Of a stretch of DNA of 64,000 nt, positions 1 to 64,000 are shown piece by piece. The position numbers and the translations under genes were made by a program. The stretch comes from Aeromonas rivuli (GTDB lineage: Bacteria > Pseudomonadota > Gammaproteobacteria > Enterobacterales > Aeromonadaceae). Each line of letters begins with the position of its first letter. The stretch's first letter is position 1. The DNA lies in the NCBI RefSeq assembly GCF_000820045.1, contig NZ_CDBJ01000100.1, forward strand, positions 135,086 through 199,085. Direction: 5' to 3'. The notes beneath the pieces were generated by a model that was not told where the DNA came from, searched no databases, and saw only the letters and a list, made by a program, of their open reading frames with translations.

Positions 1-68
1 TTGTGAAGATGAATGTCGCCACCGTGGATGCGGACGATGGTGAGCTGCCGGGCAGGGCCCGCAGGGAA
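1..68. repeat. degenerate second copy of the 3' end of the histidine kinase gene
   Basis: Bases 1 to about 57 repeat bases 118 to about 203, which lie inside the adjacent kinase gene and encode its ATP-lid and C-terminal segment. The outer blocks match with few substitutions, while two internal blocks of roughly ten bases each are missing from this copy, so it cannot encode the same peptide. It lies directly past the kinase stop codon. The repeat runs off the left edge of the window, so its full length and copy number cannot be seen. Confidence 0.75.
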
Positions 69-1511
69 TTAGTCAAGGTTGAGCTCCAGTACCAGGGTCA
101 AACCATGGGGTTGATGATTGTGAAGATGAATGTCGCCGCCGTGGATGCGGGCGATGTGGCGGGCTATGGTGAGGCCGAGCCCGCTGCCGGGCAGGGCCCG
201 GGTCGAGGCCACCCTGAAGTAGGGATCAAACACCCGCTCCATCAGCGCCGGACTGATGCCCGGCCCTTGGTCACTGAATGCGATCCTCACCTTGTCCCCC
301 TGGCGCGCCACCTGCACCGAAAGGCGCTCTCCATACTTGATGCCGTTGTCTATGATGTTTTGCAGGCAGCGCTTGATGGCCAGCGGCTTGCCGACCAGCA
401 TCAGGCTGGAGGGCCCTTGCAGCGTCATCCTCAGCTCATCGTGGTTATGGAGCTCGCCACAGCGGCGCAGCATGCCCATCAGATCCAGCGCCTCTATCTC
501 CTCGTGGATATGGGTCTCTTTCATGCACTGCAAGGCACCCTTCACCATCAGCTCCATCTCGTCCAGATGGGCTGCGAACTTGTCCCGCACCTCGGCATCA
601 TCCAGCATCTCGGTACGCAGCTTGAGGCAGGCCAGCGGGGTTTTTAGATCATGGGACATGGCGCTGAACAGCAGATCACGCTCATGCAGGTGGCTGCTGA
701 TGCGCCGCTGCATCTTGTTGAAGGCGTGGATGGCGGCGCGGGTCTCGCTGCTCCCCTCCTCCTGCACCTCGGGCACCTCCCGCTTGCTGTCGAGCAGGGT
801 GGCGGCCCGCGCCAGGTTGCGGATGGGCCTTATCTCCTTGCGCACCACCCACCAGGTGGCGATCAGTATGATGAGCGCCGAGCCCAGCATGAAGCCGAGC
901 TGATTCAGGGTGAAGAAGCGGGGATCAAGGCTGTCATAAGGGGCGGGCAGCGCAGCCGCCAGATAGAACCAGGCGGTGGGCGACACGGCGATCTGTATCA
1001 CCAGAATGGGCGGATTGAGCTCCCCCAGTGCCAGGCTGTAGTGGGCCCAGTTCAGGGGCAAGTCGTCGATGGGGAGCTCGGTGTTGAACACCCGCAGATC
1101 GGCGCGATTGGTAAACTCGACCCGGGTGGTCACCTCGCTGCCCAGCTCCTGCTGCAGCACGCGCCGCACCTCGGTCACCATGTGCTCGCGGCGGGACGAA
1201 CCCGAGATGGGGGTCACCGGCAGCGGGTGATTGTTGAGGGAGACGAAGAAGCGGGTGCCCCCCATGTTGCGCAGCTGCTCCAGCACCAGATGGCGGTAAT
1301 CCTGGGGCAGCTTGCGAAAGAAGGCGATGGTGGAGGAGGCGCTCAGGGCCATGCTGCGCACCGTGCTGATCAAGCCCTGCTCCTGAGCCTGGTTGCTGTG
1401 GCGATACCAGAAATAACCGGCGCACAGCTCGGCGGCCAGGATGACGCACAGCAGGAACAGGCTGGTGCGGCTGGCCAGGGAGCGGGGCCCCCAGCCACGG
1501 CTAGGCCTCAT
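69..1511 (-). CDS. two-component sensor histidine kinase
   Basis: A 480-residue inner-membrane histidine kinase that should autophosphorylate and pass phosphate to the regulator encoded just upstream. An N-terminal membrane segment (about residues 14-35), a periplasmic sensor region of roughly 150 residues and a second membrane segment near residue 210 precede a HAMP linker. The catalytic part shows the H-box SHDLKTP with His287, an N-box NIIDNGIKYG, and the G-boxes DQGPGIS and GSGLGLT. The start codon lies inside the end of the regulator gene (11-nt overlap), as in EnvZ/OmpR-like pairs. The sensed signal cannot be told from sequence. A degenerate copy of its 3' end follows the stop. Confidence 0.93.
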   Translation of the reverse strand: MRPSRGWGPRSLASRTSLFLLCVILAAELCAGYFWYRHSNQAQEQGLISTVRSMALSASSTIAFFRKLPQDYRHLVLEQLRNMGGTRFFVSLNNHPLPVTPISGSSRREHMVTEVRRVLQQELGSEVTTRVEFTNRADLRVFNTELPIDDLPLNWAHYSLALGELNPPILVIQIAVSPTAWFYLAAALPAPYDSLDPRFFTLNQLGFMLGSALIILIATWWVVRKEIRPIRNLARAATLLDSKREVPEVQEEGSSETRAAIHAFNKMQRRISSHLHERDLLFSAMSHDLKTPLACLKLRTEMLDDAEVRDKFAAHLDEMELMVKGALQCMKETHIHEEIEALDLMGMLRRCGELHNHDELRMTLQGPSSLMLVGKPLAIKRCLQNIIDNGIKYGERLSVQVARQGDKVRIAFSDQGPGISPALMERVFDPYFRVASTRALPGSGLGLTIARHIARIHGGDIHLHNHQPHGLTLVLELNLD

Positions 1512-2205
1512 AGACGGTCTCGGTCGCCAGCATGTAGCCCTTGTTGCGCACCGTCATGATCAGGGTGCGATCCTTGTCATCCAGGGCCTGGCGCAGCCGG
1601 GAGACCTGTACGTCTATGCCCCGCTCGAACGGGTCGCTCTCCCTCCCCCAGATCTCATGGGAGATGAGATCCCGGCTGAGCAGCTCATTGGGGTGGCGAA
1701 TGAAGAGGCCGAGCAGGGTGTAGTCGGCCCCCGATAGCTGACGCGGCACCTCCCCCGCACGGGAGAGCTGACGGGTCACGCTGTCCAGGGTCCAGGGGCC
1801 GAAGCTGATGCGCCGGGCAGTCGCCGCCTGCTGGGTGAGACGGCTGCGCCGCAGCAGCGCCTTGATCCGGGCCAGCAGCTCCCGGGGATTGAAACTCTTG
1901 GTGAGGTAATCATCCGCCCCTATCTCGAGCCCGGCGATGCGATCGGCATCCTCGGTCACGGCGGTCAGCATCATGATGGGCACGTTGGAGAGGCGGCGCA
2001 GCTGAGAGCAGAGGGTGAAGCCGTCATCCCCGGGCAGCATCACGTCCAGGATCACCAGATCCGGCATGCCCTGGCGCACCTGCTGCCACATGGCCTCACC
2101 ATCACAGGCGGTGCGTACCTCGAAACCGGCGCGGCCCAGATACTCGGTGAGGGTATCGGTCAGCGCCTGGCTGTCATCGACGATGAGAATGACTTTACTG
2201 TCCAT
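1501..2205 (-). CDS. OmpR-family response regulator
   Basis: A 234-residue DNA-binding response regulator, the cognate partner of the overlapping kinase. The receiver domain (residues 1-120) has the acidic pair Asp10/Asp11, the phospho-acceptor Asp54 in VILDVMLPG, Thr81 and Lys103. A winged-helix trans_reg_C domain occupies about residues 135-230, with the usual VSRLRQ...VRNKGYML ending. It is first in a two-gene operon and its stop codon overlaps the kinase start. The class is clear; the exact orthologue (for example RstA, CpxR or another) is not resolved. Confidence 0.95.
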   Translation of the reverse strand: MDSKVILIVDDSQALTDTLTEYLGRAGFEVRTACDGEAMWQQVRQGMPDLVILDVMLPGDDGFTLCSQLRRLSNVPIMMLTAVTEDADRIAGLEIGADDYLTKSFNPRELLARIKALLRRSRLTQQAATARRISFGPWTLDSVTRQLSRAGEVPRQLSGADYTLLGLFIRHPNELLSRDLISHEIWGRESDPFERGIDVQVSRLRQALDDKDRTLIMTVRNKGYMLATETVYEA

Positions 2206-2402
2206 GGCATTATCAATCTGGCTACGAAGATCGGCCTAACTTACCAGCACTGGCGCGCCAGGGTCGAGGCAATTGGCAGGCTTTTTGTAACCAAACTCTT
2301 ACAAATCAGCCAAGATGGGATCCCCCGCTGGGCAAGACGGGGTGGGGCTGTCAAAATGGCCGGACTGACCCAGACCGGAGTCCTGCTGCCAGGGAGGCAA
2401 AC

Positions 2403-2615
2403 ATGAGTCTGTGGACCGCCATCGTCCTTATTGTCCTGATCAGCCTGCTGTTTGGCTATCTCGGCAAGCGCGCCCGCTACCAGCTGGGGGATGCCCGAAT
2501 CACCGACCGCCTCGGCAAGCAGGATCTCATCATCAAGGAGTTGCAGGAGCGGGTCGCCAATCTGGAGGCCATCGTCATCGAGGAAGAGAAGCGCCGGCCA
2601 TTCAGAGATCTCTGA
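2403..2615 (+). CDS. PspB-like small membrane protein with coiled-coil tail
   Basis: A 70-residue protein with one N-terminal membrane helix (about residues 4-20) followed by a charged, heptad-like segment. The tail, with IIKELQERVANLEAIV and then acidic and RD residues, resembles the C-terminal helix of phage-shock protein PspB. In the Psp system PspB sits in the inner membrane and works with PspC and PspA, but no pspA, pspC or pspF lies nearby, so the gene is an orphan here. Start ATG 2403 follows a purine-rich AGGGAGG site at good spacing. The PspB relation is inferred from size and tail pattern; it may only be a convergent coiled-coil peptide. Confidence 0.65.
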   Translation: MSLWTAIVLIVLISLLFGYLGKRARYQLGDARITDRLGKQDLIIKELQERVANLEAIVIEEEKRRPFRDL

Positions 2616-2652
2616 GCCGGGCACCCAGTCTCCGTTATCCAGAGAGGAAACA

Positions 2653-3114
2653 ATGAACATTCGACGATTCAACATCGGGGATGAAGCCGCGTTATTTAAG
2701 GTTTTTTTATCGGCAGTGCATGAAGTTGCATCGGCAGAGTACACAGCTGAGCAGATTCAGGCATGGGCACCCGAGGATATTTCCCCGACGCTGTGGGCTG
2801 ACCATATCAGGACATTACGCCCCTTTGTCGCTGACATTGATGGTGACATCGCCGGGTATGCTGACGTTCAGCCCAATGGCTATATCGACCACTTTTTCGT
2901 GGCTGGCTCTCATGCACGACAAGGGGTCGGCACCCGCTTGATGATGCGCCTTCATGAAGAGGCCAGGTTATTGGGGATCAGCGAACTGACAGCCGATGTG
3001 AGCAAGTCGGCGGAACCCTTCTTCGCACTGCATGGCTTTCATGTGGAGGAGCGAAGGTATCCAGTCCGCCGCGGCGTCATGATCCCCAATGCATTGATGC
3101 GAAAGAAATTGTAG
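2653..3114 (+). CDS. GNAT-family N-acetyltransferase
   Basis: A 153-residue single-domain acetyltransferase of the GNAT fold, expected to move an acetyl group from acetyl-CoA to an amine. The acetyl-CoA pyrophosphate loop is visible as ARQGVGTRLM (about residues 93-102), followed by the C-terminal strand segment FFALHGFHVEERR typical of the family. ATG 2653 has the Shine-Dalgarno GAGAGGAAAC just upstream and is preferred over longer in-frame extensions. It lies 37 nt after the small membrane gene and ends at a strong palindrome (3207-3228). The substrate is unknown. The neighbouring gene encodes a PaiB-like protein, which recalls the PaiA/PaiB association, but here the two genes converge. Confidence 0.88.
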   Translation: MNIRRFNIGDEAALFKVFLSAVHEVASAEYTAEQIQAWAPEDISPTLWADHIRTLRPFVADIDGDIAGYADVQPNGYIDHFFVAGSHARQGVGTRLMMRLHEEARLLGISELTADVSKSAEPFFALHGFHVEERRYPVRRGVMIPNALMRKKL

Positions 3115-3206
3115 TCCAGGCAGCCAGCCCCATGGCTGGTCGCGAAATGGACGCTATGACGCCAGCCGCCTGGCCAATGATGCTCTGAACGGACGCACCA
3201 TCAACG

Positions 3207-3231
3207 ACGGCAACCCATGGGTTGCCGTTTT
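3207..3231 (+). terminator. intrinsic terminator of the GNAT gene
   Basis: A perfect 22-base palindrome, with arms ACGGCAACCCA and its complement, runs 3207-3228 and is followed by TTT on the plus strand. It sits between the converging GNAT and PaiB-like genes and may also stop leftward transcripts. Confidence 0.7.
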
Positions 3232-3260
3232 GCAATCTCTCCACATAGCGGAATGTATCG

Positions 3261-3896
3261 CTATCGCGGCGAGAGTGGTGACTGTTGCATCGCCGCTGCC
3301 AGCGCGGTCTGGCCCTTGGCCTGCAAAGCATCGACGACCCCCAGCCGGTCCCCCTCCTCCTTGTTCTGACTCAGCTTGAACTTGCCCACCAACCCGGTTA
3401 TCTCGATTTCGATGCCCACCACGGCCTGCACCATGGCCTCGATATAGTCTCTGGGTGCATCCGCCATCTTCCAGGGCGCGGGCTCGGCGGCCTCATGGAC
3501 CCGGGTCAGGCTCGTCAACAGGCGGCGCACGAAGCGGGCGTCGTCCCGCACCCGGATGCGACCGTGGGCATGCACCACCGCATAGTTCCAGGTGGGCACC
3601 TGCTGATGATGTACCTGCTTGCTCGGATACCAGCTGGGGGAGACATAGCCCTCGGCGGCCCTGAAGATCACCAGCACCTCCTGCCCTTCCTTCACCTCCT
3701 GCCAGAGCGGGTTGTTGCGCGCCACATGGGCCCGCAAGACGCCATGCTCCCCCTCCCCGGCATCGAACTCGAACGGCAGGTGATTGGCATCCAGCCCTCC
3801 TTCCCAATGAGTGATCAGGGCCCCCAGCGGATAGGCCCGTATAAGCGCGTGCAGCGCCTCGGGCTCGGTGACGGCGAAATGGGTTGGCAGATACAT
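3261..3896 (-). CDS. PaiB-family FMN-binding protein / putative negative regulator
   Basis: A 211-residue protein with a split-barrel flavin-binding fold of the PaiB family, annotated in other bacteria as an FMN-binding negative transcriptional regulator of protease and sporulation genes. Family features include the N-terminal MYLPTHF, the GGLDANHLPF segment, ARNNPLW, SPSWYPSK and the C-terminal GLVGKFKLSQNK. ATG 3896 is chosen over the in-frame GTG at 3902 because AAGGAG ends five bases before it, whereas the GTG overlaps that site. Whether it binds DNA or mainly a flavin or haem-like ligand cannot be judged. Confidence 0.88.
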   Translation of the reverse strand: MYLPTHFAVTEPEALHALIRAYPLGALITHWEGGLDANHLPFEFDAGEGEHGVLRAHVARNNPLWQEVKEGQEVLVIFRAAEGYVSPSWYPSKQVHHQQVPTWNYAVVHAHGRIRVRDDARFVRRLLTSLTRVHEAAEPAPWKMADAPRDYIEAMVQAVVGIEIEITGLVGKFKLSQNKEEGDRLGVVDALQAKGQTALAAAMQQSPLSPR

Positions 3897-3980
3897 AATC
3901 ACTCCTTGGATAGTGGCAAGACCCGAGTTCCATTCGGGAAGAGCTCGCCTCGGCGAGCACCGCGATTCAACCCAGGTCCA

Positions 3981-4508
3981 TCAGGCCATGGCTAACGCGT
4001 GCAACCATTGATGGCCTGCGGGCCAGGCACCCAGGCCGCTGGCGCCATTGATGTGACCCGCCTCGCCTATGTTCACCAGGGTGCTGCCCCAGCTGGCCGC
4101 ACATTGCTCCGAGTGGACGATGTCGCCATAGGGGTCATCGGCGCTGGCAATCAATATGGATTTGAATGGCAGGCTCGCCATGGGCAAGGGCGCGAATCCC
4201 GTCGCCTGGCTCGGAAATACCGGTCCCTGGGGGTTGGGCACCGCCACCAGCAAGGCGGCTTTGATCTTCAACTCGGTGCGCGCCGCCCAGTGGGCCACCA
4301 GCAGGCACGCCAGGCTATGAGCGACCAGGATCGTCTCCTCGCCATGGTGCTTGACGCTGGCCTCGAGCGATGCAACCCAGTCGCTGCACGCCGGGCTGTC
4401 CCAATTTCGCTGTTCAACCCGGCTATAGCCACGGTTGGTTTGCTCCCAATGGCTCTGCCAGTGATCCGGCCCCGAGTTTCCTATCCCTGGCAATATCAGC
4501 ACTTTCAT
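3981..4508 (-). CDS. RBBP9/YdeN-family alpha/beta hydrolase
   Basis: A 175-residue small serine hydrolase. The opening VLILPGIGNSGPDHWQSHWE is the hallmark of the RBBP9/YdeN family. The nucleophile elbow is VAHSLA, and late Asp (ASADDPYG) and His (GEAGHING) residues complete a Ser-Asp-His triad. ATG 4508 is favoured because AAGGAAAC stands upstream; the frame could extend seven codons further. The natural substrate is unknown. It lies 84 nt upstream of the PaiB-like gene on the same strand. Confidence 0.88.
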   Translation of the reverse strand: MKVLILPGIGNSGPDHWQSHWEQTNRGYSRVEQRNWDSPACSDWVASLEASVKHHGEETILVAHSLACLLVAHWAARTELKIKAALLVAVPNPQGPVFPSQATGFAPLPMASLPFKSILIASADDPYGDIVHSEQCAASWGSTLVNIGEAGHINGASGLGAWPAGHQWLHALAMA

Positions 4509-4563
4509 GTGGCAAGTTTCCTTTTGCACTTTAAATTAAGATCTGTAACTTCGATAATTTAAG

Positions 4564-4935
4564 CTATTTATTTTTACAAATAAATTGAACCAAGTCATAT
4601 TTGCTAGATCCCGTCACGAGCGGAACCCATTTAGATTTTTTAGACCAGTCTGTAAGTATCTTTGTGGGTTTATTCTGTAAACCATCCTCACTGCTACCTG
4701 CCAGCTCAAAATACTGATTCGACAAGCAATTTACCTTAACCTCCGTAAAATCAGTGTACTCACTGTTTTTTCCTACTCGGCTAGTTAATACCTTCCTTAC
4801 ACTAGAGTTAAGCTTTTCATTACTTAAAACATAATATGTACCACTATCTCCGGAAGCCGGATGGCGATATATTTCATTAGCATAAGAAGAATTCGACGTG
4901 AGTGTTATGAGCGTCGCCATCAGATAAATCTTCAT
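4564..4935 (-). CDS. hypothetical small secreted protein, AT-rich orphan
   Basis: A 123-residue protein that I do not recognise. Residues 1-19 look like a signal peptide with cleavage after SSYA, giving a secreted or periplasmic product of about 100 residues with two cysteines (VNCLSNQ and FICKNK) that could form a disulfide. The coding region and its flanks (about 4530-5000) are far richer in A and T than the neighbours, suggesting recent acquisition. GTTAAACAATG-type context gives only a weak ribosome site. No domain or partner is visible; function unknown. Confidence 0.6.
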   Translation of the reverse strand: MKIYLMATLITLTSNSSYANEIYRHPASGDSGTYYVLSNEKLNSSVRKVLTSRVGKNSEYTDFTEVKVNCLSNQYFELAGSSEDGLQNKPTKILTDWSKKSKWVPLVTGSSKYDLVQFICKNK

Positions 4936-5071
4936 TGTTTAACCCTCACCTATAAGTGCTATATAAAATCTAATAATGTCTTTCTATCCGGAATTTTAAC
5001 CAACCCTACGCGATAATCTTCTGGTTTAGAATAACCACGGCAGGCTTCTGGATAGTGAACCTATGAGCAAT

Positions 5072-5098
5072 AAAACGGCAACCTAGGGTTGCCGTTTT
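5072..5098 (-). terminator. terminator of the argCBFGH operon
   Basis: A 12-bp perfect stem (arm AAAACGGCAACC) with loop TAG. Read leftward it lies 31 bp beyond the argH stop and ends in a T-run. The A-rich left arm makes it work in either direction. Confidence 0.8.
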
Positions 5099-5129
5099 GC
5101 TTTCTATTTGGAATGAGGGTCGCCGCAGT

Positions 5130-6515
5130 TTAACCCGCCCGCTTGGCCAGCCAGGCTTCGGCGGCGGTGAGGGCTGCATCCACCAGCTCGCGGGCGACGC
5201 CGCCCTTGGCGACCCGCTTGGCCAGGGTGGCTTCCAGCTCCAGGTTCGGATAGACATCCTCCCCCACCACAGGGCTGAAACGCTGGAACTCAGGCAAAGA
5301 GAGCTCCTCCAGGGGTTTCTTCAACTTGATGGCCTGCACCACCACTTCACCGACGATATGGTGCGCCTCGCGGAAGGGGATCCCCTTGGCCACCAGATAG
5401 TCCGCCAGCTCGGTGGCGTTGGCGTAGCCGCCCTGGGCCGCCGCCTTGGTGCGCTCGACGTTCACCTTGAGATCGATCAGCACCAGCGCCGCCATGTCGA
5501 GGCAGTCGTGCCAGGTGTCGAGGGCATCGAACAGCCCCTCCTTGTCTTCCTGCATGTCCTTGTTGTAGGCCAGCGGCAGCGCCTTCAGGCTCATCAGCAT
5601 GGCCATCTGGGCGCCGACCACCCGGCCAGTCTTGCCGCGAATGAGCTCAAGGGCGTCCGGGTTCTTCTTCTGGGGCATCAGCGACGACCCCGAGGTGACC
5701 GCATCGGAGAGCTCGACGAAGCCCGCCTCGCCGGTGTTGTAGAAGATGAGATCTTCCGCAAAACGAGAAAGGTGTGCCATGGACAGCGACGCCACGTGCA
5801 TCAGCTCCACCACGTGATCCCGATCCGAGACCGAATCCAGGCTGTTGCGGGTGGCGCCGCTAAAGCCCATGTCCAGCGCCAGCGCCTCGCGGTCGATGGC
5901 GTACGCCGTACCCGCCAGGGCGCCGCAGCCGAGCGGGCTGGTGTCGAGGCGCTTGAGGGCATCCTGCAGGCGGGAGTGGTCGCGCTCCAGCATCTCCACA
6001 TAGGCCAGGGCCCAGTGGGCGAAGGTGACCGGCTGGGCACGCTGCAGGTGGGTGTAACCGGGCAGCACCGCGGCCTGATTGGCACGGGCGGAAGCGACCA
6101 GCCCCTGTTGCAGGGCGGTGATAGAGGCAGCCAGCAGCTCCCCCTGGGCCTTGCACCAGAGTTTGAGATCGGTGGCGACCTGATCGTTGCGCGAGCGGCC
6201 GGTGTGCAGCTTCTTGCCGAGGTCGCCGACGGCGGCGATAAGCGCGCCCTCGACCCAGGAGTGGATGTCTTCGGCATCGGAGCTGAGGATCTGCTGGGGA
6301 TCCTGTTGCACCGAAGCGAGCAGCACCTCCATCGCTTGTTGCAGTTTTCCTTGCTCATCGGCGGTCAGGACACCGACCGAGACCAGGGCGCGGGCCCAGG
6401 CCATGGAGCCCTGAATGTCCTGCTCCGCCAGCCGGTAATCGAAGCGCAAGGAGTCATTGAACTGCTTGAACCTGCTATCTGCCCCCTGACTGAAGCGTCC
6501 ACCCCAAAGTGCCAT
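5130..6515 (-). CDS. argH: argininosuccinate lyase
   Basis: A 461-residue cytoplasmic enzyme that splits argininosuccinate into arginine and fumarate, the last step of arginine synthesis. The fumarase/aspartase superfamily signature [12 protein letters not shown] is present, as are [13 protein letters not shown] and the opening [12 protein letters not shown]. Length matches the stand-alone enzyme: there is no C-terminal acetyltransferase (ArgA) fusion of the type known in Vibrio and Moritella. It is the last gene of argCBFGH, separated from argG by 230 bp holding three hairpins. Confidence 0.97.
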
Positions 6516-6593
6516 ACTGCTCTCCTTGAATCTGTTGTCGGTGGCGCCACTTGCGCCCGCCGCTCGTTATCTCGATGAAGGGTTATCTCATAA

Positions 6594-6720
6594 AAAGGGG
6601 CGCGCTGGCGCCCCTTTCGTCACGCTTGAGGGTCGGTCTGCCGACTCTCCCACCCCGATGGCTAAGGGCTGACCCTTAGCCATCACGGCGTCTTGATAAA
6701 TGAGGGGGCCAGGCCCCCTC
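6594..6720. repeat. three consecutive hairpins between argG and argH
   Basis: Three strong inverted repeats fill the argG-argH gap: arms AAAGGGGCGC with loop GCTG (6594-6617), arms GATGGCTAAGGG with loop CTGA (6657-6684), and arms GAGGGGGCC around a single A (6702-6720). None has a good T-run in the leftward direction of the operon, so they look more like mRNA-stabilising or partial-attenuation elements than simple terminators. Confidence 0.75.
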
Positions 6721-6745
6721 GCTTATCTGGTCATGAAGGTGACGA

Positions 6746-7981
6746 TCAACCGTGGGTATGGTCGCCGCCCACCGCCAGATTCTGCTCTTTCAGGGCACGA
6801 ATGCGGCTGGCCAGGGTGTAGAGGCGGATAAAGCCTTCGGCATGGCTCTGGTCGTACACCTCGTCGGCGCCGAAGGTGGCGAAATCTTCGGAGTAGAGGC
6901 TGTTGGCGGAACGCTTCTGGGTCGCGCTCACCTGGCCCTTGTACATCTTCAGCACCACTTCACCGTCCAGATCCTCGGCGATGGCGTTGGCAGAGGCCAG
7001 TACTGCCTTGCACAGCGGGGTGAACCAGCGGCCGTCATAGACCAGATGGGAGAACTCGGCGCCGAGCTTCTCACGCCAGGAGCGGGTCGGCTTGTCCAGC
7101 ACCAGCTCTTCGATGGCACGCAGGGCCGCCATCATGACGGTGCCGCCCGGGGTCTCGTAGCAACCACGGGACTTCATGCCCACCAGACGGTTCTCTGTGA
7201 TGTCGATACGACCGACGCCGTGCTTGCCGGCGCGCTCGTTCAGGGTCACCAGCACCTGGTAGGGGCTCAGGGCCTGGTCATCGACCGCGACGATTTCACC
7301 CTGCTTGACGGTCAGCTTGACGTATTCAGGCTCGTTCGGTGCCTGCTCCGGGGAGACGGTCCACTGCCAGACGGCGTCGGACGGCTCGTTCCAGGTGCTC
7401 TCCAGCTCGCCACCCTCGGTGGAGATGTGCCAGGCGTTGGCATCGCGGCTGTAGAGCTTCTTCAGGGTCGCCTTGCAAGGGATGTTGCGCGCTTCCAGAT
7501 AGGCGAGCAGCTCTTCCCGGGAACGCATGTCCCAGATGCGCCAGGGGGCGATCACTTTGAGCTGGGGTGCCAGGGAAGCCACGGCCCCTTCGAAACGCAC
7601 CTGATCGTTGCCCTTGCCGGTGCAACCGTGGGCGATGGCATCGGCCCCTTCGGCCTTGGCCACTTCCACCATGGCCTTGGCGATCACCGGACGGGCCATG
7701 GAGGTGCCCAGCAGGTAAGTGCCTTCGTAGATGGCGCCCGTCTTCAGGGTCGGATAGACGTACTCCTTGACGAACTCTTCCTTCAGGTCATAGACGATGC
7801 ACTTGGTGGCACCGGAAGCCAGGGCCTTCTCTTCCACCCCTTCCAGGTCATCTTCACCCTGACCGACATCGGCCACGAAGGCGATGATCTCGGCGTTGTA
7901 GTGCTCTTTGAGCCAGGGAATGATGGCCGAGGTATCCAGTCCGCCCGAGTAAGCCAGTACTATCTTGTTGATTCCGCTCAT
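6746..7981 (-). CDS. argG: argininosuccinate synthase
   Basis: A 411-residue ATP-dependent ligase joining citrulline and aspartate. The N-terminal ATP pyrophosphatase loop [11 protein letters not shown], the segment [13 protein letters not shown] and the sequence [15 protein letters not shown] identify the short (argG type I) form. It starts 51 nt after argF and should be co-transcribed with it. ATG 7981 is preceded by GAGAAGTAA. A long spacer with hairpins follows, which could make its dosage differ from argH. Confidence 0.97.
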
Positions 7982-8032
7982 TTACTTCTCTCCATGATCA
8001 ATCTTGAAAACATTAAAAACAGGGTCGGTCGC

Positions 8033-8944
8033 TCAGTTGTGGCCCATCAGGGTCAGCAAGATGGCGTTCTGGATATGCATCCGGTTCTCTGCCTCGTCCA
8101 AAATGAGGGAGGCGGGGCCGTCCATCACTTCCGAGGTGATCTCCAGCTCCCGATGGGCCGGTTGGCAGTGCAGCACATGCGCGATGCCGGTCCGGTCGAG
8201 CAGGGCCTGGTTGATCTGATAAGGCATGAAGATCTCTTTTACCTGCTCCATTGGGGTGTTGTCACCCATGGAGACCCAGGTATCGGTGTAGACAACATCG
8301 AAGCCCTCGATGTCGGCCACGTCGTCACTGATGTGAATGTGCGCGCCAGATTGAGCCGCCAGCGCCTCGGCCTGCTTGAAGATCTGGGTATCGGGGCCAT
8401 GGCCTTTCGGGCAGATCAGGGTCACGTCCGTGCCAAGCGTCGCCCCCAGCAGCATCAGGGAGTGACTGACGTTGTTGCCATCCCCCAGGTAGGCGAGCTT
8501 GACCTTGGACAGGTCGTCATAGTGCTCGGCGATGGTCATGAAATCCGCCAGCCCCTGGCAGGGGTGGTAGAGGTTGCACAGGCTGTTGACCACGGGCACT
8601 GTCGCGTACTTCTGCAGATCGACCAGGGTCTGATGATCGAATACCCGGGCGACGATGGCATCACACCAACGGGACAGGTTGGCAGCGAAATCCTGCACGG
8701 ATTCGCGCTTGCCAAGCGCCCCGTTCTGCTGATCCAGATAGACGCTGTGGCCACCCAGCTTGGCGATGCCGATGTCGAAGGTGACCCGGGTGCGCAGTGA
8801 TGGCTTCTCGAACAGGGTCACCACTGCCTTGCCCGCCAGGGCCTGACGGTACTTTTTCGGGTCTGCCTTGACCTGTTTGCCCAGGGCAATCAGGGCCAGG
8901 ATCTGGGCCTTGTCGAGGTCGCTGTCTTTGAGCAGGTGTTGCAT
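8033..8944 (-). CDS. argF: ornithine carbamoyltransferase
   Basis: A 303-residue carbamoyltransferase making citrulline from ornithine and carbamoyl phosphate. The carbamoyl-phosphate loop reads FEKPSLRTR (Ser49, Arg51, Thr52, Arg53), followed by HPCQGLAD and the ornithine-side motif HCQPAHRE (His259, Cys260, Gln261, Pro262). Most family members I know have HCLP; the Leu to Gln change is noteworthy, although the backbone contacts could be kept. It is shorter than the roughly 334-residue E. coli and Vibrio enzymes, as in other compact ArgF proteins. Operon position between argB and argG fixes its role in arginine synthesis rather than catabolism. Confidence 0.94.
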   Translation of the reverse strand: MQHLLKDSDLDKAQILALIALGKQVKADPKKYRQALAGKAVVTLFEKPSLRTRVTFDIGIAKLGGHSVYLDQQNGALGKRESVQDFAANLSRWCDAIVARVFDHQTLVDLQKYATVPVVNSLCNLYHPCQGLADFMTIAEHYDDLSKVKLAYLGDGNNVSHSLMLLGATLGTDVTLICPKGHGPDTQIFKQAEALAAQSGAHIHISDDVADIEGFDVVYTDTWVSMGDNTPMEQVKEIFMPYQINQALLDRTGIAHVLHCQPAHRELEITSEVMDGPASLILDEAENRMHIQNAILLTLMGHN

Positions 8945-8965
8945 CGAATCGTCCTTTTGTCGCGC

Positions 8966-9745
8966 TTAGAGGGTAACCTGGGTGCCGATGGCGGCGCCGC
9001 CGAGCAGCTTGAGCAGCTGATCCGGGTAGCGCCAGCTGGCGACGCAGACCGGCTGGCCCAGGGTCTCGGCGGCGTGCAACGCGGCCTTCACCTTGACGGC
9101 CATGCCATCGGTGATGACACCCTTCTCCATCAGATCCTGAGCGGTGGCCTTGTCCAGCTGGGGAACCAGCTTGCCCTTGCCATCCAGGATGCCGCTCACG
9201 TCCGACAGCATCACCAGATCCGCGCCGAGCGCCTCGGCAATGGCGGTGGCCGCCTGATCCGCATTGACGTTCATCAGCTGACCCTCGCTGGTGATGCCGA
9301 TGGAGCTGATGACCGGCAGGAACTGCTGGGAGAGGATCCCTTGCACCAGGGCCGGGTTGCCCGGGGAGCAGTCGCCGACCGCGCCGAGATCCGGATCCAG
9401 CTGCACCACCTGGCACAGACCGCCATCGGCCAGACACAGACCCACGGCCGGGATGCCACAGGCGATGGCCTTGGCCATCATCTGCTTGTTGGCGGTACCG
9501 GCCAGGGCGCCCGCGATAAAGGGGATCTGGTCAAAGGGGGTCACCCGCAGGCCATTCTTCTTGGTAGAAGTGAGCCCCAGCCCTTTGAGCAGGTCATCGA
9601 CCAGGCAGCCACCGCCGTGCACCAGCACCAGCGGCCTGTGCTGCTCATCCAGGAAGCTCTTCAGGGTCGCGAACAGGGCGGTCAGGGCCTCATCATTCTC
9701 GATCAGCGCCCCACCCAATTTGATGACTAATGTCGGTTTGTCCAT
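8966..9745 (-). CDS. argB: acetylglutamate kinase
   Basis: A 259-residue amino-acid kinase that phosphorylates N-acetylglutamate. The phosphate-binding VIKLGGALI is at the N-terminus, then VLVHGGG, the substrate segment [10 protein letters not shown] and the ATP-site segment [13 protein letters not shown]. The length is that of the arginine-insensitive, dimeric enterobacterial form; the N-terminal helix of arginine-inhibited hexameric enzymes is absent. It lies 15 nt after argC and 21 nt before argF. Confidence 0.96.
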
Positions 9746-9760
9746 CTTCTCGATCCTTCC

Positions 9761-10768
9761 TTAAATCAGGCCGGTGGCCGGTTTAAAACCAAATTTGATG
9801 TTCACACACTGGATGGCCTGGGAGGCCGCGCCCTTGAGCAGGTTGTCGATGGCGGACACCACCACCAGCATGTTGCCCTGCTGCTGCCAGGCCAGATCGC
9901 AATAAGGGGTGCTCGCCACGCCACGGATGGAAGGCATCTGGCCGGTGAGACGCACCAGCGGCTTGCCTTCGTAGGCGGCGAGGTAGGCTCTGTCCACCTG
10001 CTCCGGGGTCACCCCTTCGGCCAGCTGCACATAAATGGTGGCCAGGATGCCGCGCACATAGTTGCCAAGGTGGGGCTGGAACAGCACGCCCTTGCCGAGG
10101 TGATGGCTGATCTCCGGCTGATGTCTGTGGCTGAAGGTGCCATAGGGGCTCAGGCTCACTTCGCAGAAGCTGGTGTTGACCGATGCCTTGCGGCCCGCGC
10201 CGGAGACACCGGACACCGCATTGATGATGGGTTGCCACTCCGCCTTGATGAGGCCCGCCTGCTGCAATGGCTTGAGGGCACAGAGGGAGGCGGTCGGGTA
10301 GCAACCGGGTACGGCGATGAGCTGGGCGGCGGCGATGGCGTCGCTGTTCCACTCGGCCAGACCGTAGGCCGCCTGAGCGAGCCACTGTTCATTGGCGTGG
10401 GTGAAGCCGTAGTAATCCTGATAGAACTGCTGATCCTGCACCCGGAAGGCGCCGGAGAGATCGAATACCGGCAGCCCCTTGGCCAGGAACTTGGGCGCCA
10501 ATTCGGCACTCACCTCGTGGGCGGTGGCCAGCAGCACCAGATCGGCCTGGGTCAGGATCCGGGTCATGCCATCCTCATCCAGGGGCAGCAGCGGCTGATC
10601 CAGCTCGCCGACCCACTGGGGATGAAGAGAGGAGAAACGCTTGTGGGCATCCTGGCTGCCGGCGGAGACATAGAGGCCGAACAGCTTGAGGTCAGGGTGG
10701 TTCTGCACCAGGGCGGCCAGCTCTGCTCCCGCGTAGCCACTGGCACCGACGATAACGGTGTTAAGCAT
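9761..10768 (-). CDS. argC: N-acetyl-gamma-glutamyl-phosphate reductase
   Basis: A 335-residue NADPH-dependent reductase. The dinucleotide-binding VIVGASGYAGAELA opens the protein, and the catalytic cysteine lies in AVPGCYPTA. The segment GVSGAGRKAS and FSHRHQPEI also fit the family. It is the first gene of argCBFGH and is divergent from argE. The nearest ARG-box-like sites are more than 200 bp upstream, implying either a long leader or an unseen promoter close to the gene. Confidence 0.96.
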   Translation of the reverse strand: MLNTVIVGASGYAGAELAALVQNHPDLKLFGLYVSAGSQDAHKRFSSLHPQWVGELDQPLLPLDEDGMTRILTQADLVLLATAHEVSAELAPKFLAKGLPVFDLSGAFRVQDQQFYQDYYGFTHANEQWLAQAAYGLAEWNSDAIAAAQLIAVPGCYPTASLCALKPLQQAGLIKAEWQPIINAVSGVSGAGRKASVNTSFCEVSLSPYGTFSHRHQPEISHHLGKGVLFQPHLGNYVRGILATIYVQLAEGVTPEQVDRAYLAAYEGKPLVRLTGQMPSIRGVASTPYCDLAWQQQGNMLVVVSAIDNLLKGAASQAIQCVNIKFGFKPATGLI

Positions 10769-10984
10769 TGATCAATTCCAAAATATGAGGTCTGGGTTCA
10801 CAGCATGATGCTGCATAAGGATTAAGAGGCCGTGAATCGCCTCTCCATTCTTGCGTAGCAAGGGTGCAACGAGCGGGTCAGCTCATGCGGAGGCAATTCA
10901 GGCGGGGTTGCGTCGTCGGTGATAGATCAGGTGACAGAACATTGACTTTCCCTTACAACTAGAGCCTTATCGGTGAGCGCAAGA
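10769..10984 (-). other. argC leader region with two small hairpins
   Basis: Between argC and the ARG-box-like sites I see two inverted repeats: arms CAGCAT around a single base (10801-10813) and arms AGAGGC with an 8-base loop (10825-10844). No obvious promoter or leader peptide was placed with confidence. Confidence 0.4.
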
Positions 10985-11023
10985 ACAGAATATTCATTCA
11001 CTCAGTTTGCATTTGTATTTTCT
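10985..11023. promoter_or_regulatory. pair of ARG-box-like ArgR sites
   Basis: Two 18-bp sites are separated by 3 bp, the spacing typical of ArgR operators. The first (10985-11002) matches the consensus half-sites closely, GAAT...ATTCA. The second (11006-11023) is weaker, TGCAT...ATTTT. They lie 35 bp upstream of the argE start and would control argE and probably argC in the opposite direction. Confidence 0.65.
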
Positions 11024-11057
11024 AACAGAAACCTTCCGAGGGTGCAAGGAGGAGCTA

Positions 11058-12203
11058 GTGGCCAATCAGGATTTTTTTTCACTTTATAAGAATATTATTG
11101 CAATACCCTCTATCAGCAGCACGGATCCCAAGTGGGATCAGAGCAACGAAGGAGTGATCCGGTTGCTGGCCGACTGGTTCGGCCAACTCGGGTTTCGCTG
11201 TGAGGTGACGCCACTGGCGGAGCTGCCCGGCAAGTTCAATCTGGTCGCCACCTATGGTCAGGGAGAAGGCGGTCTGCTGCTGGCAGGCCATACCGATACG
11301 GTGCCGTTTGACCAGGGTGCCTGGCGCAAGGATCCCTTCAAGGTGACCGAAGAGGGCAATCGCCTCTATGGTCTGGGCACCATCGACATGAAGGGCTTCT
11401 TCGCCTTTATCGTCGAGGCGCTCAAGGAGATCGATCTCAAGACCCTCAACAAGCCCCTGCGCATCCTGGCCACCGCCGACGAGGAGACCACCATGGCGGG
11501 GGCTCGCGCCATCGCCGCGGCCGCCGAGCTCAAACCCGACTATGCGGTGATAGGCGAACCCACCGGCCTGGTGCCCGTGGTCGCCCACAAGGGCCATATG
11601 TCGGAAGCCATCCGCATCACGGGCAAGAGCGGTCACAGCTCGGATCCCGCCAACGGCATCAACGCCATGGAGATCATGCATCAGGCCATGGGTCAGGTAT
11701 TGGCGCTGCAACGCAGCCTCAAGGATAAGTATGCAGATCACCGCTTCAAAGTACCGCAACCGACCCTGAATCTGGGGTACATCCAGGGGGGCGATAGCCC
11801 GAATCGCATCTGCGGTTGTTGCGAGTTGCACATCGACATGCGCCCCACTCCCCAGGTCGGTCCCGACGAGCTGCTGGGCTTGCTCAAAGAGGCGCTCGCC
11901 CCCATCGAAATCCACCAGCCGGGCTGCCTGCACCTGCAACACCTGCACGAGCCCATCCCCGCCTACGCCTGCGACGATGCCTCCTTGCTGGTGCGCGAAG
12001 CCGAGTTGGCGAGCGGCAAGCGCGCCGAATCGGTCAACTACTGCACCGAGGCGCCCTTCATCCAGCAGCTCGGCTGTCAGACCATAGTGATGGGCCCTGG
12101 TCACATCGCCCAGGCGCACCAGCCGGACGAGTACCTGGATCTCTCCTTCGTCGAGCCCACCAAGGCGGTGCTGCAACATCTGGTCCGCCGCTTCTGCGTC
12201 TAG
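11058..12203 (+). CDS. argE: acetylornithine deacetylase
   Basis: A 381-residue zinc metalloenzyme (M20 family) that removes acetate from N-acetylornithine. Zinc-site and catalytic motifs are [30 protein letters not shown] and IGEPT, with HQPDEYL at the end. GTG 11058 is chosen because AAGGAGGAG stands just upstream and the N-terminus then aligns with E. coli ArgE; an upstream ATG in the same frame would add 17 unlikely residues. It is transcribed away from argC, as in the argECBH divergon of enterics. Confidence 0.94.
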
Positions 12204-12533
12204 CCCTGACCGGTACCCATGGCGAAGTGTGCATGGCATCCTTGCTGATGCGGCTAGCGATTCATTCGCAACAGGTGCAACCGAGCGCAGGGAGGCGCAA
12301 CCGGATATGTAGGAAAGTTACATGACAACGAGGGGGACGAAAGGAGTCGGCCATGCCAGGGAACTATCGAAAATACATGTTCTTAATTGGCTTGTTATTT
12401 GACCTTGCGCAGACAATCTGGGTAGATTGTCCCCCTAAGATGACGGAGCATATGTTGTAATCGCACAACAATAAGTGGGGCAGCCCCATGCCGAGGAGCG
12501 GCGGCCGGGCACCAACAAAAATAAGGATGTGGA
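12204..12533 (+). other. argE-ppc intergenic region
   Basis: The 330 bp hold no convincing gene. I see a candidate ppc promoter at 12399-12428 and a hairpin within it, but no clear terminator for argE, so some read-through into ppc is possible. Confidence 0.5.
12399..12431 (+). promoter_or_regulatory. candidate ppc promoter with inverted repeat over the -10
   Basis: TTGACC at 12399 and TAGATT at 12423 are 18 bp apart. An 8-bp inverted repeat, GACAATCT and its complement around GGGT (12412-12431), spans the spacer and -10, a place where a repressor could act. The gene starts about 100 bp downstream. Confidence 0.45.
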
Positions 12534-15167
12534 ATGAACGATACTTACGCAGCACTACGCGCCAACGTAGGCATGTTGGGCCAGTTGCTGGGCAAATCCA
12601 TCAAGGACCATCAGGGCCAAGCCTTCCTCGACAAGATCGAGACCATTCGCCAACTGGCCAAGTCCTCTCGCAAGGGTAATGAAGCAGACCGTGAGCGGTT
12701 GCTCGACATCCTGCGCAATCTCTCGGACGACGAGCTGCTGCCCGTGGCACGCGCCTTCAGCCAATTCCTCAATCTGGCCAACGTGGCCGAACAGTTCCAC
12801 ACCATCTCCCGCCATTGCGAAGAGCATATTTGTACCCCGGATCCCCTGGAGGAGATGTTCGCCAAGCTCAAGGCGTCCAACCTCTCCCAGGAAGCCATCA
12901 TCCAGGCCGTGCGCGAGCTGGATATCGACCTGGTGCTGACCGCTCACCCGACCGAGGTGACCCGTCGTACCCTGATCCACAAGCATGTGCAGCTCAACGA
13001 CTGCCTGGAAGCCCTTGAGCTGTCCGATCTGCTGCCCCGCGAGCGGGACAAGATCCAGAGCCGCATCGAACAGCTGGTCAATCAGGCCTGGCACACCAAC
13101 GAGATCCGGGTGCAGCGTCCGACCCCGGTCGATGAAGCCAAATGGGGCTTCGCCGTGGTGGAAAACAGCCTCTGGCCTGCCATCCCCGAATTCATGCGCA
13201 ACCTGGACGAACGGCTGCAGCAGCACCTGGGGGTGCGCCTGCCCCTGGACGCCGCCCCGGTCAAGTTCACCTCCTGGATGGGCGGTGACCGTGACGGCAA
13301 CCCCTTCGTCACCGCCAAGGTGACCGCCGAGGTACTGGAACTGGGCCGCTGGATGGCGGTGAGCCTGTTCTACAAAGACATCAAGGAGCTCACCTCTGAG
13401 CTCTCCATGTCTGACTGCACCCAGGCCGTGCGCGAGCGCGTTGGCGACAGCGCCGAACCCTACCGAGCCCTGATCCGTGAGCTGCGTGAGCAGTTGCGCG
13501 AGACCCAGGAGTTCCTCACCGCCAAGGTGCAGGATCAGGCGAGCGAGAGCCGGGATCTGGTCAAGACCACGGCCCAGCTGCGCGAGCCCCTGGAGCTCTG
13601 CTACCACTCCCTGCACGCCTGCGGCATGGGCAACATCGCCGACGGCATGCTGCTGGACGTGCTGCGCAAGCTGGCCTGTTTCGGCATCCATCTGGTCAAG
13701 CTCGATATCCGTCAGGATGGCGAGCGTCACGGTCAGGTCTTCTCCGAACTGACCCGTTATCTGGGCATGGGCGACTACGCCGAATGGAGCGAGGACGACA
13801 AGCAGGCCTTCCTGCTCAATGAACTCAACTCGCGCCGCCCGCTGCTGCCCGTCGACTGGGAGCCGAGCGCAGAGACCAAGGAGACCATCGACACCTGCAA
13901 GGTGATCGCCGCCCATGATCCGGACGCCTTCGGCATCTACATCATCTCCATGGCCGGTGCCCCCTCGGACGTACTGGCGGTGCAACTCTTGCTCAAGGAA
14001 GCGGGTTGCAAGTTCCGCATGCCGGTTGCCCCCCTGTTCGAAACCCAGGAAGACCTGATGGCAGGCACCCAGGTGATGGATCGCCTGCTGTCGGTTGACT
14101 GGTATCGCGGTTACATCCAGGGTCGCCAGTACGTGATGATCGGCTACTCGGACTCTGCGAAAGATGCGGGCATGATGGCCGCCGGTTGGGCCCAGTACGC
14201 CGCCATGGAATCTCTGGTGGCCCTGGCCGAAACCAACAAGGTACGGCTCACCCTGTTCCATGGCCGTGGCGGTACCGTCGGTCGCGGTGGCGCCCCCGCC
14301 CATCAGGCTATCTTGTCTCAACCGCCAGGATCCCTGCGCGGCGGCCTGCGGGTCACCGAACAGGGCGAGATGATCCGCTTCAAGTTCGGCCTGCCGAAAG
14401 TCGCCATCAACAGCCTGAACCTCTACACCAGCGCCGTGCTGGAGGGCAACCTGCTGCCGCCGCCCAAGCCCAAAGAGAGCTGGCGCACCGTGATCGAACA
14501 GGTGGCCGAGGCCTCCTGCGAACACTACCGCAGCATAGTGCGCGGCCACCCGGACTTCGTGCCCTACTTCCGCGCCGCCACCCCCGAGATGGAGCTCGGC
14601 AAGCTGCCGCTCGGTTCCCGCCCCGCCAAGCGCAAGCCCAATGGCGGCGTCGAGAGCCTGCGCGCCATTCCCTGGATCTTCGCCTGGACCCAGAACCGCT
14701 TGATGCTGCCGGCCTGGCTCGGTGCCCATGAGGGCCTGAAGCAAGCCATCGACAGCGGTCACCAGTCCGTGCTGGAAGAGATGAGCCGTCAATGGCCCTT
14801 CTTCCGCACTCGCCTCGAGATGCTGGAGATGGTGTTCCTCAAGGCCGATACCTGGCTGGCGGAATACTATGACACCCGTCTGGTGCCCGAAAGCCTCTGG
14901 CCGCTGGGCAAGCAGCTGCGCGCCGAACTGGAAGCGGCCGCCGAACTGGTGCTGGCTCTGCGTCCCCAGGGAGACTTGCTCGACGATCAACCCTGGATCA
15001 AGGAGTCCATCAAGCTGCGCAACCCCTACACGGATCCCCTCAACGTGTTGCAAGCCGAGCTGCTCAACCGCTCGCGCAGCAACCCGGGATCCCTGCACGA
15101 GGAGATCGATCAGGCGCTGATGGTCACCATCGCCGGTATCGCCGCAGGCATGCGCAATACCGGTTGA
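12534..15167 (+). CDS. ppc: phosphoenolpyruvate carboxylase
   Basis: An 877-residue cytoplasmic enzyme that carboxylates PEP to oxaloacetate to refill the TCA cycle. Catalytic motifs are [10 protein letters not shown] near residue 138, the PEP-site [29 protein letters not shown] and the glycine-rich [14 protein letters not shown]. It ends with the conserved RNTG carboxylate terminus. Length is close to the 883-residue E. coli enzyme. ATG 12534 has AAGGAT upstream. The argE-ppc adjacency is also found in enterics. It ends at a strong terminator. Confidence 0.98.
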
Positions 15168-15198
15168 TAGACGGGGCTATCCAGCTCCCCGCAATGAC

Positions 15199-15226
15199 AA
15201 AGGGCGCCACAGTGGCGCCCTTTTTA
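15199..15226 (+). terminator. ppc intrinsic terminator
   Basis: An 11-to-12-bp stem, AAAGGGCGCCAC with its complement around AG, is followed by a T-run ending near 15226. It lies 31 bp past the ppc stop. Confidence 0.88.
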
Positions 15227-15370
15227 TTTCCACGAATTGTCTCGCCTGATGCAGCCTCTCCTCTGGATGCATGTTGTCGTAGGAACATTGGTCGTTAGGC
15301 GTTGCCGTGCAATCGTAGGGTCGATTAGCCGTCAGGCGTAATCGTCCGTTCCGCGGGTTGGAAGGGAATG

Positions 15371-15569
15371 GCACGGCGTCGCCGTGCAGGACACGAGGCC
15401 GCTGGCCTCGACGGGGTTTCGCCCGCCCTTCGGGCCGGGGCGAGTGACTTCTTGAAGGCCCAAGAAGTCACCAAGAAGGCCTTCCCCCGCTTATTCGCCC
15501 GACTACGTCGGGTTCCTTCGGCTCACCCGCTTGTCCGACGGCACGCGCCGACGGGCCATCCATGGCCCG
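15371..15569. repeat. array of GC-rich hairpins upstream of the defence-like genes
   Basis: Successive perfect inverted repeats: GCACGGC/GTC (15371-15387), CGAGGCC/GCT (15394-15410), GCCCG with a 5-base loop (15421-15435), GTGACTTCTTG with loop AAGGCC (15444-15471), CCCGAC/TAC (15498-15512) and CGGGCCAT/CC (15552-15569). The layout resembles a dispersed extragenic palindromic element rather than coding sequence. Confidence 0.65.
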
Positions 15570-15756
15570 GCGCCGCTCGCTCGACATCCTGTCTCGCGGT
15601 CTGGACAAGCGGACTCTCCTCTGCGAATAAGAGGGGGGGGCAATGCCGAACTGGCTTATGTGACTCCTCCTAACATTTACGGGGAAATCACTCCAACTAT
15701 TTGATAAATAGCGTAGTATCGGAAAATTACTGACCTCGGATGAGACTTTCACACTA

Positions 15757-17748
15757 GTGAAGAAAGACTCTACAGCTATTCCAATGAATCGGTTCCTTGT
15801 ACCTATGACTTCTATGTTTTACCTCCCGCGCAAGCTTTCTGGTGATAGCCAGATATACACGGAAGCAGAGCTATTGGCTGCTTCGAAGTTTGTTGTCGTC
15901 TTGGCCGAGCCTGGTGGGGGAAAAACCGAGCTGATGGAAAGTCTTGCGCGGCAGTTGGGGACAAAAGCCGTAACCGCAACCCGATTCCGGCATATAGGGG
16001 CAGAGGAAGAAAATAGCCCACTAGTGATCGATGCATTTGATGAGCTGGCCAAGATAGATCAGTCAGGAATTCACTCACTTCTAGCTAATGCCTGTAAGGC
16101 AAAAGCAACGCGAGTCATCATTTCAAGCCGTTCCAGTGAATGGAGCAATGCAGACACCCAGTCATTTCAAGAGTTTCTTGGTGCTCAGCCTCTGGTCGTC
16201 AGGCTGTGTGAATTTGGAGAGAACGATCAGCAAGCTATTTTCCTCCACCACTATCCAGAAGAGGACTTCGTCGCCTTCCGTTCTGAAGTGGCTCGATTTG
16301 AACTGGAACCATTACTGCCCAATCCACTGTTCCTGCAACTGTTTGCTGGCGCCTATATCGAGAGCGAAAGACACTTCATCGACAAGCGCTCCATTTTTAG
16401 CACTGCGGTAGAACGTCTGGCCAAAGAGGCCAACTCCAGTGTCAGGAGCACTGCCCACTCTCTGACATCACAGCAAAAGATTGACTTGGCATCGGAAGTA
16501 TTCGCCAAGCTACAGTTGTCTGGTGCTGAGGGGGTTAGTACTCAGGATGCTACGGCAGACCGGATCTACCCGACGCTGGCATCATTGCTTCACCCTATCG
16601 CTTCAAGAAACGATATTTTGGCAACCCGGCTCTTTAAACCGGGTGACCGAGTGGATCAACATCGTCCAGTGCATAAGATCGTTGCTGAATATTGCGCGGC
16701 GCACTATCTGACTCAACGGATTGCTGATCCAACCAAGCCACTGATGCTTGCAAACTGTTTCGCCGTCATCGCGCCCAACAATACGGTGCGAGATGAATTA
16801 CGGGGGCTATTGGGCTGGATGGCGGCACTGGGTAACCGCGCTATACAGGAAGAGGCCATCAGGATCGACCCTTATGCTGTGCTGGCCAACGGTGATCCTT
16901 CCCAATTGCTTCCTAGCTCAAAACGAATGCTGCTGGAGCAGTTGAGGAAATTTGCAGCTCAAGATCCCTACTTCAGGCGGGGTGATTACTGGCGCAGGTT
17001 CAGTATCGCTGGTTTCTTCACGCAGGATGTGGCAGACGAACTAAAGCCACTACTAGCAACTGGTAATGAAGGGCATTTGCGCGACTTGATTCTTGAATTG
17101 CTGGCGGGATCTGCGGCAATTGAATCTCTACAAAAAGAGTTGTGCCAGCTCGCTTTTGCTGCGCAAGAAAGCGCCCATACACGCATTCTGTCAACGAGAT
17201 GCTTGCTCAAGATAACAGGCCGCGATCACCACGCAGACTTGGCCCGTTTCATTGCAGAAGCGAGTGAGGTCTCGCTGGAGATCGCGGCAGAAATCATTCT
17301 AACGCTGGGTTATCAAACCTTTGAAAGGAAATATTTATCTGAATTTCTTTGTATATGCGCAACGCTCTATCCTGGCCACCAAGTGCGAGAACGTACCATA
17401 GGTGCTCGCTATTTTATAAAAAAATTCATTGCCGAAATTGATTTGTTAACTATCGAGTGGTTGTTGGATGAATTGACCAGAGACCTTGCCTGCCATTGTG
17501 GCAAAAAATACTACGATTGTGATTGTCTAAATGGTATAAGTAAAGTTGTCGGTTTACTTCTGGATCATTATTTTAAAATGGCTCTGGCACCATTTAATCC
17601 TGTGAGGGTCTGGGGATGGATTGAAAATTTGAGATTTCACAAGAGTAAACGCCAGGATGAAAGCCACGCTGTTCAAGTGCTCTGTAAAAATAATGGCTTA
17701 CGGCAAGGTATAATTTTACATGTTTTTTTCAAAACTGTACGAAGTTGA
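15757..17748 (+). CDS. NACHT/STAND-like P-loop NTPase, probable N-terminal half of a split defence gene
   Basis: A 663-residue protein. Walker A is EPGGGKT (51-57), Walker B is PLVIDAFDELA (88-98), and VIISSRSSEW (120-129) gives a sensor-1-like arginine. VHKIVAEYCAAHYL (305-318) resembles the helical motif after NACHT NTPase cores. The rest is predicted helical, repeat-like, with a CHC-x6-CDC cluster (579-590) that could hold zinc. GTG 15757 is tentative: ATG codons 10, 17 and 20 are alternatives and no strong ribosome site is seen. Base composition is much more AT-rich than flanking genes, especially in the 3' third. The frame ends just after a T7 tract, and the following frame looks like its continuation. 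Role in phage defence is inferred from architecture. Confidence 0.72.
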   Translation: MKKDSTAIPMNRFLVPMTSMFYLPRKLSGDSQIYTEAELLAASKFVVVLAEPGGGKTELMESLARQLGTKAVTATRFRHIGAEEENSPLVIDAFDELAKIDQSGIHSLLANACKAKATRVIISSRSSEWSNADTQSFQEFLGAQPLVVRLCEFGENDQQAIFLHHYPEEDFVAFRSEVARFELEPLLPNPLFLQLFAGAYIESERHFIDKRSIFSTAVERLAKEANSSVRSTAHSLTSQQKIDLASEVFAKLQLSGAEGVSTQDATADRIYPTLASLLHPIASRNDILATRLFKPGDRVDQHRPVHKIVAEYCAAHYLTQRIADPTKPLMLANCFAVIAPNNTVRDELRGLLGWMAALGNRAIQEEAIRIDPYAVLANGDPSQLLPSSKRMLLEQLRKFAAQDPYFRRGDYWRRFSIAGFFTQDVADELKPLLATGNEGHLRDLILELLAGSAAIESLQKELCQLAFAAQESAHTRILSTRCLLKITGRDHHADLARFIAEASEVSLEIAAEIILTLGYQTFERKYLSEFLCICATLYPGHQVRERTIGARYFIKKFIAEIDLLTIEWLLDELTRDLACHCGKKYYDCDCLNGISKVVGLLLDHYFKMALAPFNPVRVWGWIENLRFHKSKRQDESHAVQVLCKNNGLRQGIILHVFFKTVRS

Positions 17749-19819
17749 AGACATATCCTATGTGCTACGACATAAATTTGGTCGGTTTTCTCACTCAGGC
17801 CTAGTGTTTCAACCTGAAGATTATAAGTTTATAGTCGATCTTTCTTTTGAAATAAACAACCATGTCCTATGGGGTTTTTTCATCAAAACTCATGATTTTT
17901 ATTCATTAGCAGAAGCGAAAGAGAGAGATCCAATAAGACGGCATATGCGCAGGCACGCTTTATTAAAACCTTCCTTTATGCGCGAATGGATGAGACGTAA
18001 TTGGGCTGCTGCAACTCAAGCCTATCAAGAAAGAAATAAACCATATGCGCGGCTGGATAGAAAGCAACTCCGCCGTGAACGTCGGCGGCAGTTTGAAGTT
18101 CGCTCTGAAAATTTAAAGTTCATACATGACGATGCATTTTCTCTTGAAAGTATTCGTGGGTTTGAAATGTTTTCGCATTTTGCCTTCCTCATGTTGATGG
18201 AGCCAGAGAATGTAGAGGCTGAGTTTGGTTGTGGTAATAAGCTTCATGAATTGTTGCAAAACTGTTTTGAAATATTGTCTCCAAGAATACCTACATTAGA
18301 TAGGCTGGCTATCTCATCAGACTTAACTGTTGAAATGGTACTTTATGCAGCGAGCATAGAGACGATGCGTGTTCAAGGGAATCTTAATTCTGTTGAATAT
18401 CGACTTCTACAAGCTCTTCGTGTAGGTATCTATCGGGGGTATGACTCGATTTCGGAAGAGGAGAATAATAGACTTAAATCAGAGGTAGATCGCCAGCTAT
18501 TTCCCGATCTCGGAAGCGCGGAGCGTTTTCTAAGGGAATATATTGAGCCACAACTAGCTCAATCAGGATATATGACTGCAGATATATGGTTACTTCAGCG
18601 TGATGAGGCCTTTAGCCATCTGCGCCCCACTCTTTCTATAGAATGGCTTGCCCGTTTTCCAGAGTTGGCTATTTTACCACTGGACTCACTTTTTGAGATT
18701 GCAGCTCAATATGGTAATCGTTATGAATTGAACGAAATTATTATACTGCGTTGTGAAGAACTGATGTCAAAGTGGCCTATATTAACTGGCGACGAAGAGA
18801 TAGAACAGAGACGTACATTCTGGTTAGTACGTGCTTTCTACTTTTTGACCGATATACATGAGGAATATTGGAGTTGGTTGAGGATCGATAAGAATACAGT
18901 ATTTATACTATATGAGCTATCAGGGCGAATAAACCGCAGCGATCGCCAATATTGGCCCATGCTCACATCAAATAAGATTGAGGCTATTCTTGAAGCATTT
19001 ATAGACCACTGGCCTAAGGTAGTGCTGCCGAATCATTATGGTACTGGGAGCCCTAAAGAGGAGAAAGCATACAGATTTTTGAGTGAGGTGATTTGGTCTA
19101 TTAACTCTGATGATTCTAGTCATGCTCTACCAGTCCTTAACCGTCTGCTTAAAAACTCCCGCATTTCCGATTTTCATATGGACTTGCAGAGCATCTATGC
19201 GACCCAGCTAAGGCGGAGGGCATTGCGGGATTTCACTCCTCCGCTGCCACAAGAAATTCTCAAGCTGCTGGATGGTAATGAAGTTGTTACAGTGGAAGGC
19301 TTGCGCAAGCTGGTTCTTTACGAGTTGCAACAATATCAACAAGATATCCATGGGGGAGAGTTCAATTCAGCAGCTCGTTATTACGAGAAAGGTGAAAGGC
19401 TGGATGAAGTTAGTTCAACAGAGATCATTGCTGAACGTATCAAGTTGCGCCTTGAGCCGCAAAATATCACTGTCACACCGGAACATCAGCTAAAAGATCG
19501 AAATCGTAGTGATTTCACTGTCACCAAGATGATGGGTGGCCAGAGACGGCTTTTGGTGACTGAGGTCAAGGGACAATGGCATCGAGAACTTTACACGGCC
19601 GCATCCACCCAGCTCTATGAGCGCTACTCCATTCATCCAGATGCTGAACAGCAAGGCATATTCCTGGTTATCTGGTTTGGTGCGAATGAAGATGTTGCAG
19701 GACGAAAGAAGCACAGAATTGAATCTGCCGAGATGCTGAAATCAGATATTGAGAAAAAACTCCCCACCGAGTTATTAGGGCTAATTGACGTGTTTGTGTT
19801 GGATGTTTCTCGTCCTTAG
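17720..19819 (+). CDS. large helical protein with C-terminal PD-(D/E)XK nuclease motif, probable second half of the split NTPase gene
   Basis: A 699-residue protein whose ATG lies inside the previous gene (29-nt overlap). The N-terminal 550 residues are mostly helical with an Arg-rich patch (about residues 110-125) and no domain I recognise. Near the end, Asp598 in RNRSDFTV, Glu615-Val-Lys617 in LVTEVKGQW and Gln631 in ASTQLYERY form a PD-(D/E)XK plus Q pattern, as in restriction-type nucleases. The ribosome site for ATG 17720 is poor (AAGG, 11 bases away). Deleting one T from the T7 tract at 17723-17729 would fuse both frames into about 1350 residues. It is AT-rich and probably acquired. Nuclease activity is inferred from motif spacing. 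Confidence 0.7.
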   Translation: MFFSKLYEVEDISYVLRHKFGRFSHSGLVFQPEDYKFIVDLSFEINNHVLWGFFIKTHDFYSLAEAKERDPIRRHMRRHALLKPSFMREWMRRNWAAATQAYQERNKPYARLDRKQLRRERRRQFEVRSENLKFIHDDAFSLESIRGFEMFSHFAFLMLMEPENVEAEFGCGNKLHELLQNCFEILSPRIPTLDRLAISSDLTVEMVLYAASIETMRVQGNLNSVEYRLLQALRVGIYRGYDSISEEENNRLKSEVDRQLFPDLGSAERFLREYIEPQLAQSGYMTADIWLLQRDEAFSHLRPTLSIEWLARFPELAILPLDSLFEIAAQYGNRYELNEIIILRCEELMSKWPILTGDEEIEQRRTFWLVRAFYFLTDIHEEYWSWLRIDKNTVFILYELSGRINRSDRQYWPMLTSNKIEAILEAFIDHWPKVVLPNHYGTGSPKEEKAYRFLSEVIWSINSDDSSHALPVLNRLLKNSRISDFHMDLQSIYATQLRRRALRDFTPPLPQEILKLLDGNEVVTVEGLRKLVLYELQQYQQDIHGGEFNSAARYYEKGERLDEVSSTEIIAERIKLRLEPQNITVTPEHQLKDRNRSDFTVTKMMGGQRRLLVTEVKGQWHRELYTAASTQLYERYSIHPDAEQQGIFLVIWFGANEDVAGRKKHRIESAEMLKSDIEKKLPTELLGLIDVFVLDVSRP

Positions 19820-19995
19820 TAGCCAATCTAGGTGATGATGCTTGCCATCGTGATGAGCTGGGTTTAGGGGCACCACTTGTTCGGTCGAGGAGAAAGACAC
19901 GATTTCTTCCCGGCATTCAACGGTGGCCCTCCGGCTTGCATCCCTCGCCACGCAGGAGCAGACTATTTGACCTTGCCAAGGCTCGAGGAAATCTG

Positions 19996-20460
19996 ATGAC
20001 CCCCGCTATCAATTTGCTGAAAAAGCTAAAGATCCCCCACAAGCTCTACCCCTATGAGTGCGAGGCCCACGACGACTTTGGCAAGCATGCCGCGACTCAA
20101 CTCGGCCTGCCCGAAGCGCAAGTGTTCAAGACCCTGATCGCCCATCACGACAAGCAGGCGGTGGTGGCCATAGTGCCCTCATCGGGCCTGTGCAGCCTCA
20201 AGCAGCTCGCCAAGGCGGCGGGCCTCAAGAAGGTGGAGATGATGAAGCCTGCGGAGGCCGAGAAGCTGACCGGTTATAAGGTGGGGGGCATCAGCCCGCT
20301 GGCCCAGAAGAAGCTGTTGCCCACAGTGCTCGATGACTCCGCCCTGCAGTTTGATGAGATCCTGGTGAGCGGCGGCAAGCGCGGCCTCTCGGTCGGGGTG
20401 GCGCCCCGAGACATGCTTCGCCTTCTGAAATGGCTAGCCGCGCCCATAGGTGAACACTAA
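19996..20460 (+). CDS. ybaK: YbaK-type Cys-tRNA(Pro) deacylase
   Basis: A 154-residue editing-domain protein that hydrolyses Cys mischarged on tRNA(Pro). It has the family pattern of the INS/YbaK fold, with FKTLIAHHDKQAVVAIVP, the lysines of KKVEMMKPAEAEKLTGYKVGG split by the usual GGISPLAQKK loop, and VSGGKRGLSVGVAP near the end. ATG 19996 follows GAGGAA at 5-base spacing; a longer frame from 19936 has no ribosome site. It marks the return to normal host base composition after the AT-rich pair. Confidence 0.93.
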   Translation: MTPAINLLKKLKIPHKLYPYECEAHDDFGKHAATQLGLPEAQVFKTLIAHHDKQAVVAIVPSSGLCSLKQLAKAAGLKKVEMMKPAEAEKLTGYKVGGISPLAQKKLLPTVLDDSALQFDEILVSGGKRGLSVGVAPRDMLRLLKWLAAPIGEH

Positions 20461-20497
20461 GGGACGAGCACCATGATGAGGTCGCAGAGGTGATAGC

Positions 20498-20532
20498 AAA
20501 GAGGCCCCGACATCCGGGGCCTCTTTGGTTTT
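20498..20532 (+). terminator. ybaK terminator, bidirectional
   Basis: A 12-bp stem (AAAGAGGCCCCG and its complement) with loop ACATC is followed by a T-rich tract. It lies between the converging ybaK and the GNAT gene and can serve both. Confidence 0.85.
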
Positions 20533-20566
20533 ATCGGGTGTTGCCAGCCAGGACGCCAACCGACGC

Positions 20567-21316
20567 TCAGGGCATTTTATCTGCCTGAGCGCGGCAGGCC
20601 GCCGTCAAGTCGGAGAGCCGCAGCCGCTGGCGCCCCTGCCCATCGAAGTTGTCATCGGCCAGCCAACCCTCGAAACTGGCCGCCAGTGCGGGCCACTCGC
20701 TGTCGATCACCGAGAACCAGGCGGTATCGCGGGAACGGCCCTTGTCGACCCTGGCCTGGCGGAAGGTGCCCTCGTAACTGAACCCGAGCCGCAGCGCCGC
20801 CTGGCGGGAGGGCAGGTTGAGCTCGTTGCACTTCCACTCGTAGCGACGATAGCCCAGGGCAAAGGCCCGCCCCATCATCAGTGCCATGGCGGCGGTCGAG
20901 AGGCGGGTGCGCTGCATGGCGGGGGAGAAGTGCAGCCAGCCCACTTCTATGCTGCCAGCGGCAGGATCGATACGCAGGTAGCTGGCGAGCCCCAGCGCCT
21001 TGCCGCTCGGCTCATCGACAATGACATAGAACTGGGGATCGACCTTGGCAGCGCACTGCTGCAACCAGGCCAGCATGGCCGACTCGTCCGCGAAGGGGCC
21101 GCTGGTGAGGTAGGTCCACATGGCCCCATCATCGGCACTGAACGCCTGCCACAGCGGGCCGCCGTGCAGCCCGGGGTCAAGGGGCTCCAACCGGCAGCCC
21201 CAGCCACTCATCAGCTGATGAGGGGGAAACTCGGCCCCCGTCCAATCCGGCACCACAGCGCCCAGGGGTTGATTGAATTCGTTAGTGATATGAGAGGTAA
21301 CGTTGTTAGCAGCCAC
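20567..21316 (-). CDS. RimL-like GNAT acetyltransferase
   Basis: A 249-residue GNAT protein with the RimJ/RimL-type layout: SIEVGWLHFSPAMQRTRLSTAA (a strand with the acetyl-CoA loop), then RYEWKCNELNLPSRQAALRLGF and YEGTFRQARVDKGRSRDT, the usual ribosomal-protein-type or antibiotic-type acetyltransferase ending. GTG 21316 is the start: AGGAGG stands eight bases upstream, inside the last codons of the rhodanese gene, which it overlaps by 11 nt. It is the third gene of a translationally coupled operon with OsmC and rhodanese proteins. The substrate is unknown. Confidence 0.88.
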   Translation of the reverse strand: MAANNVTSHITNEFNQPLGAVVPDWTGAEFPPHQLMSGWGCRLEPLDPGLHGGPLWQAFSADDGAMWTYLTSGPFADESAMLAWLQQCAAKVDPQFYVIVDEPSGKALGLASYLRIDPAAGSIEVGWLHFSPAMQRTRLSTAAMALMMGRAFALGYRRYEWKCNELNLPSRQAALRLGFSYEGTFRQARVDKGRSRDTAWFSVIDSEWPALAASFEGWLADDNFDGQGRQRLRLSDLTAACRAQADKMP

Positions 21317-21755
21317 AGGCTATCCCTCCTTCTTGCAAGACACCGGCCTCGCTGCCGGTGGCGACGGCGAAACCGTCCTGACGCCACCAATGCAGGCCGC
21401 CGATCAGCTCCTTGACCTGAAAACCCAGCGCGGCCAGCTTATGGGCCCCCTGGGTCGAGCCGTTGCAGCCGATGCCATCGCAGTAGCAGACATAGACCTT
21501 GTCTCGCGCCAGCCCGGCCGTGGTGACCGGGCTCATGGTGCGATGGGGAAAAGAGACGGCCCCCGGAATATGGCCCTCGGCATAATGTTCAGGGGAGCGG
21601 GTGTCGATGACGACGATGCGCCCCTCCTCACCCGCCTCTGCGTTTAACAGATCGGCGGCGAGATCGGCCGGGTCGGTGCGAAATTTCAGCTGGGCCTCGA
21701 AGAAGGCGCTGGCCTCCTGCGGGCTGGCCACTCCCGTGCTCAATACATGACTCAT
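21306..21755 (-). CDS. rhodanese-domain sulfurtransferase
   Basis: A 149-residue single rhodanese domain. VVIDTRSPEHYAEGHIPGAV is the CH2A-type entry and the active loop is CYCDGIGCNGSTQGA, of the YCDGxGCNGS class in which a Cys receives a persulfide. The C-terminus ends with ACGC, partly dictated by the embedded ribosome site of the next gene. ATG 21755 is chosen because it overlaps the OsmC stop as ATGA; the frame extends upstream without a ribosome site. Neighbours suggest a role in thiol or electrophile stress. Confidence 0.9.
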   Translation of the reverse strand: MSHVLSTGVASPQEASAFFEAQLKFRTDPADLAADLLNAEAGEEGRIVVIDTRSPEHYAEGHIPGAVSFPHRTMSPVTTAGLARDKVYVCYCDGIGCNGSTQGAHKLAALGFQVKELIGGLHWWRQDGFAVATGSEAGVLQEGGIACGC

Positions 21756-22234
21756 ACCGGCTCCTGATATAGCGCGACTTCTGTGGTGATCTCGGTTCTC
21801 ACCGAGTTGGCGATAAAGCACTGCTCGTGGGCCTGATGGTGCAGCCGCTCCAGTTCGACCAGGCTCGGCTGGCGCTCACCAGCAAACAGTACCCGGGGGC
21901 GCAGGGTGACCCTGGTGATCGACTGGCGGCCCCGCTCGTCCGGCTCCATGACCCCGACCGCCTTATCGCGGTAGTCTTCCACCAGATAGCGCGCCTTGGC
22001 CGCCAGCCAGAGGAAGGTCAGCATGTGACAACTGGAGAGCGAGGCGACGAAGGCCTCCTCCGGATCGACATGCTCCGCCACCGAAAAGGGCAAGGGCACC
22101 ACATGGGGGGAGGAGGAGGCGGGCACCCTGACGCCGCCGTCAAACTCCCACTCATGGGCCCGACTGTAACGCTGATCGACGAAGGGCTCGCCGGCCCCCC
22201 GTTGCCAGCTGATGAGGGCACTGAACTCTGACAT
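21752..22234 (-). CDS. OsmC/Ohr-family peroxide-stress protein
   Basis: A 160-residue OsmC-family protein. The first conserved cysteine is in SLSSCHMLTFLW and the second in HEQCFIANSV; such pairs reduce organic hydroperoxides. ATG 22234 is preferred because AAGGAG lies five bases upstream. It is the first gene of the OsmC-rhodanese-GNAT operon. Its promoter region is shared with a divergent MocR-family regulator and holds two direct repeats, so regulation by that protein is likely. Confidence 0.92.
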   Translation of the reverse strand: MSEFSALISWQRGAGEPFVDQRYSRAHEWEFDGGVRVPASSSPHVVPLPFSVAEHVDPEEAFVASLSSCHMLTFLWLAAKARYLVEDYRDKAVGVMEPDERGRQSITRVTLRPRVLFAGERQPSLVELERLHHQAHEQCFIANSVRTEITTEVALYQEPV

Positions 22235-22305
22235 CCCGACTCCTTGTGGTGGTTGCACTCCATTCTCTGACCCTCAATGTAGCGTCATAATGGCCTTGCC
22301 ACGCC

Positions 22306-22339
22306 GACCAATTTTGCCAATATAAGCAGACCAATTTTG
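22306..22339. promoter_or_regulatory. two direct repeats, candidate MocR operator
   Basis: GACCAATTTTG occurs at 22306-22316 and again at 22329-22339, identical over 11 bases and 23 bp apart start to start, about two helical turns. MocR-family regulators (GabR, PdxR) are known to bind direct repeats. Read leftward, the left repeat contains TTGGTC, which with TATGAC 16 bp on could be the OsmC promoter. Confidence 0.7.
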
Positions 22340-22369
22340 ATGGGCTGACAGCCCTGTCCGGAGACTGCC

Positions 22370-23836
22370 ATGACCGCCCTGCCTACCCTGTTTGCCGACC
22401 AGCAACAGAACGATCTGCCACTGCACGAACAGCTGGTGCGCACTCTGCGTAGCGCCATCTTGGCCGGTCACCTGCCCCAGCACAGTCGGCTGCCCGCCAG
22501 CCGCATGCTGGCCCGGGATCTCGGCATCTCCCGCAGTACGGTGGAGCTGGCCTATGGCCGACTGGAGGCCGAGGGCTATCTGGTGCGCAAGGTGGGGGCC
22601 GGCAGCTTCGTCGCCCTGGCGGCGGTGCGGCCCACTCCAAGGCCGCCCCAGTCGGCGGCCGGACTATCCCGTCGCGGTCAGGAGATGGCGGCAGGCGGTG
22701 CCTGTCACGATGCCCCCGAGGTCGGCGTCTCCTTTGCCTCCAGCCAGCCGGATCCGCGCATCTTTCCCCAGGCGCTCTGGGGCCGCTTGATGCAACAGCA
22801 GTGGCGCCAGCGCGCCAGCCAGTGGATGAACTACGGGGATCCGCAAGGCTTAGGGGAGCTGCGCGCCGCCATCAGCAGCTATCTGGTGCAGTCGCGGGGG
22901 GTGCAGTGCGAGCCGGATCAGATCCTGATCCTCACCAGCTCCCAGCAGGGGATCTTGCTGGCAACCCAGCTGCTCATCGACGCCGGCGACACCGTCTGGG
23001 TCGAAGATCCCGGTTATCCGGGAGCCAGAACCGCACTGGAGAGCGCCGGCGCCCGCATTCACCCGGTGCCGGTGGATGAAGAGGGCCTCGACCCGGCGGG
23101 GGAACATCCGCAGCCCAGGCTCATCTACTGCACCCCGGCCCATCAGTATCCCCTCGGCGTACCCATGAGCCTGCCACGGCGGATGGCATTGCTGGCCGAG
23201 GCCGAGCGGCACGGCGCCTGGATTTTGGAAGACGATTACGACGGGGAGTATCAGTATGATCAGCGCCCGCTGCCCGCCTTGCAGGGGCTCGACAGCCAGG
23301 GGCGGGTCATCTATGTGGGCACCTTCAGCAAGGTGCTGTTCGGCTCATTGCGCCTCGCCTATCTGGTGCTGCCGCGCCCGCTGATGGAGGCCTTCAGCCG
23401 GGCCCGCGCCGCCTTCGATGGCCACAGCAACCAGTTGCAGCAGGCGGTCACCGCGGACTTTATCCGGGCCGGCCACTTCGCCACCCATCTGCGCCAGAGC
23501 CGCCTGCTCTACCAGAGTCGCCGGGATCTGCTGCTGAGCGAACTGGCCGAACACTGCCCCCAACTGACCCCCATCCACAGCGGCGCCGGCCTGCAGTGCG
23601 CCGTGCTGCTGCCCCCGGGCGGCGAGGCCCGCTGGACCCAGGCTGCCAATGCCCTGGGGCTGGGGCTGCGCCCCTTGCGTCAGTTCTATCTGGGGGAGCC
23701 CAGGCTGGAGGGCTGGCTGCTCGGCTTTGGCTGCCTCGACAATCAGACCCTGCGCCAACTCTGCCGACGACTCGGGGCCCTGATGCGCACTGCGTCATAT
23801 GGATTGATGGACACAGCAGATCGGGACAAGTCCTGA
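22370..23836 (+). CDS. MocR-family (GntR-aminotransferase fusion) regulator
   Basis: A 488-residue fusion of an N-terminal GntR winged helix (about residues 15-85, LPASRMLARDLGISRSTVE) and a fold-type-I aminotransferase domain (about 115-470). The PLP lysine is in GTFSKVLFGSLRL and the phosphate/ring contacts in ILEDDYDGEYQYD. In this family PLP and a ligand control DNA binding, not catalysis. It is divergent from the OsmC operon, separated by 135 bp that include paired direct repeats. The ligand is unknown; a PdxR-like pyridoxal role is possible but unsupported by neighbours. Confidence 0.93.
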   Translation: MTALPTLFADQQQNDLPLHEQLVRTLRSAILAGHLPQHSRLPASRMLARDLGISRSTVELAYGRLEAEGYLVRKVGAGSFVALAAVRPTPRPPQSAAGLSRRGQEMAAGGACHDAPEVGVSFASSQPDPRIFPQALWGRLMQQQWRQRASQWMNYGDPQGLGELRAAISSYLVQSRGVQCEPDQILILTSSQQGILLATQLLIDAGDTVWVEDPGYPGARTALESAGARIHPVPVDEEGLDPAGEHPQPRLIYCTPAHQYPLGVPMSLPRRMALLAEAERHGAWILEDDYDGEYQYDQRPLPALQGLDSQGRVIYVGTFSKVLFGSLRLAYLVLPRPLMEAFSRARAAFDGHSNQLQQAVTADFIRAGHFATHLRQSRLLYQSRRDLLLSELAEHCPQLTPIHSGAGLQCAVLLPPGGEARWTQAANALGLGLRPLRQFYLGEPRLEGWLLGFGCLDNQTLRQLCRRLGALMRTASYGLMDTADRDKS

Positions 23837-23905
23837 TGGATAGCGGCGTAGAGAGCGAAGTGGCCGAGCAAGAGAGCCTCAACCCTGCGGATCCAACACC
23901 CAGCC

Positions 23906-24787
23906 TTAGCCTGCCTGGAACTCACGGCAGAGCGCCAGCCAGGCTTCGGCACTGCGTGACAGATAGCGGCCCTGGGGCCAGATCACCCCGAGTTGCCAGC
24001 TCAGCTCCGGCAACAGGGGTCTGAGCAGCAGACCCTCCGGGTTCAGGCGACGACAGACGGGCTCTGGCAGGAAGGCGACCCCCATGCCACTGCGCACCAT
24101 GGCGGTGAGAAAGTCCCACTGACTGCTGCGGGCCGCCACCTGAGGGCTGAACCCTGCATCCAGACAGGCCTGCTCGATGCGATCGCTCAGGGTGAAAGCC
24201 TGGGTATAGAGCAGCAGCGGCTCGTCACGCAGATCCGAGAAACGGACGCAGGCCCGCTCGCGCCAGCGCGGCTCGGCTGGCAGCACCACCTGGATCGGAT
24301 AGCTGGCCAGTACCAGGGCGTTGAGTGCCCCCGTCTCCCGGGTCGGCAACATGGTGATGGCCAAGTCCAGCTCCCCCTCCAGCACCGCCTGTTCGATACG
24401 ACGCCCGCCATATTCCACGATGGAGAGCTCTATGGCCGGGTAACGCTGGCGATAGGTACGGATCAGATCGGCATAGACATGCCCCACCATGGGGGGCATG
24501 CCCAGCGCCAGGCGCCCCCCCTTGAGACTCTGCAGATCCGCCAGTTCGGTCTCGAGCTGCTGCATCTGCGTCAATATCTCCTGGGCACGGGCGAACAGCA
24601 CCTGGCCGCTGTCGGTCAGGGTGAAGCGGCGCCCCTCCCGGTTGAGCAGCGGCTGACCGAGCTCCTCTTCCAGGCTGCGGATCATCTTGCTGATGGTGGG
24701 CTGAGTGACGAACAGCTTCTCGGAGGCGCGGGTGAAGCTCTGCTCCCGCACCAGTTCGACGAAGTAACGCAAGGCACGGATATCCAT
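23906..24787 (-). CDS. LysR-family regulator of the cid-like genes
   Basis: A 293-residue LysR regulator. The winged helix spans residues 1-60 (RYFVELVREQSFTRASEKL, then VTQPTISKMIRSLEEELG), followed by a two-lobed ligand domain. It is transcribed away from the adjacent LrgA/LrgB-type pair across 125 bp, the arrangement seen for CidR, which in staphylococci responds to acetate from overflow metabolism. The regulatory link is inferred from position. ATG 24787 is the only plausible start. Confidence 0.92.
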   Translation of the reverse strand: MDIRALRYFVELVREQSFTRASEKLFVTQPTISKMIRSLEEELGQPLLNREGRRFTLTDSGQVLFARAQEILTQMQQLETELADLQSLKGGRLALGMPPMVGHVYADLIRTYRQRYPAIELSIVEYGGRRIEQAVLEGELDLAITMLPTRETGALNALVLASYPIQVVLPAEPRWRERACVRFSDLRDEPLLLYTQAFTLSDRIEQACLDAGFSPQVAARSSQWDFLTAMVRSGMGVAFLPEPVCRRLNPEGLLLRPLLPELSWQLGVIWPQGRYLSRSAEAWLALCREFQAG

Positions 24788-24912
24788 GATTCCTCCTCCA
24801 GGGGCAAGGTCATATCATGCCAATTTGGCATGAATTTCATAATTTAAATTCATTTTTTGCAGGTTTAGTCCGGCGGTAGACTGAAAGCCTTCTTACCGAA
24901 TGGCCCTCTCTC

Positions 24913-25308
24913 ATGGCTCTGCCCCTCTGGTTTATCACCCCCTTGCAGGTCGCCCTGCTGGCCGCCATCTGGTGGCTCGCCGATGCGGCAGTGCGCCTCT
25001 TTCATCTGCCTTTGCCCGCCAATCTCACCGGCATGCTGGTCCTGCTCGCTTTGATCCTGACCGGCGTCGTCAAGACCCGCTGGTTTAGCGCAGGCTCGCG
25101 CTGGCTACTGGCCGAGATGCTGCTGTTCTTCGTGCCCGCCGTGGTGGCCGTGGTCAACTATCAAGATCTGCTGCTGCATCAGGGGCTGCGCATCCTGCTG
25201 GTGATAAGCCTCAGCACTGTGCTGGTGCTCGGCACCACGGCCCTGGTGGTCGACAGGGTCTACCGGCTCGAGCTCAAACTGGCTCGCAGGCAGCGCCGTC
25301 ATGACTAA
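24913..25308 (+). CDS. cidA: CidA/LrgA-family holin-like protein
   Basis: A 131-residue membrane protein with four predicted helices. The segment FHLPLPANLTGMLVLLALILTG and then AEMLLFFVPAVVAVVNY are the family hallmarks. CidA/LrgA proteins are proposed to affect murein hydrolase export, lysis or metabolite passage. It is followed by a cidB/lrgB gene that overlaps it by 8 nt. ATG 24913 is preferred over the upstream GCC-ATGG-like codons, which are out of frame. Confidence 0.9.
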   Translation: MALPLWFITPLQVALLAAIWWLADAAVRLFHLPLPANLTGMLVLLALILTGVVKTRWFSAGSRWLLAEMLLFFVPAVVAVVNYQDLLLHQGLRILLVISLSTVLVLGTTALVVDRVYRLELKLARRQRRHD

Positions 25309-25990
25309 CCAGACCCTGAGCCTGCTCTGCCTGGCCCTCACTCTGCTGTTCTATTACCTCAGCAAATGGCTCTATGGCCGCAAACGCATACTGCCGCTGA
25401 TGCCCCTGCTGCTGGCCCCTGCACTCCTGATCGCCCTGGTGCTGTCGTGCCACATCCCCTATGAGACCTATATGGCCGACAGTCACTGGCTGCTCTGGCT
25501 GCTGGGCCCGGCCACGATCGCCTTCGCCATCCCCGTGTATGAGAACAAGGCCCTGATGCGCAAACACTGGCTGTCCCTCTCCATCGGGGTCCTGGCCTCC
25601 GTGGTGATGGCGGTGGGCAGCTCAGTGCTGCTGGCTCGCTGGCTCGGGCTCTCGGATCTGCTGCAACGCAGCCTCGCCATGCGCTCCATCACCACCCCCT
25701 TCGCCGTCGAGGCGAGCAAGAGCGTCGGGGGTCAGAGCGACTTGACCGCGCTGTTCGTGGTACTGACCGGGGTGATAGGCATGGCGGTGGGGGATGGGGT
25801 GCTGAGCCGTCTCGCCATCCGCAGCAAGCTCGGCAAGGGGGCGGGTTTTGGCGCATCGGCCCACGGGGCAGGCACCGCCAAGGCCTATCAGCTGGGCAAC
25901 GAGGAGGGAGTGGTGGCCAGCATGGTGATGATGATTGCGGGCATGGTAACCGTGCTGCTCGCTCCCCTGCTCGGCCACCTGCTGTGGTGA
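25301..25990 (+). CDS. cidB: CidB/LrgB-family membrane protein
   Basis: A 229-residue multi-pass protein. The conserved core is MRSITTPFAVEASKSVGG and, later, GASAHGAGTAKAYQLG, both typical of LrgB/YohK. It acts with the preceding CidA-like protein in the inner membrane. The start codon lies within the end of the first gene, so translation is coupled. A good terminator follows within 30 bp. Confidence 0.93.
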   Translation: MTNQTLSLLCLALTLLFYYLSKWLYGRKRILPLMPLLLAPALLIALVLSCHIPYETYMADSHWLLWLLGPATIAFAIPVYENKALMRKHWLSLSIGVLASVVMAVGSSVLLARWLGLSDLLQRSLAMRSITTPFAVEASKSVGGQSDLTALFVVLTGVIGMAVGDGVLSRLAIRSKLGKGAGFGASAHGAGTAKAYQLGNEEGVVASMVMMIAGMVTVLLAPLLGHLLW

Positions 25991-26016
25991 GTCAGGCCAG
26001 CCGGTTAGCACCATGC

Positions 26017-26048
26017 AAAGAGGCGCCCGAAGGCGCCTCTTTGGTTGT
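26017..26048 (+). terminator. cidAB terminator
   Basis: An 11-bp stem (AAAGAGGCGCC and its complement) with loop CGAA, followed by a short T-rich tract. It lies 27 bp after cidB. Confidence 0.8.
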
Positions 26049-26142
26049 CAGTTGGCTGGTTGCAAGGGATCAGCTCGCCACCATCACCTTACAGGCTGAC
26101 GCAGCGCTGTCGGAGATCTCACTGAGGTGTGGCTGCTGCCAG

Positions 26143-26163
26143 TTCACCGTTCACCGTTCACCG
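26143..26163. repeat. three tandem copies of TTCACCG
   Basis: Three perfect 7-bp units lie just past the metL stop, in the cidB-metL gap. Function unknown; it may only be a small slippage tract. Confidence 0.8.
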
Positions 26164-26171
26164 TCATAGCC

Positions 26172-28679
26172 TTACAGCTCGGCGCAGATCTGCCAGAGAT
26201 CGTACTGGATGGCACCGGCGGTCACCTCCCGTCCCGCCCCCGGCCCCTGAATGACCAGGGGATTGCTGCGGTAGCTGTCGCTCTCGATGGCGAACACATT
26301 GTCGCAAGGGAGCAGATTGGCGAAGGGGTGGTGCGGCACCAGGGTCTCCAGTCCGACGCGCGCCTTGCCGCCTCGTTCGAAACGGGCCACGAAACGCAGC
26401 ACCTTGCCGACCCGATGCGCCCCCTCGAACGCCGCCTGCAGCGGGCCGTCCAGCTCGCCCAGCCTGTTCATGAACTCCTCGACCGACAGCTTGCGCAGGG
26501 CCGCTGGCACCAGATTTTCCAGCTCGATATCGGCAGAATCCAGCTCGAAGCCCGCTTCCCGCGCCAGAATGAGCAGCTTGCGACGCACATCCTGGCCGGA
26601 GAGATCCTCGCGCGGATCCGGCTCGGTCAACCCCTGCTGCCAGGCGTCGTCCACCAGCTCGGAGAAGGGACGACTGCCGTCATATTGCTGGAACAGCCAG
26701 CTCAGGGTACCGGAGAAGATGCCGGACACGCCCTGGATGCGATCCCCGCTCTGGCGCAGCATCTGGATGCTGGACTGGATGGGCAGCCCGGCACCGACGG
26801 TGGCGTTGTAGCGCCACTGCACCTGATGATCCCGACAGCTCTGCTTGATGCGCTGATAGAACTCGCTCTCGGCGGCACCGGCGAACTTGTTGGCGGCGAT
26901 GATGTGGCAGCCGAGCTGGGCAAAGTCGGGATAGTAGCGACTCACCGTCTCGCTGGCGGTCAGATCCAGGGCGATCAGACTGTCGAAACTGTGCTGTTCG
27001 AGCTGGTTTAGCAGCTCTGGCCAGATGAGCGGGCTGGGCTCGAAGTGCTGCTGCACCTTGACGGGATCCAGCCCCTCCTCGTCCAGCAGCCCCCCCTGGG
27101 AGTTGAACACCCCATAGAGGGTGAGCGCCACGTTCAGTTCGCGCTCGAGACGAGCCTGCTCACGGCCATAGAGGTTGAGCCACTGGCTGCCGATATTGCC
27201 CTTGCCAAACAGCACCAGGCCGACCCGGGTCGGGCGGCTGAACAGGGCGCTGTGCAGGGCTATCATCAGCGGCTCCAGCACCACCTGGCGCAGCACGGCC
27301 ACCAGGCTCAGGCCATCTTTGGCGACCTGCACGAACTCCTGGGGCTGATCCGAGAGCAGTTGATAGAAGCGATGACACTGCTCGGCGTTGTCCGTCACCC
27401 CGGCTCCCACCAGGGCGACCAGGCTGTAACCCTCTTTCTGGATAAGGCCGGTGAAGCCCCCCTGCAGCTGGAAGTCCCGCAGCAGGTCGTAGGCGCCGAC
27501 CGCCACTTCCAGGGTATAGGCGAGGCGCAGCACCCGCCTGTCCGGCTGACGTTGCAGGGTCAGCGGGCTGAGACGATGACGGTCCAGATGGGCCTCTATG
27601 GTCTTGACCGCCTGCTCGAAATCACCCTGAGGCAACACCTTGAGCTCGATCAGCGCAATCTGATCCACCGAGTTGACGATGCGGGCACCGTTGCTGCGCG
27701 GCGCGCGGCGCAAGATATGGGTGCAGCCCTCGTCGGGGTTGTAGCTGCAACGCAGGGTGAGCCGCTGGCGGCTGTCCGCCACCGGTTGCAGGGTACGCGA
27801 ATGCAGCACGGAGGATCCCAGGCGAGCCAGTTCGTTGGCCTCGGCCAGACTGAGCCGCTCCAGCAGGCGCGCCTCCTTGACCCGGCGCGGATCCGCGCTG
27901 TAAACCCCGGCCACGTCGCTCCAGATGGTGGTGGAGTCGCCATCGGCCAGCAGGGCCAGCAGGCTGGCACTGTAGTCGGAACCATTGCGGCCAAGCAGCA
28001 GGGAGCGCCCCTCCATGTCGGCGGCGATAAAACCTGTCACCACGATGCGACCCGCATGCTCGGCGAGCCGCGCCTTGAGCAGCTCACGGGAGAGCACCTC
28101 GTCCACCTTGACCAGGGCGCCATCCTCTGCGCGCAGGAAGCTGCGGGCATCGAGCCAGATGGCGGGTTCGCCACGGCTGCTGAGCAAGGCGGCCAGGAGG
28201 CGCGCCGACCAGACTTCCCCGAAGGCGAGCAGGCCGTTGCGCTCGAAGCGATCGAACTGCCCCTCCAGGATCAGGCCCAGACTGCTGATATCGCCGTTGA
28301 GCTGAGCGGTCAGGCTCTGGTGCAAATCCCCTTCCAGCAGGCCGTCGATCAACCCTTGCTGATAGGCACGCAGGGCGTTGAGCGCCTCACCGGCCGCCTC
28401 GTCCCCCGCCTCGGCCAGCTCCACCAGCTGGATCAGCCGGTTGGTGGTCTTGCCCGCGGCCGAGACCACGATCAGTTCGCTGCCGTTGCCCTGTTGCTCG
28501 ACGATGGCCGCGACCCGGCGATAACAGACGGGATCCGCCAGGCTGCTGCCACCGAACTTGTGTACTTGCCGATGCTTAACGTTGACCGTCACCTCGGCCT
28601 CCTTGACCATTTCACTCATCTTGGTGCTACCCGTTGTGGCTTGGCCACCGAGGACGGCGGCTTGACTGCTCTGACTCAT
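26172..28679 (-). CDS. metL: bifunctional aspartokinase / homoserine dehydrogenase II
   Basis: An 835-residue cytoplasmic enzyme for the first and third steps from aspartate to homoserine, the methionine-branch isozyme. The kinase half has VHKFGGSSLADP near residue 40, GRNGSDYSASLLA and the conserved SSVLHSRTLQP. The dehydrogenase half starts near residue 480 with VGLVLFGKGNIGSQWL and continues with IAANKFAGA and the substrate-side GAGLPIQSS. ATG 28679 overlaps the metB stop (ATGA), so translation is coupled. A second ATG 20 codons later is possible. Order metB-metL is as in E. coli. Confidence 0.97.
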   Translation of the reverse strand: MSQSSQAAVLGGQATTGSTKMSEMVKEAEVTVNVKHRQVHKFGGSSLADPVCYRRVAAIVEQQGNGSELIVVSAAGKTTNRLIQLVELAEAGDEAAGEALNALRAYQQGLIDGLLEGDLHQSLTAQLNGDISSLGLILEGQFDRFERNGLLAFGEVWSARLLAALLSSRGEPAIWLDARSFLRAEDGALVKVDEVLSRELLKARLAEHAGRIVVTGFIAADMEGRSLLLGRNGSDYSASLLALLADGDSTTIWSDVAGVYSADPRRVKEARLLERLSLAEANELARLGSSVLHSRTLQPVADSRQRLTLRCSYNPDEGCTHILRRAPRSNGARIVNSVDQIALIELKVLPQGDFEQAVKTIEAHLDRHRLSPLTLQRQPDRRVLRLAYTLEVAVGAYDLLRDFQLQGGFTGLIQKEGYSLVALVGAGVTDNAEQCHRFYQLLSDQPQEFVQVAKDGLSLVAVLRQVVLEPLMIALHSALFSRPTRVGLVLFGKGNIGSQWLNLYGREQARLERELNVALTLYGVFNSQGGLLDEEGLDPVKVQQHFEPSPLIWPELLNQLEQHSFDSLIALDLTASETVSRYYPDFAQLGCHIIAANKFAGAAESEFYQRIKQSCRDHQVQWRYNATVGAGLPIQSSIQMLRQSGDRIQGVSGIFSGTLSWLFQQYDGSRPFSELVDDAWQQGLTEPDPREDLSGQDVRRKLLILAREAGFELDSADIELENLVPAALRKLSVEEFMNRLGELDGPLQAAFEGAHRVGKVLRFVARFERGGKARVGLETLVPHHPFANLLPCDNVFAIESDSYRSNPLVIQGPGAGREVTAGAIQYDLWQICAEL

Positions 28680-29839
28680 TGCGCGGCCACCTGCCCGGCG
28701 ACCGCCAGGGCCTGGGCCAGATCCGCGACCAGATCCTCGCCGTGTTCTATGCCGACCGAGATCCGCAGTAATTGGGGACTGATCCCCGCCGCCTGCTGCG
28801 CCTCGGCGCTCATGGCCCTGTGGGTCATGCTGGCCGGGTGGGCCACCAGGCTCTCCACCCCCCCTAAAGACTCGGCCACCGAGAAGTAGTTGAGGGCGCC
28901 GAGGAAGGCGCGCAGACCCGCCTCGTCGCAATCGAGCTCGAAGCTCAGCATGGCACCGAAGCCGGACTGCTGGCGCAGCGCTATCTCGTGGCCGGGGTGA
29001 GTCGGCAGACTGGGGTGATAAATGGTTTTCACCAGGGGCTGGGTCTGCAGGAAGGCCAGAATACTCTGGGTATTCTCCTGATGGGTGCGCAGACGGGGCC
29101 CCAGGGTACGCAGGCCGCGCAGGGTCAAATAGGAATCGAAGGCGCCACTGGTCAGCCCCAGGCAGTTGGCCCACCACAGCAGGCTATCGGCCAGCGCCTG
29201 CTCCTTGGCGATGGCCACCCCCCCCACCACGTCCGAGTGACCATTGATGTACTTGGTGGTGGAGTGCACCACCAGATCGGCGCCGAGGGCCAGGGGCTGT
29301 TGCAGCAGCGGAGAGAGGAAGGTGTTGTCGACCGCGACCAGAGCGCCCACGGCATGGGAGGCATCACAGATGGCGGCCACATCCACTACCCGCAACAGCG
29401 GGTTGGAGGGGGTCTCGACCCAGACCAGCTTGGGCCCCTCGGCCAGGGCGGCGGCCAGGGCCTGCTCATTCCCCTGATCGACGAACTTGACCCTGTAGTT
29501 GCCCTTTGCGGCCAGGAATTCGAACAGGCGCCAGGTACCGCCGTAGCAATCATGGGGGGCAATCAGCAGATCCCCCACCTGCAACAGGGCCTGGGTCACC
29601 AAATGGATGGCCCCCATGCCGGTGCCGGTCACCACGGCGCCCGCTCCCCCTTCCAGGGCCGCCAGCGCGTCCGCCAGATTGCCACGGGTCGGGTTGCCGG
29701 AGCGGGCATAATCGTATTGACGGGGCACGCCGAAGTCGGCAAAGGTGTAGTTGCTGGAGAGATAGATGGGCGGCACTACGGCACCATGCTGAGTATCTGT
29801 CTCTATGCCGGTGCGTACCGTCAGGGTTGCCTTATGGGT
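28676..29839 (-). CDS. metB: cystathionine gamma-synthase
   Basis: A 387-residue PLP enzyme of the Cys/Met metabolism family that joins O-succinylhomoserine and cysteine. The PLP lysine lies in HSTTKYINGHSDVVGG; SRNP-type substrate contacts and YARSGNPTR are present. ATG 29839 is chosen because GAGGAGAG stands upstream, and the longer frame would overlap the promoter leader. A sigma-70 promoter and four tandem met boxes precede it, so MetJ should repress it when S-adenosylmethionine is plentiful. Confidence 0.95.
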   Translation of the reverse strand, partial: THKATLTVRTGIETDTQHGAVVPPIYLSSNYTFADFGVPRQYDYARSGNPTRGNLADALAALEGGAGAVVTGTGMGAIHLVTQALLQVGDLLIAPHDCYGGTWRLFEFLAAKGNYRVKFVDQGNEQALAAALAEGPKLVWVETPSNPLLRVVDVAAICDASHAVGALVAVDNTFLSPLLQQPLALGADLVVHSTTKYINGHSDVVGGVAIAKEQALADSLLWWANCLGLTSGAFDSYLTLRGLRTLGPRLRTHQENTQSILAFLQTQPLVKTIYHPSLPTHPGHEIALRQQSGFGAMLSFELDCDEAGLRAFLGALNYFSVAESLGGVESLVAHPASMTHRAMSAEAQQAAGISPQLLRISVGIEHGEDLVADLAQALAVAGQVAAQ

Positions 29840-29889
29840 CATCTCTCTCTCCTCATCCTTGTGCGAGTCCATCCTCGCCATTGCACAAG

Positions 29890-29918
29890 ACATTACGCCA
29901 CCCCAATAAAGCCGTCAA
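29890..29918 (-). promoter_or_regulatory. metB promoter
   Basis: On the minus strand TTGACG (29918-29913) and TAATGT (29895-29890) are separated by exactly 17 bp. The -35 element lies within the met boxes, a repression-ready arrangement. Confidence 0.75.
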
Positions 29919-29941
29919 CACTTCTAGACGTCTAAATGGCT
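29910..29941. promoter_or_regulatory. MetJ operator, four tandem met boxes
   Basis: Four contiguous 8-mers: AGCCGTCA, ACACTTCT, AGACGTCT and AAATGGCT. The third is the perfect MetJ consensus and the others match at 6, 6 and 5 of 8 positions. The array overlaps the metB -35 and lies 11 bp upstream of the metJ -35. Confidence 0.88.
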
Positions 29942-29952
29942 TTGCTGTTGGA

Positions 29953-29981
29953 TTGCCATTGATTTCCTTAAGGGTTAAAAT
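29953..29981 (+). promoter_or_regulatory. metJ promoter
   Basis: TTGCCA (29953-29958) and TAAAAT (29976-29981) are 17 bp apart, with metJ starting 33 bp downstream. The met boxes next to it suggest autoregulation. Confidence 0.7.
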
Positions 29982-30014
29982 CCGCGCTCAAGGCCAAATG
30001 AGAACAGGTGAATC

Positions 30015-30338
30015 ATGGGTACAGAGTGGAACGGCGACTACGTCAGCCCTTATGCGGAACACGGTAAGAAGAGTGAACAGGTCAAGAAGATTACCGTCTC
30101 GATCCCGCTCAAGGTGTTGAAAGTGTTGACCGATGAGCGCACCCGTCGCCAGGTGAACAACCTGCGCCATGCGACAAACAGCGAACTGCTCTGCGAGGCC
30201 TTTCTCCATGCGTTCACCGGCCAGCCACTGCCCGGCGACGACGATTTGCGCAAGGATCACCCGGACAGCGTTCCGGCTGAAGCCCGAGCCATCATGGAAG
30301 CGCTCGGCAAAGAGATTGAAGATTACGATGCCGAGTGA
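30015..30338 (+). CDS. metJ: methionine regulon repressor MetJ
   Basis: A 107-residue ribbon-helix-helix repressor that uses S-adenosylmethionine as corepressor. The core, including [20 protein letters not shown], then [20 protein letters not shown] and [15 protein letters not shown], is nearly the E. coli sequence; the DNA-binding strand is KKITVSI. Only the last 20 or so residues diverge. It is divergent from metBL with the shared operator between them. The final 14 codons and the terminator are repeated twice more downstream. Confidence 0.98.
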
Positions 30339-30359
30339 GTTTTCACTCAACGGCTCACG

Positions 30360-30386
30360 AAAACGCGGCTCTCAGGCCGCGTTTTT
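30360..30386 (+). terminator. metJ terminator 1
   Basis: A 10-bp stem, AAAACGCGGC and its complement, six-base loop, T5. First of three near-identical terminators in the triplicated region. Confidence 0.88.
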
Positions 30387-30486
30387 GTTGTCTGGATATC
30401 GAAGTCCGCGGCTCTCCGTCATGGCAGCGCTCGGCAAAGAGATTGAAGATTACGACGCCGAGTGAGTATTCACTCGAAGGCTCACG

Positions 30487-30513
30487 AAAACGCGGCTATC
30501 AAGCCGCGTTTTT
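30487..30513 (+). terminator. metJ terminator 2
   Basis: The same 10-bp stem as terminator 1 with loop TATCAA and T5, carried by repeat unit 2. Confidence 0.85.
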
Positions 30514-30613
30514 GTTGTCTGGATATCGAAGCCCGCGGCTCTCCGTCATGGCAGCGCTCGGCAAAGAGATTGAAGATTACGACGCCGAGTGAGTTTTCAC
30601 TCAACGGCTCACG

Positions 30614-30642
30614 AAAACGCGGCTATCAGGCCGCGTTTTTTT
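30614..30642 (+). terminator. metJ terminator 3
   Basis: The same stem with loop TATCAG and a longer T7 tract, the best of the three, carried by the partial unit 3. Confidence 0.87.
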
Positions 30643-30667
30643 ATTGCCAGGCGCTGGCGACAACCAT

Positions 30668-30692
30668 AAAAAAGCGCCTCATCCTGAGGCGC
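30668..30692 (-). terminator. terminator of the AhpD-like/DUF417 operon
   Basis: Read leftward, an 8-bp stem (GCGCCTCA and its complement, loop GGA) followed by T6, 23 bp past the DUF417 stop. Confidence 0.85.
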
Positions 30693-30715
30693 AAACAGTA
30701 GGTGAAAGCTTGAAA

Positions 30716-31171
30716 TTACAAGGCCCGGCTACGGTTGATCACGGTCAGCGAGACCCCTAGCAGCACCAGATCCTTGAGCAGGAAGAAATCGACTATCGGC
30801 ATGCCATCCACCCAACGCCAGGCGCCGGGCAGGGTAAAGATAAAGCTCAACGTCATCAGGAAGATGATGCAGGCGCCCAAACCGCCGTAAACACCCGCCA
30901 GGCGATAGCGCAGGGAGAGCAGCAGGGCCAGGGCGACCACCAACTCGGCGATCCCCACCAGATTGGAGACCCCCTGCACCGACCAGATGCCATAGAGCCA
31001 GCTCATCAGTGGATGGCTCGCTACCAGCGGCCTTATCGCCTCCGCCTCGGTGGGAGTGAACTTGAATATCCCGAGCCAGACGAGGATGAGCAGCACCCCC
31101 GCCAATCCCACCAGATAACCGCTCTCTTCCCGGGTCACGGGCTTGGCCCGTGCCAACCAGCCGTCCCTCAT
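30716..31171 (-). CDS. DUF417 / RclC (YkgB)-like inner-membrane protein
   Basis: A 151-residue protein with about four membrane helices. The stretch LVWLGIFKFTPTEAEAIRPLV followed by SHPLMSWLYG resembles E. coli YkgB (RclC), part of the reactive-chlorine resistance set, including the Phe-Lys-Phe and Glu-Ala pair. DUF417 proteins are distant DoxX relatives. Its start overlaps the stop of the AhpD-like gene (ATGA), so the two are co-translated. The biochemical role of RclC is not settled; a link to oxidative or chlorine stress is inferred from resemblance and context. Confidence 0.85.
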   Translation of the reverse strand: MRDGWLARAKPVTREESGYLVGLAGVLLILVWLGIFKFTPTEAEAIRPLVASHPLMSWLYGIWSVQGVSNLVGIAELVVALALLLSLRYRLAGVYGGLGACIIFLMTLSFIFTLPGAWRWVDGMPIVDFFLLKDLVLLGVSLTVINRSRAL

Positions 31172-31713
31172 GGCTGCACCTCAACCAGGGGGAAGTCGAT
31201 CTCGGTACCCGCCACATGGTTGCTGTAGTTGGTGAAGGTGTTGAGGGCGACCTGTCCCAACACTTCGATGAGCAGTTCATCGTCCACCCCGGCGGCTCTG
31301 GCCGCGGTCAGCTGGCCGTCATCGATGACGCCCCGCTGACGAACCAGCTGGATTGCCAGCGAGATCAGCCCCTGATCCAGCGGATCCTCGGCCTTACCCA
31401 GACGGGCTTGGCGGATCTGCGCCGGGGAAAAACCGGCCTTGTTGGCGCCCAGCACATGGGCGCTCAGGCAGTATTGGCAAGCATTTTCCTGGCCGATGGC
31501 CAGTGCCAGCAGCTCCCGTTGGCGGACGCTGAGTCGCCCTTGGCCCAGGGTCTCGGCAAAGGCCAGATAGGCCTTGAACACCGTGGGGGAGTTGGCCAGG
31601 GTGGAAAACAGGTTCGGCACCATGCCGAGTTTGCCCTTGATGGCGGTGAGGGTCGTGGCGGCGGCGGGTTTGGCCTGGGCTATGGTCAGGGGATGGATAC
31701 GTACCATGGACAT
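31168..31713 (-). CDS. AhpD-like / carboxymuconolactone decarboxylase-family peroxidase
   Basis: A 181-residue all-helical protein. The redox motif is ENACQYCLSAH with Cys79, Cys82 and His86, preceded by Glu67 in RQRELLALAIG, the set used by AhpD-type thiol peroxidases. It is the first gene of a two-gene operon with the RclC-like protein and is divergent from an AraC regulator. Two starts, ATG 31713 and ATG 31707, are both served by GAGAGG. A role in disposing of peroxides or reactive chlorine is inferred. Confidence 0.9.
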   Translation of the reverse strand: MSMVRIHPLTIAQAKPAAATTLTAIKGKLGMVPNLFSTLANSPTVFKAYLAFAETLGQGRLSVRQRELLALAIGQENACQYCLSAHVLGANKAGFSPAQIRQARLGKAEDPLDQGLISLAIQLVRQRGVIDDGQLTAARAAGVDDELLIEVLGQVALNTFTNYSNHVAGTEIDFPLVEVQP

Positions 31714-31770
31714 TGTCCTCTCGTGTTAATGGATTGGCTGGTCAACGAGAGAGAGTATTTCAAAAAGCAT

Positions 31771-31816
31771 GATACGATTTATCACCAACAGTCCAAAAAT
31801 AGTCACCTATCGTATC
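31771..31816. promoter_or_regulatory. 9-bp inverted repeat in the AraC / AhpD-like divergent region
   Basis: TGATACGAT (31770-31778) and its exact complement ATCGTATCA (31809-31817) face each other 38 bp apart centre to centre, in an AT-rich gap of 107 bp. This is a candidate operator for the AraC protein, acting on both genes. Confidence 0.65.
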
Positions 31817-31820
31817 AATC

Positions 31821-32660
31821 ATGGATTCCTTGTCGGTACTGCTCCATCAATACGCGCCCCGGGCCCGGCTCTTCTACGCAGGCAGCCTGTGTGGTCGGGT
31901 CGATTATCAGGACTCGGACCCTGGTGGCCACCTGCACCTGCTTCGCGCGGGTACCCTCAGACTGAGCAGTGACGGGGAGGCTAGCGTCACCCTGGATGAG
32001 CCGACCCTGATCCTGTTTCCAGCGGGCTGCGGTCACCGCATGCAGAGTCGGCTCGACTGCGATCTGGTCTGCGCCAACGTCCGCTTCGGCCGCACCCACA
32101 GCAACCCCCTGGTTGCTGCGCTACCGAGCCGCCTGATCATTCCCCTGGCCAGCGCCCCCGGCCTGGCTCCCGTGTTGGAGCTGCTGTTTCAGGAGGCGGC
32201 TCAACCCGGCTATGGCCAGAGTCAGGCGATGGATCGCTTGCTGGATCTGCTGCTCATCCTGGTGTTGCGCCATGTGCTCGATGCCGGGCTCTACCGGGGG
32301 GGCGTGCTGGCGGGGCTGGCCGATCCGAGGCTGGGCAAGGCGATCATCGCCATGCAGCAACAACCCGAACATCCCTGGACGCTGCAAGGGCTGGCTGCGC
32401 TGGCGGGCATGTCCCGCGCCCGCTTCGCCGCCCACTTCCATCAGCTGATAGGCAAGACGCCACTGCGCTATCTGAGCGAGTGGCGGCTGACCCTGGCCCA
32501 GCAGCATCTGTTGGCGGGGGAGCCCCTCAAGCTGGTTGCCCCGACGGTGGGCTATGGCAGCAGCGCCGCCCTGACCCGCGCCTTCGCCAAAGCCTGTGGC
32601 TTGACCCCTGGCCAGTGGCTGCGCCAGCAGCAAACCGCCGCAGAACCGCCTCTTGATTGA
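31821..32660 (+). CDS. AraC-family regulator, RclR-like
   Basis: A 279-residue regulator with an N-terminal cupin-like sensor domain and a C-terminal double helix-turn-helix (about residues 175-270, LAALAGMSRARFAAHFHQL and VGYGSSAALTRAFAKACGL). The N-terminus, MDSLSVLL...AP, and the placement of Cys24 and Cys84 resemble E. coli RclR, where Cys21 and Cys89 form a disulfide on exposure to HOCl; Cys70 and Cys80 are extra. It is divergent from the AhpD-like/RclC-like pair. That it senses reactive chlorine is inferred. Confidence 0.88.
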   Translation: MDSLSVLLHQYAPRARLFYAGSLCGRVDYQDSDPGGHLHLLRAGTLRLSSDGEASVTLDEPTLILFPAGCGHRMQSRLDCDLVCANVRFGRTHSNPLVAALPSRLIIPLASAPGLAPVLELLFQEAAQPGYGQSQAMDRLLDLLLILVLRHVLDAGLYRGGVLAGLADPRLGKAIIAMQQQPEHPWTLQGLAALAGMSRARFAAHFHQLIGKTPLRYLSEWRLTLAQQHLLAGEPLKLVAPTVGYGSSAALTRAFAKACGLTPGQWLRQQQTAAEPPLD

Positions 32661-32696
32661 TGGCAGGCGAGCTCCCCGCCCGCTGGCGATATCAAC

Positions 32697-32726
32697 AAAA
32701 ACGGCGACCCTGAGGTCGCCGTTTTT
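32697..32726. terminator. bidirectional terminator between the AraC gene and cysQ
   Basis: A 13-bp perfect stem, AAAAACGGCGACC and its complement, with loop CTGA. It has T5 on either strand and serves both converging genes. Confidence 0.9.
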
Positions 32727-32745
32727 ATGCCGATGCAAGATACGG

Positions 32746-33564
32746 TCAGTCGCGATGCAGCACTATCTGGGTCCAAGCCAGACGAGGATCCCCCATCACG
32801 ATGAAGTCGGGATTGCCGAGGGATTCTGTCTCGTTATAGCTCAGTGGCTGCAACGCCAGGCTGAGGATGCGCCCTCCCGCCGCCTCGACGATGCACTGAG
32901 CCGCTGCGGTGTCCCACTCACCGGTAGGGCCGAGTCGCACATAGCAGTCGGCCGCCCCTTCGGCCACCAGACAGGATTTGAGGGAGCTGGATCCCAGCGG
33001 GACCAGATCGTAATGGATGCTCGGGTTGAGACGACGCGTCAGGCTCGCCTGTTGCTGGCGACGACTGATGGCGATCACCAGGGAGCTGGGAAGATCATGT
33101 TCATGGTGCTGGGCGCGGATGGGCTTGCTCTCACCGGCTACCTCCTTGAAGGCGCCATGACCACGCACCGCCCAGTAGAGCAGATCGGCCTCCGGGGCAT
33201 AGATGACGCCGAGCACCGGCACATTGTCCCGCACCAGGGCTATCAGGGTGGCGAAGTCACCGCTGCCGGCGATGAATTCCCCCGTGCCATCCAGGGGATC
33301 CACCAGCCAGTACTGCCGCCAGTTCGATCGCTGGCTGAAGGGGACATCCGCCGCCTCCTCGGTCAACACAGGAATATGGGGGGTGAGCGCCGCGAGCGCC
33401 TGTTTCAGGTAGGCATCCGCGGCCAGATCGGCACTGGTGACCGGGGTCGCATCCTCCTTCAGCTCGCGCTCAAACTGGCCGCCTTGATAGATGTCGTGAA
33501 GGATACGCCCCGCTTCGCGGGCGATCTCCTTGACCCCGGGAACCCAGCTCAGTAGTTCCTGCAT
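32746..33564 (-). CDS. cysQ: 3'(2'),5'-bisphosphate nucleotidase CysQ
   Basis: A 272-residue metal-dependent phosphatase that converts PAP to AMP, removing a by-product of sulfate assimilation. The metal-binding motif is DPLDGTGEF (E. coli DPIDGTKEF) and the second motif is GEWDTAAAQCIVEAAGG. It has the inositol-monophosphatase fold and is membrane-associated in E. coli. It follows nudE by 34 bp on the same strand, a pairing common in gammaproteobacteria. Confidence 0.96.
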   Translation of the reverse strand: MQELLSWVPGVKEIAREAGRILHDIYQGGQFERELKEDATPVTSADLAADAYLKQALAALTPHIPVLTEEAADVPFSQRSNWRQYWLVDPLDGTGEFIAGSGDFATLIALVRDNVPVLGVIYAPEADLLYWAVRGHGAFKEVAGESKPIRAQHHEHDLPSSLVIAISRRQQQASLTRRLNPSIHYDLVPLGSSSLKSCLVAEGAADCYVRLGPTGEWDTAAAQCIVEAAGGRILSLALQPLSYNETESLGNPDFIVMGDPRLAWTQIVLHRD

Positions 33565-33598
33565 CTTGTCATCCTCTGTGTCACTCGCCGCTCTGGCG

Positions 33599-34159
33599 TT
33601 ATTTTTCCTGCTCTGCCAACCACTTGATGGTCAATAGCAGGGCGCTGATGCTACGTGATTCGGTGAAGTCCTCCCGCTCGAGCAGTTCGTCGATGCGATT
33701 GAGTGGCCAGGGGATCACTTCCAGGGGCTCAGGCTCGTCACCGACCCGCTGTTCGGGGAAAAGATCCCGGGCCAGCAAGATGTCCATCTTGCTGGCGAAA
33801 TAGCCAGGGGCCAGGGAGACCTGTTTGAGGGGGGTCAGGCTGTTGGCGCCAAAGCCCGCCTCCTCCATCAGCTCGCGGTTACCCGCGGTCAGGGCATCCT
33901 CACCGGGATCGATCAGCCCCTTGGGAAAGCCCAGCTCATAACTGTGGGTGCCAGCGGCATATTCACGGATCAGCAGCAGGGTGTCGGCATCGAGCATGGG
34001 CACCACCATGACGGCACCCCGGTTGCCGCCCCGCATCCGCTCATAGACCCGCTCCTCGCCGTTGGAGAACTTGAGATGCAGGGATTCCACCTTGAACAGG
34101 CGGCTTTCGGCCACGATGTCAGCCTTGATGATGTCGGGTTTGCGCTTGTTGGGGTCCAT
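33599..34159 (-). CDS. nudE: ADP-compound hydrolase NudE
   Basis: A 186-residue Nudix hydrolase acting on ADP-ribose, Ap3A and NADH in E. coli. The Nudix box runs GLIDPGEDALTAGNRELMEE then AGFG, and the N-terminal SRLFKVESLHLKFSNG is orthologue-like. ATG 34159 (MDPNKRKP) is favoured by alignment, with an in-frame ATG eight codons earlier as alternative. It is divergent from yrfG and leads cysQ. Confidence 0.95.
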   Translation of the reverse strand: MDPNKRKPDIIKADIVAESRLFKVESLHLKFSNGEERVYERMRGGNRGAVMVVPMLDADTLLLIREYAAGTHSYELGFPKGLIDPGEDALTAGNRELMEEAGFGANSLTPLKQVSLAPGYFASKMDILLARDLFPEQRVGDEPEPLEVIPWPLNRIDELLEREDFTESRSISALLLTIKWLAEQEK

Positions 34160-34254
34160 AGCCGGGCCACTGGCGAGAGTCATGACTCAAGAGTAAACGA
34201 GTCGCAAGACGAACACCACGGGCCAAGGCCGGGAAAGCGACCCTAAAAATCCGT

Positions 34255-34260
34255 TATAAT
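34255..34260 (+). promoter_or_regulatory. candidate yrfG -10 element
   Basis: A perfect TATAAT lies 30 bp before yrfG. No good -35 was found at the expected distance, so the assignment is tentative. Confidence 0.35.
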
Positions 34261-34289
34261 GGCGCGCCCTTTCAACACCGAGATACCCC

Positions 34290-34958
34290 ATGCCGACCCC
34301 GCTTCCCTGGCACCAGATAGATACAGTCCTGCTCGACATGGATGGCACCCTGATCGATCTCCATTTTGACAGCTACCTCTGGCAACGGCGGGTGCCCGAG
34401 TGTTATGCCGAGCGGCGCGCGCTGTCGCTGGCCGAGGCCAGGGCGCAGATCGATGCCCACTATCAGGCGGTCGCCGGCACCCTCGACTGGTATTGCGTGG
34501 ATTACTGGAGCCGGACCCTGGGACTGGACATTCGCGCCCTCAAGCAGGAGCTTCTGGAGAAGATCCAGTGGCGGCCTCATGCTCTCCCCTTCCTGGCCGC
34601 CTTGCGGGCGGCGGGCAAGCAGCTGGTGCTGTTCACCAATGCCCACCCCGCCAGCCTCTCGGTCAAGGAGGCGCGACTCGGACTGGCCGACCATCTGGAT
34701 CTGATGATAAGCACCCATGAACTGGGTTGGTCGAAGGAGAGCCAGCACTGCTGGCAGGCCCTGGCAGAGCGGCTGGCGTTCGATCCGGCCCGTACCCTGT
34801 TCGTCGATGACAGCGAGCGCATCTTGCAGGCCGCCGCCGATTTTGGCATCGGCTATCAGCTTGCCATCCAGACCCCGGACAGTCAGCAGCCCGCGCAGCG
34901 GATCACCGCCTTCCCGGCCATACACGACTATGCCGAGCTGTTGCCGCTAGCGGGCTGA
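34290..34958 (+). CDS. yrfG: GMP/IMP nucleotidase YrfG
   Basis: A 222-residue HAD-family phosphatase. The nucleophile motif is LLDMDGTLIDLHFDSYLW, then LVLFTNAHP (motif II Thr), Lys in LGWSKES and the acidic pair in LFVDDSERIL. E. coli YrfG dephosphorylates GMP and IMP. The gene sits beside nudE as in E. coli, but here tyrS and the gsp genes lie between it and hslR. Confidence 0.94.
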   Translation: MPTPLPWHQIDTVLLDMDGTLIDLHFDSYLWQRRVPECYAERRALSLAEARAQIDAHYQAVAGTLDWYCVDYWSRTLGLDIRALKQELLEKIQWRPHALPFLAALRAAGKQLVLFTNAHPASLSVKEARLGLADHLDLMISTHELGWSKESQHCWQALAERLAFDPARTLFVDDSERILQAAADFGIGYQLAIQTPDSQQPAQRITAFPAIHDYAELLPLAG

Positions 34959-35086
34959 CTCAGCGCAAGATGGGGCAGAGCCCCTCCTCTCCATCATGGC
35001 GCGAGCTGCCCCATGAGTCGCGCTGGCGATTGAGGGTGACGGACGGTCAGCACCATGTCACCCCCGTGGCGTCTATCAGGGACGGC

Positions 35087-36355
35087 TCAGTCCAGCCACT
35101 CCACCAACCGGTACTGCTTCTTGCCCCGGCGCAGCAGCAGGTAGCGGCCAAACAGCCGATCGCCAGGGGCCAGCCACTCATCCTGCTTCGATGCACCATT
35201 GAGGGAGATGGCCCCCGCCCCTAGCAGCTCGCGGGCGATACGCTTTGAGGCAGCCAGGCCACACGCCACCAGCAGGCTCGGCAGATCCTGCGGCCCCTGC
35301 ACTTGGCAGCTCGGCATGCCATCCTGGGCCAGTTGGGCCAGATCGCTCTCCCCAAGGCGAGCCGCATCGCCGCAAAACAGCAACTCACCGATGCGCCGCG
35401 CCGCCGCCAGCGCCCCCTTGCCGTGCACCAACTCGGTCAGCTCATCGGCCAGCACTTGCTGGGCCAGCTTGCGTCCCTGCCGGCTGGCGTCTTCTGCCTC
35501 CAGTGCATCAATCTCGGTCAGCGCCATAAAGCTGTAGTAGCGCAGCAAGCGATGGACATCCTCGTCCGCTGTGCCGAGCCAGAACTGATGGAAGGCATAG
35601 GGCGAGGTGAGCGCCGGATCCAGCCAGATGGCGCCCCCCTCGGTCTTGCCGAACTTGGTGCCGTCCGCCTTGGTGATGAGCGGCAGCGTCATGCCAAACA
35701 CCTGGGCCTGATGGCGGCGGCGGGTGAGATCCATGCCGCTGAGGATATTGCCCCACTGATCGTTGCCGCCAATCTGCAAAGTGCAGCCGAGCCGCTGGTG
35801 CAACTCGGCGAAGTCCAGGGATTGCAACAGGGCATAAGAGAACTCGGTGAAGGAGATCCCCTGATCCGGGCGGGCCAGCCGCTGGCGCACCGACTCCCGC
35901 GCCAGCATGGCGTTGACCGAGAAGTGCTTGCCGACATCCCGCAAGAAATCCAGGGCCGACATCTGCCCCAGCCAGTCGCCGTTGTTGACCAGGGTGGCCG
36001 CCGCCAGCCCCTCAGCGGCAGGTAACAGGGCCGTTATCTGAGCCGACAGGCTGGCGACCCAGCCCTGTACGGTTTCATTGCTGTTGAGGCTGCGCTCGGT
36101 CGCCTTGAAGCTGGGATCGCCGATGAGGCCGGTGGCGCCGCCGACCAGGGCCACCGGGCGGTGCCCGGCGAGCTGGAAGCGGCGCAGCATCAACAGCGGC
36201 ACCAGATGACCGATGTGCAGGCTGCCGGCGGTGGGGTCGAATCCGCAATAGAGGGTGCGCGGGGTGGCGAGGTGATCTCGCAGGGCCGCCATGTCTGAGT
36301 GCTGGGCGATGAGGCCACGCTCGGTCAACTCATCGAGCAACCTGGGGTCTATCAT
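35087..36355 (-). CDS. tyrS: tyrosyl-tRNA synthetase
   Basis: A 422-residue class I aminoacyl-tRNA synthetase. The HIGH motif is in [11 protein letters not shown] and the KMSKS-equivalent is [15 protein letters not shown]-like FDPTAGS and the Tyr/Gln contacts ([24 protein letters not shown]) fit TyrRS type 1. A C-terminal S4 RNA-binding domain (about residues 350-415) is present. ATG 36355 with CGGAG upstream is chosen; the frame extends 20 codons further into unlikely sequence. Confidence 0.96.
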
Positions 36356-36498
36356 GGGATCTCCGAAACGGGGGGAAAGGTTGCTATCCTCCCCCTCTGA
36401 CAGCCCGACGGCCATGTCCCTCAGGGGACAGTTTTCTCACCCCGTGCTAGCATCTCTGCTCAAGTGACTCAGCCCCTCCCCAGGAAGCCAAGCCCGTC

Positions 36499-37308
36499 AT
36501 GACCCACGCCACCCTCACCCCCGATCTGACCGCCACCCTGGATGCCCTGCACACCAGTGCCTTCCCGGCCATGCTGGTGCGTCTCATCCAGCGGCAAGTG
36601 GCGTTCGACTGCGCCCTGCTGCTCGGGATGGGGCAGCGCCCCGTCTACCTCTATGACAATCTGGAGCACCGGCGAGCCCTGTTGTTTGATCGCTACCTCA
36701 CCAGCCACTTCGGTCAGGATCCCTTCATGCAGGCATTGGCCGCCGGGTTGCCCGCAGGGGTCTGGACCCTGGCACAAGTATCACAGGGCAAGCTGGATCC
36801 GGACTATCAGCAACGCTTCTATCAGGCCACCGGCTGGCAGGAGGAGGTGGGGCTGATCCTGCCCATCCATGCCGGGCTGACCCTGGTGCTCTTTCTCGGG
36901 CGTCTCGGCAAGCGCCACCCCCTGAGTCAGGGCGAACGAGTCAAGCTGGAAGAGCTGTTTCCGCTGGTGCACGCTCTGTGCCGCCAGCATTGGCCACAGG
37001 CCATGCCCTTGATGGCAACCAGCACCACGTCGGCTGACGGCGCCACGGTCAAGGCCGCGCTGGAGCTGGCGATGGACACTGTCGGCGGGGATCAGCTCAC
37101 CCCCAGGGAGCGCCAGGTTGCCCGCCTGCTGTTGCAAGGGCTGGATACCGAGGCCATCGCCACGGCGCTCGGGATTGGCAGCGGCACCGTGAAGAATCAC
37201 CGTAAACATCTCTATGGCAAGCTGCGGCTCGGCTCGCGCGCCGAGCTGTTCAGCTTCTTTCTGAACCATCTCATCACGGCGCCCGGCGACGGCGAATCGA
37301 CGGCCTGA
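36499..37308 (+). CDS. orphan LuxR-family transcriptional regulator
   Basis: A 269-residue protein with a C-terminal LuxR-type helix-turn-helix (about residues 197-258; LTPRERQVARLLLQGLDTEAI then GTVKNHRKHLYGKL). The N-terminal 180 residues do not have the acyl-homoserine-lactone pocket of the AhyR type and no receiver domain is visible, so the input is unknown. It is divergent from tyrS and convergent with the gsp operon, separated from gspN by a terminator. Any control of secretion is speculation from position. Confidence 0.88.
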   Translation: MTHATLTPDLTATLDALHTSAFPAMLVRLIQRQVAFDCALLLGMGQRPVYLYDNLEHRRALLFDRYLTSHFGQDPFMQALAAGLPAGVWTLAQVSQGKLDPDYQQRFYQATGWQEEVGLILPIHAGLTLVLFLGRLGKRHPLSQGERVKLEELFPLVHALCRQHWPQAMPLMATSTTSADGATVKAALELAMDTVGGDQLTPRERQVARLLLQGLDTEAIATALGIGSGTVKNHRKHLYGKLRLGSRAELFSFFLNHLITAPGDGESTA

Positions 37309-37323
37309 TCAGCGCCATAACGA

Positions 37324-37350
37324 AACACCCCGCCGAGGCGGGGTGTTGTC
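37324..37350. terminator. terminator between the LuxR-type gene and gspN
   Basis: An 11-bp stem, AACACCCCGCC and its complement around GA. It can stop both converging transcripts, though the T-tract is short on each side. Confidence 0.75.
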
Positions 37351-37368
37351 TATTCATACTGCTGCGGG

Positions 37369-38124
37369 TCAGATGCGGCCCTGATAACGCAGCGGGAAGC
37401 GACCCTGACTGTCTGGCTGACCGAGATAGGGCAGCCCCTGTTTCATCTGCTCCGGCAACTCGGGACCGGGCTTGAGACTGCCCTGGAACAGGTACTGGCG
37501 ATTGGCCTGCAACTCCAGCTTGCCCAGTACCTGCACCGCCTCCGACCCCTGCTTGAGCTCGGCCACCAGCTTGGAGTCGAGACAGGTCAACTTGACCTCG
37601 GGATCCCCCAGCTTCAACTTGCCCGCCGGGGTGTCGGCCTCGGCATCGTACCAATGGAGGTTGCCATAGAGGCTATCGCACCAGGGCTGACCCTGACTGA
37701 ATTCATCGATCTTGAGCTGTAACTGGCCCGTTGCCGTGATCGGGAAGGGCAGGCGCAGGGGCAGCCGGCTCAGCAACCAGGGGGCGGGAGCGTTGAGGGT
37801 CAGGTCACGGCCAAAGGCGGCGCTGCCCCAACCCACCACCCCTTGGCCATTGAGGCCATCCCGCTCGCCGAAACGCACCGCCAGCTCGGGAGCAAAGCGC
37901 AGCAGCGACCAGCCATTGAGATCCCAGCGCAGCCGGGTCACAGACTCGCTGGCATATTGCAGACGCGCCACTTCCCCCCGCCAGAGGGTGCCACTCACCC
38001 CTTCCAGTTTGACCATGGGCGGCAGCGGCAGATGGCGAGCCACCAGACTGGCGGGCACGCTGGTCAGCAAGAAGCCCAGCCAGGCCAGCATGAAGACGAC
38101 GACTATCCAGATCTTGCGTTTCAT
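37369..38124 (-). CDS. gspN: type II secretion protein N (ExeN)
   Basis: A 251-residue protein with one N-terminal membrane segment (about residues 5-22) and a periplasmic domain of the GspN family. GspN is present in only some T2SS and its role is the least understood. Conserved features include the PPMVKLEGVSGTLWRGEV stretch. It is the last gene of the operon, overlaps gspM by 4 nt and is followed by a terminator. Confidence 0.93.
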   Translation of the reverse strand: MKRKIWIVVVFMLAWLGFLLTSVPASLVARHLPLPPMVKLEGVSGTLWRGEVARLQYASESVTRLRWDLNGWSLLRFAPELAVRFGERDGLNGQGVVGWGSAAFGRDLTLNAPAPWLLSRLPLRLPFPITATGQLQLKIDEFSQGQPWCDSLYGNLHWYDAEADTPAGKLKLGDPEVKLTCLDSKLVAELKQGSEAVQVLGKLELQANRQYLFQGSLKPGPELPEQMKQGLPYLGQPDSQGRFPLRYQGRI

Positions 38125-38612
38125 TGCGGGCGACTCACCTGTAAGCGTCTCACCTTGACCATGCCGGCGGGCAACTGCTCGCGGGCCACCTCAATCACCT
38201 TGACCTGGACGCCGTATCTGTCCGACAGCTCGGCCAGCCACATCAGCAGCCCATCGAAGGGGACTGCGTCTATCCATACCTGCAGCTCCTGACCCTGGGG
38301 TTGCAGCCGGGTGATCTTGATCTTGTGGTTGAAGGCGGTGCGGTTGACAACCCCATCCAGGGTGCCCCCCAAATCGATGTTGCGACCGCTGCCCGCCTGG
38401 GCTACCAAGATCCGCTCACCCTTCTCTTTCAGCCAGACCAGGGTCTGCTGCTGGTTCTTCACCTGTCGCTCCCGCTCCGCGATGCGATTGCCGAGGGGTT
38501 GCCACACCAGCCAATAGAAGAGACCGATGATCAGCAGAGTACCGCCAATGGCCACCAGTCGCTGCTCCCGGGCGCTGATGCCGCGCCACCAGAGTTCGAA
38601 TCTTGTCATCAT
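38121..38612 (-). CDS. gspM: type II secretion protein M (ExeM)
   Basis: A 163-residue bitopic inner-membrane protein with the transmembrane helix near residues 18-37, a coiled-coil stretch and a ferredoxin-like periplasmic domain. It binds GspL and helps assemble the inner-membrane platform. It overlaps gspL and gspN by 4 nt each, so translation is coupled. Confidence 0.94.
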
Positions 38613-39796
38613 GATGATTTACCCTTGAGCACCAGTGCCCCCTCGACCCGACCTTCCGTGCTGCGCACCTCGCCCTGTTGCACCTCGAAACCCTTGCCCG
38701 CCAATTCGCGGAATCGCTCCATCTCGGTAAAGCCGGGGGCCGTGACTTGCAGCCTCAGCTCTCCCCGCTCCACATCAAAGCGCAGCACCTCGGGCTTGAG
38801 CCCCGGCACTTCGGCAAAGGTGGGGGCCAGTTCGGTCAAAAACAGCAAGACGCCACTTTGGGGCGCACCGCCAAGCAGCCTCAGATGCTGCTCCACCTGA
38901 CTGCGTACATTCACTATCCGGGTCTCTCCCGGGAAGATACGGGTATAGACCTCCCGGATCTCGGCCTTGAGTGCCTTGTCCTGCTTATCGAGCTGATAGA
39001 GGGCCAGGCCGCGCTGCCCCAGGGTGACCAGCAACAAGGCCACCGCCACCGCCACCACCTTGCGCCACTGCAACCAGTGACGACTGTACTCGGTCTGTGG
39101 TCGGAAGGACCCCTGCAACAGGTTCACCTGACCGCGCAGCGCCTCCCGGGCCAGCAGCAGCATGGGCAGTTCGGGATCGGCCCCCTGCCAGTTCGCTCCC
39201 GCCAGGGCGGGGGGGGGCGTATGGCTGTGAATGGTGACAGGCTCGGGCTGCGCGCCCAGCAGCAGGCCGAGCAAGACTTCGTCCGCAACCAGTCCCTGGT
39301 GAGGCCCTTGGCGCAACAACCAGACCTTGCCCAGCTGCAGCGCCGACCAGCCGTCGCTCGCCTGCGGCAAGGCCAGCACATCCGGCAGCAGTTGCAGGCT
39401 CTTGAGCCCCGCTGCCTCCAACCAGCCGAGCCAGCGCAGCATCTGCTGCCGGTCCACCGCCATCAGATCCACCTCCTGGCCCTGATGAGACAGCACGACC
39501 AGATGCAGGGACTCCACATCGGAGGCGATCTGCTCCTCAAGCAGATAAGGCAGGGCCGCCGCCGACTGGCGGTTGTATTTGCCCGGCAGCCGCACTCGCC
39601 GGAAGATAACGGCGCTGCCCGGCACCAGAACGACCACGGGACGACCTCCGGCCCGTTCACGCAGCTCATGCAGTTCATGGGCCGAGGCCAGGGTCCCGGA
39701 GGCGATGATCTCCTCCTCCCCCTTCGACCAGACCAGCCACTCGACCGGCTCTTCCTGGGTCGTCCCCAGACGGATGACCAGACTCTCGTTCAACAC
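38609..39796 (-). CDS. gspL: type II secretion protein L (ExeL)
   Basis: A 395-residue protein with an actin-like cytoplasmic domain (about residues 1-235), a membrane helix near 245-265 and a periplasmic ferredoxin-like domain. It tethers the GspE ATPase to the membrane. GTG 39796 is chosen since AAGGAG lies five bases upstream and the protein then starts [11 protein letters not shown], as GspL proteins do; the open frame continues 34 codons upstream into the 85-bp gap after gspK. It overlaps gspM by 4 nt. Confidence 0.93.
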
Positions 39797-39881
39797 ACTC
39801 TCTCCTTGGCCTTGGCCGAATCCTGTCGACGGCTGACCCTTGATATGGACGGCGAGATACCGTCGCGCGTCGAGGCGAGCT

Positions 39882-40895
39882 TCACTCAGCCCCCCCATTG
39901 ACCCGCCGCAGCACCACCGCCTTGTTCTCTTTACTGCGCTGGAAATAGGTCTCCAGCCTGGCCCGGGTGTCGGCCACCTCGGCCAGCAGATAAGCCACGA
40001 AGTAATCGCTCTTGACGTCTATCGCCTCATTCAACCCCTTGATGCCGGAGCCCGCCGCCAGCGCAGGCAGGCTCGTCATCTCCGCCTTGCTTTGCCAGCC
40101 TTTCCTGGGGCGATCCTTGAGCACGCCCTTGGCGTCATCCACACTGATCTTTCCCAGGTAGAGCGCCGCCAGCAGCTCGGGCTGATCCGGGGATATGGTA
40201 TTGATATTCACCAGTAACTTGTCGTTTGGCAGGGCGCAGACATAGGGTGCCAGCCTGGCATATAGCTTGCCGCTGACCCCACGCACCGCCCGTAACTCAT
40301 CCACCCCCAGCATCTTCTGATTGGCGGGCAGATAGGGCTGACTCAGCCCTTCATAATAAGCGTCTTCGGCCCCATAGCTGGAGACCAGTACCGTATCGCT
40401 GTCGGTCCAGTCACGCACCGCATCCGTCAGCTGGGTTGCCTCGTATTCGTCGATCTCAAGCTGGGTCAACAGGGTGCGGAACACCTTGACGGGATAAGGC
40501 TGGTTGGCCAGATCGTCCCCACTGTCCTCCTGCTGCCCTACGCTCAGGCTGTTGAGGTTGAAGCAGCTTTGCAGGTCACGCACCTCTCCCTTGAGGGTGC
40601 CATCCTCGACCGGAAATATCACATCCTTGCGCGCCCAGTACTGGCTCAGGCTGACCACCTTGGGGTCATCCTTGAAGTCCTGGGCCAGTATCTTGCTGAC
40701 CAGCGCCTCGGTGGAGATGGCATACCACCATGCCTGCTTGCCGGTGCTGAGGTTGGCAGTGCGCCTGAGCTCAAGCTGCAAGCGGCCACTCATGTTGCTG
40801 GCGATGATCACCATGACCGAGAGGATCAACAACACCACCAGCAGTGCCATGCCCCGGCTTCTGCCCGGCCCGGCGCCTCTATTGTGTCGGTGCAT
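39882..40895 (-). CDS. gspK: type II secretion minor pseudopilin K (ExeK)
   Basis: A 337-residue large pseudopilin. The prepilin site is SRG with [13 protein letters not shown] after it, lacking Glu5 as usual for GspK, and a large globular domain follows with two acidic insertions and Cys in QSCFNL and APYVCALP. It caps the pseudopilus tip with GspI and GspJ. ATG 40895 overlaps gspJ by 17 nt; an ATG-like start nine codons upstream is less likely. An 85-bp gap separates it from gspL, the largest break inside gspH-N. Confidence 0.94.
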
Positions 40896-41544
40896 CTTCG
40901 AGCCTCTGGCCGCCGGCCCCAATCAGAAACTGGCGACGTATGGTGCCGTAATCGTCCAGATCCAGTTCCACCGCCAAGCCGTCAGGCAAGCGCTCCTCCT
41001 GGGTCCACTCCGACTTCCAGCCCCCCTCGCTGTAGAAGAAGAGGCGCAGTCCCGTCACCCGGTCGAGCAACCCTTGCACCCTGGGCTCGGTGCCTATCAC
41101 TGGGTCCGGGTAGAGATAGCTGAGCCGCTCCAGCTGGTGATCCTTGAGCCGCCAACCGACCCGCTGCAGGCCAGATCGCGGCAAGATACCATCCGGGTTG
41201 AGCCAGCCCCCCCGGATGAAGGCCATGCCCCAATCATCACTCTGCTGGCCAAACTGGCTGGCAGCCAGCAACACCCGGTTATTTTCACCCTCGATGCGGC
41301 CGGTACGCGGTACCATCTGGCTCACGTCCCGCTCCAGCACATCGAAGGCGCGCTGTAATTGGGCCAGACGCACCTCTTTCTTCCTGGCCACCTCATCGCT
41401 GGTGAGCACCCCCTGCAACACCTGATAGGCACCCAGACTCAGGCCGGCGAAGATGGCGATCGCCACCAGCATCTCCAGCAGGGTAAAGCCCCCCTGCTTG
41501 CTCAGATGCCGGACCTGCGGCCCTGGCGCGGACGATGACCTCAT
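40879..41544 (-). CDS. gspJ: type II secretion minor pseudopilin J (ExeJ)
   Basis: A 221-residue pseudopilin with the prepilin peptidase site [10 protein letters not shown] after a 19-residue leader. Part of the tip complex with GspI and GspK. ATG 41544 has GGAGA upstream; an in-frame ATG at 41595 would overlap gspI and lengthen the leader. It ends inside gspK. Confidence 0.93.
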
Positions 41545-41581
41545 TGGTGTCTCCAGCGGCATGGCACCGCGAGCGGGTCGT

Positions 41582-41980
41582 TTAGCGGCTGACATAGGTG
41601 CGCATCATGGCCACGGGACTCTCGGATTTGGGGGCGGTACGCACCTCCAGATCCAGTGCCTTGAAGTTGCTGTCGGCGGTAGCGACACCGCGATAACGCC
41701 AATACCAGCGCTGTCCCGCCATCTCTTCATCCCCCTCGACCCAGCTGTCGCTCGGCCAGGAACCTTCGAGTCGCTGCTGCACCAGCTGGTTCTGGACAAC
41801 CCAGGTCGCCAGGGTTTTCTGTTCCAGATAGCTGAGCCCGGAGAGGTGTTCGCTCGCCGTCTTCATCACCGCCAGCCCGGCGATGGCAAACACCACCAGG
41901 GCCACCATCACCTCGAGCAGCGTCATGCCCCTGGCCTGGCGAAGCCCACCATGGCGCAGCACCATGCGCGGCGTTCTCAT
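41582..41980 (-). CDS. gspI: type II secretion minor pseudopilin I (ExeI)
   Basis: A 132-residue pseudopilin with the cleavage site [10 protein letters not shown] and the usual hydrophobic helix. It nucleates the pseudopilus tip. The start overlaps gspH by 4 nt (ATGA), indicating translational coupling. Confidence 0.94.
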
Positions 41981-42534
41981 TGCTCCTCCTCAGGCCGATC
42001 GCTATCCAGTTTCAGGTTGCCAAATTCATCGGCCCACACCACACGGAAGTAGCGCTCCTCATCGACCTGCTGAGTGAAGGTCAGTACGAAGGGGGTCAGC
42101 TCGTCACCGGGAAAGATAAACACCTGGGGGCTGGCCACCTTGTCGTCCTCCCCTCGTTCGTCTTCATCCGGCTGCCAGGCCAAACCGCCCAGTTCGACGC
42201 CGAGCTGGATATCCTCCGGCAGTTGCACCGGCCCCAGCACCTTGTCATCACCCAGAGCCGTCCAGTTGCGATCCTTGCCTTGGCGCACCATGAATTGCCA
42301 GCCGTGATCCTCGAGGCGCAAGCCCAGCAGACGACCATCCATCACGGCCTGCTCCTGGGCTTGTTGCAGAACGGCCATGAAGCGACGCGCCTGCTTGTCC
42401 AGCTCGCGATCCCCCTTGGCGCCGCCCATGCTGAGGGTAACGGCGGTGGCCACCAGTCCCATCAACATGGCGACCAGCAACACTTCCAGCAGGGTGAAGC
42501 CGGCTTGGCGATGACGAGACGACGCGCCGATCAC
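41977..42534 (-). CDS. gspH: type II secretion minor pseudopilin H (ExeH)
   Basis: A 185-residue pseudopilin with the site RQAG/FTLLEV. GTG 42534 gives a leader of 12 residues, normal for the family, and is tentatively preferred; the frame is open back to TTG 42570, just 4 nt after gspG, which would make a 24-residue leader. It links the tip complex to the major pseudopilin. Confidence 0.88.
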   Translation of the reverse strand: MIGASSRHRQAGFTLLEVLLVAMLMGLVATAVTLSMGGAKGDRELDKQARRFMAVLQQAQEQAVMDGRLLGLRLEDHGWQFMVRQGKDRNWTALGDDKVLGPVQLPEDIQLGVELGGLAWQPDEDERGEDDKVASPQVFIFPGDELTPFVLTFTQQVDEERYFRVVWADEFGNLKLDSDRPEEEQ

Positions 42535-42574
42535 GGCAGTCTCATCCACAGCACCTGGATGGCAGTACAAGCAC

Positions 42575-43006
42575 TTACTGGAAGTCCTTCAGATTCCAGT
42601 TGCCGATGTCGTCATCGGTGCCCGCTTCGCCATCTTGCCCCATGGAGAAGACGTCGAGCTTGCCGAATTGGCCTGGGCTGAGCAGCTGATAAGGATTGCT
42701 CCAGGGATCTTGCGGCAGGCGCTTGATATAGCCCCCTTCCCGGTAGCTGCGCGGCTCGGGGGCCGAGGTCGGTTTATTGACCAGGGCATCCAGACCCTGC
42801 TCGGTGGTCGGGTAGCGATTGTTGTCCAGCTTGTACATGTCGAGGGCGTTTTCCAGCGCCACTATGTCGGAGACCGCCTTCTGCTGATCGGCTTTTTCCT
42901 TGTTTCCCATCAGATTGGGCACCACCAGGCTGGCCAGTATCCCCAGGATGACGATGACCACCATGACTTCCAGCAGGGTGAAACCCGATTGACGACGCTT
43001 ATGCAT
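42575..43006 (-). CDS. gspG: type II secretion major pseudopilin G (ExeG)
   Basis: A 143-residue major pseudopilin with a short leader, MHKRRQSG/FTLLEVMVVIV. The C-terminal calcium-binding loop is visible as the acidic segment DGEAGTDDDIGNW. Polymers of this protein form the piston-like pseudopilus. It lies 76 nt downstream of gspF. Confidence 0.97.
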   Translation of the reverse strand: MHKRRQSGFTLLEVMVVIVILGILASLVVPNLMGNKEKADQQKAVSDIVALENALDMYKLDNNRYPTTEQGLDALVNKPTSAPEPRSYREGGYIKRLPQDPWSNPYQLLSPGQFGKLDVFSMGQDGEAGTDDDIGNWNLKDFQ

Positions 43007-43082
43007 GACTTACTCCCTCACAAAATAAGATGGTCTGTACCATCAGCGATTGACCACAGTGAGACCCGGCGGGCGGATCCCG

Positions 43083-44303
43083 TTACATATTGACCATATT
43101 GTTGAGTTCGAGGATGGGCTGCAGGATCGACATCACGATAAAGAGCACCACCCCGGCCATGGAGACCACCAGCATGGGTTCGAACACGCCAAGGGCGATG
43201 TTGACCTGGCTTTCAAACTCCCGGTCCTGGTTGTCCGCCGCCCGCTCCAGCATGCTGTCGAGCTCGCCGCTCTGCTCGCCGGAGGCGATCATGTGCAGCA
43301 TCATGGGCGGAAATATTTTGGTTTCATTCAGAGACTTGCGCAGACTGGTCCCCTCCCGCACCCGCTCGGTGGCCTCGAGGATGCGGGCCCGGGCGAAGTC
43401 ATTGGAGAGCACTTCGCCGGAGATCTTCATCCCCTCGATCAGCGGCACGGCGCTGGCATTGAGGATGCTCAGGGTGCGGGCAAAACGGGCGGTATTTAGG
43501 CCGCGGCTGACCCGGCCAATCACCGGCAGACGCAGCAGGATCCCGTGCCAATGGCGACGGCGCAGCGCATCCCCCAGCCACCAACGCCAAACGAAACCAC
43601 CCAGGAAGATCAGCAGCAGGAACCAGAGGCCATAGTTCTGCATCAGTTCGCTGGTGCCGATCAGGAAGCGCGTGGTGGCGGGCAGCTGCTGCCCCATATG
43701 TTCAAACTGGGCCACCACCTTGGGCACCACGGCGGTCAGCAAGATGGAGATGACCCCCACCGCGACCAGGGTCAACACCATGGGGTAGATCATCGCCTGC
43801 ATCAGCTTGGTGCGCATATGCTGGCGCTGTTCGGTGTAATCGGCGAGCCGGTTGAGCACCTTCTCCAGGTGGCCGGATTTCTCCCCGGCCGCCACCATGG
43901 AGCGGAACAGCTGATCGAACACATGGGGGAAGGCGCCAAGCGAATCGGCCAGACTGTAACCCTCCACCACCCGGCCACGCACTGTCGCCACCAGGCTGCT
44001 GAGATGGGCCTTCTCACACTGCTGGGAGACCGCCTTGAGCGCCTCCTCTATGGTGAGACCGGCCCCCACCAGGGTCGCCAGCTGGCGGGTGATCAGTGCC
44101 AGCTCGGCGGTACTGGCGCCACGGCGAAACAGTCGGAACTGGCCTGCCTCACGCTTGGCCTTCTCGGTGGTTTCACTCACCTCGAGCGGGGTCAGCCCCT
44201 GCTCGCGCAGTTGCTGGCGCACCTGGCGCGCCGAGTCACCCTCGGTCACCCCCTGCTTCTGGCGCCCCTTGTCATCCAGGGCCTTATATTCGAATGCTGC
44301 CAC
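43083..44303 (-). CDS. gspF: type II secretion inner-membrane platform protein F (ExeF)
   Basis: A 406-residue polytopic protein with two related cytoplasmic helical-bundle domains (about residues 70-195 and 275-400) and three membrane helices. GKKSGHLEKVLNRLADY-like and SGEQSGELDSMLERAAD motifs repeat in each half as in GspF/PilC. It lies 9 nt after gspE. Confidence 0.96.
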   Translation of the reverse strand: MAAFEYKALDDKGRQKQGVTEGDSARQVRQQLREQGLTPLEVSETTEKAKREAGQFRLFRRGASTAELALITRQLATLVGAGLTIEEALKAVSQQCEKAHLSSLVATVRGRVVEGYSLADSLGAFPHVFDQLFRSMVAAGEKSGHLEKVLNRLADYTEQRQHMRTKLMQAMIYPMVLTLVAVGVISILLTAVVPKVVAQFEHMGQQLPATTRFLIGTSELMQNYGLWFLLLIFLGGFVWRWWLGDALRRRHWHGILLRLPVIGRVSRGLNTARFARTLSILNASAVPLIEGMKISGEVLSNDFARARILEATERVREGTSLRKSLNETKIFPPMMLHMIASGEQSGELDSMLERAADNQDREFESQVNIALGVFEPMLVVSMAGVVLFIVMSILQPILELNNMVNM

Positions 44304-44312
44304 GTCCTATCC

Positions 44313-45821
44313 TCAATCTTCCCGAGTCACACGCAGCACTTCTTCCAGGCTGGTCTGCCCCTGGAGCACCTTGTCGATACCGTCGCGGCGAATGCTGGGG
44401 GTGTGGGGGCGGATCAACCGCTCGATGGCGAGCTCACCGCTCGCACTGTGGACCGCCTCGCGTACCGCCTCATCGACCACCACCAGTTCATGGATGCCGG
44501 TCCGGCCACGGTAGCCGGTGTGGTTGCACTGTTCGCACCCCACCGGATGCCAGAGCTGACTGGCCCTGTCCAGGCCCTCGATGCGCATCAATGCCAGCTC
44601 TTGCTCCGTGACCGGACGCGCCTCCTTGCAGTCGGGACAGAGGGTACGTACCAATCGTTGCGCAAGCACCGCCAGCAGGGAGGAGGAGAGCAGGAAGGGC
44701 TCTATGCCCATGTCCCGCATCCGGGTGATGGCGCCGATGGCGGTATTGGTGTGCAGGGTCGACATCACCAGGTGGCCGGTGAGGGACGCCTGTACCGCTA
44801 TCTGGGCGGTATCCAGATCCCGGATCTCCCCCACCATGACCACGTCCGGATCCTGACGCAAGATGGCGCGCAGGCCACGGGCGAAGGTCATGTCGACCTT
44901 GGCGTTGACCTGGGTCTGGCCGACCCCTTCCAGGTCATATTCGATGGGATCCTCAACAGTGAGGATGTTGCGATCCCGGGAGTTGATCTCCGAGAGCGCC
45001 GCATAGAGGGTGGTGGACTTGCCCGAACCGGTCGGCCCCGTCACCAGAATGATGCCGTGGGGTTTGCGAATGAGCTCGCTGATGATGTTGCGATTGGCCA
45101 GCGTCATGCCGAGCTGCTTGAGCTCGAGGCGGATGTTGTTCTTGTCGAGCAGTCGCAATACCACCCGCTCGCCGTAGCTGGACGGCATGGTCGAGACCCG
45201 CACGTCCACCGCCCGGCCACCGATGCGCAATGAGATGCGGCCATCCTGAGGCAGGCGCTTCTCGGCGATGTCCATGCGCGACATGACCTTGATACGCGAC
45301 ACCAGCAAGGAGGCCAGCTTGCGATGGGGACGCAGGATCTCCCGCAGCACGCCATCGATGCGAAAACGGATCACCAGCACCCGCTCGAAGGTCTCGATGT
45401 GGATGTCGGACGCCTCCTCTTTTATCGCCTCGCTCAACATGGCGTTGATGAGGCGAATGATGGGCGCGTCGTCATCGGCGTCGAGCAAGTCCTCGCTCTG
45501 GGGCAGCTCTTCGGCCAGGGCGAAGAAGTCCATCTCGTTACCGAGATCTTCCATCAGCTGACGCGCCTCGGAGGAGTCGCGCTGGTAGTGGGCCATCAGC
45601 AACTGCTCGAACGCCTCACCCTCTATCTGCTCGACTGCGAAAGTGGCACCCGCCACCCGCTGCACCTCGAGCAGGGTCTGGGGGCTGACCCCGGGCCGGC
45701 AGATCAGCACGGGGGCACCGGCCCGCTCGGTCAGGATCACCCCGAAGTTGCGGGCAAAGGCGAAGGGCAGCTCGGGCAGGGGGGCCGACAGTTCGCTGCC
45801 ATCAAGCTGATAGGCCGCCAT
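44313..45821 (-). CDS. gspE: type II secretion ATPase E (ExeE)
   Basis: A 502-residue cytoplasmic hexameric ATPase that powers pseudopilus growth. Walker A is [13 protein letters not shown], the Asp box is [13 protein letters not shown], Walker B is [12 protein letters not shown], and the His box follows. A zinc-binding tetracysteine element (CPDC and CEQC about 30 residues apart) is near the C-terminus. The N-terminal domain docks on GspL. Its start overlaps the gspD stop by one base. Confidence 0.97.
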
Positions 45822-47854
45822 CAGGGCTTGCTCTGCACGAAGGGTTGCACGCTCGCTGCCGTGGCCTGCTGCTGGCTCTTCATGGCCTGGATCTGCCTCT
45901 GGACCTCGGGGGAGACCATGATGTCCTGGCCATATTCGGGTAACACCTGGCGCGGTGGCGAGGTGAGGTAGCCCTCTTGCGCCGCGCGATCCAGCTGCTC
46001 GGCCCGGAACAGGGTGTACTTGCTGCTGGAGATGCCGGAATAGACATTGGCATCCCGCAATATGGTCGGCCGGATGAAGATCATCAGGTTGCGTTTGGCC
46101 GTGGTGTTGGAGGTGGATCGGAACAGATAACCCAGCACTGGGATGTCGCCGAGGATGGGCACCTTGGAGACCTGCTCCTTGGTCTGCTCATCCATCAGAC
46201 CACCCAGCACCACGGTTTCGCCACTCTTCACCAGCACGGCGTTCTTGACGGTACGGGTGTCGAAGGTGGGGCCAAGATCGGCCGTACCCGCGGCCTGAGC
46301 CTGGGCGACGCTGGAGACCTCCTGCTCGATGTTGAGCAGCACGGAGTCCCCTTCGTTGATCTGGGGAGTGACCACCAGCTTGGTGCCCACCGTCTTGCGC
46401 TCTATGGTGTTGAAGATGTTGTCTCCCGAGGTGGAACTCTGGGAGCCGGTCTGTACCGGCACCTCCTGACCCACGTTGAACGACGCCTCCTTGTTGTCCA
46501 TGGTGACGATGCTCGGGGTCGAGAGGATATCGTTCTTGGTATTGGTGGAGAGCGCCGTCACCAGCATGGCCCAGTCCCCTTTGTAGAAACCGGCAGCCAT
46601 GCCACTGAAGCCACCCAGCAGGTTCTCCAGCCCCTCGGTATTGCCGTTGTCCTGGTAATCCTTGCCCGCGATGATGGCAGGCCCTATCGGCAAGCCGGTA
46701 TTGGTAAACTGGGTACCGCCGCCATTGGCATTGCCCCACTGCACCCCGAGATTGAGGCCATCGCCGTCCTGCACCTCGACGATGATGGCTTCGACCAGCA
46801 CCTGAGCACGGCGGATGTCGAGCTTGGCGATCACCTGTTCCAGCTCGGCCATGACGTCCGGTTGAGCGGTGATCACCAGGGCATTGGTGGTCTCATCCGC
46901 CGAGATGGCCAGCTGACCGCCGCCTATGCTGGTGCCAGCCGTGGCACCTGCAGCATTGCCCTTCTTGTCGGCCTCGATGCTGGAGCTGACGCCCTTGAGC
47001 ACATCCACCAGATCCTTGGCCTTGCCATATTTCAGGTAGAAGACCCGGGTATTGCCCTGACTCTGCAGATCCCGATCGAGCTGATGCACCATCTGTATGA
47101 TACGCGCCCGCGCCTTGGGCTCACCACTCACCACCACAGAGTTGGTGCGCTCATCCGCCACCACCTTGGGAGTGAGCTGGTAGCCGGCGTTGCCCCCCTG
47201 GGCCGCACCATCCTTGTTGAGGTTGCTCACCAGGCGCACCATCTCGCCAGCGGAGGCATATCTCAACTTGATGATGTCCACATCCTGATTGCCCGCCTTG
47301 TCGACCCGGCGCACCACCTCGACCAGGCGGTTGACCACGGCGGCGCGGCCGGTGATCAGCAGCACGTTGGAGGGCTCGTAATGCACCACGTTACCGCCGC
47401 CCGCGTTGTCATTGAGCTGACGCAGCAGGGGAGCAAGCTCGCGCACCGAGACATTGTGCACCGGGACCACCCGGGTCACCATCTCGTCGCCAATCCCGGG
47501 GTTACGGTCGTCGACCACGGGAATGGCCGAGGTCTTGGCGTCCTTGGCACGCACCACCTTGAGCACCCCGTTGTTCATGGGCACCACGGCGAAACCGTAC
47601 ACATCCAGCACGCTCAGGAAGAATTGGTAGTACTGATCCTCGTTGAGCAGATCGTAGCTGCGCACATTGATCTTGCCGCGCACTGATGGCTCTATGATTA
47701 TGGTTTTGTTGAGGTTTTTACCAACTGTGTTGATGAACTCTTCGATCTCTGCATTCTTGAAGCTGGCCGAATACTCGGTCGCCCAGACGGATCCCGTCAT
47801 CAGCAAGGCCGCCGCCACAGACGCCAGGCGCCAGCCTTTCCCTTTATTTCTCAT
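45821..47854 (-). CDS. gspD: type II secretion outer-membrane secretin D (ExeD)
   Basis: A 677-residue secretin. A signal peptide (residues 1-25, ending SVWA) is followed by N0 to N3 domains and the conserved pore domain with VPLLGD-type motif [15 protein letters not shown]. It forms the outer-membrane channel for folded exoproteins. ATG 47854 is chosen since [18 protein letters not shown] matches ExeD-type starts; an ATG seven codons earlier is possible. It lies 20 nt after gspC. Confidence 0.97.
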
Positions 47855-47874
47855 GCGTGCACTACTCCGGATCA

Positions 47875-48741
47875 TTATTCTGACAAGCCGACATAGACGT
47901 CATACAGCTGTCCTTGCCGTTCGACTGTCACTGTCATCTCGGTGGCACTCGCCACCTGCTGCATTGCTTGCATCGCCTGAGCATTGTCGCGCAGGTCGAG
48001 CCCATTGATACTGACGGCCAGGTCATTGGCGACCAGGCCGAGCTGGTTAAAGAGTTCGGGATCCCGCCCAGGGTTGAGGCGATAGCCCGCCATGCGGCCA
48101 TCGACCCGGACCGGGGATATATTGAGGTAATCGGTGAGTTTGCCCGGATTGCTCATCAGCTCGCCACGCACCTCGCCCAACTTGTCTGTCGCGTTGCCCT
48201 TGGCCGGCAACGGCTTGCCGTACTCTTCACCATCGAGCATCAGGGTCTCATCACGACCGTTGCGCGCTATGATGACGCGATCGGCAAAAATCTGTCGCAG
48301 CCGGGCCTGGGTACCATCTATGTAGTCACCAATACCGTAGGAGTTCTGGGTGCCGTTATGGGCGATGATGGCGATGGATTTGGCGGCATTGGAGCTCGCC
48401 AGTACCCCGTTGAGCTGGGCATTGAGCTGGGTCTTGGGGGCATCGGCCGCCACCTGGGCTTGGGCCTGGATTTGCTCCGCACGACCAAACAGACCCAGGC
48501 GAGTGAGAGGCGCCAGGTCTGTACCTTGACTCGCCGTCTCCGCCACGCCCGTGCGGGGTTGCCAGGCCGTCTGCGGCTCCGGACTCGCCAAAGAGAACAG
48601 GCGCCAGGTCAAACCGGCGCACTGGTGAGCCAGCAGCAGCAAGAGTCCCCAGAACAACCAGTGGCTGAGACGGGCAAGGGGCAGCCGCTTGCCCTGGGCA
48701 AGCAAGGCAGACAGCAAGTCATCCCTGAACGGTAGCGTCAT
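47875..48741 (-). CDS. gspC: type II secretion protein C (ExeC)
   Basis: A 288-residue bitopic inner-membrane protein: a membrane helix near residues 27-43, a homology region (about 95-185) that binds the secretin N0 domain, and a C-terminal PDZ-like domain. It selects substrates and links the two membranes. First gene of the operon, divergent from hslR over 186 bp. ATG 48741 is preferred to a TTG three codons upstream. gspA, gspB and the prepilin peptidase gene are not in this operon. Confidence 0.95.
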   Translation of the reverse strand: MTLPFRDDLLSALLAQGKRLPLARLSHWLFWGLLLLLAHQCAGLTWRLFSLASPEPQTAWQPRTGVAETASQGTDLAPLTRLGLFGRAEQIQAQAQVAADAPKTQLNAQLNGVLASSNAAKSIAIIAHNGTQNSYGIGDYIDGTQARLRQIFADRVIIARNGRDETLMLDGEEYGKPLPAKGNATDKLGEVRGELMSNPGKLTDYLNISPVRVDGRMAGYRLNPGRDPELFNQLGLVANDLAVSINGLDLRDNAQAMQAMQQVASATEMTVTVERQGQLYDVYVGLSE

Positions 48742-48867
48742 GTTTCTCAAAATAATTTTCTATCCAAGTCGGTCAGCCATTGTGTACGGCAATGGCGCCT
48801 GAGACAACTGACCTAAAGGGCAAGATGGTCAAAAATGCTCGTGCCATCACTCCAATGCAGCCCGGAT

Positions 48868-48896
48868 TCAACCCAGGGCCCCGGCTCTGGTATAAT
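48868..48896 (+). promoter_or_regulatory. candidate hslR promoter
   Basis: A perfect TATAAT at 48891-48896 is preceded 18 bp upstream by TTCAAC. It lies 31 bp before hslR. A heat-shock sigma-32 promoter would be expected for this gene but I could not place one. Confidence 0.45.
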
Positions 48897-48927
48897 CGGT
48901 CACCATGTCACATCGTCGGAATCCGTC

Positions 48928-49326
48928 ATGAGCAAAGCCGTTTCGCCCGAATCCTCCCTGCGTCTGGACAAGTGGCTATGGGCCGCCCGCTTCTACAAGA
49001 GCCGCAGTCTGGCACGGGAGCAGATCGAAGGGGGTAAGGTGCACTATAACGGCCAGCGCAGCAAACCCGGCAAGGCGGTCGAGCTCGGCGCCCTGATCCG
49101 TTTCTGGCAGGGTCAGGATGAGCGGGAGGTGCGAGTGCTCACCCTGAGCGAGCAGCGCAAATCGGCCCCCCTCGCCCAACTGATGTATGAAGAGACCCCC
49201 GAGAGCCTCAAACGCCGGGCCGACAATGCCGAGGCGCGCCGCTTCAACAGCCAGTTTGCGCCTAGCCCCGAGCGTCGCCCCGACAAGCAGGAGCGCCGCC
49301 AGCTGATCCGGGTAAAGCAATACTGA
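48928..49326 (+). CDS. hslR: ribosome-associated heat shock protein Hsp15
   Basis: A 132-residue protein with an S4 RNA-binding domain (about residues 10-60; LRLDKWLWAARFYKSRSLA and the GGKVHYNGQRSKPG loop) and a basic tail. In E. coli Hsp15 rescues stalled 50S subunits bearing peptidyl-tRNA. ATG 48928 has TATAAT-driven leader upstream and no strong ribosome site; a longer in-frame extension is unlikely. hslO follows 102 bp later. Confidence 0.95.
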   Translation: MSKAVSPESSLRLDKWLWAARFYKSRSLAREQIEGGKVHYNGQRSKPGKAVELGALIRFWQGQDEREVRVLTLSEQRKSAPLAQLMYEETPESLKRRADNAEARRFNSQFAPSPERRPDKQERRQLIRVKQY

Positions 49327-49428
49327 CCTGAGTCCATGACCCCTGTATGACGACATGTACGCCAGAAAGTTCACACCCGACCCAAGATGCCGGGTGCCCA
49401 ACCTATTACCACCCCGAAGGAAGATGAG

Positions 49429-50313
49429 ATGAGTCACCAAGATCTGCTGTATCGCTATCTGTTTGAAGAGTACGAAGTGCGGGGTGAGCTGGTCCAGCTG
49501 GATAGCACCTATCGCCACGTGATCGAGGCGCAGAGCTATCCGGTTCAGGTACAACAGCTGCTGGGCGAACTGCTGGTCGCCACCAGCCTGCTCACTGCCA
49601 CCCTCAAGTTCGAAGGCTCCATTACCGTGCAATTGCAAGGGGATGGCCCGGTGCGTCTGGCCGTCATCAATGGCGACAACAACCAGCAGCTGCGCGGTGT
49701 CGCCCGTCATGAAGGGGAGCTGCCCAGCGATGGCAAACTGCAGAGCCTGATAGGTAACGGCCAGCTGGTCATCACCATCACCCCCGAGCAGGGTGAGCGC
49801 TATCAAGGCATCGTTGCCCTGGAGGCCGATACCCTGGCCGGCTGCCTGGAGCAGTATTTCGCCCAATCCGAACAGCTCGCCACCAAGCTCTGGATCCGCA
49901 CCGGACACCATGAGGGCCAACCCCGCGCCGCCGGCATACTGCTGCAGGAGCTGCCATCCCAGAGTGAGGATCACAGCATCGACTTCGACCACCTGACCCA
50001 GCTCACCAGCACCATCAAGGATGAAGAGCTGTTCGGTCTGGAGGCCGAAGAGATCCTCTATCGCCTCTATCACCAGGACAAGGTACGCGTGTTCGATCCC
50101 CAGGCCGTCGCCTTCCGCTGCACCTGCTCGCGGGAGCGCTGCGAGGGTGCCCTGTTGCAGGTAGAGAAGGCTGAAGTGCTGGAGATGCTGCAGGAGCAGG
50201 GCAAGATCGAGATGCACTGCGACTATTGCGGCGCCCAGTATCCCTTTGATGCGATCGATGTCGAAACCCTGTTCAGCGGGGCTCCCGGTAATGATACAAA
50301 CCAGTTACACTAA
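49429..50313 (+). CDS. hslO: redox-regulated chaperone Hsp33
   Basis: A 294-residue holdase activated by oxidation. The four zinc cysteines form CTC (FRCTCSRERC region) and CDYC near the C-terminus, the redox switch of the family. ATG 49429 follows GAAGGAAGATGAG and is preferred to an in-frame ATG at 49387. It should protect proteins from hypochlorite and peroxide damage, in line with the reactive-chlorine-like locus at 31 kb. A GAAA-loop terminator follows. Confidence 0.96.
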   Translation: MSHQDLLYRYLFEEYEVRGELVQLDSTYRHVIEAQSYPVQVQQLLGELLVATSLLTATLKFEGSITVQLQGDGPVRLAVINGDNNQQLRGVARHEGELPSDGKLQSLIGNGQLVITITPEQGERYQGIVALEADTLAGCLEQYFAQSEQLATKLWIRTGHHEGQPRAAGILLQELPSQSEDHSIDFDHLTQLTSTIKDEELFGLEAEEILYRLYHQDKVRVFDPQAVAFRCTCSRERCEGALLQVEKAEVLEMLQEQGKIEMHCDYCGAQYPFDAIDVETLFSGAPGNDTNQLH

Positions 50314-50316
50314 ATG

Positions 50317-50338
50317 AAGGCGGGGAAACCCGCCTTTA
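50317..50338 (+). terminator. hslO terminator
   Basis: An 8-bp stem, AAGGCGGG and its complement, with a GAAA tetraloop, followed by a short T-tract, just past the hslO stop. Confidence 0.75.
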
Positions 50339-50461
50339 ACTTAAATAACAAAAAAATACCCTACTTTATAAAGTTTGATGAAGGTCGCTAAATTCTACTA
50401 CCTAAGTGGTAGAGTTGATGCCAGATAGAACCCTACACACCTCTGAACCCAGGAGAATACA

Positions 50462-52087
50462 ATGACAATAGTGGCAGAACCCACCCTGGCCCAACAGTTA
50501 CAACTGGAGCAATATGGCATCCATAACGCCGTAGAAATCCTGCGTAACCCCTCCTATGAGCAGCTTTTCACAGAAGAGACTCGCCCAGACCTGGAAGGAT
50601 TCGAACGCGGTACAGTAACTGAATTGGGCGCCGTCAATGTCAATACCGGTATCTTTACCGGCCGCTCCCCGAAAGATAAATATATCGTCAAGGACGCCAC
50701 TACCCAGAATACTGTGTGGTGGTCTGACCAGGGCAAGAACGATAACAAGGCACTGAGCCCGGAAGTCTGGTCACATCTAAAATCCCTGGTGACCAAACAG
50801 CTCAGTGGCAAGCGTCTGTTTGTCATCGATGGCTACTGCGGTGCCAACCCGGACACCCGTCTGGCGGTGCGTGTCATCACAGAGGTGGCCTGGCAGGCCC
50901 ACTTCGTCAAAAACATGTTCATCCGCCCCAGCGAGGCCGAGCTGAAGACGTTCAAGGCTGACTTCGTGGTGATGAACGGAGCCAAATGCACCAACCCGAA
51001 CTGGCAGGAGCAGGGTCTCAACTCCGAGAACTTCGTCGCCTTCAACCTCACCGAGAAGATCCAGCTCATCGGCGGCACCTGGTACGGTGGCGAGATGAAG
51101 AAGGGCATGTTCTCCATGATGAACTACTTCCTGCCCCTGCGCGGCATCGCCTCCATGCACTGCTCCGCCAACGTGGGTCAGGAGGGCGACGTGGCCATCT
51201 TCTTCGGCCTCTCCGGCACCGGCAAGACCACCCTCTCCACCGATCCCAAGCGTGCGCTTATCGGCGATGACGAGCACGGCTGGGATGACGACGGCGTGTT
51301 CAACTTCGAAGGGGGTTGCTACGCCAAGACCATCAAGCTCTCCAAGGAGGCCGAGCCGGACATCTTCAACGCCATCCGTCGCGACGCCCTGCTGGAGAAC
51401 GTGACCGTGGCCGAAGACGGCACCATCGACTTCGATGATGGTTCCCGCACCGAGAACACCCGGGTCTCCTACCCCCTCTATCACATCGAGAACATCGTCA
51501 AGCCGGTCTCCAAGGCCGGTCACGCCAACAAGGTGATCTTCCTGACGGCCGATGCTTTCGGCGTGCTGCCCCCGGTCTCCAAGCTGACCAAGGCACAGAC
51601 CAAGTACCACTTCCTGTCCGGCTTCACCGCCAAACTGGCCGGTACCGAGCGTGGCATCACAGAACCGACCCCGACCTTCTCCTCCTGCTTCGGTGCGGCC
51701 TTCCTCAGCCTGCACCCGACCAAGTACGGTCAGGAACTGGTCAAGCGGATGGAAGCATCCGGCGCCGAGGCCTACCTGGTCAACACCGGCTGGAACGGCA
51801 CCGGCAAACGCATCTCCATCAAGGACACCCGCGCCATCATCGACGCCATCCTGGATGGCTCCATCGAGCAGGCACAGACCAAGATGCTGCCCATCTTCAA
51901 CCTGGAAATCCCGACCGCCCTGCCCGGCGTCAACCCGGCCATACTGGATCCTCGCGATACCTATGCCGAGGTCGCCCAGTGGGATGAGAAGGCTCAGGAC
52001 TTGGGGATGCGCTTCATCAAGAACTTTGAACGCTTCACCGATAACGACGAAGGCAAACAGCTGGTAGCCGCAGGCCCTCAGCTGTAA
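50462..52087 (+). CDS. pckA: ATP-dependent phosphoenolpyruvate carboxykinase
   Basis: A 541-residue cytoplasmic enzyme making PEP from oxaloacetate and ATP for gluconeogenesis. The kinase-1a loop is [11 protein letters not shown], kinase-2 is [17 protein letters not shown], and [16 protein letters not shown] completes the adenine site. Length is that of E. coli PckA. ATG 50462 has CCAGGAGAA upstream. It faces the opposite reaction from ppc in this window. Confidence 0.97.
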
Positions 52088-52105
52088 CAGCCCCACCGCA
52101 CTGCC

Positions 52106-52138
52106 ATACCGGTCAGCTCTGCTGGCCGGTATTTTTTT
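52106..52138 (+). terminator. pckA terminator
   Basis: An 11-bp stem starting ATACCGG with one G-T wobble, a five-base loop, and T7 on the plus strand. Confidence 0.88.
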
Positions 52139-52252
52139 GACCAACATCTGGCAATTGGTCCAGCGCCACCTTGCCTTGCCGGCGCGAGCGCGTTAGATTC
52201 AGCCAAACTTTATACAATATACAATTTTGCAACCTGCCCCCATGACACAACC

Positions 52253-52918
52253 ATGACGCCTATCTACAAGACCCGCACCCAGATGGTGATGGACAACCTC
52301 AGAGCCAGGATACTGCGCGGAGACTTCCCGGCCGGCGCCCCCTTGCGCCAGGACGCCATCGCCAAGGAGCTGGCGGTCAGCCGCATTCCGGTGCGGGAGG
52401 CCCTGATGCAGCTGGAGGCTCAGGGGCTGGTCAAGTTCGAACCCCATCGCGGCGCCGTGGTCACCCGACTCGATAGCGAGTCCGTGGCCGAGCTCTTTTA
52501 TTTGCGAGCCCTGCTGGAAGCCGATACCCTGTTTCACGCCGTCGATCTGATGACGGAGGAGACCTTCGTCAACGCCCAGGCCATTCTCGATCAGTTCGAT
52601 GCCGCACTCGAGTCAGGGACCCGGGTCGAGCATTGGGCCCAGCTCAATCACAGCTTCCATGCCACCCTCTATCAGGCCGCCAATCGCCCCCAGGCCATGG
52701 AGCTGATCGCCCAAATCAATCTGAGTTGCGACCGTTACGTGCGCTTCGAGCTGCTATTTGCCCAAGGTGGTGTAGACAAGGCGGAGCGCGAACATGCCGA
52801 ACTGCTGGCCCTGTGCCGGGCGAGGCGAAAACACGAGGCTGCCGTGCTGCTCAAGCAGCATATACAGGCGGCAGGCCTGTCCATCGGACAGATCCTCAGC
52901 CACGGTCAGCCCGGCTGA
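52253..52918 (+). CDS. GntR-family (FadR/FCD) regulator
   Basis: A 221-residue regulator with an N-terminal winged helix (DAIAKELAVSRIPVREALMQLE, about residues 35-57) and a helical FCD ligand domain with metal-site residues (LNHSFHATLY and a later HAELL). It precedes an Xaa-Pro aminopeptidase gene by 34 bp and probably shares its transcript, so it may sense peptide- or proline-derived metabolites; this is inference. Confidence 0.92.
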   Translation: MTPIYKTRTQMVMDNLRARILRGDFPAGAPLRQDAIAKELAVSRIPVREALMQLEAQGLVKFEPHRGAVVTRLDSESVAELFYLRALLEADTLFHAVDLMTEETFVNAQAILDQFDAALESGTRVEHWAQLNHSFHATLYQAANRPQAMELIAQINLSCDRYVRFELLFAQGGVDKAEREHAELLALCRARRKHEAAVLLKQHIQAAGLSIGQILSHGQPG

Positions 52919-52952
52919 ACCGCTCATCGAACAACTATCTGGCAATTACGAC

Positions 52953-54755
52953 ATGAACCATTTCGAGATCATTGAAACCCGCGTCGCCCAAGTCAGGACC
53001 ACCCTGGCCCAGCAGGAACTGGACGCGTTCATAGTGCCCCACGATGACGAACATCTGGGGGAGTACATTCCGGCCCACGCCGAGCGCCTGGACTGGCTGA
53101 CCGGCTTCAATGGCTCGGCGGGTCTGGCCATCATCCTGGCCAAGCAGGCCGCGCTCTTCGTCGATGGTCGCTACACTGTCCAGGCCCGGATGCAGACCCC
53201 GGCCCACCTCTTCAGCTTCTTGCACCTCAATGAGGATCCCCATGTCAGCTGGTTGGCGGATCAGCTTGAGCCGGGCAACCGGGTCGGCTTCGATCCCCGT
53301 CTGCACAGCCTGACCTGGTACCAGCATGCCAATGCCCAACTGGGCGAGCGCGGCATCACCCTCGTCGCCATCACCGACAATCCCGTCGACCAGCACTGGC
53401 TGGACCGTCCTGCCCCCGGCAAGCACCCCGTCATGTTCTACAGCGAAGAGCTGGCCGGCCAATCCAGCCAGGCCAAGCGCGAGCTGCTGGCGAGCGACCT
53501 GCGCAAGCGTGGTCTGGACGCCGTGCTGCTGACCCAGGCCGAGCCCATCAACTGGCTGCTCAACCTGCGCGGTCGCGATGTCGAGCGTCTGCCCGTGGTA
53601 CTGGGATTCGGTGTGCTCTATGCCAACGCCAGCATGGATTTCTTCGTCGATACCGACAAGCTCGACTGCATCGCCTTCAGCCAGCATGTGGGGCAGGATG
53701 TCTCCGTCTACCCCACCGACAAGTTGGGAGCCCTGCTCCAGCGCATCGGTGAAGATCAACAAAAAGTCCTGGCCGACCCCAACACCGCCAACGCCTGGGC
53801 CCAACTGACCATGGAAGAGGCGGGTGCCATCCTGGTCGCGGGTCAAGATCCCACCATGCTGCCCAAGGCCTGCAAGAACGAGACTGAGCTGACGGGCATG
53901 CGTGCCGCCCACCTGCGCGATGGCGTGGCCGTCACCCGTTTCCTCGCCTGGCTGGATCGCCTGATCGTCTCCGGTGAGTTCGACGGGGTCGATGAAGCCA
54001 GCCTGGCGGATCAGCTCGAAGGGTTTCGCAAGGAACAGCTGCACTATGTCGAACCCAGCTTCGACACCATTTCGGCGCTCGGTCCCAACGCCGCCATGTG
54101 CCACTACCGCCATACCAACGGGGTGCCGCGCGGCTTCGGTCAGGACGCCATCTATCTGGTCGACTCGGGGGCTCAATATCTGGACGGCACCACCGACATC
54201 ACCCGCACCGTCAAGGTGGGTGAGGTGACCGAGGAGCACAAGGCCATGTTCACCCGCGTGCTGCAGGGTCATATCGCCCTGGATCAGGCTCGCTTCCCGC
54301 GCGGCACCTCGGGCATCCAACTCGACGTGCTGGCCCGCATGCCGCTCTGGCAGGCCGGGTATAACTACGACCATGGTACCGGCCACGGTGTGGGCCACTT
54401 CCTGAGCGTGCACGAAGGCCCCCAGCGCATCGCGCCCAAGGGCAGTCTGGTACCGCTGATGCCGGGCATGGTGCTCTCCAACGAGCCCGGCTACTACCGG
54501 GAAGATGCGTTCGGCATTCGCTGCGAGAACCTGGAGATCGTGATCGAACTGCCCCGTCAGGGTGAGCTCGACATGCTGGGCTTCGAGCGACTGACCTATG
54601 TGCCGTTCGACATTCGCCTGATCGATCGCAGCCTGCTCAGCCAGGATGAGTTCCGCTGGATAAACGAGTATCATGCCGAGGTTTATCGTCGCTTGAGCCC
54701 CTTGCTGGAAGGCGAGGATCTCGCCTGGCTGGAGCAGGCCACCGACCTCATCTGA
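52953..54755 (+). CDS. Xaa-Pro aminopeptidase, long M24 form
   Basis: A 600-residue M24B aminopeptidase of the long, eukaryote-like three-domain type. The catalytic domain (about residues 310-540) has the metal ligands in DSGAQYLDGTTDITRT, GHGVGHFLSVHEGP and SNEPGYY. It would remove N-terminal residues preceding proline. ATG 52953 is preferred to an earlier start inside the GntR gene. It is longer than E. coli PepP (441 residues). Confidence 0.93.
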   Translation: MNHFEIIETRVAQVRTTLAQQELDAFIVPHDDEHLGEYIPAHAERLDWLTGFNGSAGLAIILAKQAALFVDGRYTVQARMQTPAHLFSFLHLNEDPHVSWLADQLEPGNRVGFDPRLHSLTWYQHANAQLGERGITLVAITDNPVDQHWLDRPAPGKHPVMFYSEELAGQSSQAKRELLASDLRKRGLDAVLLTQAEPINWLLNLRGRDVERLPVVLGFGVLYANASMDFFVDTDKLDCIAFSQHVGQDVSVYPTDKLGALLQRIGEDQQKVLADPNTANAWAQLTMEEAGAILVAGQDPTMLPKACKNETELTGMRAAHLRDGVAVTRFLAWLDRLIVSGEFDGVDEASLADQLEGFRKEQLHYVEPSFDTISALGPNAAMCHYRHTNGVPRGFGQDAIYLVDSGAQYLDGTTDITRTVKVGEVTEEHKAMFTRVLQGHIALDQARFPRGTSGIQLDVLARMPLWQAGYNYDHGTGHGVGHFLSVHEGPQRIAPKGSLVPLMPGMVLSNEPGYYREDAFGIRCENLEIVIELPRQGELDMLGFERLTYVPFDIRLIDRSLLSQDEFRWINEYHAEVYRRLSPLLEGEDLAWLEQATDLI

Positions 54756-54776
54756 TTGCAGTCAGCCTCATAAAAG

Positions 54777-54797
54777 CAGGGCCTCATGGCCCTGTTT
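54777..54797 (+). terminator. terminator after the Xaa-Pro aminopeptidase gene
   Basis: A 7-bp stem, CAGGGCC and its complement, loop TCAT, then TTTCGTTTC. Confidence 0.7.
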
Positions 54798-54928
54798 CGT
54801 TTCTTGCCCCCGGCAGCCACATAGACAACGCCACACTTACCGCCACCTCGCCACCGCTTGAATCCCCTCTCGACTAGGGCTACCCTTGCCGACCATTTCT
54901 CGCGCACTCGCCAACCAGCGGAGCCCCA

Positions 54929-55390
54929 GTGACCCCGACCCTCAGACTTGCCACCCCGGCCGACATGCATGCCATCTGGCAGATTGAATCCCAGGTATTC
55001 GGCGACGCCGTCTACCCCGACTTCTTCTTTCGCCAGGCCATGGATCTGTGGCCCGAACTGCTGCTGGTCGCCGAACGCGAGGGGCAGTTGCTCGGCTACG
55101 GCTTGGGGGGCGTGGGACAGCACAGAACCCAGGGCTGGCTGCTCTCCCTGGCGGTCCTGCCCCAGGCCCGCGGGCTCGGACTGGCCAAAGCCATCATCGA
55201 CAGTCTGGAGCAAGCACTGCTGGCGCAAGGTTGCCTGCAGGTGCGACTGACCGTCGATCCGGCCAATCCGGCCAGGCGCCTCTATGAGCGGCTCGGCTAT
55301 CGCGAGCTGGCGCTGGAGCCCGCCTACTTCGGACCGGGGGAGGATAGGTGCCTGCTCGAGCACCAGCTAGTCCCATCACCCTCCCCATAA
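54929..55390 (+). CDS. RimI-like GNAT acetyltransferase
   Basis: A 153-residue acetyltransferase. The acetyl-CoA loop is LPQARGLGLAKAII (about residues 75-88), and LTVDPANPARRLYERLGYREL is the RimI-type ending. The start is GTG 54929, the only in-frame start at the proper position, with GGAG upstream. It is a single-gene unit between two terminators. The substrate is unknown. Confidence 0.88.
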   Translation: MTPTLRLATPADMHAIWQIESQVFGDAVYPDFFFRQAMDLWPELLLVAEREGQLLGYGLGGVGQHRTQGWLLSLAVLPQARGLGLAKAIIDSLEQALLAQGCLQVRLTVDPANPARRLYERLGYRELALEPAYFGPGEDRCLLEHQLVPSPSP

Positions 55391-55571
55391 CAGGCAGTAG
55401 AGCGCGATCCGACAGAGGCTGACGGAGCTATGCCAAAACCCTGCCAAGACCTCGGAGTGAGCCAGCTTGGATACAACATACTTGGTTACACTTTGAGGGT
55501 GCCATCATGGTGAAGAGAGGGGTAGAGTGACCCAGGATGCCCAATTTGTAGTCAAATTCAGGAGAACCATT

Positions 55572-56036
55572 ATGTTGCAACGACTGACCCTCATCGCCCT
55601 GCTGGCCACAGCCATCACCGGTTGTGCCAACAGCGATGTCTATTCTGGCGATGTCTACACCAAAGACAGGGCCAAGCAAGTGCAGACCGTCAACTACGGC
55701 ACCATCGTCTCCACCCGTCCGGTCAAGATCCAGGCGGAGGAGAACTCCATCCTCGGCACCATAGGAGGCGGTGTGGTCGGCGGCCTGCTCGGCAGCACCA
55801 TTGGGGGGGGCACCGGGCGTAGTATCGCTGCCGCAGGGGGGGCCATCGCGGGTGCCGCCGCGGGCAAGGCCGCCGGTGACAAGCTCAATCAGGTCGATGG
55901 TGTCGAGCTGGAGATCAAGCAAGATAACGGCGGCTCCATCGTCGTGGTGCAGAAGGCCGATCCCAGCTTCCAGCCTGGTGCCAAGGTGCGGCTGACCCAG
56001 GGCAACGGCAGCGTCAACGTGGCTGTGGTGCCCTGA
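55572..56036 (+). CDS. SlyB-like glycine-zipper outer-membrane lipoprotein
   Basis: A 154-residue lipoprotein. The signal ends with the lipobox AITG/C (Cys18), then a 2TM glycine-zipper (about residues 55-105, GTIGGGVVGGLLGSTIGGG and a second block) followed by a beta-rich C-terminal domain. SlyB proteins are PhoP-regulated and stabilise outer-membrane proteins during stress in enterics. ATG 55572 follows AGGAGAA; an in-frame GTG further upstream is less likely. Confidence 0.93.
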   Translation: MLQRLTLIALLATAITGCANSDVYSGDVYTKDRAKQVQTVNYGTIVSTRPVKIQAEENSILGTIGGGVVGGLLGSTIGGGTGRSIAAAGGAIAGAAAGKAAGDKLNQVDGVELEIKQDNGGSIVVVQKADPSFQPGAKVRLTQGNGSVNVAVVP

Positions 56037-56070
56037 TGCAATCCGAGGAGCCGCCTGTGGCTCCAAAAGA

Positions 56071-56098
56071 AAAAGCCCTCGCATGCGAGGGCTTTTTT
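56071..56098. terminator. bidirectional terminator between the SlyB-like gene and cpdB
   Basis: A 12-bp perfect stem, AAAAGCCCTCGC and its complement around AT, followed by T6 rightward and by four T leftward. Confidence 0.9.
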
Positions 56099-56121
56099 AC
56101 GGGTCTGCGACCGCGCCTGAA

Positions 56122-58113
56122 TTACTGGCGGATCAGCCGGTAGATGGCGTAACCGGGATGCTTGGCATCGTCCATCGCCAGGGTGGACTGGTACTCAAGA
56201 TCCGCACCGGCCAGGGCCTTGGCCTCATCGCTCGGCGAGGAGTAGAGCCGCACGTCAACCCCCGCTGGTAACGCCTTCATGTGCCAGTTGTTGTTGGCTG
56301 CCGGGCTGAAGCCCGCCGGATTGGCAGCAGACTGGGACTTGAGGTACTGGGCGATGATCTCCCGCGTCTCGAAGGGATCTTCATGCACTATGTTGCTGCC
56401 ATCGATCCCCGGGAAGTGACCGCCGCCGCTGGCGCGGTAGTTGTTGGTCACCACGTAGAACTTCTGGGCCGGATCCAACGGCTGGCCGTTGAAGGTGAGG
56501 CCGCTGATGCGCTGACCGTCACTCACCCTGGCGCCCTCCTTGCTGTAACGGGCCGGCTGGGTGATATCCACTTCGTAGTTCACACCATCGATCACGTCGA
56601 AGTTGTAGGTGGGGAAACTTTCGTTCACCAGCCACTGCACCCCGCTCTGGGCGGTGTCGATCCGGTTGAACTGGCCGGCACTCATCTCCAGCCACTCCTT
56701 GACCGTGGCCCCGTTCACCTCGACCACCTGCAGGGTGTTCGGGTAGATGTAGAGATCCGAGACGTTGCGCAGGGAGATGTCCCCCTGGGCCACATAGGTG
56801 AAGTCATTGATGCCGTTACGCCCGCCGCGGAAGGGGGCCGCCACCGACAGGATCGGGTAGGACTCCTTGAGCAGACCGTCTTGTTGCAACTGCTCGGCAT
56901 GTTGGCGCTGGGCATCGCTCACCAGCTGCACCGAAGGATCGTCCTGCACCAGGGCGAAGAAGCTGTGAATGGGCGAGGTTATCTTGCCCAGCGGCTCGTC
57001 CAGCCACTGGTTGGTGGCATCGTGGTCTGTCTGCACCAGATCGACCACCCGCTGATCCACGGCGCTGTCTTCGCTGGAGTCAATCTTGCGTAGGCTGGCC
57101 TGGCTCTGCTTCACCTGCCACTTGCCGTTCACCTGCTCCAGCTTGAGATCGATGATGCCCAGATGATTGCCCCAATAGCCGGGCATCACGGTCGGGATGC
57201 CGCTCAGGGTACCGGCCTGGTTGTCCACCTCCGGCAAGTCCGGGAAGTCGCCCGGGAAGTTCTTGTGGGCATGACCCAGCATCAGGGCATCCACCCCCTT
57301 CACCTTGGCCAGATGCCAGGCGGAGTTCTCCATCATGGCCTCGTAGCTGCTGGCGTTGATACCGGTGTGGGCGACCACTACCACGATATCGGCGCCCTTG
57401 GCGCGCAGCTCGGGCACATAGTGGTTGGCGGTCTCGACCATGTCGGCCACCACCACCTTGCCTTCCAGATGACGCTTGTCCCACTGCAGCACCTGGGGTG
57501 GCGTCAGCCCGAGGATGCCGACCTTGATGGTCTGGGACTGACCCTTGTCATCGGTCACCTGGCGATCCAGCAGCAGATAAGGGGTGAACCTGTTGCCGCT
57601 CCAGTCGATCTGCCCCTTGGCATCGCGCTTGAAGGCACCCGCCTCGAACACGTTGGCGTTCACGTAAGGGAAGTTGGCCCCCGCCAACACCTTGCCGAGG
57701 TACTCCAGCCCGTAGTTGAACTCGTGGTTGCCGAGGTTGCCGGCGTCATAGCCGAGCTCGTTCATGACCTTGAACACCGGGTGGGCCTGTTTGTCGAGGT
57801 AACCGGCGCCGGACTGCTCGAAGATATAATCCGCCAGCGGCGTACCCTGGATCAGGTCACCGTTGTCGAGCAGCAGGCTGTTGGGGTTTTCGGCGCGGGC
57901 GGCGCGGATCAGCAGCGCGGTACGGGAGAGGCCGAACTTGCGGTCTTCCTTGTTCTGGTAGTAGTCATACCCCAGCACGTTGGAGTGGATGTCGGAGGTC
58001 TGGATCAGGCGCAGGGAGACGGCTCCCGGCTGCGCCTTGCTGTCATTTTCATTGCTGCAGGCAGACAACAGCACAATGGCTGCGATAGCGCCCAGCTTCG
58101 TGGCTTTATTCAC
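56122..58113 (-). CDS. cpdB: 2',3'-cyclic-nucleotide 2'-phosphodiesterase / 3'-nucleotidase
   Basis: A 663-residue periplasmic enzyme in the 5'-nucleotidase family that scavenges nucleotides. Metal ligands are visible in TSDIHSNVLG, DNGDLIQGT, NLGNHEFNYG and GHAHKNFPG, and a C-terminal nucleotide-binding domain follows. The signal ends in LLSA/C, a lipobox with Cys19, so it is probably a lipoprotein, unlike E. coli CpdB, which is soluble. It is a single-gene unit. Confidence 0.94.
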   Translation of the reverse strand: MNKATKLGAIAAIVLLSACSNENDSKAQPGAVSLRLIQTSDIHSNVLGYDYYQNKEDRKFGLSRTALLIRAARAENPNSLLLDNGDLIQGTPLADYIFEQSGAGYLDKQAHPVFKVMNELGYDAGNLGNHEFNYGLEYLGKVLAGANFPYVNANVFEAGAFKRDAKGQIDWSGNRFTPYLLLDRQVTDDKGQSQTIKVGILGLTPPQVLQWDKRHLEGKVVVADMVETANHYVPELRAKGADIVVVVAHTGINASSYEAMMENSAWHLAKVKGVDALMLGHAHKNFPGDFPDLPEVDNQAGTLSGIPTVMPGYWGNHLGIIDLKLEQVNGKWQVKQSQASLRKIDSSEDSAVDQRVVDLVQTDHDATNQWLDEPLGKITSPIHSFFALVQDDPSVQLVSDAQRQHAEQLQQDGLLKESYPILSVAAPFRGGRNGINDFTYVAQGDISLRNVSDLYIYPNTLQVVEVNGATVKEWLEMSAGQFNRIDTAQSGVQWLVNESFPTYNFDVIDGVNYEVDITQPARYSKEGARVSDGQRISGLTFNGQPLDPAQKFYVVTNNYRASGGGHFPGIDGSNIVHEDPFETREIIAQYLKSQSAANPAGFSPAANNNWHMKALPAGVDVRLYSSPSDEAKALAGADLEYQSTLAMDDAKHPGYAIYRLIRQ

Positions 58114-58227
58114 TGTTTTTCCCTTTTATTATGAGTATTGCTTTACCAGCAACGGGAATTTAACAGACGAATATGTCAGCAGATGGAACCTGGACTCATT
58201 TTTATGAAGCTCGACACAAAAATAGCC

Positions 58228-58848
58228 TTATGAGGCCGTCAGTGCGCCAATCGCCAGCTGCAGTGCCAGGGCAATCATGATTAAACCCACAACAACATCA
58301 ATAGCTTGCTGTACCTTTCCCCGGGCAAGCCAAGGGGAAAGTGCCGCCGCGCCAAAGGCCAGACCATAGAACCAGACCAGGGATGCCAGCATGGCGCCCG
58401 CGGCGAAGGCGGGCCGCAACGGCTCGGCAAACTGGCTGCCGAGGGAGCCGAGCAGCATCAGGGTATCCAGGTAGACATGGGGGTTGAGCAGGGTAACGCC
58501 CAGGGTCATGGCCAGCACGCTCCTGACCCCCATCAGTTGGGCCGAATCCGCCAGGGCCGCCCCCTGCCCGCGCCAGGCGCTGCGCAGGGAGCGCACACCA
58601 AACCAGCTCAGGAATAACACGCCGCCCCAGGTCAGCAGCGCCAGTCCGAGTGGATTGGCCGCCAGCAAGCTGGCGCCGCCGAATACGCCAATCCCGATCA
58701 GCACGAGATCGCACAGGCAGCAGAGGGTCGCCGTCAGCAGGTGGTGGTTGCGGTGAATGCCCCGGCTCAGCACAAAGGCATTCTGGGCTCCGATTGGGAT
58801 TATCATGGCAAGGCCTAATACAAAGCCCTGCAAGCTGGTCGCCATCAT
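58228..58848 (-). CDS. argO: arginine exporter ArgO (LysE family)
   Basis: A 206-residue inner-membrane transporter with about five or six helices. The opening GFVLGLAMIIPIGAQNAFVL and the segment LGVTLLNPHVYLDTLMLLG are LysE/ArgO signatures. It exports arginine and lysine-like toxic analogues, and ArgP activates its gene in E. coli. argP is also in this window, 1.9 kb away on the other strand, with the quorum-sensing genes in between. Confidence 0.93.
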   Translation of the reverse strand: MMATSLQGFVLGLAMIIPIGAQNAFVLSRGIHRNHHLLTATLCCLCDLVLIGIGVFGGASLLAANPLGLALLTWGGVLFLSWFGVRSLRSAWRGQGAALADSAQLMGVRSVLAMTLGVTLLNPHVYLDTLMLLGSLGSQFAEPLRPAFAAGAMLASLVWFYGLAFGAAALSPWLARGKVQQAIDVVVGLIMIALALQLAIGALTAS

Positions 58849-59090
58849 GGGTTCAAGGTCTCTCAGTGAAGATGGCGGCAGTATGCGAGATGGGGTTATT
58901 TAAGAGAAATTCATTAAATTTCTCATTGATTCAAAAATTTAATAAAAGGGCTCCGACCTGAACGTGACGGCGATCGGCTTCTGGCTGTCAATTGCCAGAT
59001 CTGACAATGGTCGAGGGCGAGATCCCTCCCGATAATGCAGGCCGCCTGGGCCCTATGGAAGAGAAAGAGATGAGCTCTGCTGAATGCGGG

Positions 59091-59873
59091 TTATTGCAGC
59101 TGACGCGGAAAATTGGTGACCACGACCTCTTCCAGATTGGGCACCAGTATGCCGCTGCTCATGCCCTTGGCGATGGCCTGATAGCGATTGATGGAACCCG
59201 TCTTGCGGGTCACCTGATTGAGATGGTAATTCACGGTTCGCTCGGTGATGCCGAGGATGCTGGCGATTTCACCGGACGTTTTACCCTCGCTGGCCCAGGA
59301 GAGGCACTCGGTCTCGCGCCCCGTCAACACCTCCTGCTGGGCCCCTGCCGGCAATCCGAGTCGCACGGTGCGCAGCGCCGCATCGAAAATGTAGGTCGAC
59401 ATCCAGGAGAGCACCGGGGAAGACTCCAACAACAGGTCACTGGAGGCTCGCTCCCGGGTGATGAAGGAGAGAATGCCGCTCTCACCAGTCGGGCCATGGA
59501 GCGGGAAAGAGATGCCGTTGCGCAGACCGAATTCGGCGGCCAGGCTCATCACATCCAGACTGCCCGCTTGCAGGAAGCTCGCCTTCTCGTCGAGCTGGTT
59601 CCAGTAGATAGGCAGAGTCTGATGGCGGGCGAGTTGGATGATGGGATCCCGAGCCAGCATATGGTGGGCCGTATAAGCCTGGATCCAGGAGTCGGGGCAG
59701 CGGTTGAACAGCACCACCTTGGGACGCTGCATCGACATCGGCAGGATCAGCGCGAAGCGATAATAGTCATACCCCATGCCGAGCGCGAAACGCCCAATCA
59801 GCTCAGACAGTTGATCTCCATCCATGACCCTGGTGAACAGTTCAAGGTATTCCAGCAGTTGAGCCTGTTTCAT
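59091..59873 (-). CDS. ahyR: AHL-responsive LuxR-type regulator AhyR
   Basis: A 260-residue quorum-sensing activator. The autoinducer-binding domain occupies residues 20-170 (GMGYDYYRFALILP, WIQAYTAHHMLARDPII and FPLHGPTGESGILSF). The helix-turn-helix follows at about 190-250 (LTGRETECLSWASEGKTSGEIA then RTVNYHLNQVTRKTGSINR). It pairs with the divergent ahyI across 59 bp; the cognate signal in Aeromonas is mainly C4-homoserine lactone. No lux-box palindrome was visible in the short intergenic stretch. Confidence 0.96.
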   Translation of the reverse strand: MKQAQLLEYLELFTRVMDGDQLSELIGRFALGMGYDYYRFALILPMSMQRPKVVLFNRCPDSWIQAYTAHHMLARDPIIQLARHQTLPIYWNQLDEKASFLQAGSLDVMSLAAEFGLRNGISFPLHGPTGESGILSFITRERASSDLLLESSPVLSWMSTYIFDAALRTVRLGLPAGAQQEVLTGRETECLSWASEGKTSGEIASILGITERTVNYHLNQVTRKTGSINRYQAIAKGMSSGILVPNLEEVVVTNFPRQLQ

Positions 59874-59932
59874 TTCAATCCCCTTCCCGAGTCCGTGAGT
59901 ATAACGCCCTTCCTGGATATGGAGTGAGCAGA

Positions 59933-60589
59933 ATGCGTGTTTTCAAGGGAAAACTGAGCAAACATCGAGATAAATCCGTAGAAAATTCCCTATATACCTT
60001 TAGAAACCGAGTTTTCAACGAAAGGCTTCAGTGGGATGTCGAATCCCATTCCGGCCTGGAGCGAGATAATTTCGATGGTCCTGACACTCACTGGGTTCTG
60101 ATCGAAGATGAACAGGGTCTGTGCGGCTGCATCCGCCTGCTCAGCTGTGCCCAGGACTACATGCTGCCCACTATCTTCCCCGCCGCCCTCGCCGGTGAGG
60201 CCCCACCTCGTCATCAGGATGTCTGGGAGCTGACTCGGCTCGCCATCGATGCCAGCCGGGCGCCGCGACTCGACAATGGGGTGAGCGAACTCACCTGCGT
60301 CATCTTCCGTGAGGTGTATGCCTTCGCCCTCGCCCAGCAGATCCGTGAGCTGGTCGCCGTGGTCAGTCTGCCGGTGGAGCGCATCTTTCGTCGACTCGGC
60401 CTGCCGATTGAGCGGCTCGGCCACCGGCAAGCCGTTGATCTGGGTGCCGTGCGCGGCGTCGGCATCCGCTTCCTGCTCGACGAACGTTTCGCCGCTGCCG
60501 TCGCGCGTCCGCTACGCGGCCTCTATGCAGACCAGGGCACGGCGGCCCATTCCGACCCCATAAAAAATCCCGGGAAGATCCCGGGATAA
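59933..60589 (+). CDS. ahyI: acyl-homoserine lactone synthase AhyI
   Basis: A 218-residue LuxI-type synthase. Catalytic landmarks FRNRVF, QWDVESH, FDGPDTHW, CIRLL and WELTRLAID are all present, and SLPVERIFRRLGLPIERLG is close to known AhyI. ATG 59933 has GGAG eight bases upstream. The known AhyI is about 207 residues; this one carries a longer, unrelated tail of about a dozen residues encoded by an inverted repeat at the gene's end. Confidence 0.96.
   Translation: MRVFKGKLSKHRDKSVENSLYTFRNRVFNERLQWDVESHSGLERDNFDGPDTHWVLIEDEQGLCGCIRLLSCAQDYMLPTIFPAALAGEAPPRHQDVWELTRLAIDASRAPRLDNGVSELTCVIFREVYAFALAQQIRELVAVVSLPVERIFRRLGLPIERLGHRQAVDLGAVRGVGIRFLLDERFAAAVARPLRGLYADQGTAAHSDPIKNPGKIPG
60562..60587 (-). 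terminator. leftward terminator overlapping the end of ahyI
   Basis: An 8-bp stem, ATCCCGGG and its complement around five bases (60567-60587), encodes the last ahyI codons and part of its stop codon. The A-run (60562-60567) reads as T6 on the minus strand, while no T-run follows rightward, so it fits a terminator for leftward, antisense transcripts. Confidence 0.65.
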
Positions 60590-60794
60590 AGCACTCACGC
60601 TAGGTCCGATCCCACCCCACGCAGAAGCGGACACAAAGGAGTATCTTCTTTTGGATCCCTGACAGCTACTGTCACTTTTAACAGTGTTAAATGCGGCCAC
60701 CATGGGGCAGGGCCGAACACCACAGTCTGCTTGCCTCCCCCTCGATGCCGATAGTAGAGTGACTTCTGAATCGTCATATTGATAAGGGATATTG

Positions 60795-61688
60795 ATGAAG
60801 GCTCTGGACTACAAGTTGCTGCTGGCCCTGGATGCCGTGATGCAGGAGCAGAACTTCGATCGTGCCGCCCAGCGCCTGCACATCACCCAATCCGCCATCT
60901 CCCAGCGCATCAAGCAGCTCGAACAGCAATTCGCCGAGCCTCTCATCATCCGCAGCCAGCCGCTACAGGCAACGCCACTGGGGCAGAAGCTGCTGGCTCA
61001 CTACCGTCAGGTACGTCAGCTCGAACAGGAGCTCAGCAGCGAACTGACCCCCGCCAGCCCCCAGGCCCCGATCCGCATCAGCATAGCGGTCAATGCCGAC
61101 AGCCTGGCCACCTGGTTTCTACCGGCCCTGGCCCCCCTGCTGGAGCAGTTTCCCATCGAGCTTAACCTGCTGGTCGATGATGAGAGCCGCACCCTGGACA
61201 AGGTACGCGAGGGCCAGGCATTCGGTGCCGTCAGCCTGCATCCGCAGCCACTGCCTGGCTGCAGCGTCGATGCGCTCGGCCAGATGTGTTACGTCCTGAC
61301 AGCCAGCCCGGCCTTCATGGCTCGCCATTTTCCAGAAGGCCTCACCCCTCAAGCCCTGGCCAAGGCCCCCGGGGTCGCCTTCGATCCCCGGGATGACATG
61401 CACATCAGTTTCTTGCGCCGCGAGTTTGGCCTCGAACCCGGCGGCTATCCCTGCCACATAGTTCACTCCTCCGAGGCCTTCGTCGCCATGGCCGAGCAGG
61501 GGCTGGCCTACTGCCTCATCCCGGAGTTGCAGATCCGCGCCCAGCTCCAGTCAGGCCGCCTGCTGGATCTCTGCCCGGACCGTCACCTGATAGAGACCCT
61601 CTACTGGCACCGCTGGCTGCTGGAGCGAGGCCTGCACAAACAGATCTCCCAACGTCTGATAAGCCAGGGGCAGGCCGCCCTGAATTGA
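60795..61688 (+). CDS. argP: LysR-family regulator ArgP (IciA)
   Basis: A 297-residue LysR regulator. The winged helix is in residues 1-60 (DYKLLLALDAVMQEQNFDRA and ITQSAISQRIKQLEQQF), matching ArgP/IciA. It activates argO in response to arginine in E. coli and was once described as an inhibitor of replication initiation. ATG 60795 follows AAGGGA; a TTG one codon upstream is in frame. An iciA-like gene next to ahyI is known in Aeromonas. Confidence 0.94.
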   Translation: MKALDYKLLLALDAVMQEQNFDRAAQRLHITQSAISQRIKQLEQQFAEPLIIRSQPLQATPLGQKLLAHYRQVRQLEQELSSELTPASPQAPIRISIAVNADSLATWFLPALAPLLEQFPIELNLLVDDESRTLDKVREGQAFGAVSLHPQPLPGCSVDALGQMCYVLTASPAFMARHFPEGLTPQALAKAPGVAFDPRDDMHISFLRREFGLEPGGYPCHIVHSSEAFVAMAEQGLAYCLIPELQIRAQLQSGRLLDLCPDRHLIETLYWHRWLLERGLHKQISQRLISQGQAALN

Positions 61689-61802
61689 GCCCGGCCAACC
61701 CCTGACCAACCCGGGATCGGCCCAGTCACCTTGGCTTTGCGGGGTGAAAAACGTATAGTGCTGGGCGATTCTTCATCAGGTTTTCACTCAGGTTCCTCAC
61801 AT

Positions 61803-63824
61803 ATGTTCCAAGACAATCCCTTGCTGGCCCAGCTCAAACAACAGATCCGCGAAAACATCCCCAAGAAAGAAGGGGTGATCCGCGCCTCCGATCGGGGATT
61901 TGGCTTCCTGGAGGTGGATGAGAAGACCAGCTACTTCGTGCCGCCCCCCTACATGAAGAAGGTGATGCACGGGGATCGCGTGAGTGCCCTGATCCGCACC
62001 GAAAAAGATAAGGAAGTGGCCGAGCCGGATGCCCTGCTGGAGCAGGCGGTGACCCGCTTCGTCGGCCGCGTCAAGATGTTCCGCGACCGCCTCAACGTGG
62101 TGGCAGATCACCCCCTTATCAAGGATGCCATCAAGGCTCGCACCAAGAAGGGACTGGACGAAAAATCCTTGAAGGAAGGGGACTGGGTGGTCGCCACCCT
62201 CAAGCGCCATGCCCTGGCCGACGGTAATTTCTCCGCCGAGATCACCGAGCTCATCGCCGACAAGGACGATCACAATGTGCCCTGGTGGGTGGTACTGGCC
62301 CGTCACAGCCTGGCCCAGATAGAACCGGCCGACCTGCCCGAGTGGAACGTCATTGAAGAGGAAGAGCTGCCGCGCACCGACCTGACTCAAGTGCCCTTCT
62401 TCACCATAGATGGCGCCAAGACCAAGGACATGGATGACGCCCTGGCCATCCGCAAACTGGACAACGGCTGGGAACTGCTGGTCGCCATCGCCGATCCGAC
62501 CGCCTATGTGGCCGAAGGCAGCGAACTGGACAAGGAAGCCGCCCAGCGCGCCTTCACCGTCTATATGCCGGGCCGCAACGTGCCGATGATACCGCGCACC
62601 CTCTCCGATGAGCTCTGCTCCCTGAAAGAGGGCGAGGAGCGCAATACCCTGTGCGCCCGCCTGTTGATCGCCGAAGATGGCCTGCTGCTCGAAGAGACCG
62701 AGTTCTTCGCCGCTCGCATCAACTCCCATGCTCGCCTCAGCTACGACGACGTCTCCGATTGGGCCGAACATGGCAAGGAGCTGACCATAGACGCTGGCGT
62801 CATGGCCCAGTTGCCGCTGATGAAGGCCATGACCGAGGCGCGCATCGCCTGGCGTACCGAGCACGCCCTGGTGTTCCCGGACCGCCCCGACTACGACTTC
62901 GAACTGGGTGAAAACGGCGCCGTGCTGGCCATCCACGTCGAACCGCGCCGCATCGCCAACCGGATGATCGAAGAGTCGATGATCGCCGCCAACATCTGTG
63001 CCGGTCGCGTACTGGGCAAGCAGGTTGGCTACGGCATCTTCAACGTCCACACCGGTTTCGATGAGGAGTCACTCGATGGCGCCATGGAGCTGCTCAAGAC
63101 AGCCGAGGCGCCGTTCGAGAAGGAAGATATCGCCAGCCTCACCGGTTTCTGCGCCCTGCGCCGCTGGATAGACAACCTCGATACCCGCTGGCTGGATGGC
63201 AAGATCCGCCGCTTCCAGAGCTACGCACTGATGTCCGCCGAGCCAGGTGCCCACTACGGCCTGGGGCTGGATGCCTATGCCACCTGGACCTCGCCCATTC
63301 GCAAGTACGGCGACATGGTCAACCACCGTCTGCTCAAGGCCGTGATCGCAGGCAAGACCCCGGGCCCGCGCCCCAGTCTGGAGCTGACCGAGCACCTGAC
63401 CGCCTGCCGCCGTCTGCACCGCATGGTGGAGCGCGGTATCGGCGACTGGCTCTATGTCCGCTTCCTGCAGAGCGCCGCGGGTACCGAGCAGATCTTCAAT
63501 GCCGAGATCATCGATGTGATGCGCGCCGGGCTCAAGTTGAGGTTGCAGGAGAATGGCGCCGTGGTCTTCATGCCCGCCCGCCATATCCTCGACAACAAGG
63601 AGAGGTTGGAGTGCAGTTGGGACAACAGCCGCGTCTACCTCGACAAGACAGAGGTGGTCTATGAGCTGGGCCAGGTCATCGAGGTCAAGCTGACCGAAGC
63701 AGTGGAAGAGACCCGCTCCCTCATTGCCAAGCCCGCCGTCGCGCTGGTGCCAGGCCCGGCCCCGGTGGCTGTGGTCACCGAGAGTACGGAAGCACCGGCA
63801 GAGACAGCCCCCAAGGCCGAATAA
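61803..63824 (+). CDS. rnb: exoribonuclease II
   Basis: A 673-residue hydrolytic 3'-5' exoribonuclease. Two cold-shock domains come first, then the RNB domain with the metal aspartates in IDGAKTKDMDDALAI (about residues 200-214), and a C-terminal S1 domain. It is longer than E. coli RNase II (644 residues) through an Ala-Pro-rich tail after residue 640. ATG 61803 is preferred by homology of MFQDNPLLAQLKQQ. It is a single gene ending at a terminator. Confidence 0.96.
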   Translation: MFQDNPLLAQLKQQIRENIPKKEGVIRASDRGFGFLEVDEKTSYFVPPPYMKKVMHGDRVSALIRTEKDKEVAEPDALLEQAVTRFVGRVKMFRDRLNVVADHPLIKDAIKARTKKGLDEKSLKEGDWVVATLKRHALADGNFSAEITELIADKDDHNVPWWVVLARHSLAQIEPADLPEWNVIEEEELPRTDLTQVPFFTIDGAKTKDMDDALAIRKLDNGWELLVAIADPTAYVAEGSELDKEAAQRAFTVYMPGRNVPMIPRTLSDELCSLKEGEERNTLCARLLIAEDGLLLEETEFFAARINSHARLSYDDVSDWAEHGKELTIDAGVMAQLPLMKAMTEARIAWRTEHALVFPDRPDYDFELGENGAVLAIHVEPRRIANRMIEESMIAANICAGRVLGKQVGYGIFNVHTGFDEESLDGAMELLKTAEAPFEKEDIASLTGFCALRRWIDNLDTRWLDGKIRRFQSYALMSAEPGAHYGLGLDAYATWTSPIRKYGDMVNHRLLKAVIAGKTPGPRPSLELTEHLTACRRLHRMVERGIGDWLYVRFLQSAAGTEQIFNAEIIDVMRAGLKLRLQENGAVVFMPARHILDNKERLECSWDNSRVYLDKTEVVYELGQVIEVKLTEAVEETRSLIAKPAVALVPGPAPVAVVTESTEAPAETAPKAE

Positions 63825-63849
63825 ACGCGAAGCCAACAGCTCGATCCCC

Positions 63850-63874
63850 AAAGCCCGCAACCCTGCGGGCTTTT
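63850..63874. terminator. rnb terminator
   Basis: A 10-bp stem, AAAGCCCGCA and its complement, loop ACCC, then T4. It abuts the stop of a leftward open frame and may serve both. Confidence 0.8.
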
Positions 63875-64000
63875 CTATGGCCGCGATAGACCCATCGCCG
63901 CGATGACGATGGCCTCAACGCTCGGCGGCCAGCTGATGAATGCGGCATCCAGGGCCAGTGGGGGCAACGCCCCTTGAGCCCATACTCGCTGACCGGGGCT
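63875..64000 (-). CDS. possible 3' end of an unidentified leftward gene
   Basis: An open frame of 41 residues enters from the right edge and ends with TAG exactly at the rnb terminator. The visible tail ends WPPSVEAIVIAAMGLSRP, which I do not recognise. The placement of the terminator favours a real gene end, but the piece is too short to be sure. Confidence 0.35.
   Translation of the reverse strand, partial: SPGQRVWAQGALPPLALDAAFISWPPSVEAIVIAAMGLSRP

What the first reader, a model, noticed from the sequence alone, without database searches (positions are those of the whole stretch)
15757..19819. Candidate antiphage locus: NACHT/STAND-like NTPase joined to a PD-(D/E)XK nuclease domain
Seen: Walker A EPGGGKT, Walker B VIDAFDELA, sensor-like SSR and a helical EYCAAHYL motif in the first frame; Asp598, Glu615-x-Lys617 and Gln631 near the end of the second; AT-rich composition against a GC-rich host between two housekeeping genes. 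Known: STAND NTPases with nuclease modules (Avs-type) defend against phage. Inference: this pair, or the ~1350-residue fusion, senses infection and cuts DNA. Unlike the Avs layout I know, the nuclease is at the far C-terminus, after a long helical region.
Basis: partly seen in the sequence, partly recalled or inferred. Interest (0 to 1): 0.8.

Follow-up and report, generated by a model that had tools for sequence, protein, structure and literature searches.

The report
Broken EruA antiphage NACHT-nuclease gene
A foreign, AT-rich gene for a known type of bacterial immune protein (an ATP-driven sensor with a probable DNA-cutting domain at its tail) sits between two housekeeping genes, but in this sequence it is split in two by a frame change and probably does not work.

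Summary
In detail: the motifs and the AT-rich composition are there. The two frames are not a gene pair but the halves of one EruA-family protein (NCBIfam NF058535, 'NACHT domain-containing antiphage protein EruA'). Alone they score 713 and 609.5 bits; read through the frame change, 1328 bits against a cut-off of 1000. Homologues are normally one ORF of about 1345 aa; all 51 of 54 genome loci that span the place do so in one frame. In 52 aligned homologues the P-loop Lys, Walker B acids and Asp/Glu-x-Lys/Gln of the C-terminal domain are invariant. AlphaFold2 gives that domain a PD-(D/E)XK-like fold (pLDDT 84.7, nearest to BamHI, Z 8.8). The frames change at a T7 run; 52 homologues have no run over 5 there, and there is no RNA structure signal. 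So this copy is most likely a recent loss-of-function allele or a sequence error, not programmed recoding. In 75 genomes of the bacterial family EruA was found in 2. The ppc-ybaK junction is variable in the genus. It is a broken member of a known kind; the C-terminal nuclease is the family's normal layout.

The parts
15805..17748 (+). eruA N-terminal part (NACHT NTPase and first helical region), ends at a stop reached because of the frame change; ORF listed from GTG 15757
   Evidence: NF058535 713 bits, profile 10-637; start by alignment with homologues
15907..15927 (+). Walker A, EPGGGKT (ORF1 51-57)
   Evidence: G53, G55, K56 invariant in 52 of 52 rows
15928..16260 (+). NACHT domain match (ORF1 58-168)
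   Evidence: Pfam PF05729, E 5.5e-07, over gathering score
16024..16050 (+). Walker B, VIDAFDELA (ORF1 90-98)
   Evidence: D92, D95, E96 invariant in 52 of 52 rows
17491..17526 (+). four-cysteine motif CxC...CxC (ORF1 C579, C581, C588, C590), possible metal site
   Evidence: each Cys in 50 of 52 rows; metal binding is inference
17723..17729 (+). run of seven T where the coding frame changes
   Evidence: sequence; the equivalent 45-base stretch in 52 homologues has no run longer than 5; 51 of 51 genome loci that span it stay in one frame
17720..19819 (+). eruA C-terminal part (helical region and nuclease domain), in the other frame
   Evidence: NF058535 609.5 bits, profile 648-1318
19406..19804 (+). 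predicted PD-(D/E)XK-like nuclease core (ORF2 563-695)
   Evidence: AlphaFold2 on 48 sequences, mean pLDDT 84.7, pTM 0.83; VIA-align Z 8.8 to BamHI
19511..19612 (+). predicted active-site residues D598, E615, K617, Q631 of ORF2
   Evidence: all four invariant in 52 of 52 rows
15394..15496 (+). non-coding element upstream, 91% identical (103 bases) to the ppc side of a different insert at the same junction in genome G010
   Evidence: blastn; related copies elsewhere in the own genome

Best explanation
The locus is one horizontally acquired gene of the EruA family, a stand-alone antiphage NACHT NTPase with a C-terminal PD-(D/E)XK nuclease, inserted between ppc and ybaK. In this sequence it is interrupted by a frame change at a T7 run. 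For an intact member the most likely working is this: an unknown phage cue is sensed by the long helical region; ATP binding by the N-terminal NACHT module drives oligomerisation; this brings C-terminal nuclease domains together, and they cut DNA and stop the infection, probably at the cost of the cell. Shown here: family membership, conserved NTPase and nuclease residues, predicted nuclease fold, scattered distribution, the frame change. Inferred: sensing, oligomerisation, DNA cleavage, cell death. As written, this copy would make a nuclease-less sensor half and, at best, a separately initiated nuclease half, so it is probably inactive; the cause is either a recent mutation or an error in the record.
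For: NCBIfam EruA: halves 713 and 609.5 bits, read through 1328.2 bits over the 1000-bit cut-off; six other members, scanned as a check, 1242-1531 bits. Homologues are normally one ORF of about 1345 aa, e.g. on Vibrio campbellii pVIBHAR and Phaeobacter pP72_b. Active-site residues invariant in 52 rows. Nuclease: predicted strand and helix order as in PD-(D/E)XK enzymes; the first 28 entries ranked by VIA-align are nucleases or nuclease effectors, by title or general knowledge (BamHI, BstYI, BglII, Can2, HamA, Cap4 and others), the first small GTPase coming at rank 29. Frame change only in the window: 51 of 51 spanning genome loci stay in one frame. No further stop in either half, and only 3 of 140 columns invariant in 50 other rows are changed (leave-one-out median 1, maximum 9 among those rows), so the break is young or artefactual. 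Mobile: 54 genome loci in widely separate bacteria, plasmids predicted conjugative, 5 viral contigs.
Against: No experiment. The antiphage label rests on an NCBIfam name whose source paper I did not find in the open PMC library. The nuclease fold is predicted: no Foldseek PDB match reaches E 1e-3 (best 5.2e-3), no Pfam nuclease model hits, and Z 8.8 is only slightly above the 7 to 8 that models without a clear match often reach (note). A functional split (reinitiation at ATG 17720) or low-level slippage at T7 is not excluded. Whether the frame change is real or an assembly error is not settled.
Confidence: 0.8

Rival explanations
1. The frame change is a sequencing or assembly error and the strain carries an intact eruA.
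For: The change lies in a homopolymer; apart from it the gene shows no decay. Two records of one V. campbellii strain's plasmid show the same gene intact in one and split, at another place, in the other, so such differences between records do occur in this family.
Against: The window has 18 runs of 7 or more (this one included), and an A7 inside ORF1 stays in frame. Of 47 window frames with a homologue in two congeners, 34 match over at least 90% of it; of the 13 others I looked at four, and one (around 40.9-42.0 kb) might be another frame change.
Confidence: 0.35
2. Programmed recoding or a phase-variable T tract makes both a NACHT-only protein and the full-length nuclease protein from this gene.
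For: A T7 run at the overlap of the two frames; both frames are otherwise conserved.
Against: No run over 5 at this place in 52 homologues; no RNA structure beyond chance (z 0.33, 124 of 200 shuffles fold at least as well); seven is short for polymerase slippage (general knowledge).
Confidence: 0.07
3. A genuine two-protein system in which the NACHT part and the nuclease part are separate, translationally coupled proteins.
For: ORF2 has its own ATG at 17720 overlapping the end of ORF1.
Against: None of 51 spanning genome loci is split here; I see no convincing ribosome-binding site in the 30 bases before ATG 17720 (sequence printed).
Confidence: 0.06
4. Not a defence protein: a NACHT-nuclease of some other role, or a remnant with no function in any host.
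For: No direct evidence of defence was produced here; the 2023 PADLOC library has no EruA-like model: at E 1 ORF1 has two weak partial hits (PtuA 0.0077, mad8 0.034) and ORF2 none, the read-through protein none at 0.01.
Against: NCBIfam names the family antiphage; scattered distribution, with copies on plasmids and viral contigs; flanks of homologues include some Avs2, type I restriction, AbiE and integrase matches, 2 or 3 members each of 133 (no control run).
Confidence: 0.07

Closest known systems
EruA (NCBIfam NF058535, NACHT domain-containing antiphage protein)
   Same: Whole-length match read through, 1328 bits over the 1000-bit cut-off; same NACHT-helical-nuclease order, same conserved residues
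   Different: The window copy is split into two frames; normal members are one ORF
HyoA (NCBIfam NF058534)
   Same: NACHT protein of similar length (1430 positions); weak match (85.8 bits, positions 202-635 of the model); an intact HyoA lies in genome G023 of the same genus (1511.9 bits)
   Different: Far below its 1200-bit cut-off; separate family
bNACHT25/bNACHT32 (bacterial NACHT proteins)
   Same: NACHT module plus PD-(D/E)XK DNase in one protein; there infection triggers DNA degradation that needs the nuclease (PMC12169576, passages seen)
   Different: Their effector is N-terminal and the sensor C-terminal (same passages); in EruA the P-loop lies about 35 residues from the N-terminus and the nuclease is at the C-terminus
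Avs (AVAST) STAND NTPases
   Same: STAND NTPase, some with a nuclease effector (general knowledge)
   Different: No PADLOC Avs model matches; effector at the other end of the protein
BamHI/BstYI-type restriction endonucleases; Can2, Cap4, HamA nuclease domains
   Same: Predicted fold of the C-terminal domain (Z 6.1-8.8)
   Different: 7-14% sequence identity; fold resemblance only

Membership tests
EruA (NF058535) | score over the curated cut-off of 1000 bits for the whole protein | tested here: met
   1328.2 bits for the read-through protein P0001
EruA (NF058535) | one continuous reading frame of about 1320-1350 aa | tested here: not met
   two frames of 663 and 699 aa, each under the cut-off alone; so it is a broken member
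EruA (NF058535) | invariant P-loop Lys, Walker B acids and Asp...Glu-x-Lys...Gln residues | tested here: met
   all present in the window; invariant in 52 of 52 rows
EruA (NF058535) | protection against phage | not testable with these tools
   needs phage assays
NACHT (PF05729) | score over Pfam's gathering score | tested here: met
   30 bits against 26.7
PD-(D/E)XK nuclease superfamily | alpha-beta-beta-beta-alpha-beta core with Asp and Glu-x-Lys on the central strands | tested here: met
   in a predicted model only, pLDDT 84.7; top VIA-align neighbours are such nucleases, Z up to 8.8; no PDB match under E 1e-3 in Foldseek
PD-(D/E)XK nuclease superfamily | sequence match to a curated nuclease model | tested here: inconclusive
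   no Pfam nuclease model among the matches of the window or of the tails of 48 rows; such models miss many members (general knowledge)
PD-(D/E)XK nuclease superfamily | DNA cleavage | not testable with these tools
   needs biochemistry
HyoA (NF058534) | score over the curated cut-off of 1200 bits | tested here: not met
   85.8 bits
bNACHT layout (effector N-terminal, sensor C-terminal) | effector domain before the NTPase | tested here: not met
   Walker A lies about 35 residues after the conserved first Met; predicted nuclease is C-terminal; bNACHT layout as in PMC12169576 (passages)
Avs (PADLOC models) | match to an Avs model | tested here: not met
   no Avs hit at E 1 for either half or at 0.01 for the read-through protein

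The most novel reading that the evidence does not exclude
The T7 run is a genetic switch: a strain-specific, slip-prone tract in a costly immune gene that turns the nuclease half off and on (or makes a mixture of NACHT-only and full-length protein), i.e. a phase-variable STAND nuclease. The recurrent breakage of eruA in other genomes would then reflect selection to silence it.
Probability: 0.07. Interest if true: 0.55.

Novelty: new member of a known kind. Interest (0 to 1): 0.25.

Why it matters
It shows that an apparent two-gene defence system is a broken copy of a family already named antiphage, and it documents that family's anatomy: a stand-alone NACHT protein with its probable nuclease at the C-terminus, the reverse of the bNACHT layout. 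If the layout holds experimentally, it asks how NACHT oligomerisation can activate an effector at the other end of the protein. The frequent breakage of eruA (6 of 49 genome loci not cut by a contig end, besides the window) hints at a cost of keeping it.

Tried and rejected
Two-gene system: rejected, none of 51 spanning genome loci is split here. Programmed frameshifting: no comparable run in 52 homologues and no structure signal.

Literature. Searches for the paper that named antiphage EruA/HyoA found none in the open PMC library; most subscription papers are not held, so it may well exist. One search lists 13 papers with 'EruA' or 'HyoA' as a word, none on phage by title; the EruA of PMC12839154 (listing and start of abstract seen) is a SlyA-like regulator, a homonym. 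PMC13092281 (passages seen) holds no word beginning 'Eru' or 'Hyo'. PMC12169576 and PMC10952713: passages seen.

Fold. The whole ORF2 with a 6-row alignment folded poorly (mean pLDDT 55.6, nuclease part mostly under 50) and was not used; the tail was then folded alone with 48 rows. Profiles against solved structures gave nothing significant for ORF2, the tail or the NACHT half. In the viral structure library one unnamed protein matched under E 1e-3. PHROGs gave one weak unknown-function match. One phage record has a 26% match over half of ORF2.

Defence-island test: 133 flanking ORFs were scanned, picked by hand from 202 mechanical ORFs (at most two a side). The 68 left out first were mostly under 150 aa, three were pieces of eruA itself, a few were longer ones left out without a rule; one more went for the residue limit. 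They match 386 PADLOC families at E 1e-5, the commonest with 3 members each. No control set was scanned, so I give it little weight.

Assembly quality: a blastn indel list against two congeners was too noisy to judge; replaced by the frame comparison, which covers 47 frames and leaves 9 of the 13 incomplete ones unexamined.

Caveat on counts: the 52 rows were chosen for an ORF of 1290-1450 aa, so they cannot themselves show that no homologue is split; one search was made for that, on all 54 genome loci. The genome scan works through two short peptide patterns and the genome searches score a limited number of candidates per genome (at most 12 and 7), so absences are lower-bound statements.
Full report
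Observation. ORF1 (15757-17748, 663 aa) and ORF2 (17720-19819, 699 aa) lie in different frames and overlap by 29 bases. GC is 0.481 and 0.426, with third-position GC of 0.471 and 0.383, against 0.831 and 0.812 at third positions of ppc and ybaK. NCBIfam identifies the flanks as phosphoenolpyruvate carboxylase and a YbaK-type Cys-tRNA(Pro) deacylase, with argE-, argC- and argB-type genes further upstream; of ten genes scanned (these included) none is named as a defence gene and three had no match at E 1e-10.

Identity. Pfam finds a NACHT domain in ORF1 over its gathering score and nothing in ORF2. NCBIfam finds the same model in both: NF058535, 'NACHT domain-containing antiphage protein EruA', 1318 positions, ORF1 covering 10-637 and ORF2 648-1318. 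Reading through the frame change gives 1328.2 bits over the 1000-bit cut-off. Six other members scanned as a check score 1242-1531 bits. The second NCBIfam relative, HyoA, is far under its cut-off (85.8 against 1200).

Homologues. tblastn against plasmids finds 23 records for ORF1 and 22 for ORF2; the closest, on plasmid pVIBHAR of Vibrio campbellii (predicted conjugative), is one ORF of 1347 aa with 58.6% and 51.1% identity to the two halves. A pattern-based scan of one genome each for 84,980 species gave 54 loci, by record title in Pseudomonas, Marinobacter, Pseudoalteromonas, Zobellella, Desulfoluna, Photorhabdus, two cyanobacteria and others; viral contigs gave 5, one of them the same stretch as a genome locus (L070 and L058). 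The closest of the aligned rows to the window is that of Zobellella (L039, 63.2% over both halves). In 75 genomes of the bacterial family one holds an EruA over the cut-off (G043, 1530 bits, no stop inside), beside the window's own broken copy. In 37 genomes of the genus 5 have any match at E 1e-3, but apart from the window's own none exceeds 88 bits; one of these, in G023, is an intact HyoA (1511.9 bits to the HyoA model).

Conservation. In an alignment of 52 homologues (4 on plasmids, 4 viral contigs, the rest genome loci; chosen for ORF length; L060, whose C-terminus is cut by an insertion, and the duplicate L070 included) 178 columns are at least 95% one residue. K56 of the P-loop, Walker B D92, D95 and E96, R125, H306 and E311 of ORF1, and E588, D598, E615, K617 and Q631 of ORF2 are in 52 of 52. 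A CxC...CxC motif (C579, C581, C588, C590) is in 50 of 52 each. The P-loop lies about 35 residues after the conserved first Met, which leaves no room for an N-terminal effector.

Nuclease fold. No Pfam nuclease model matches the window or the tails of 48 rows, and sequence profiles find no significant solved relative. AlphaFold2 on 48 sequences gives a confident model of the last 190 residues (pLDDT 84.7, pTM 0.83), with helix 54-72, strands 75-78, 89-96 and 99-109, helix 115-129 and strand 137-143. D598, E615/K617 and Q631 (model 89, 106/108, 122) fall at the start of the second of these strands, on the third and on the following helix, as in PD-(D/E)XK enzymes (general knowledge). Foldseek matches are weak (best E 5.2e-3, none under 1e-3) but led by MspJI, PaqCI and BamHI; unrelated proteins such as acetyl-CoA carboxylase are also among the first ten. 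VIA-align ranks BamHI (Z 8.8, rmsd 4.5 A over 151 residues), BstYI, EcoT38I, OkrAI, BglII, Can2, HamA and Cap4 at Z 6.1-8.8, while small GTPases start at Z 6.0, rank 29. Fold and residues together make a nuclease likely; activity is not shown.

The frame change. The frames change at a run of seven T (17723-17729). Of 54 genome loci 51 span this place, all 51 in one frame and without a stop there; the other three do not reach it. In the 52 aligned homologues the longest single-base run in the equivalent 45 bases is 5. The 111 bases around the run fold no better than shuffles (z 0.33; 124 of 200 at least as good). Neither half has another stop or frame change, and 3 of 140 columns invariant in 50 other rows are altered, within the range of those rows themselves (leave-one-out median 1, maximum 9). 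So this is a young break or an error in the record. The window has 18 runs of 7 or more including this one; an A7 inside ORF1 stays in frame. Of 47 window frames with a homologue in congeners G010 or G012, 34 match over at least 90% of it; of the other 13 I examined four, and one stretch (40894-41960) may hold another frame change. I lean to a real mutation, without settling it.

Breakage elsewhere. Of 54 genome loci 5 are cut by a contig end (L041, L044, L059, L063, L067); of the remaining 49, 6 are broken: single in-frame stops in L034, L042 and L045, transposase-bearing insertions in L050 and L060 (transposase by my reading of the inserted frames, no family scan) and a short remnant with an altered P-loop in L068. 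Some of these may be record errors too. A Klebsiella plasmid copy is broken into pieces in all three frames. One of two records of the V. campbellii plasmid has the gene split, the other intact.

Site. In 36 other genomes of the genus, ppc was found upstream of ybaK in the stretch held for 24; the distance ranges from 135 to 4867 bp and is 367 bp or less in 5. In 12 genomes ppc was not in the stretch held (1.5 to 15.4 kb). Ten of 27 insert ORFs listed from 16 of these junctions were scanned with Pfam: GGDEF, EAL, EamA and acetyltransferase proteins, three without a match, and in G010 an AT-rich DUF2971 gene. The latter matches PADLOC's candidate system PDC-S31 (E 1.7e-30), and its insert shares a 103-base flank (91%) with the window's. 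So the junction is variable in the genus and holds a defence or candidate defence gene in at least two genomes. None of 65 homologue loci (L009-L073) has ppc or ybaK in the flank held.

Mechanism. By analogy with bNACHT25 and bNACHT32, where a PD-(D/E)XK DNase joined to a NACHT module degrades DNA after phage sensing (PMC12169576, passages), the likely working of intact EruA is sensing by the long helical region, ATP-dependent oligomerisation and DNA cleavage. The layout is reversed relative to those proteins. Every step beyond the anatomy is inference. The copy in the window is probably not functional.

Verdict. A correct and careful observation of a real defence-type gene, but a broken member of a family that NCBI already names; ordinary, with mild interest for the reversed layout, the variable site and the frequent breakage.

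Noticed in passing
L104 13846-14775 (genome G010, ppc-ybaK junction): A different AT-rich insert at the same junction: a DUF2971 gene matching PADLOC candidate system PDC-S31 (E 1.7e-30), whose insert shares a 103-base, 91% identical flank with the window's. The junction may be a small defence hotspot.
   Followed up: partly
L034, L042, L045, L050, L060, L068: eruA is broken in 6 of 49 genome loci not cut by a contig end, by in-frame stops, transposase-bearing insertions or truncation, suggesting that it is often costly to keep.
   Followed up: partly
window 40894-41960: A 392-aa stop-to-stop frame of congener G010 maps to two different window frames here; a possible second frame change or an artefact of stop-to-stop frames.
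   Followed up: partly
window 15298-15637: Non-coding stretch upstream of eruA with 73-91% similar copies on contigs C50 and C52 of the same genome; a dispersed intergenic repeat.
   Followed up: partly
L002 880-5232 (genome G023): An intact HyoA-family antiphage NACHT protein (1511.9 bits over the 1200-bit cut-off) in another genome of the genus.
   Followed up: partly
L008 1210-3285 (own genome, contig C32): A 691-aa protein with a NACHT-like P-loop region and, by eye, many pentapeptide-type repeats, matching EruA weakly (E 1.8e-7) in the NTPase only.
   Followed up: no
window 17491-17526 (ORF1 C579-C590): A CxC...CxC motif conserved in 50 of 52 EruA homologues; a possible structural zinc site of unknown role.
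   Followed up: no
L105 12493-13116 and 13339-14985: Two ORFs without a Pfam match at E 1e-5 or a PADLOC match at 0.01 in the ppc-ybaK junction of genome G002.
   Followed up: no
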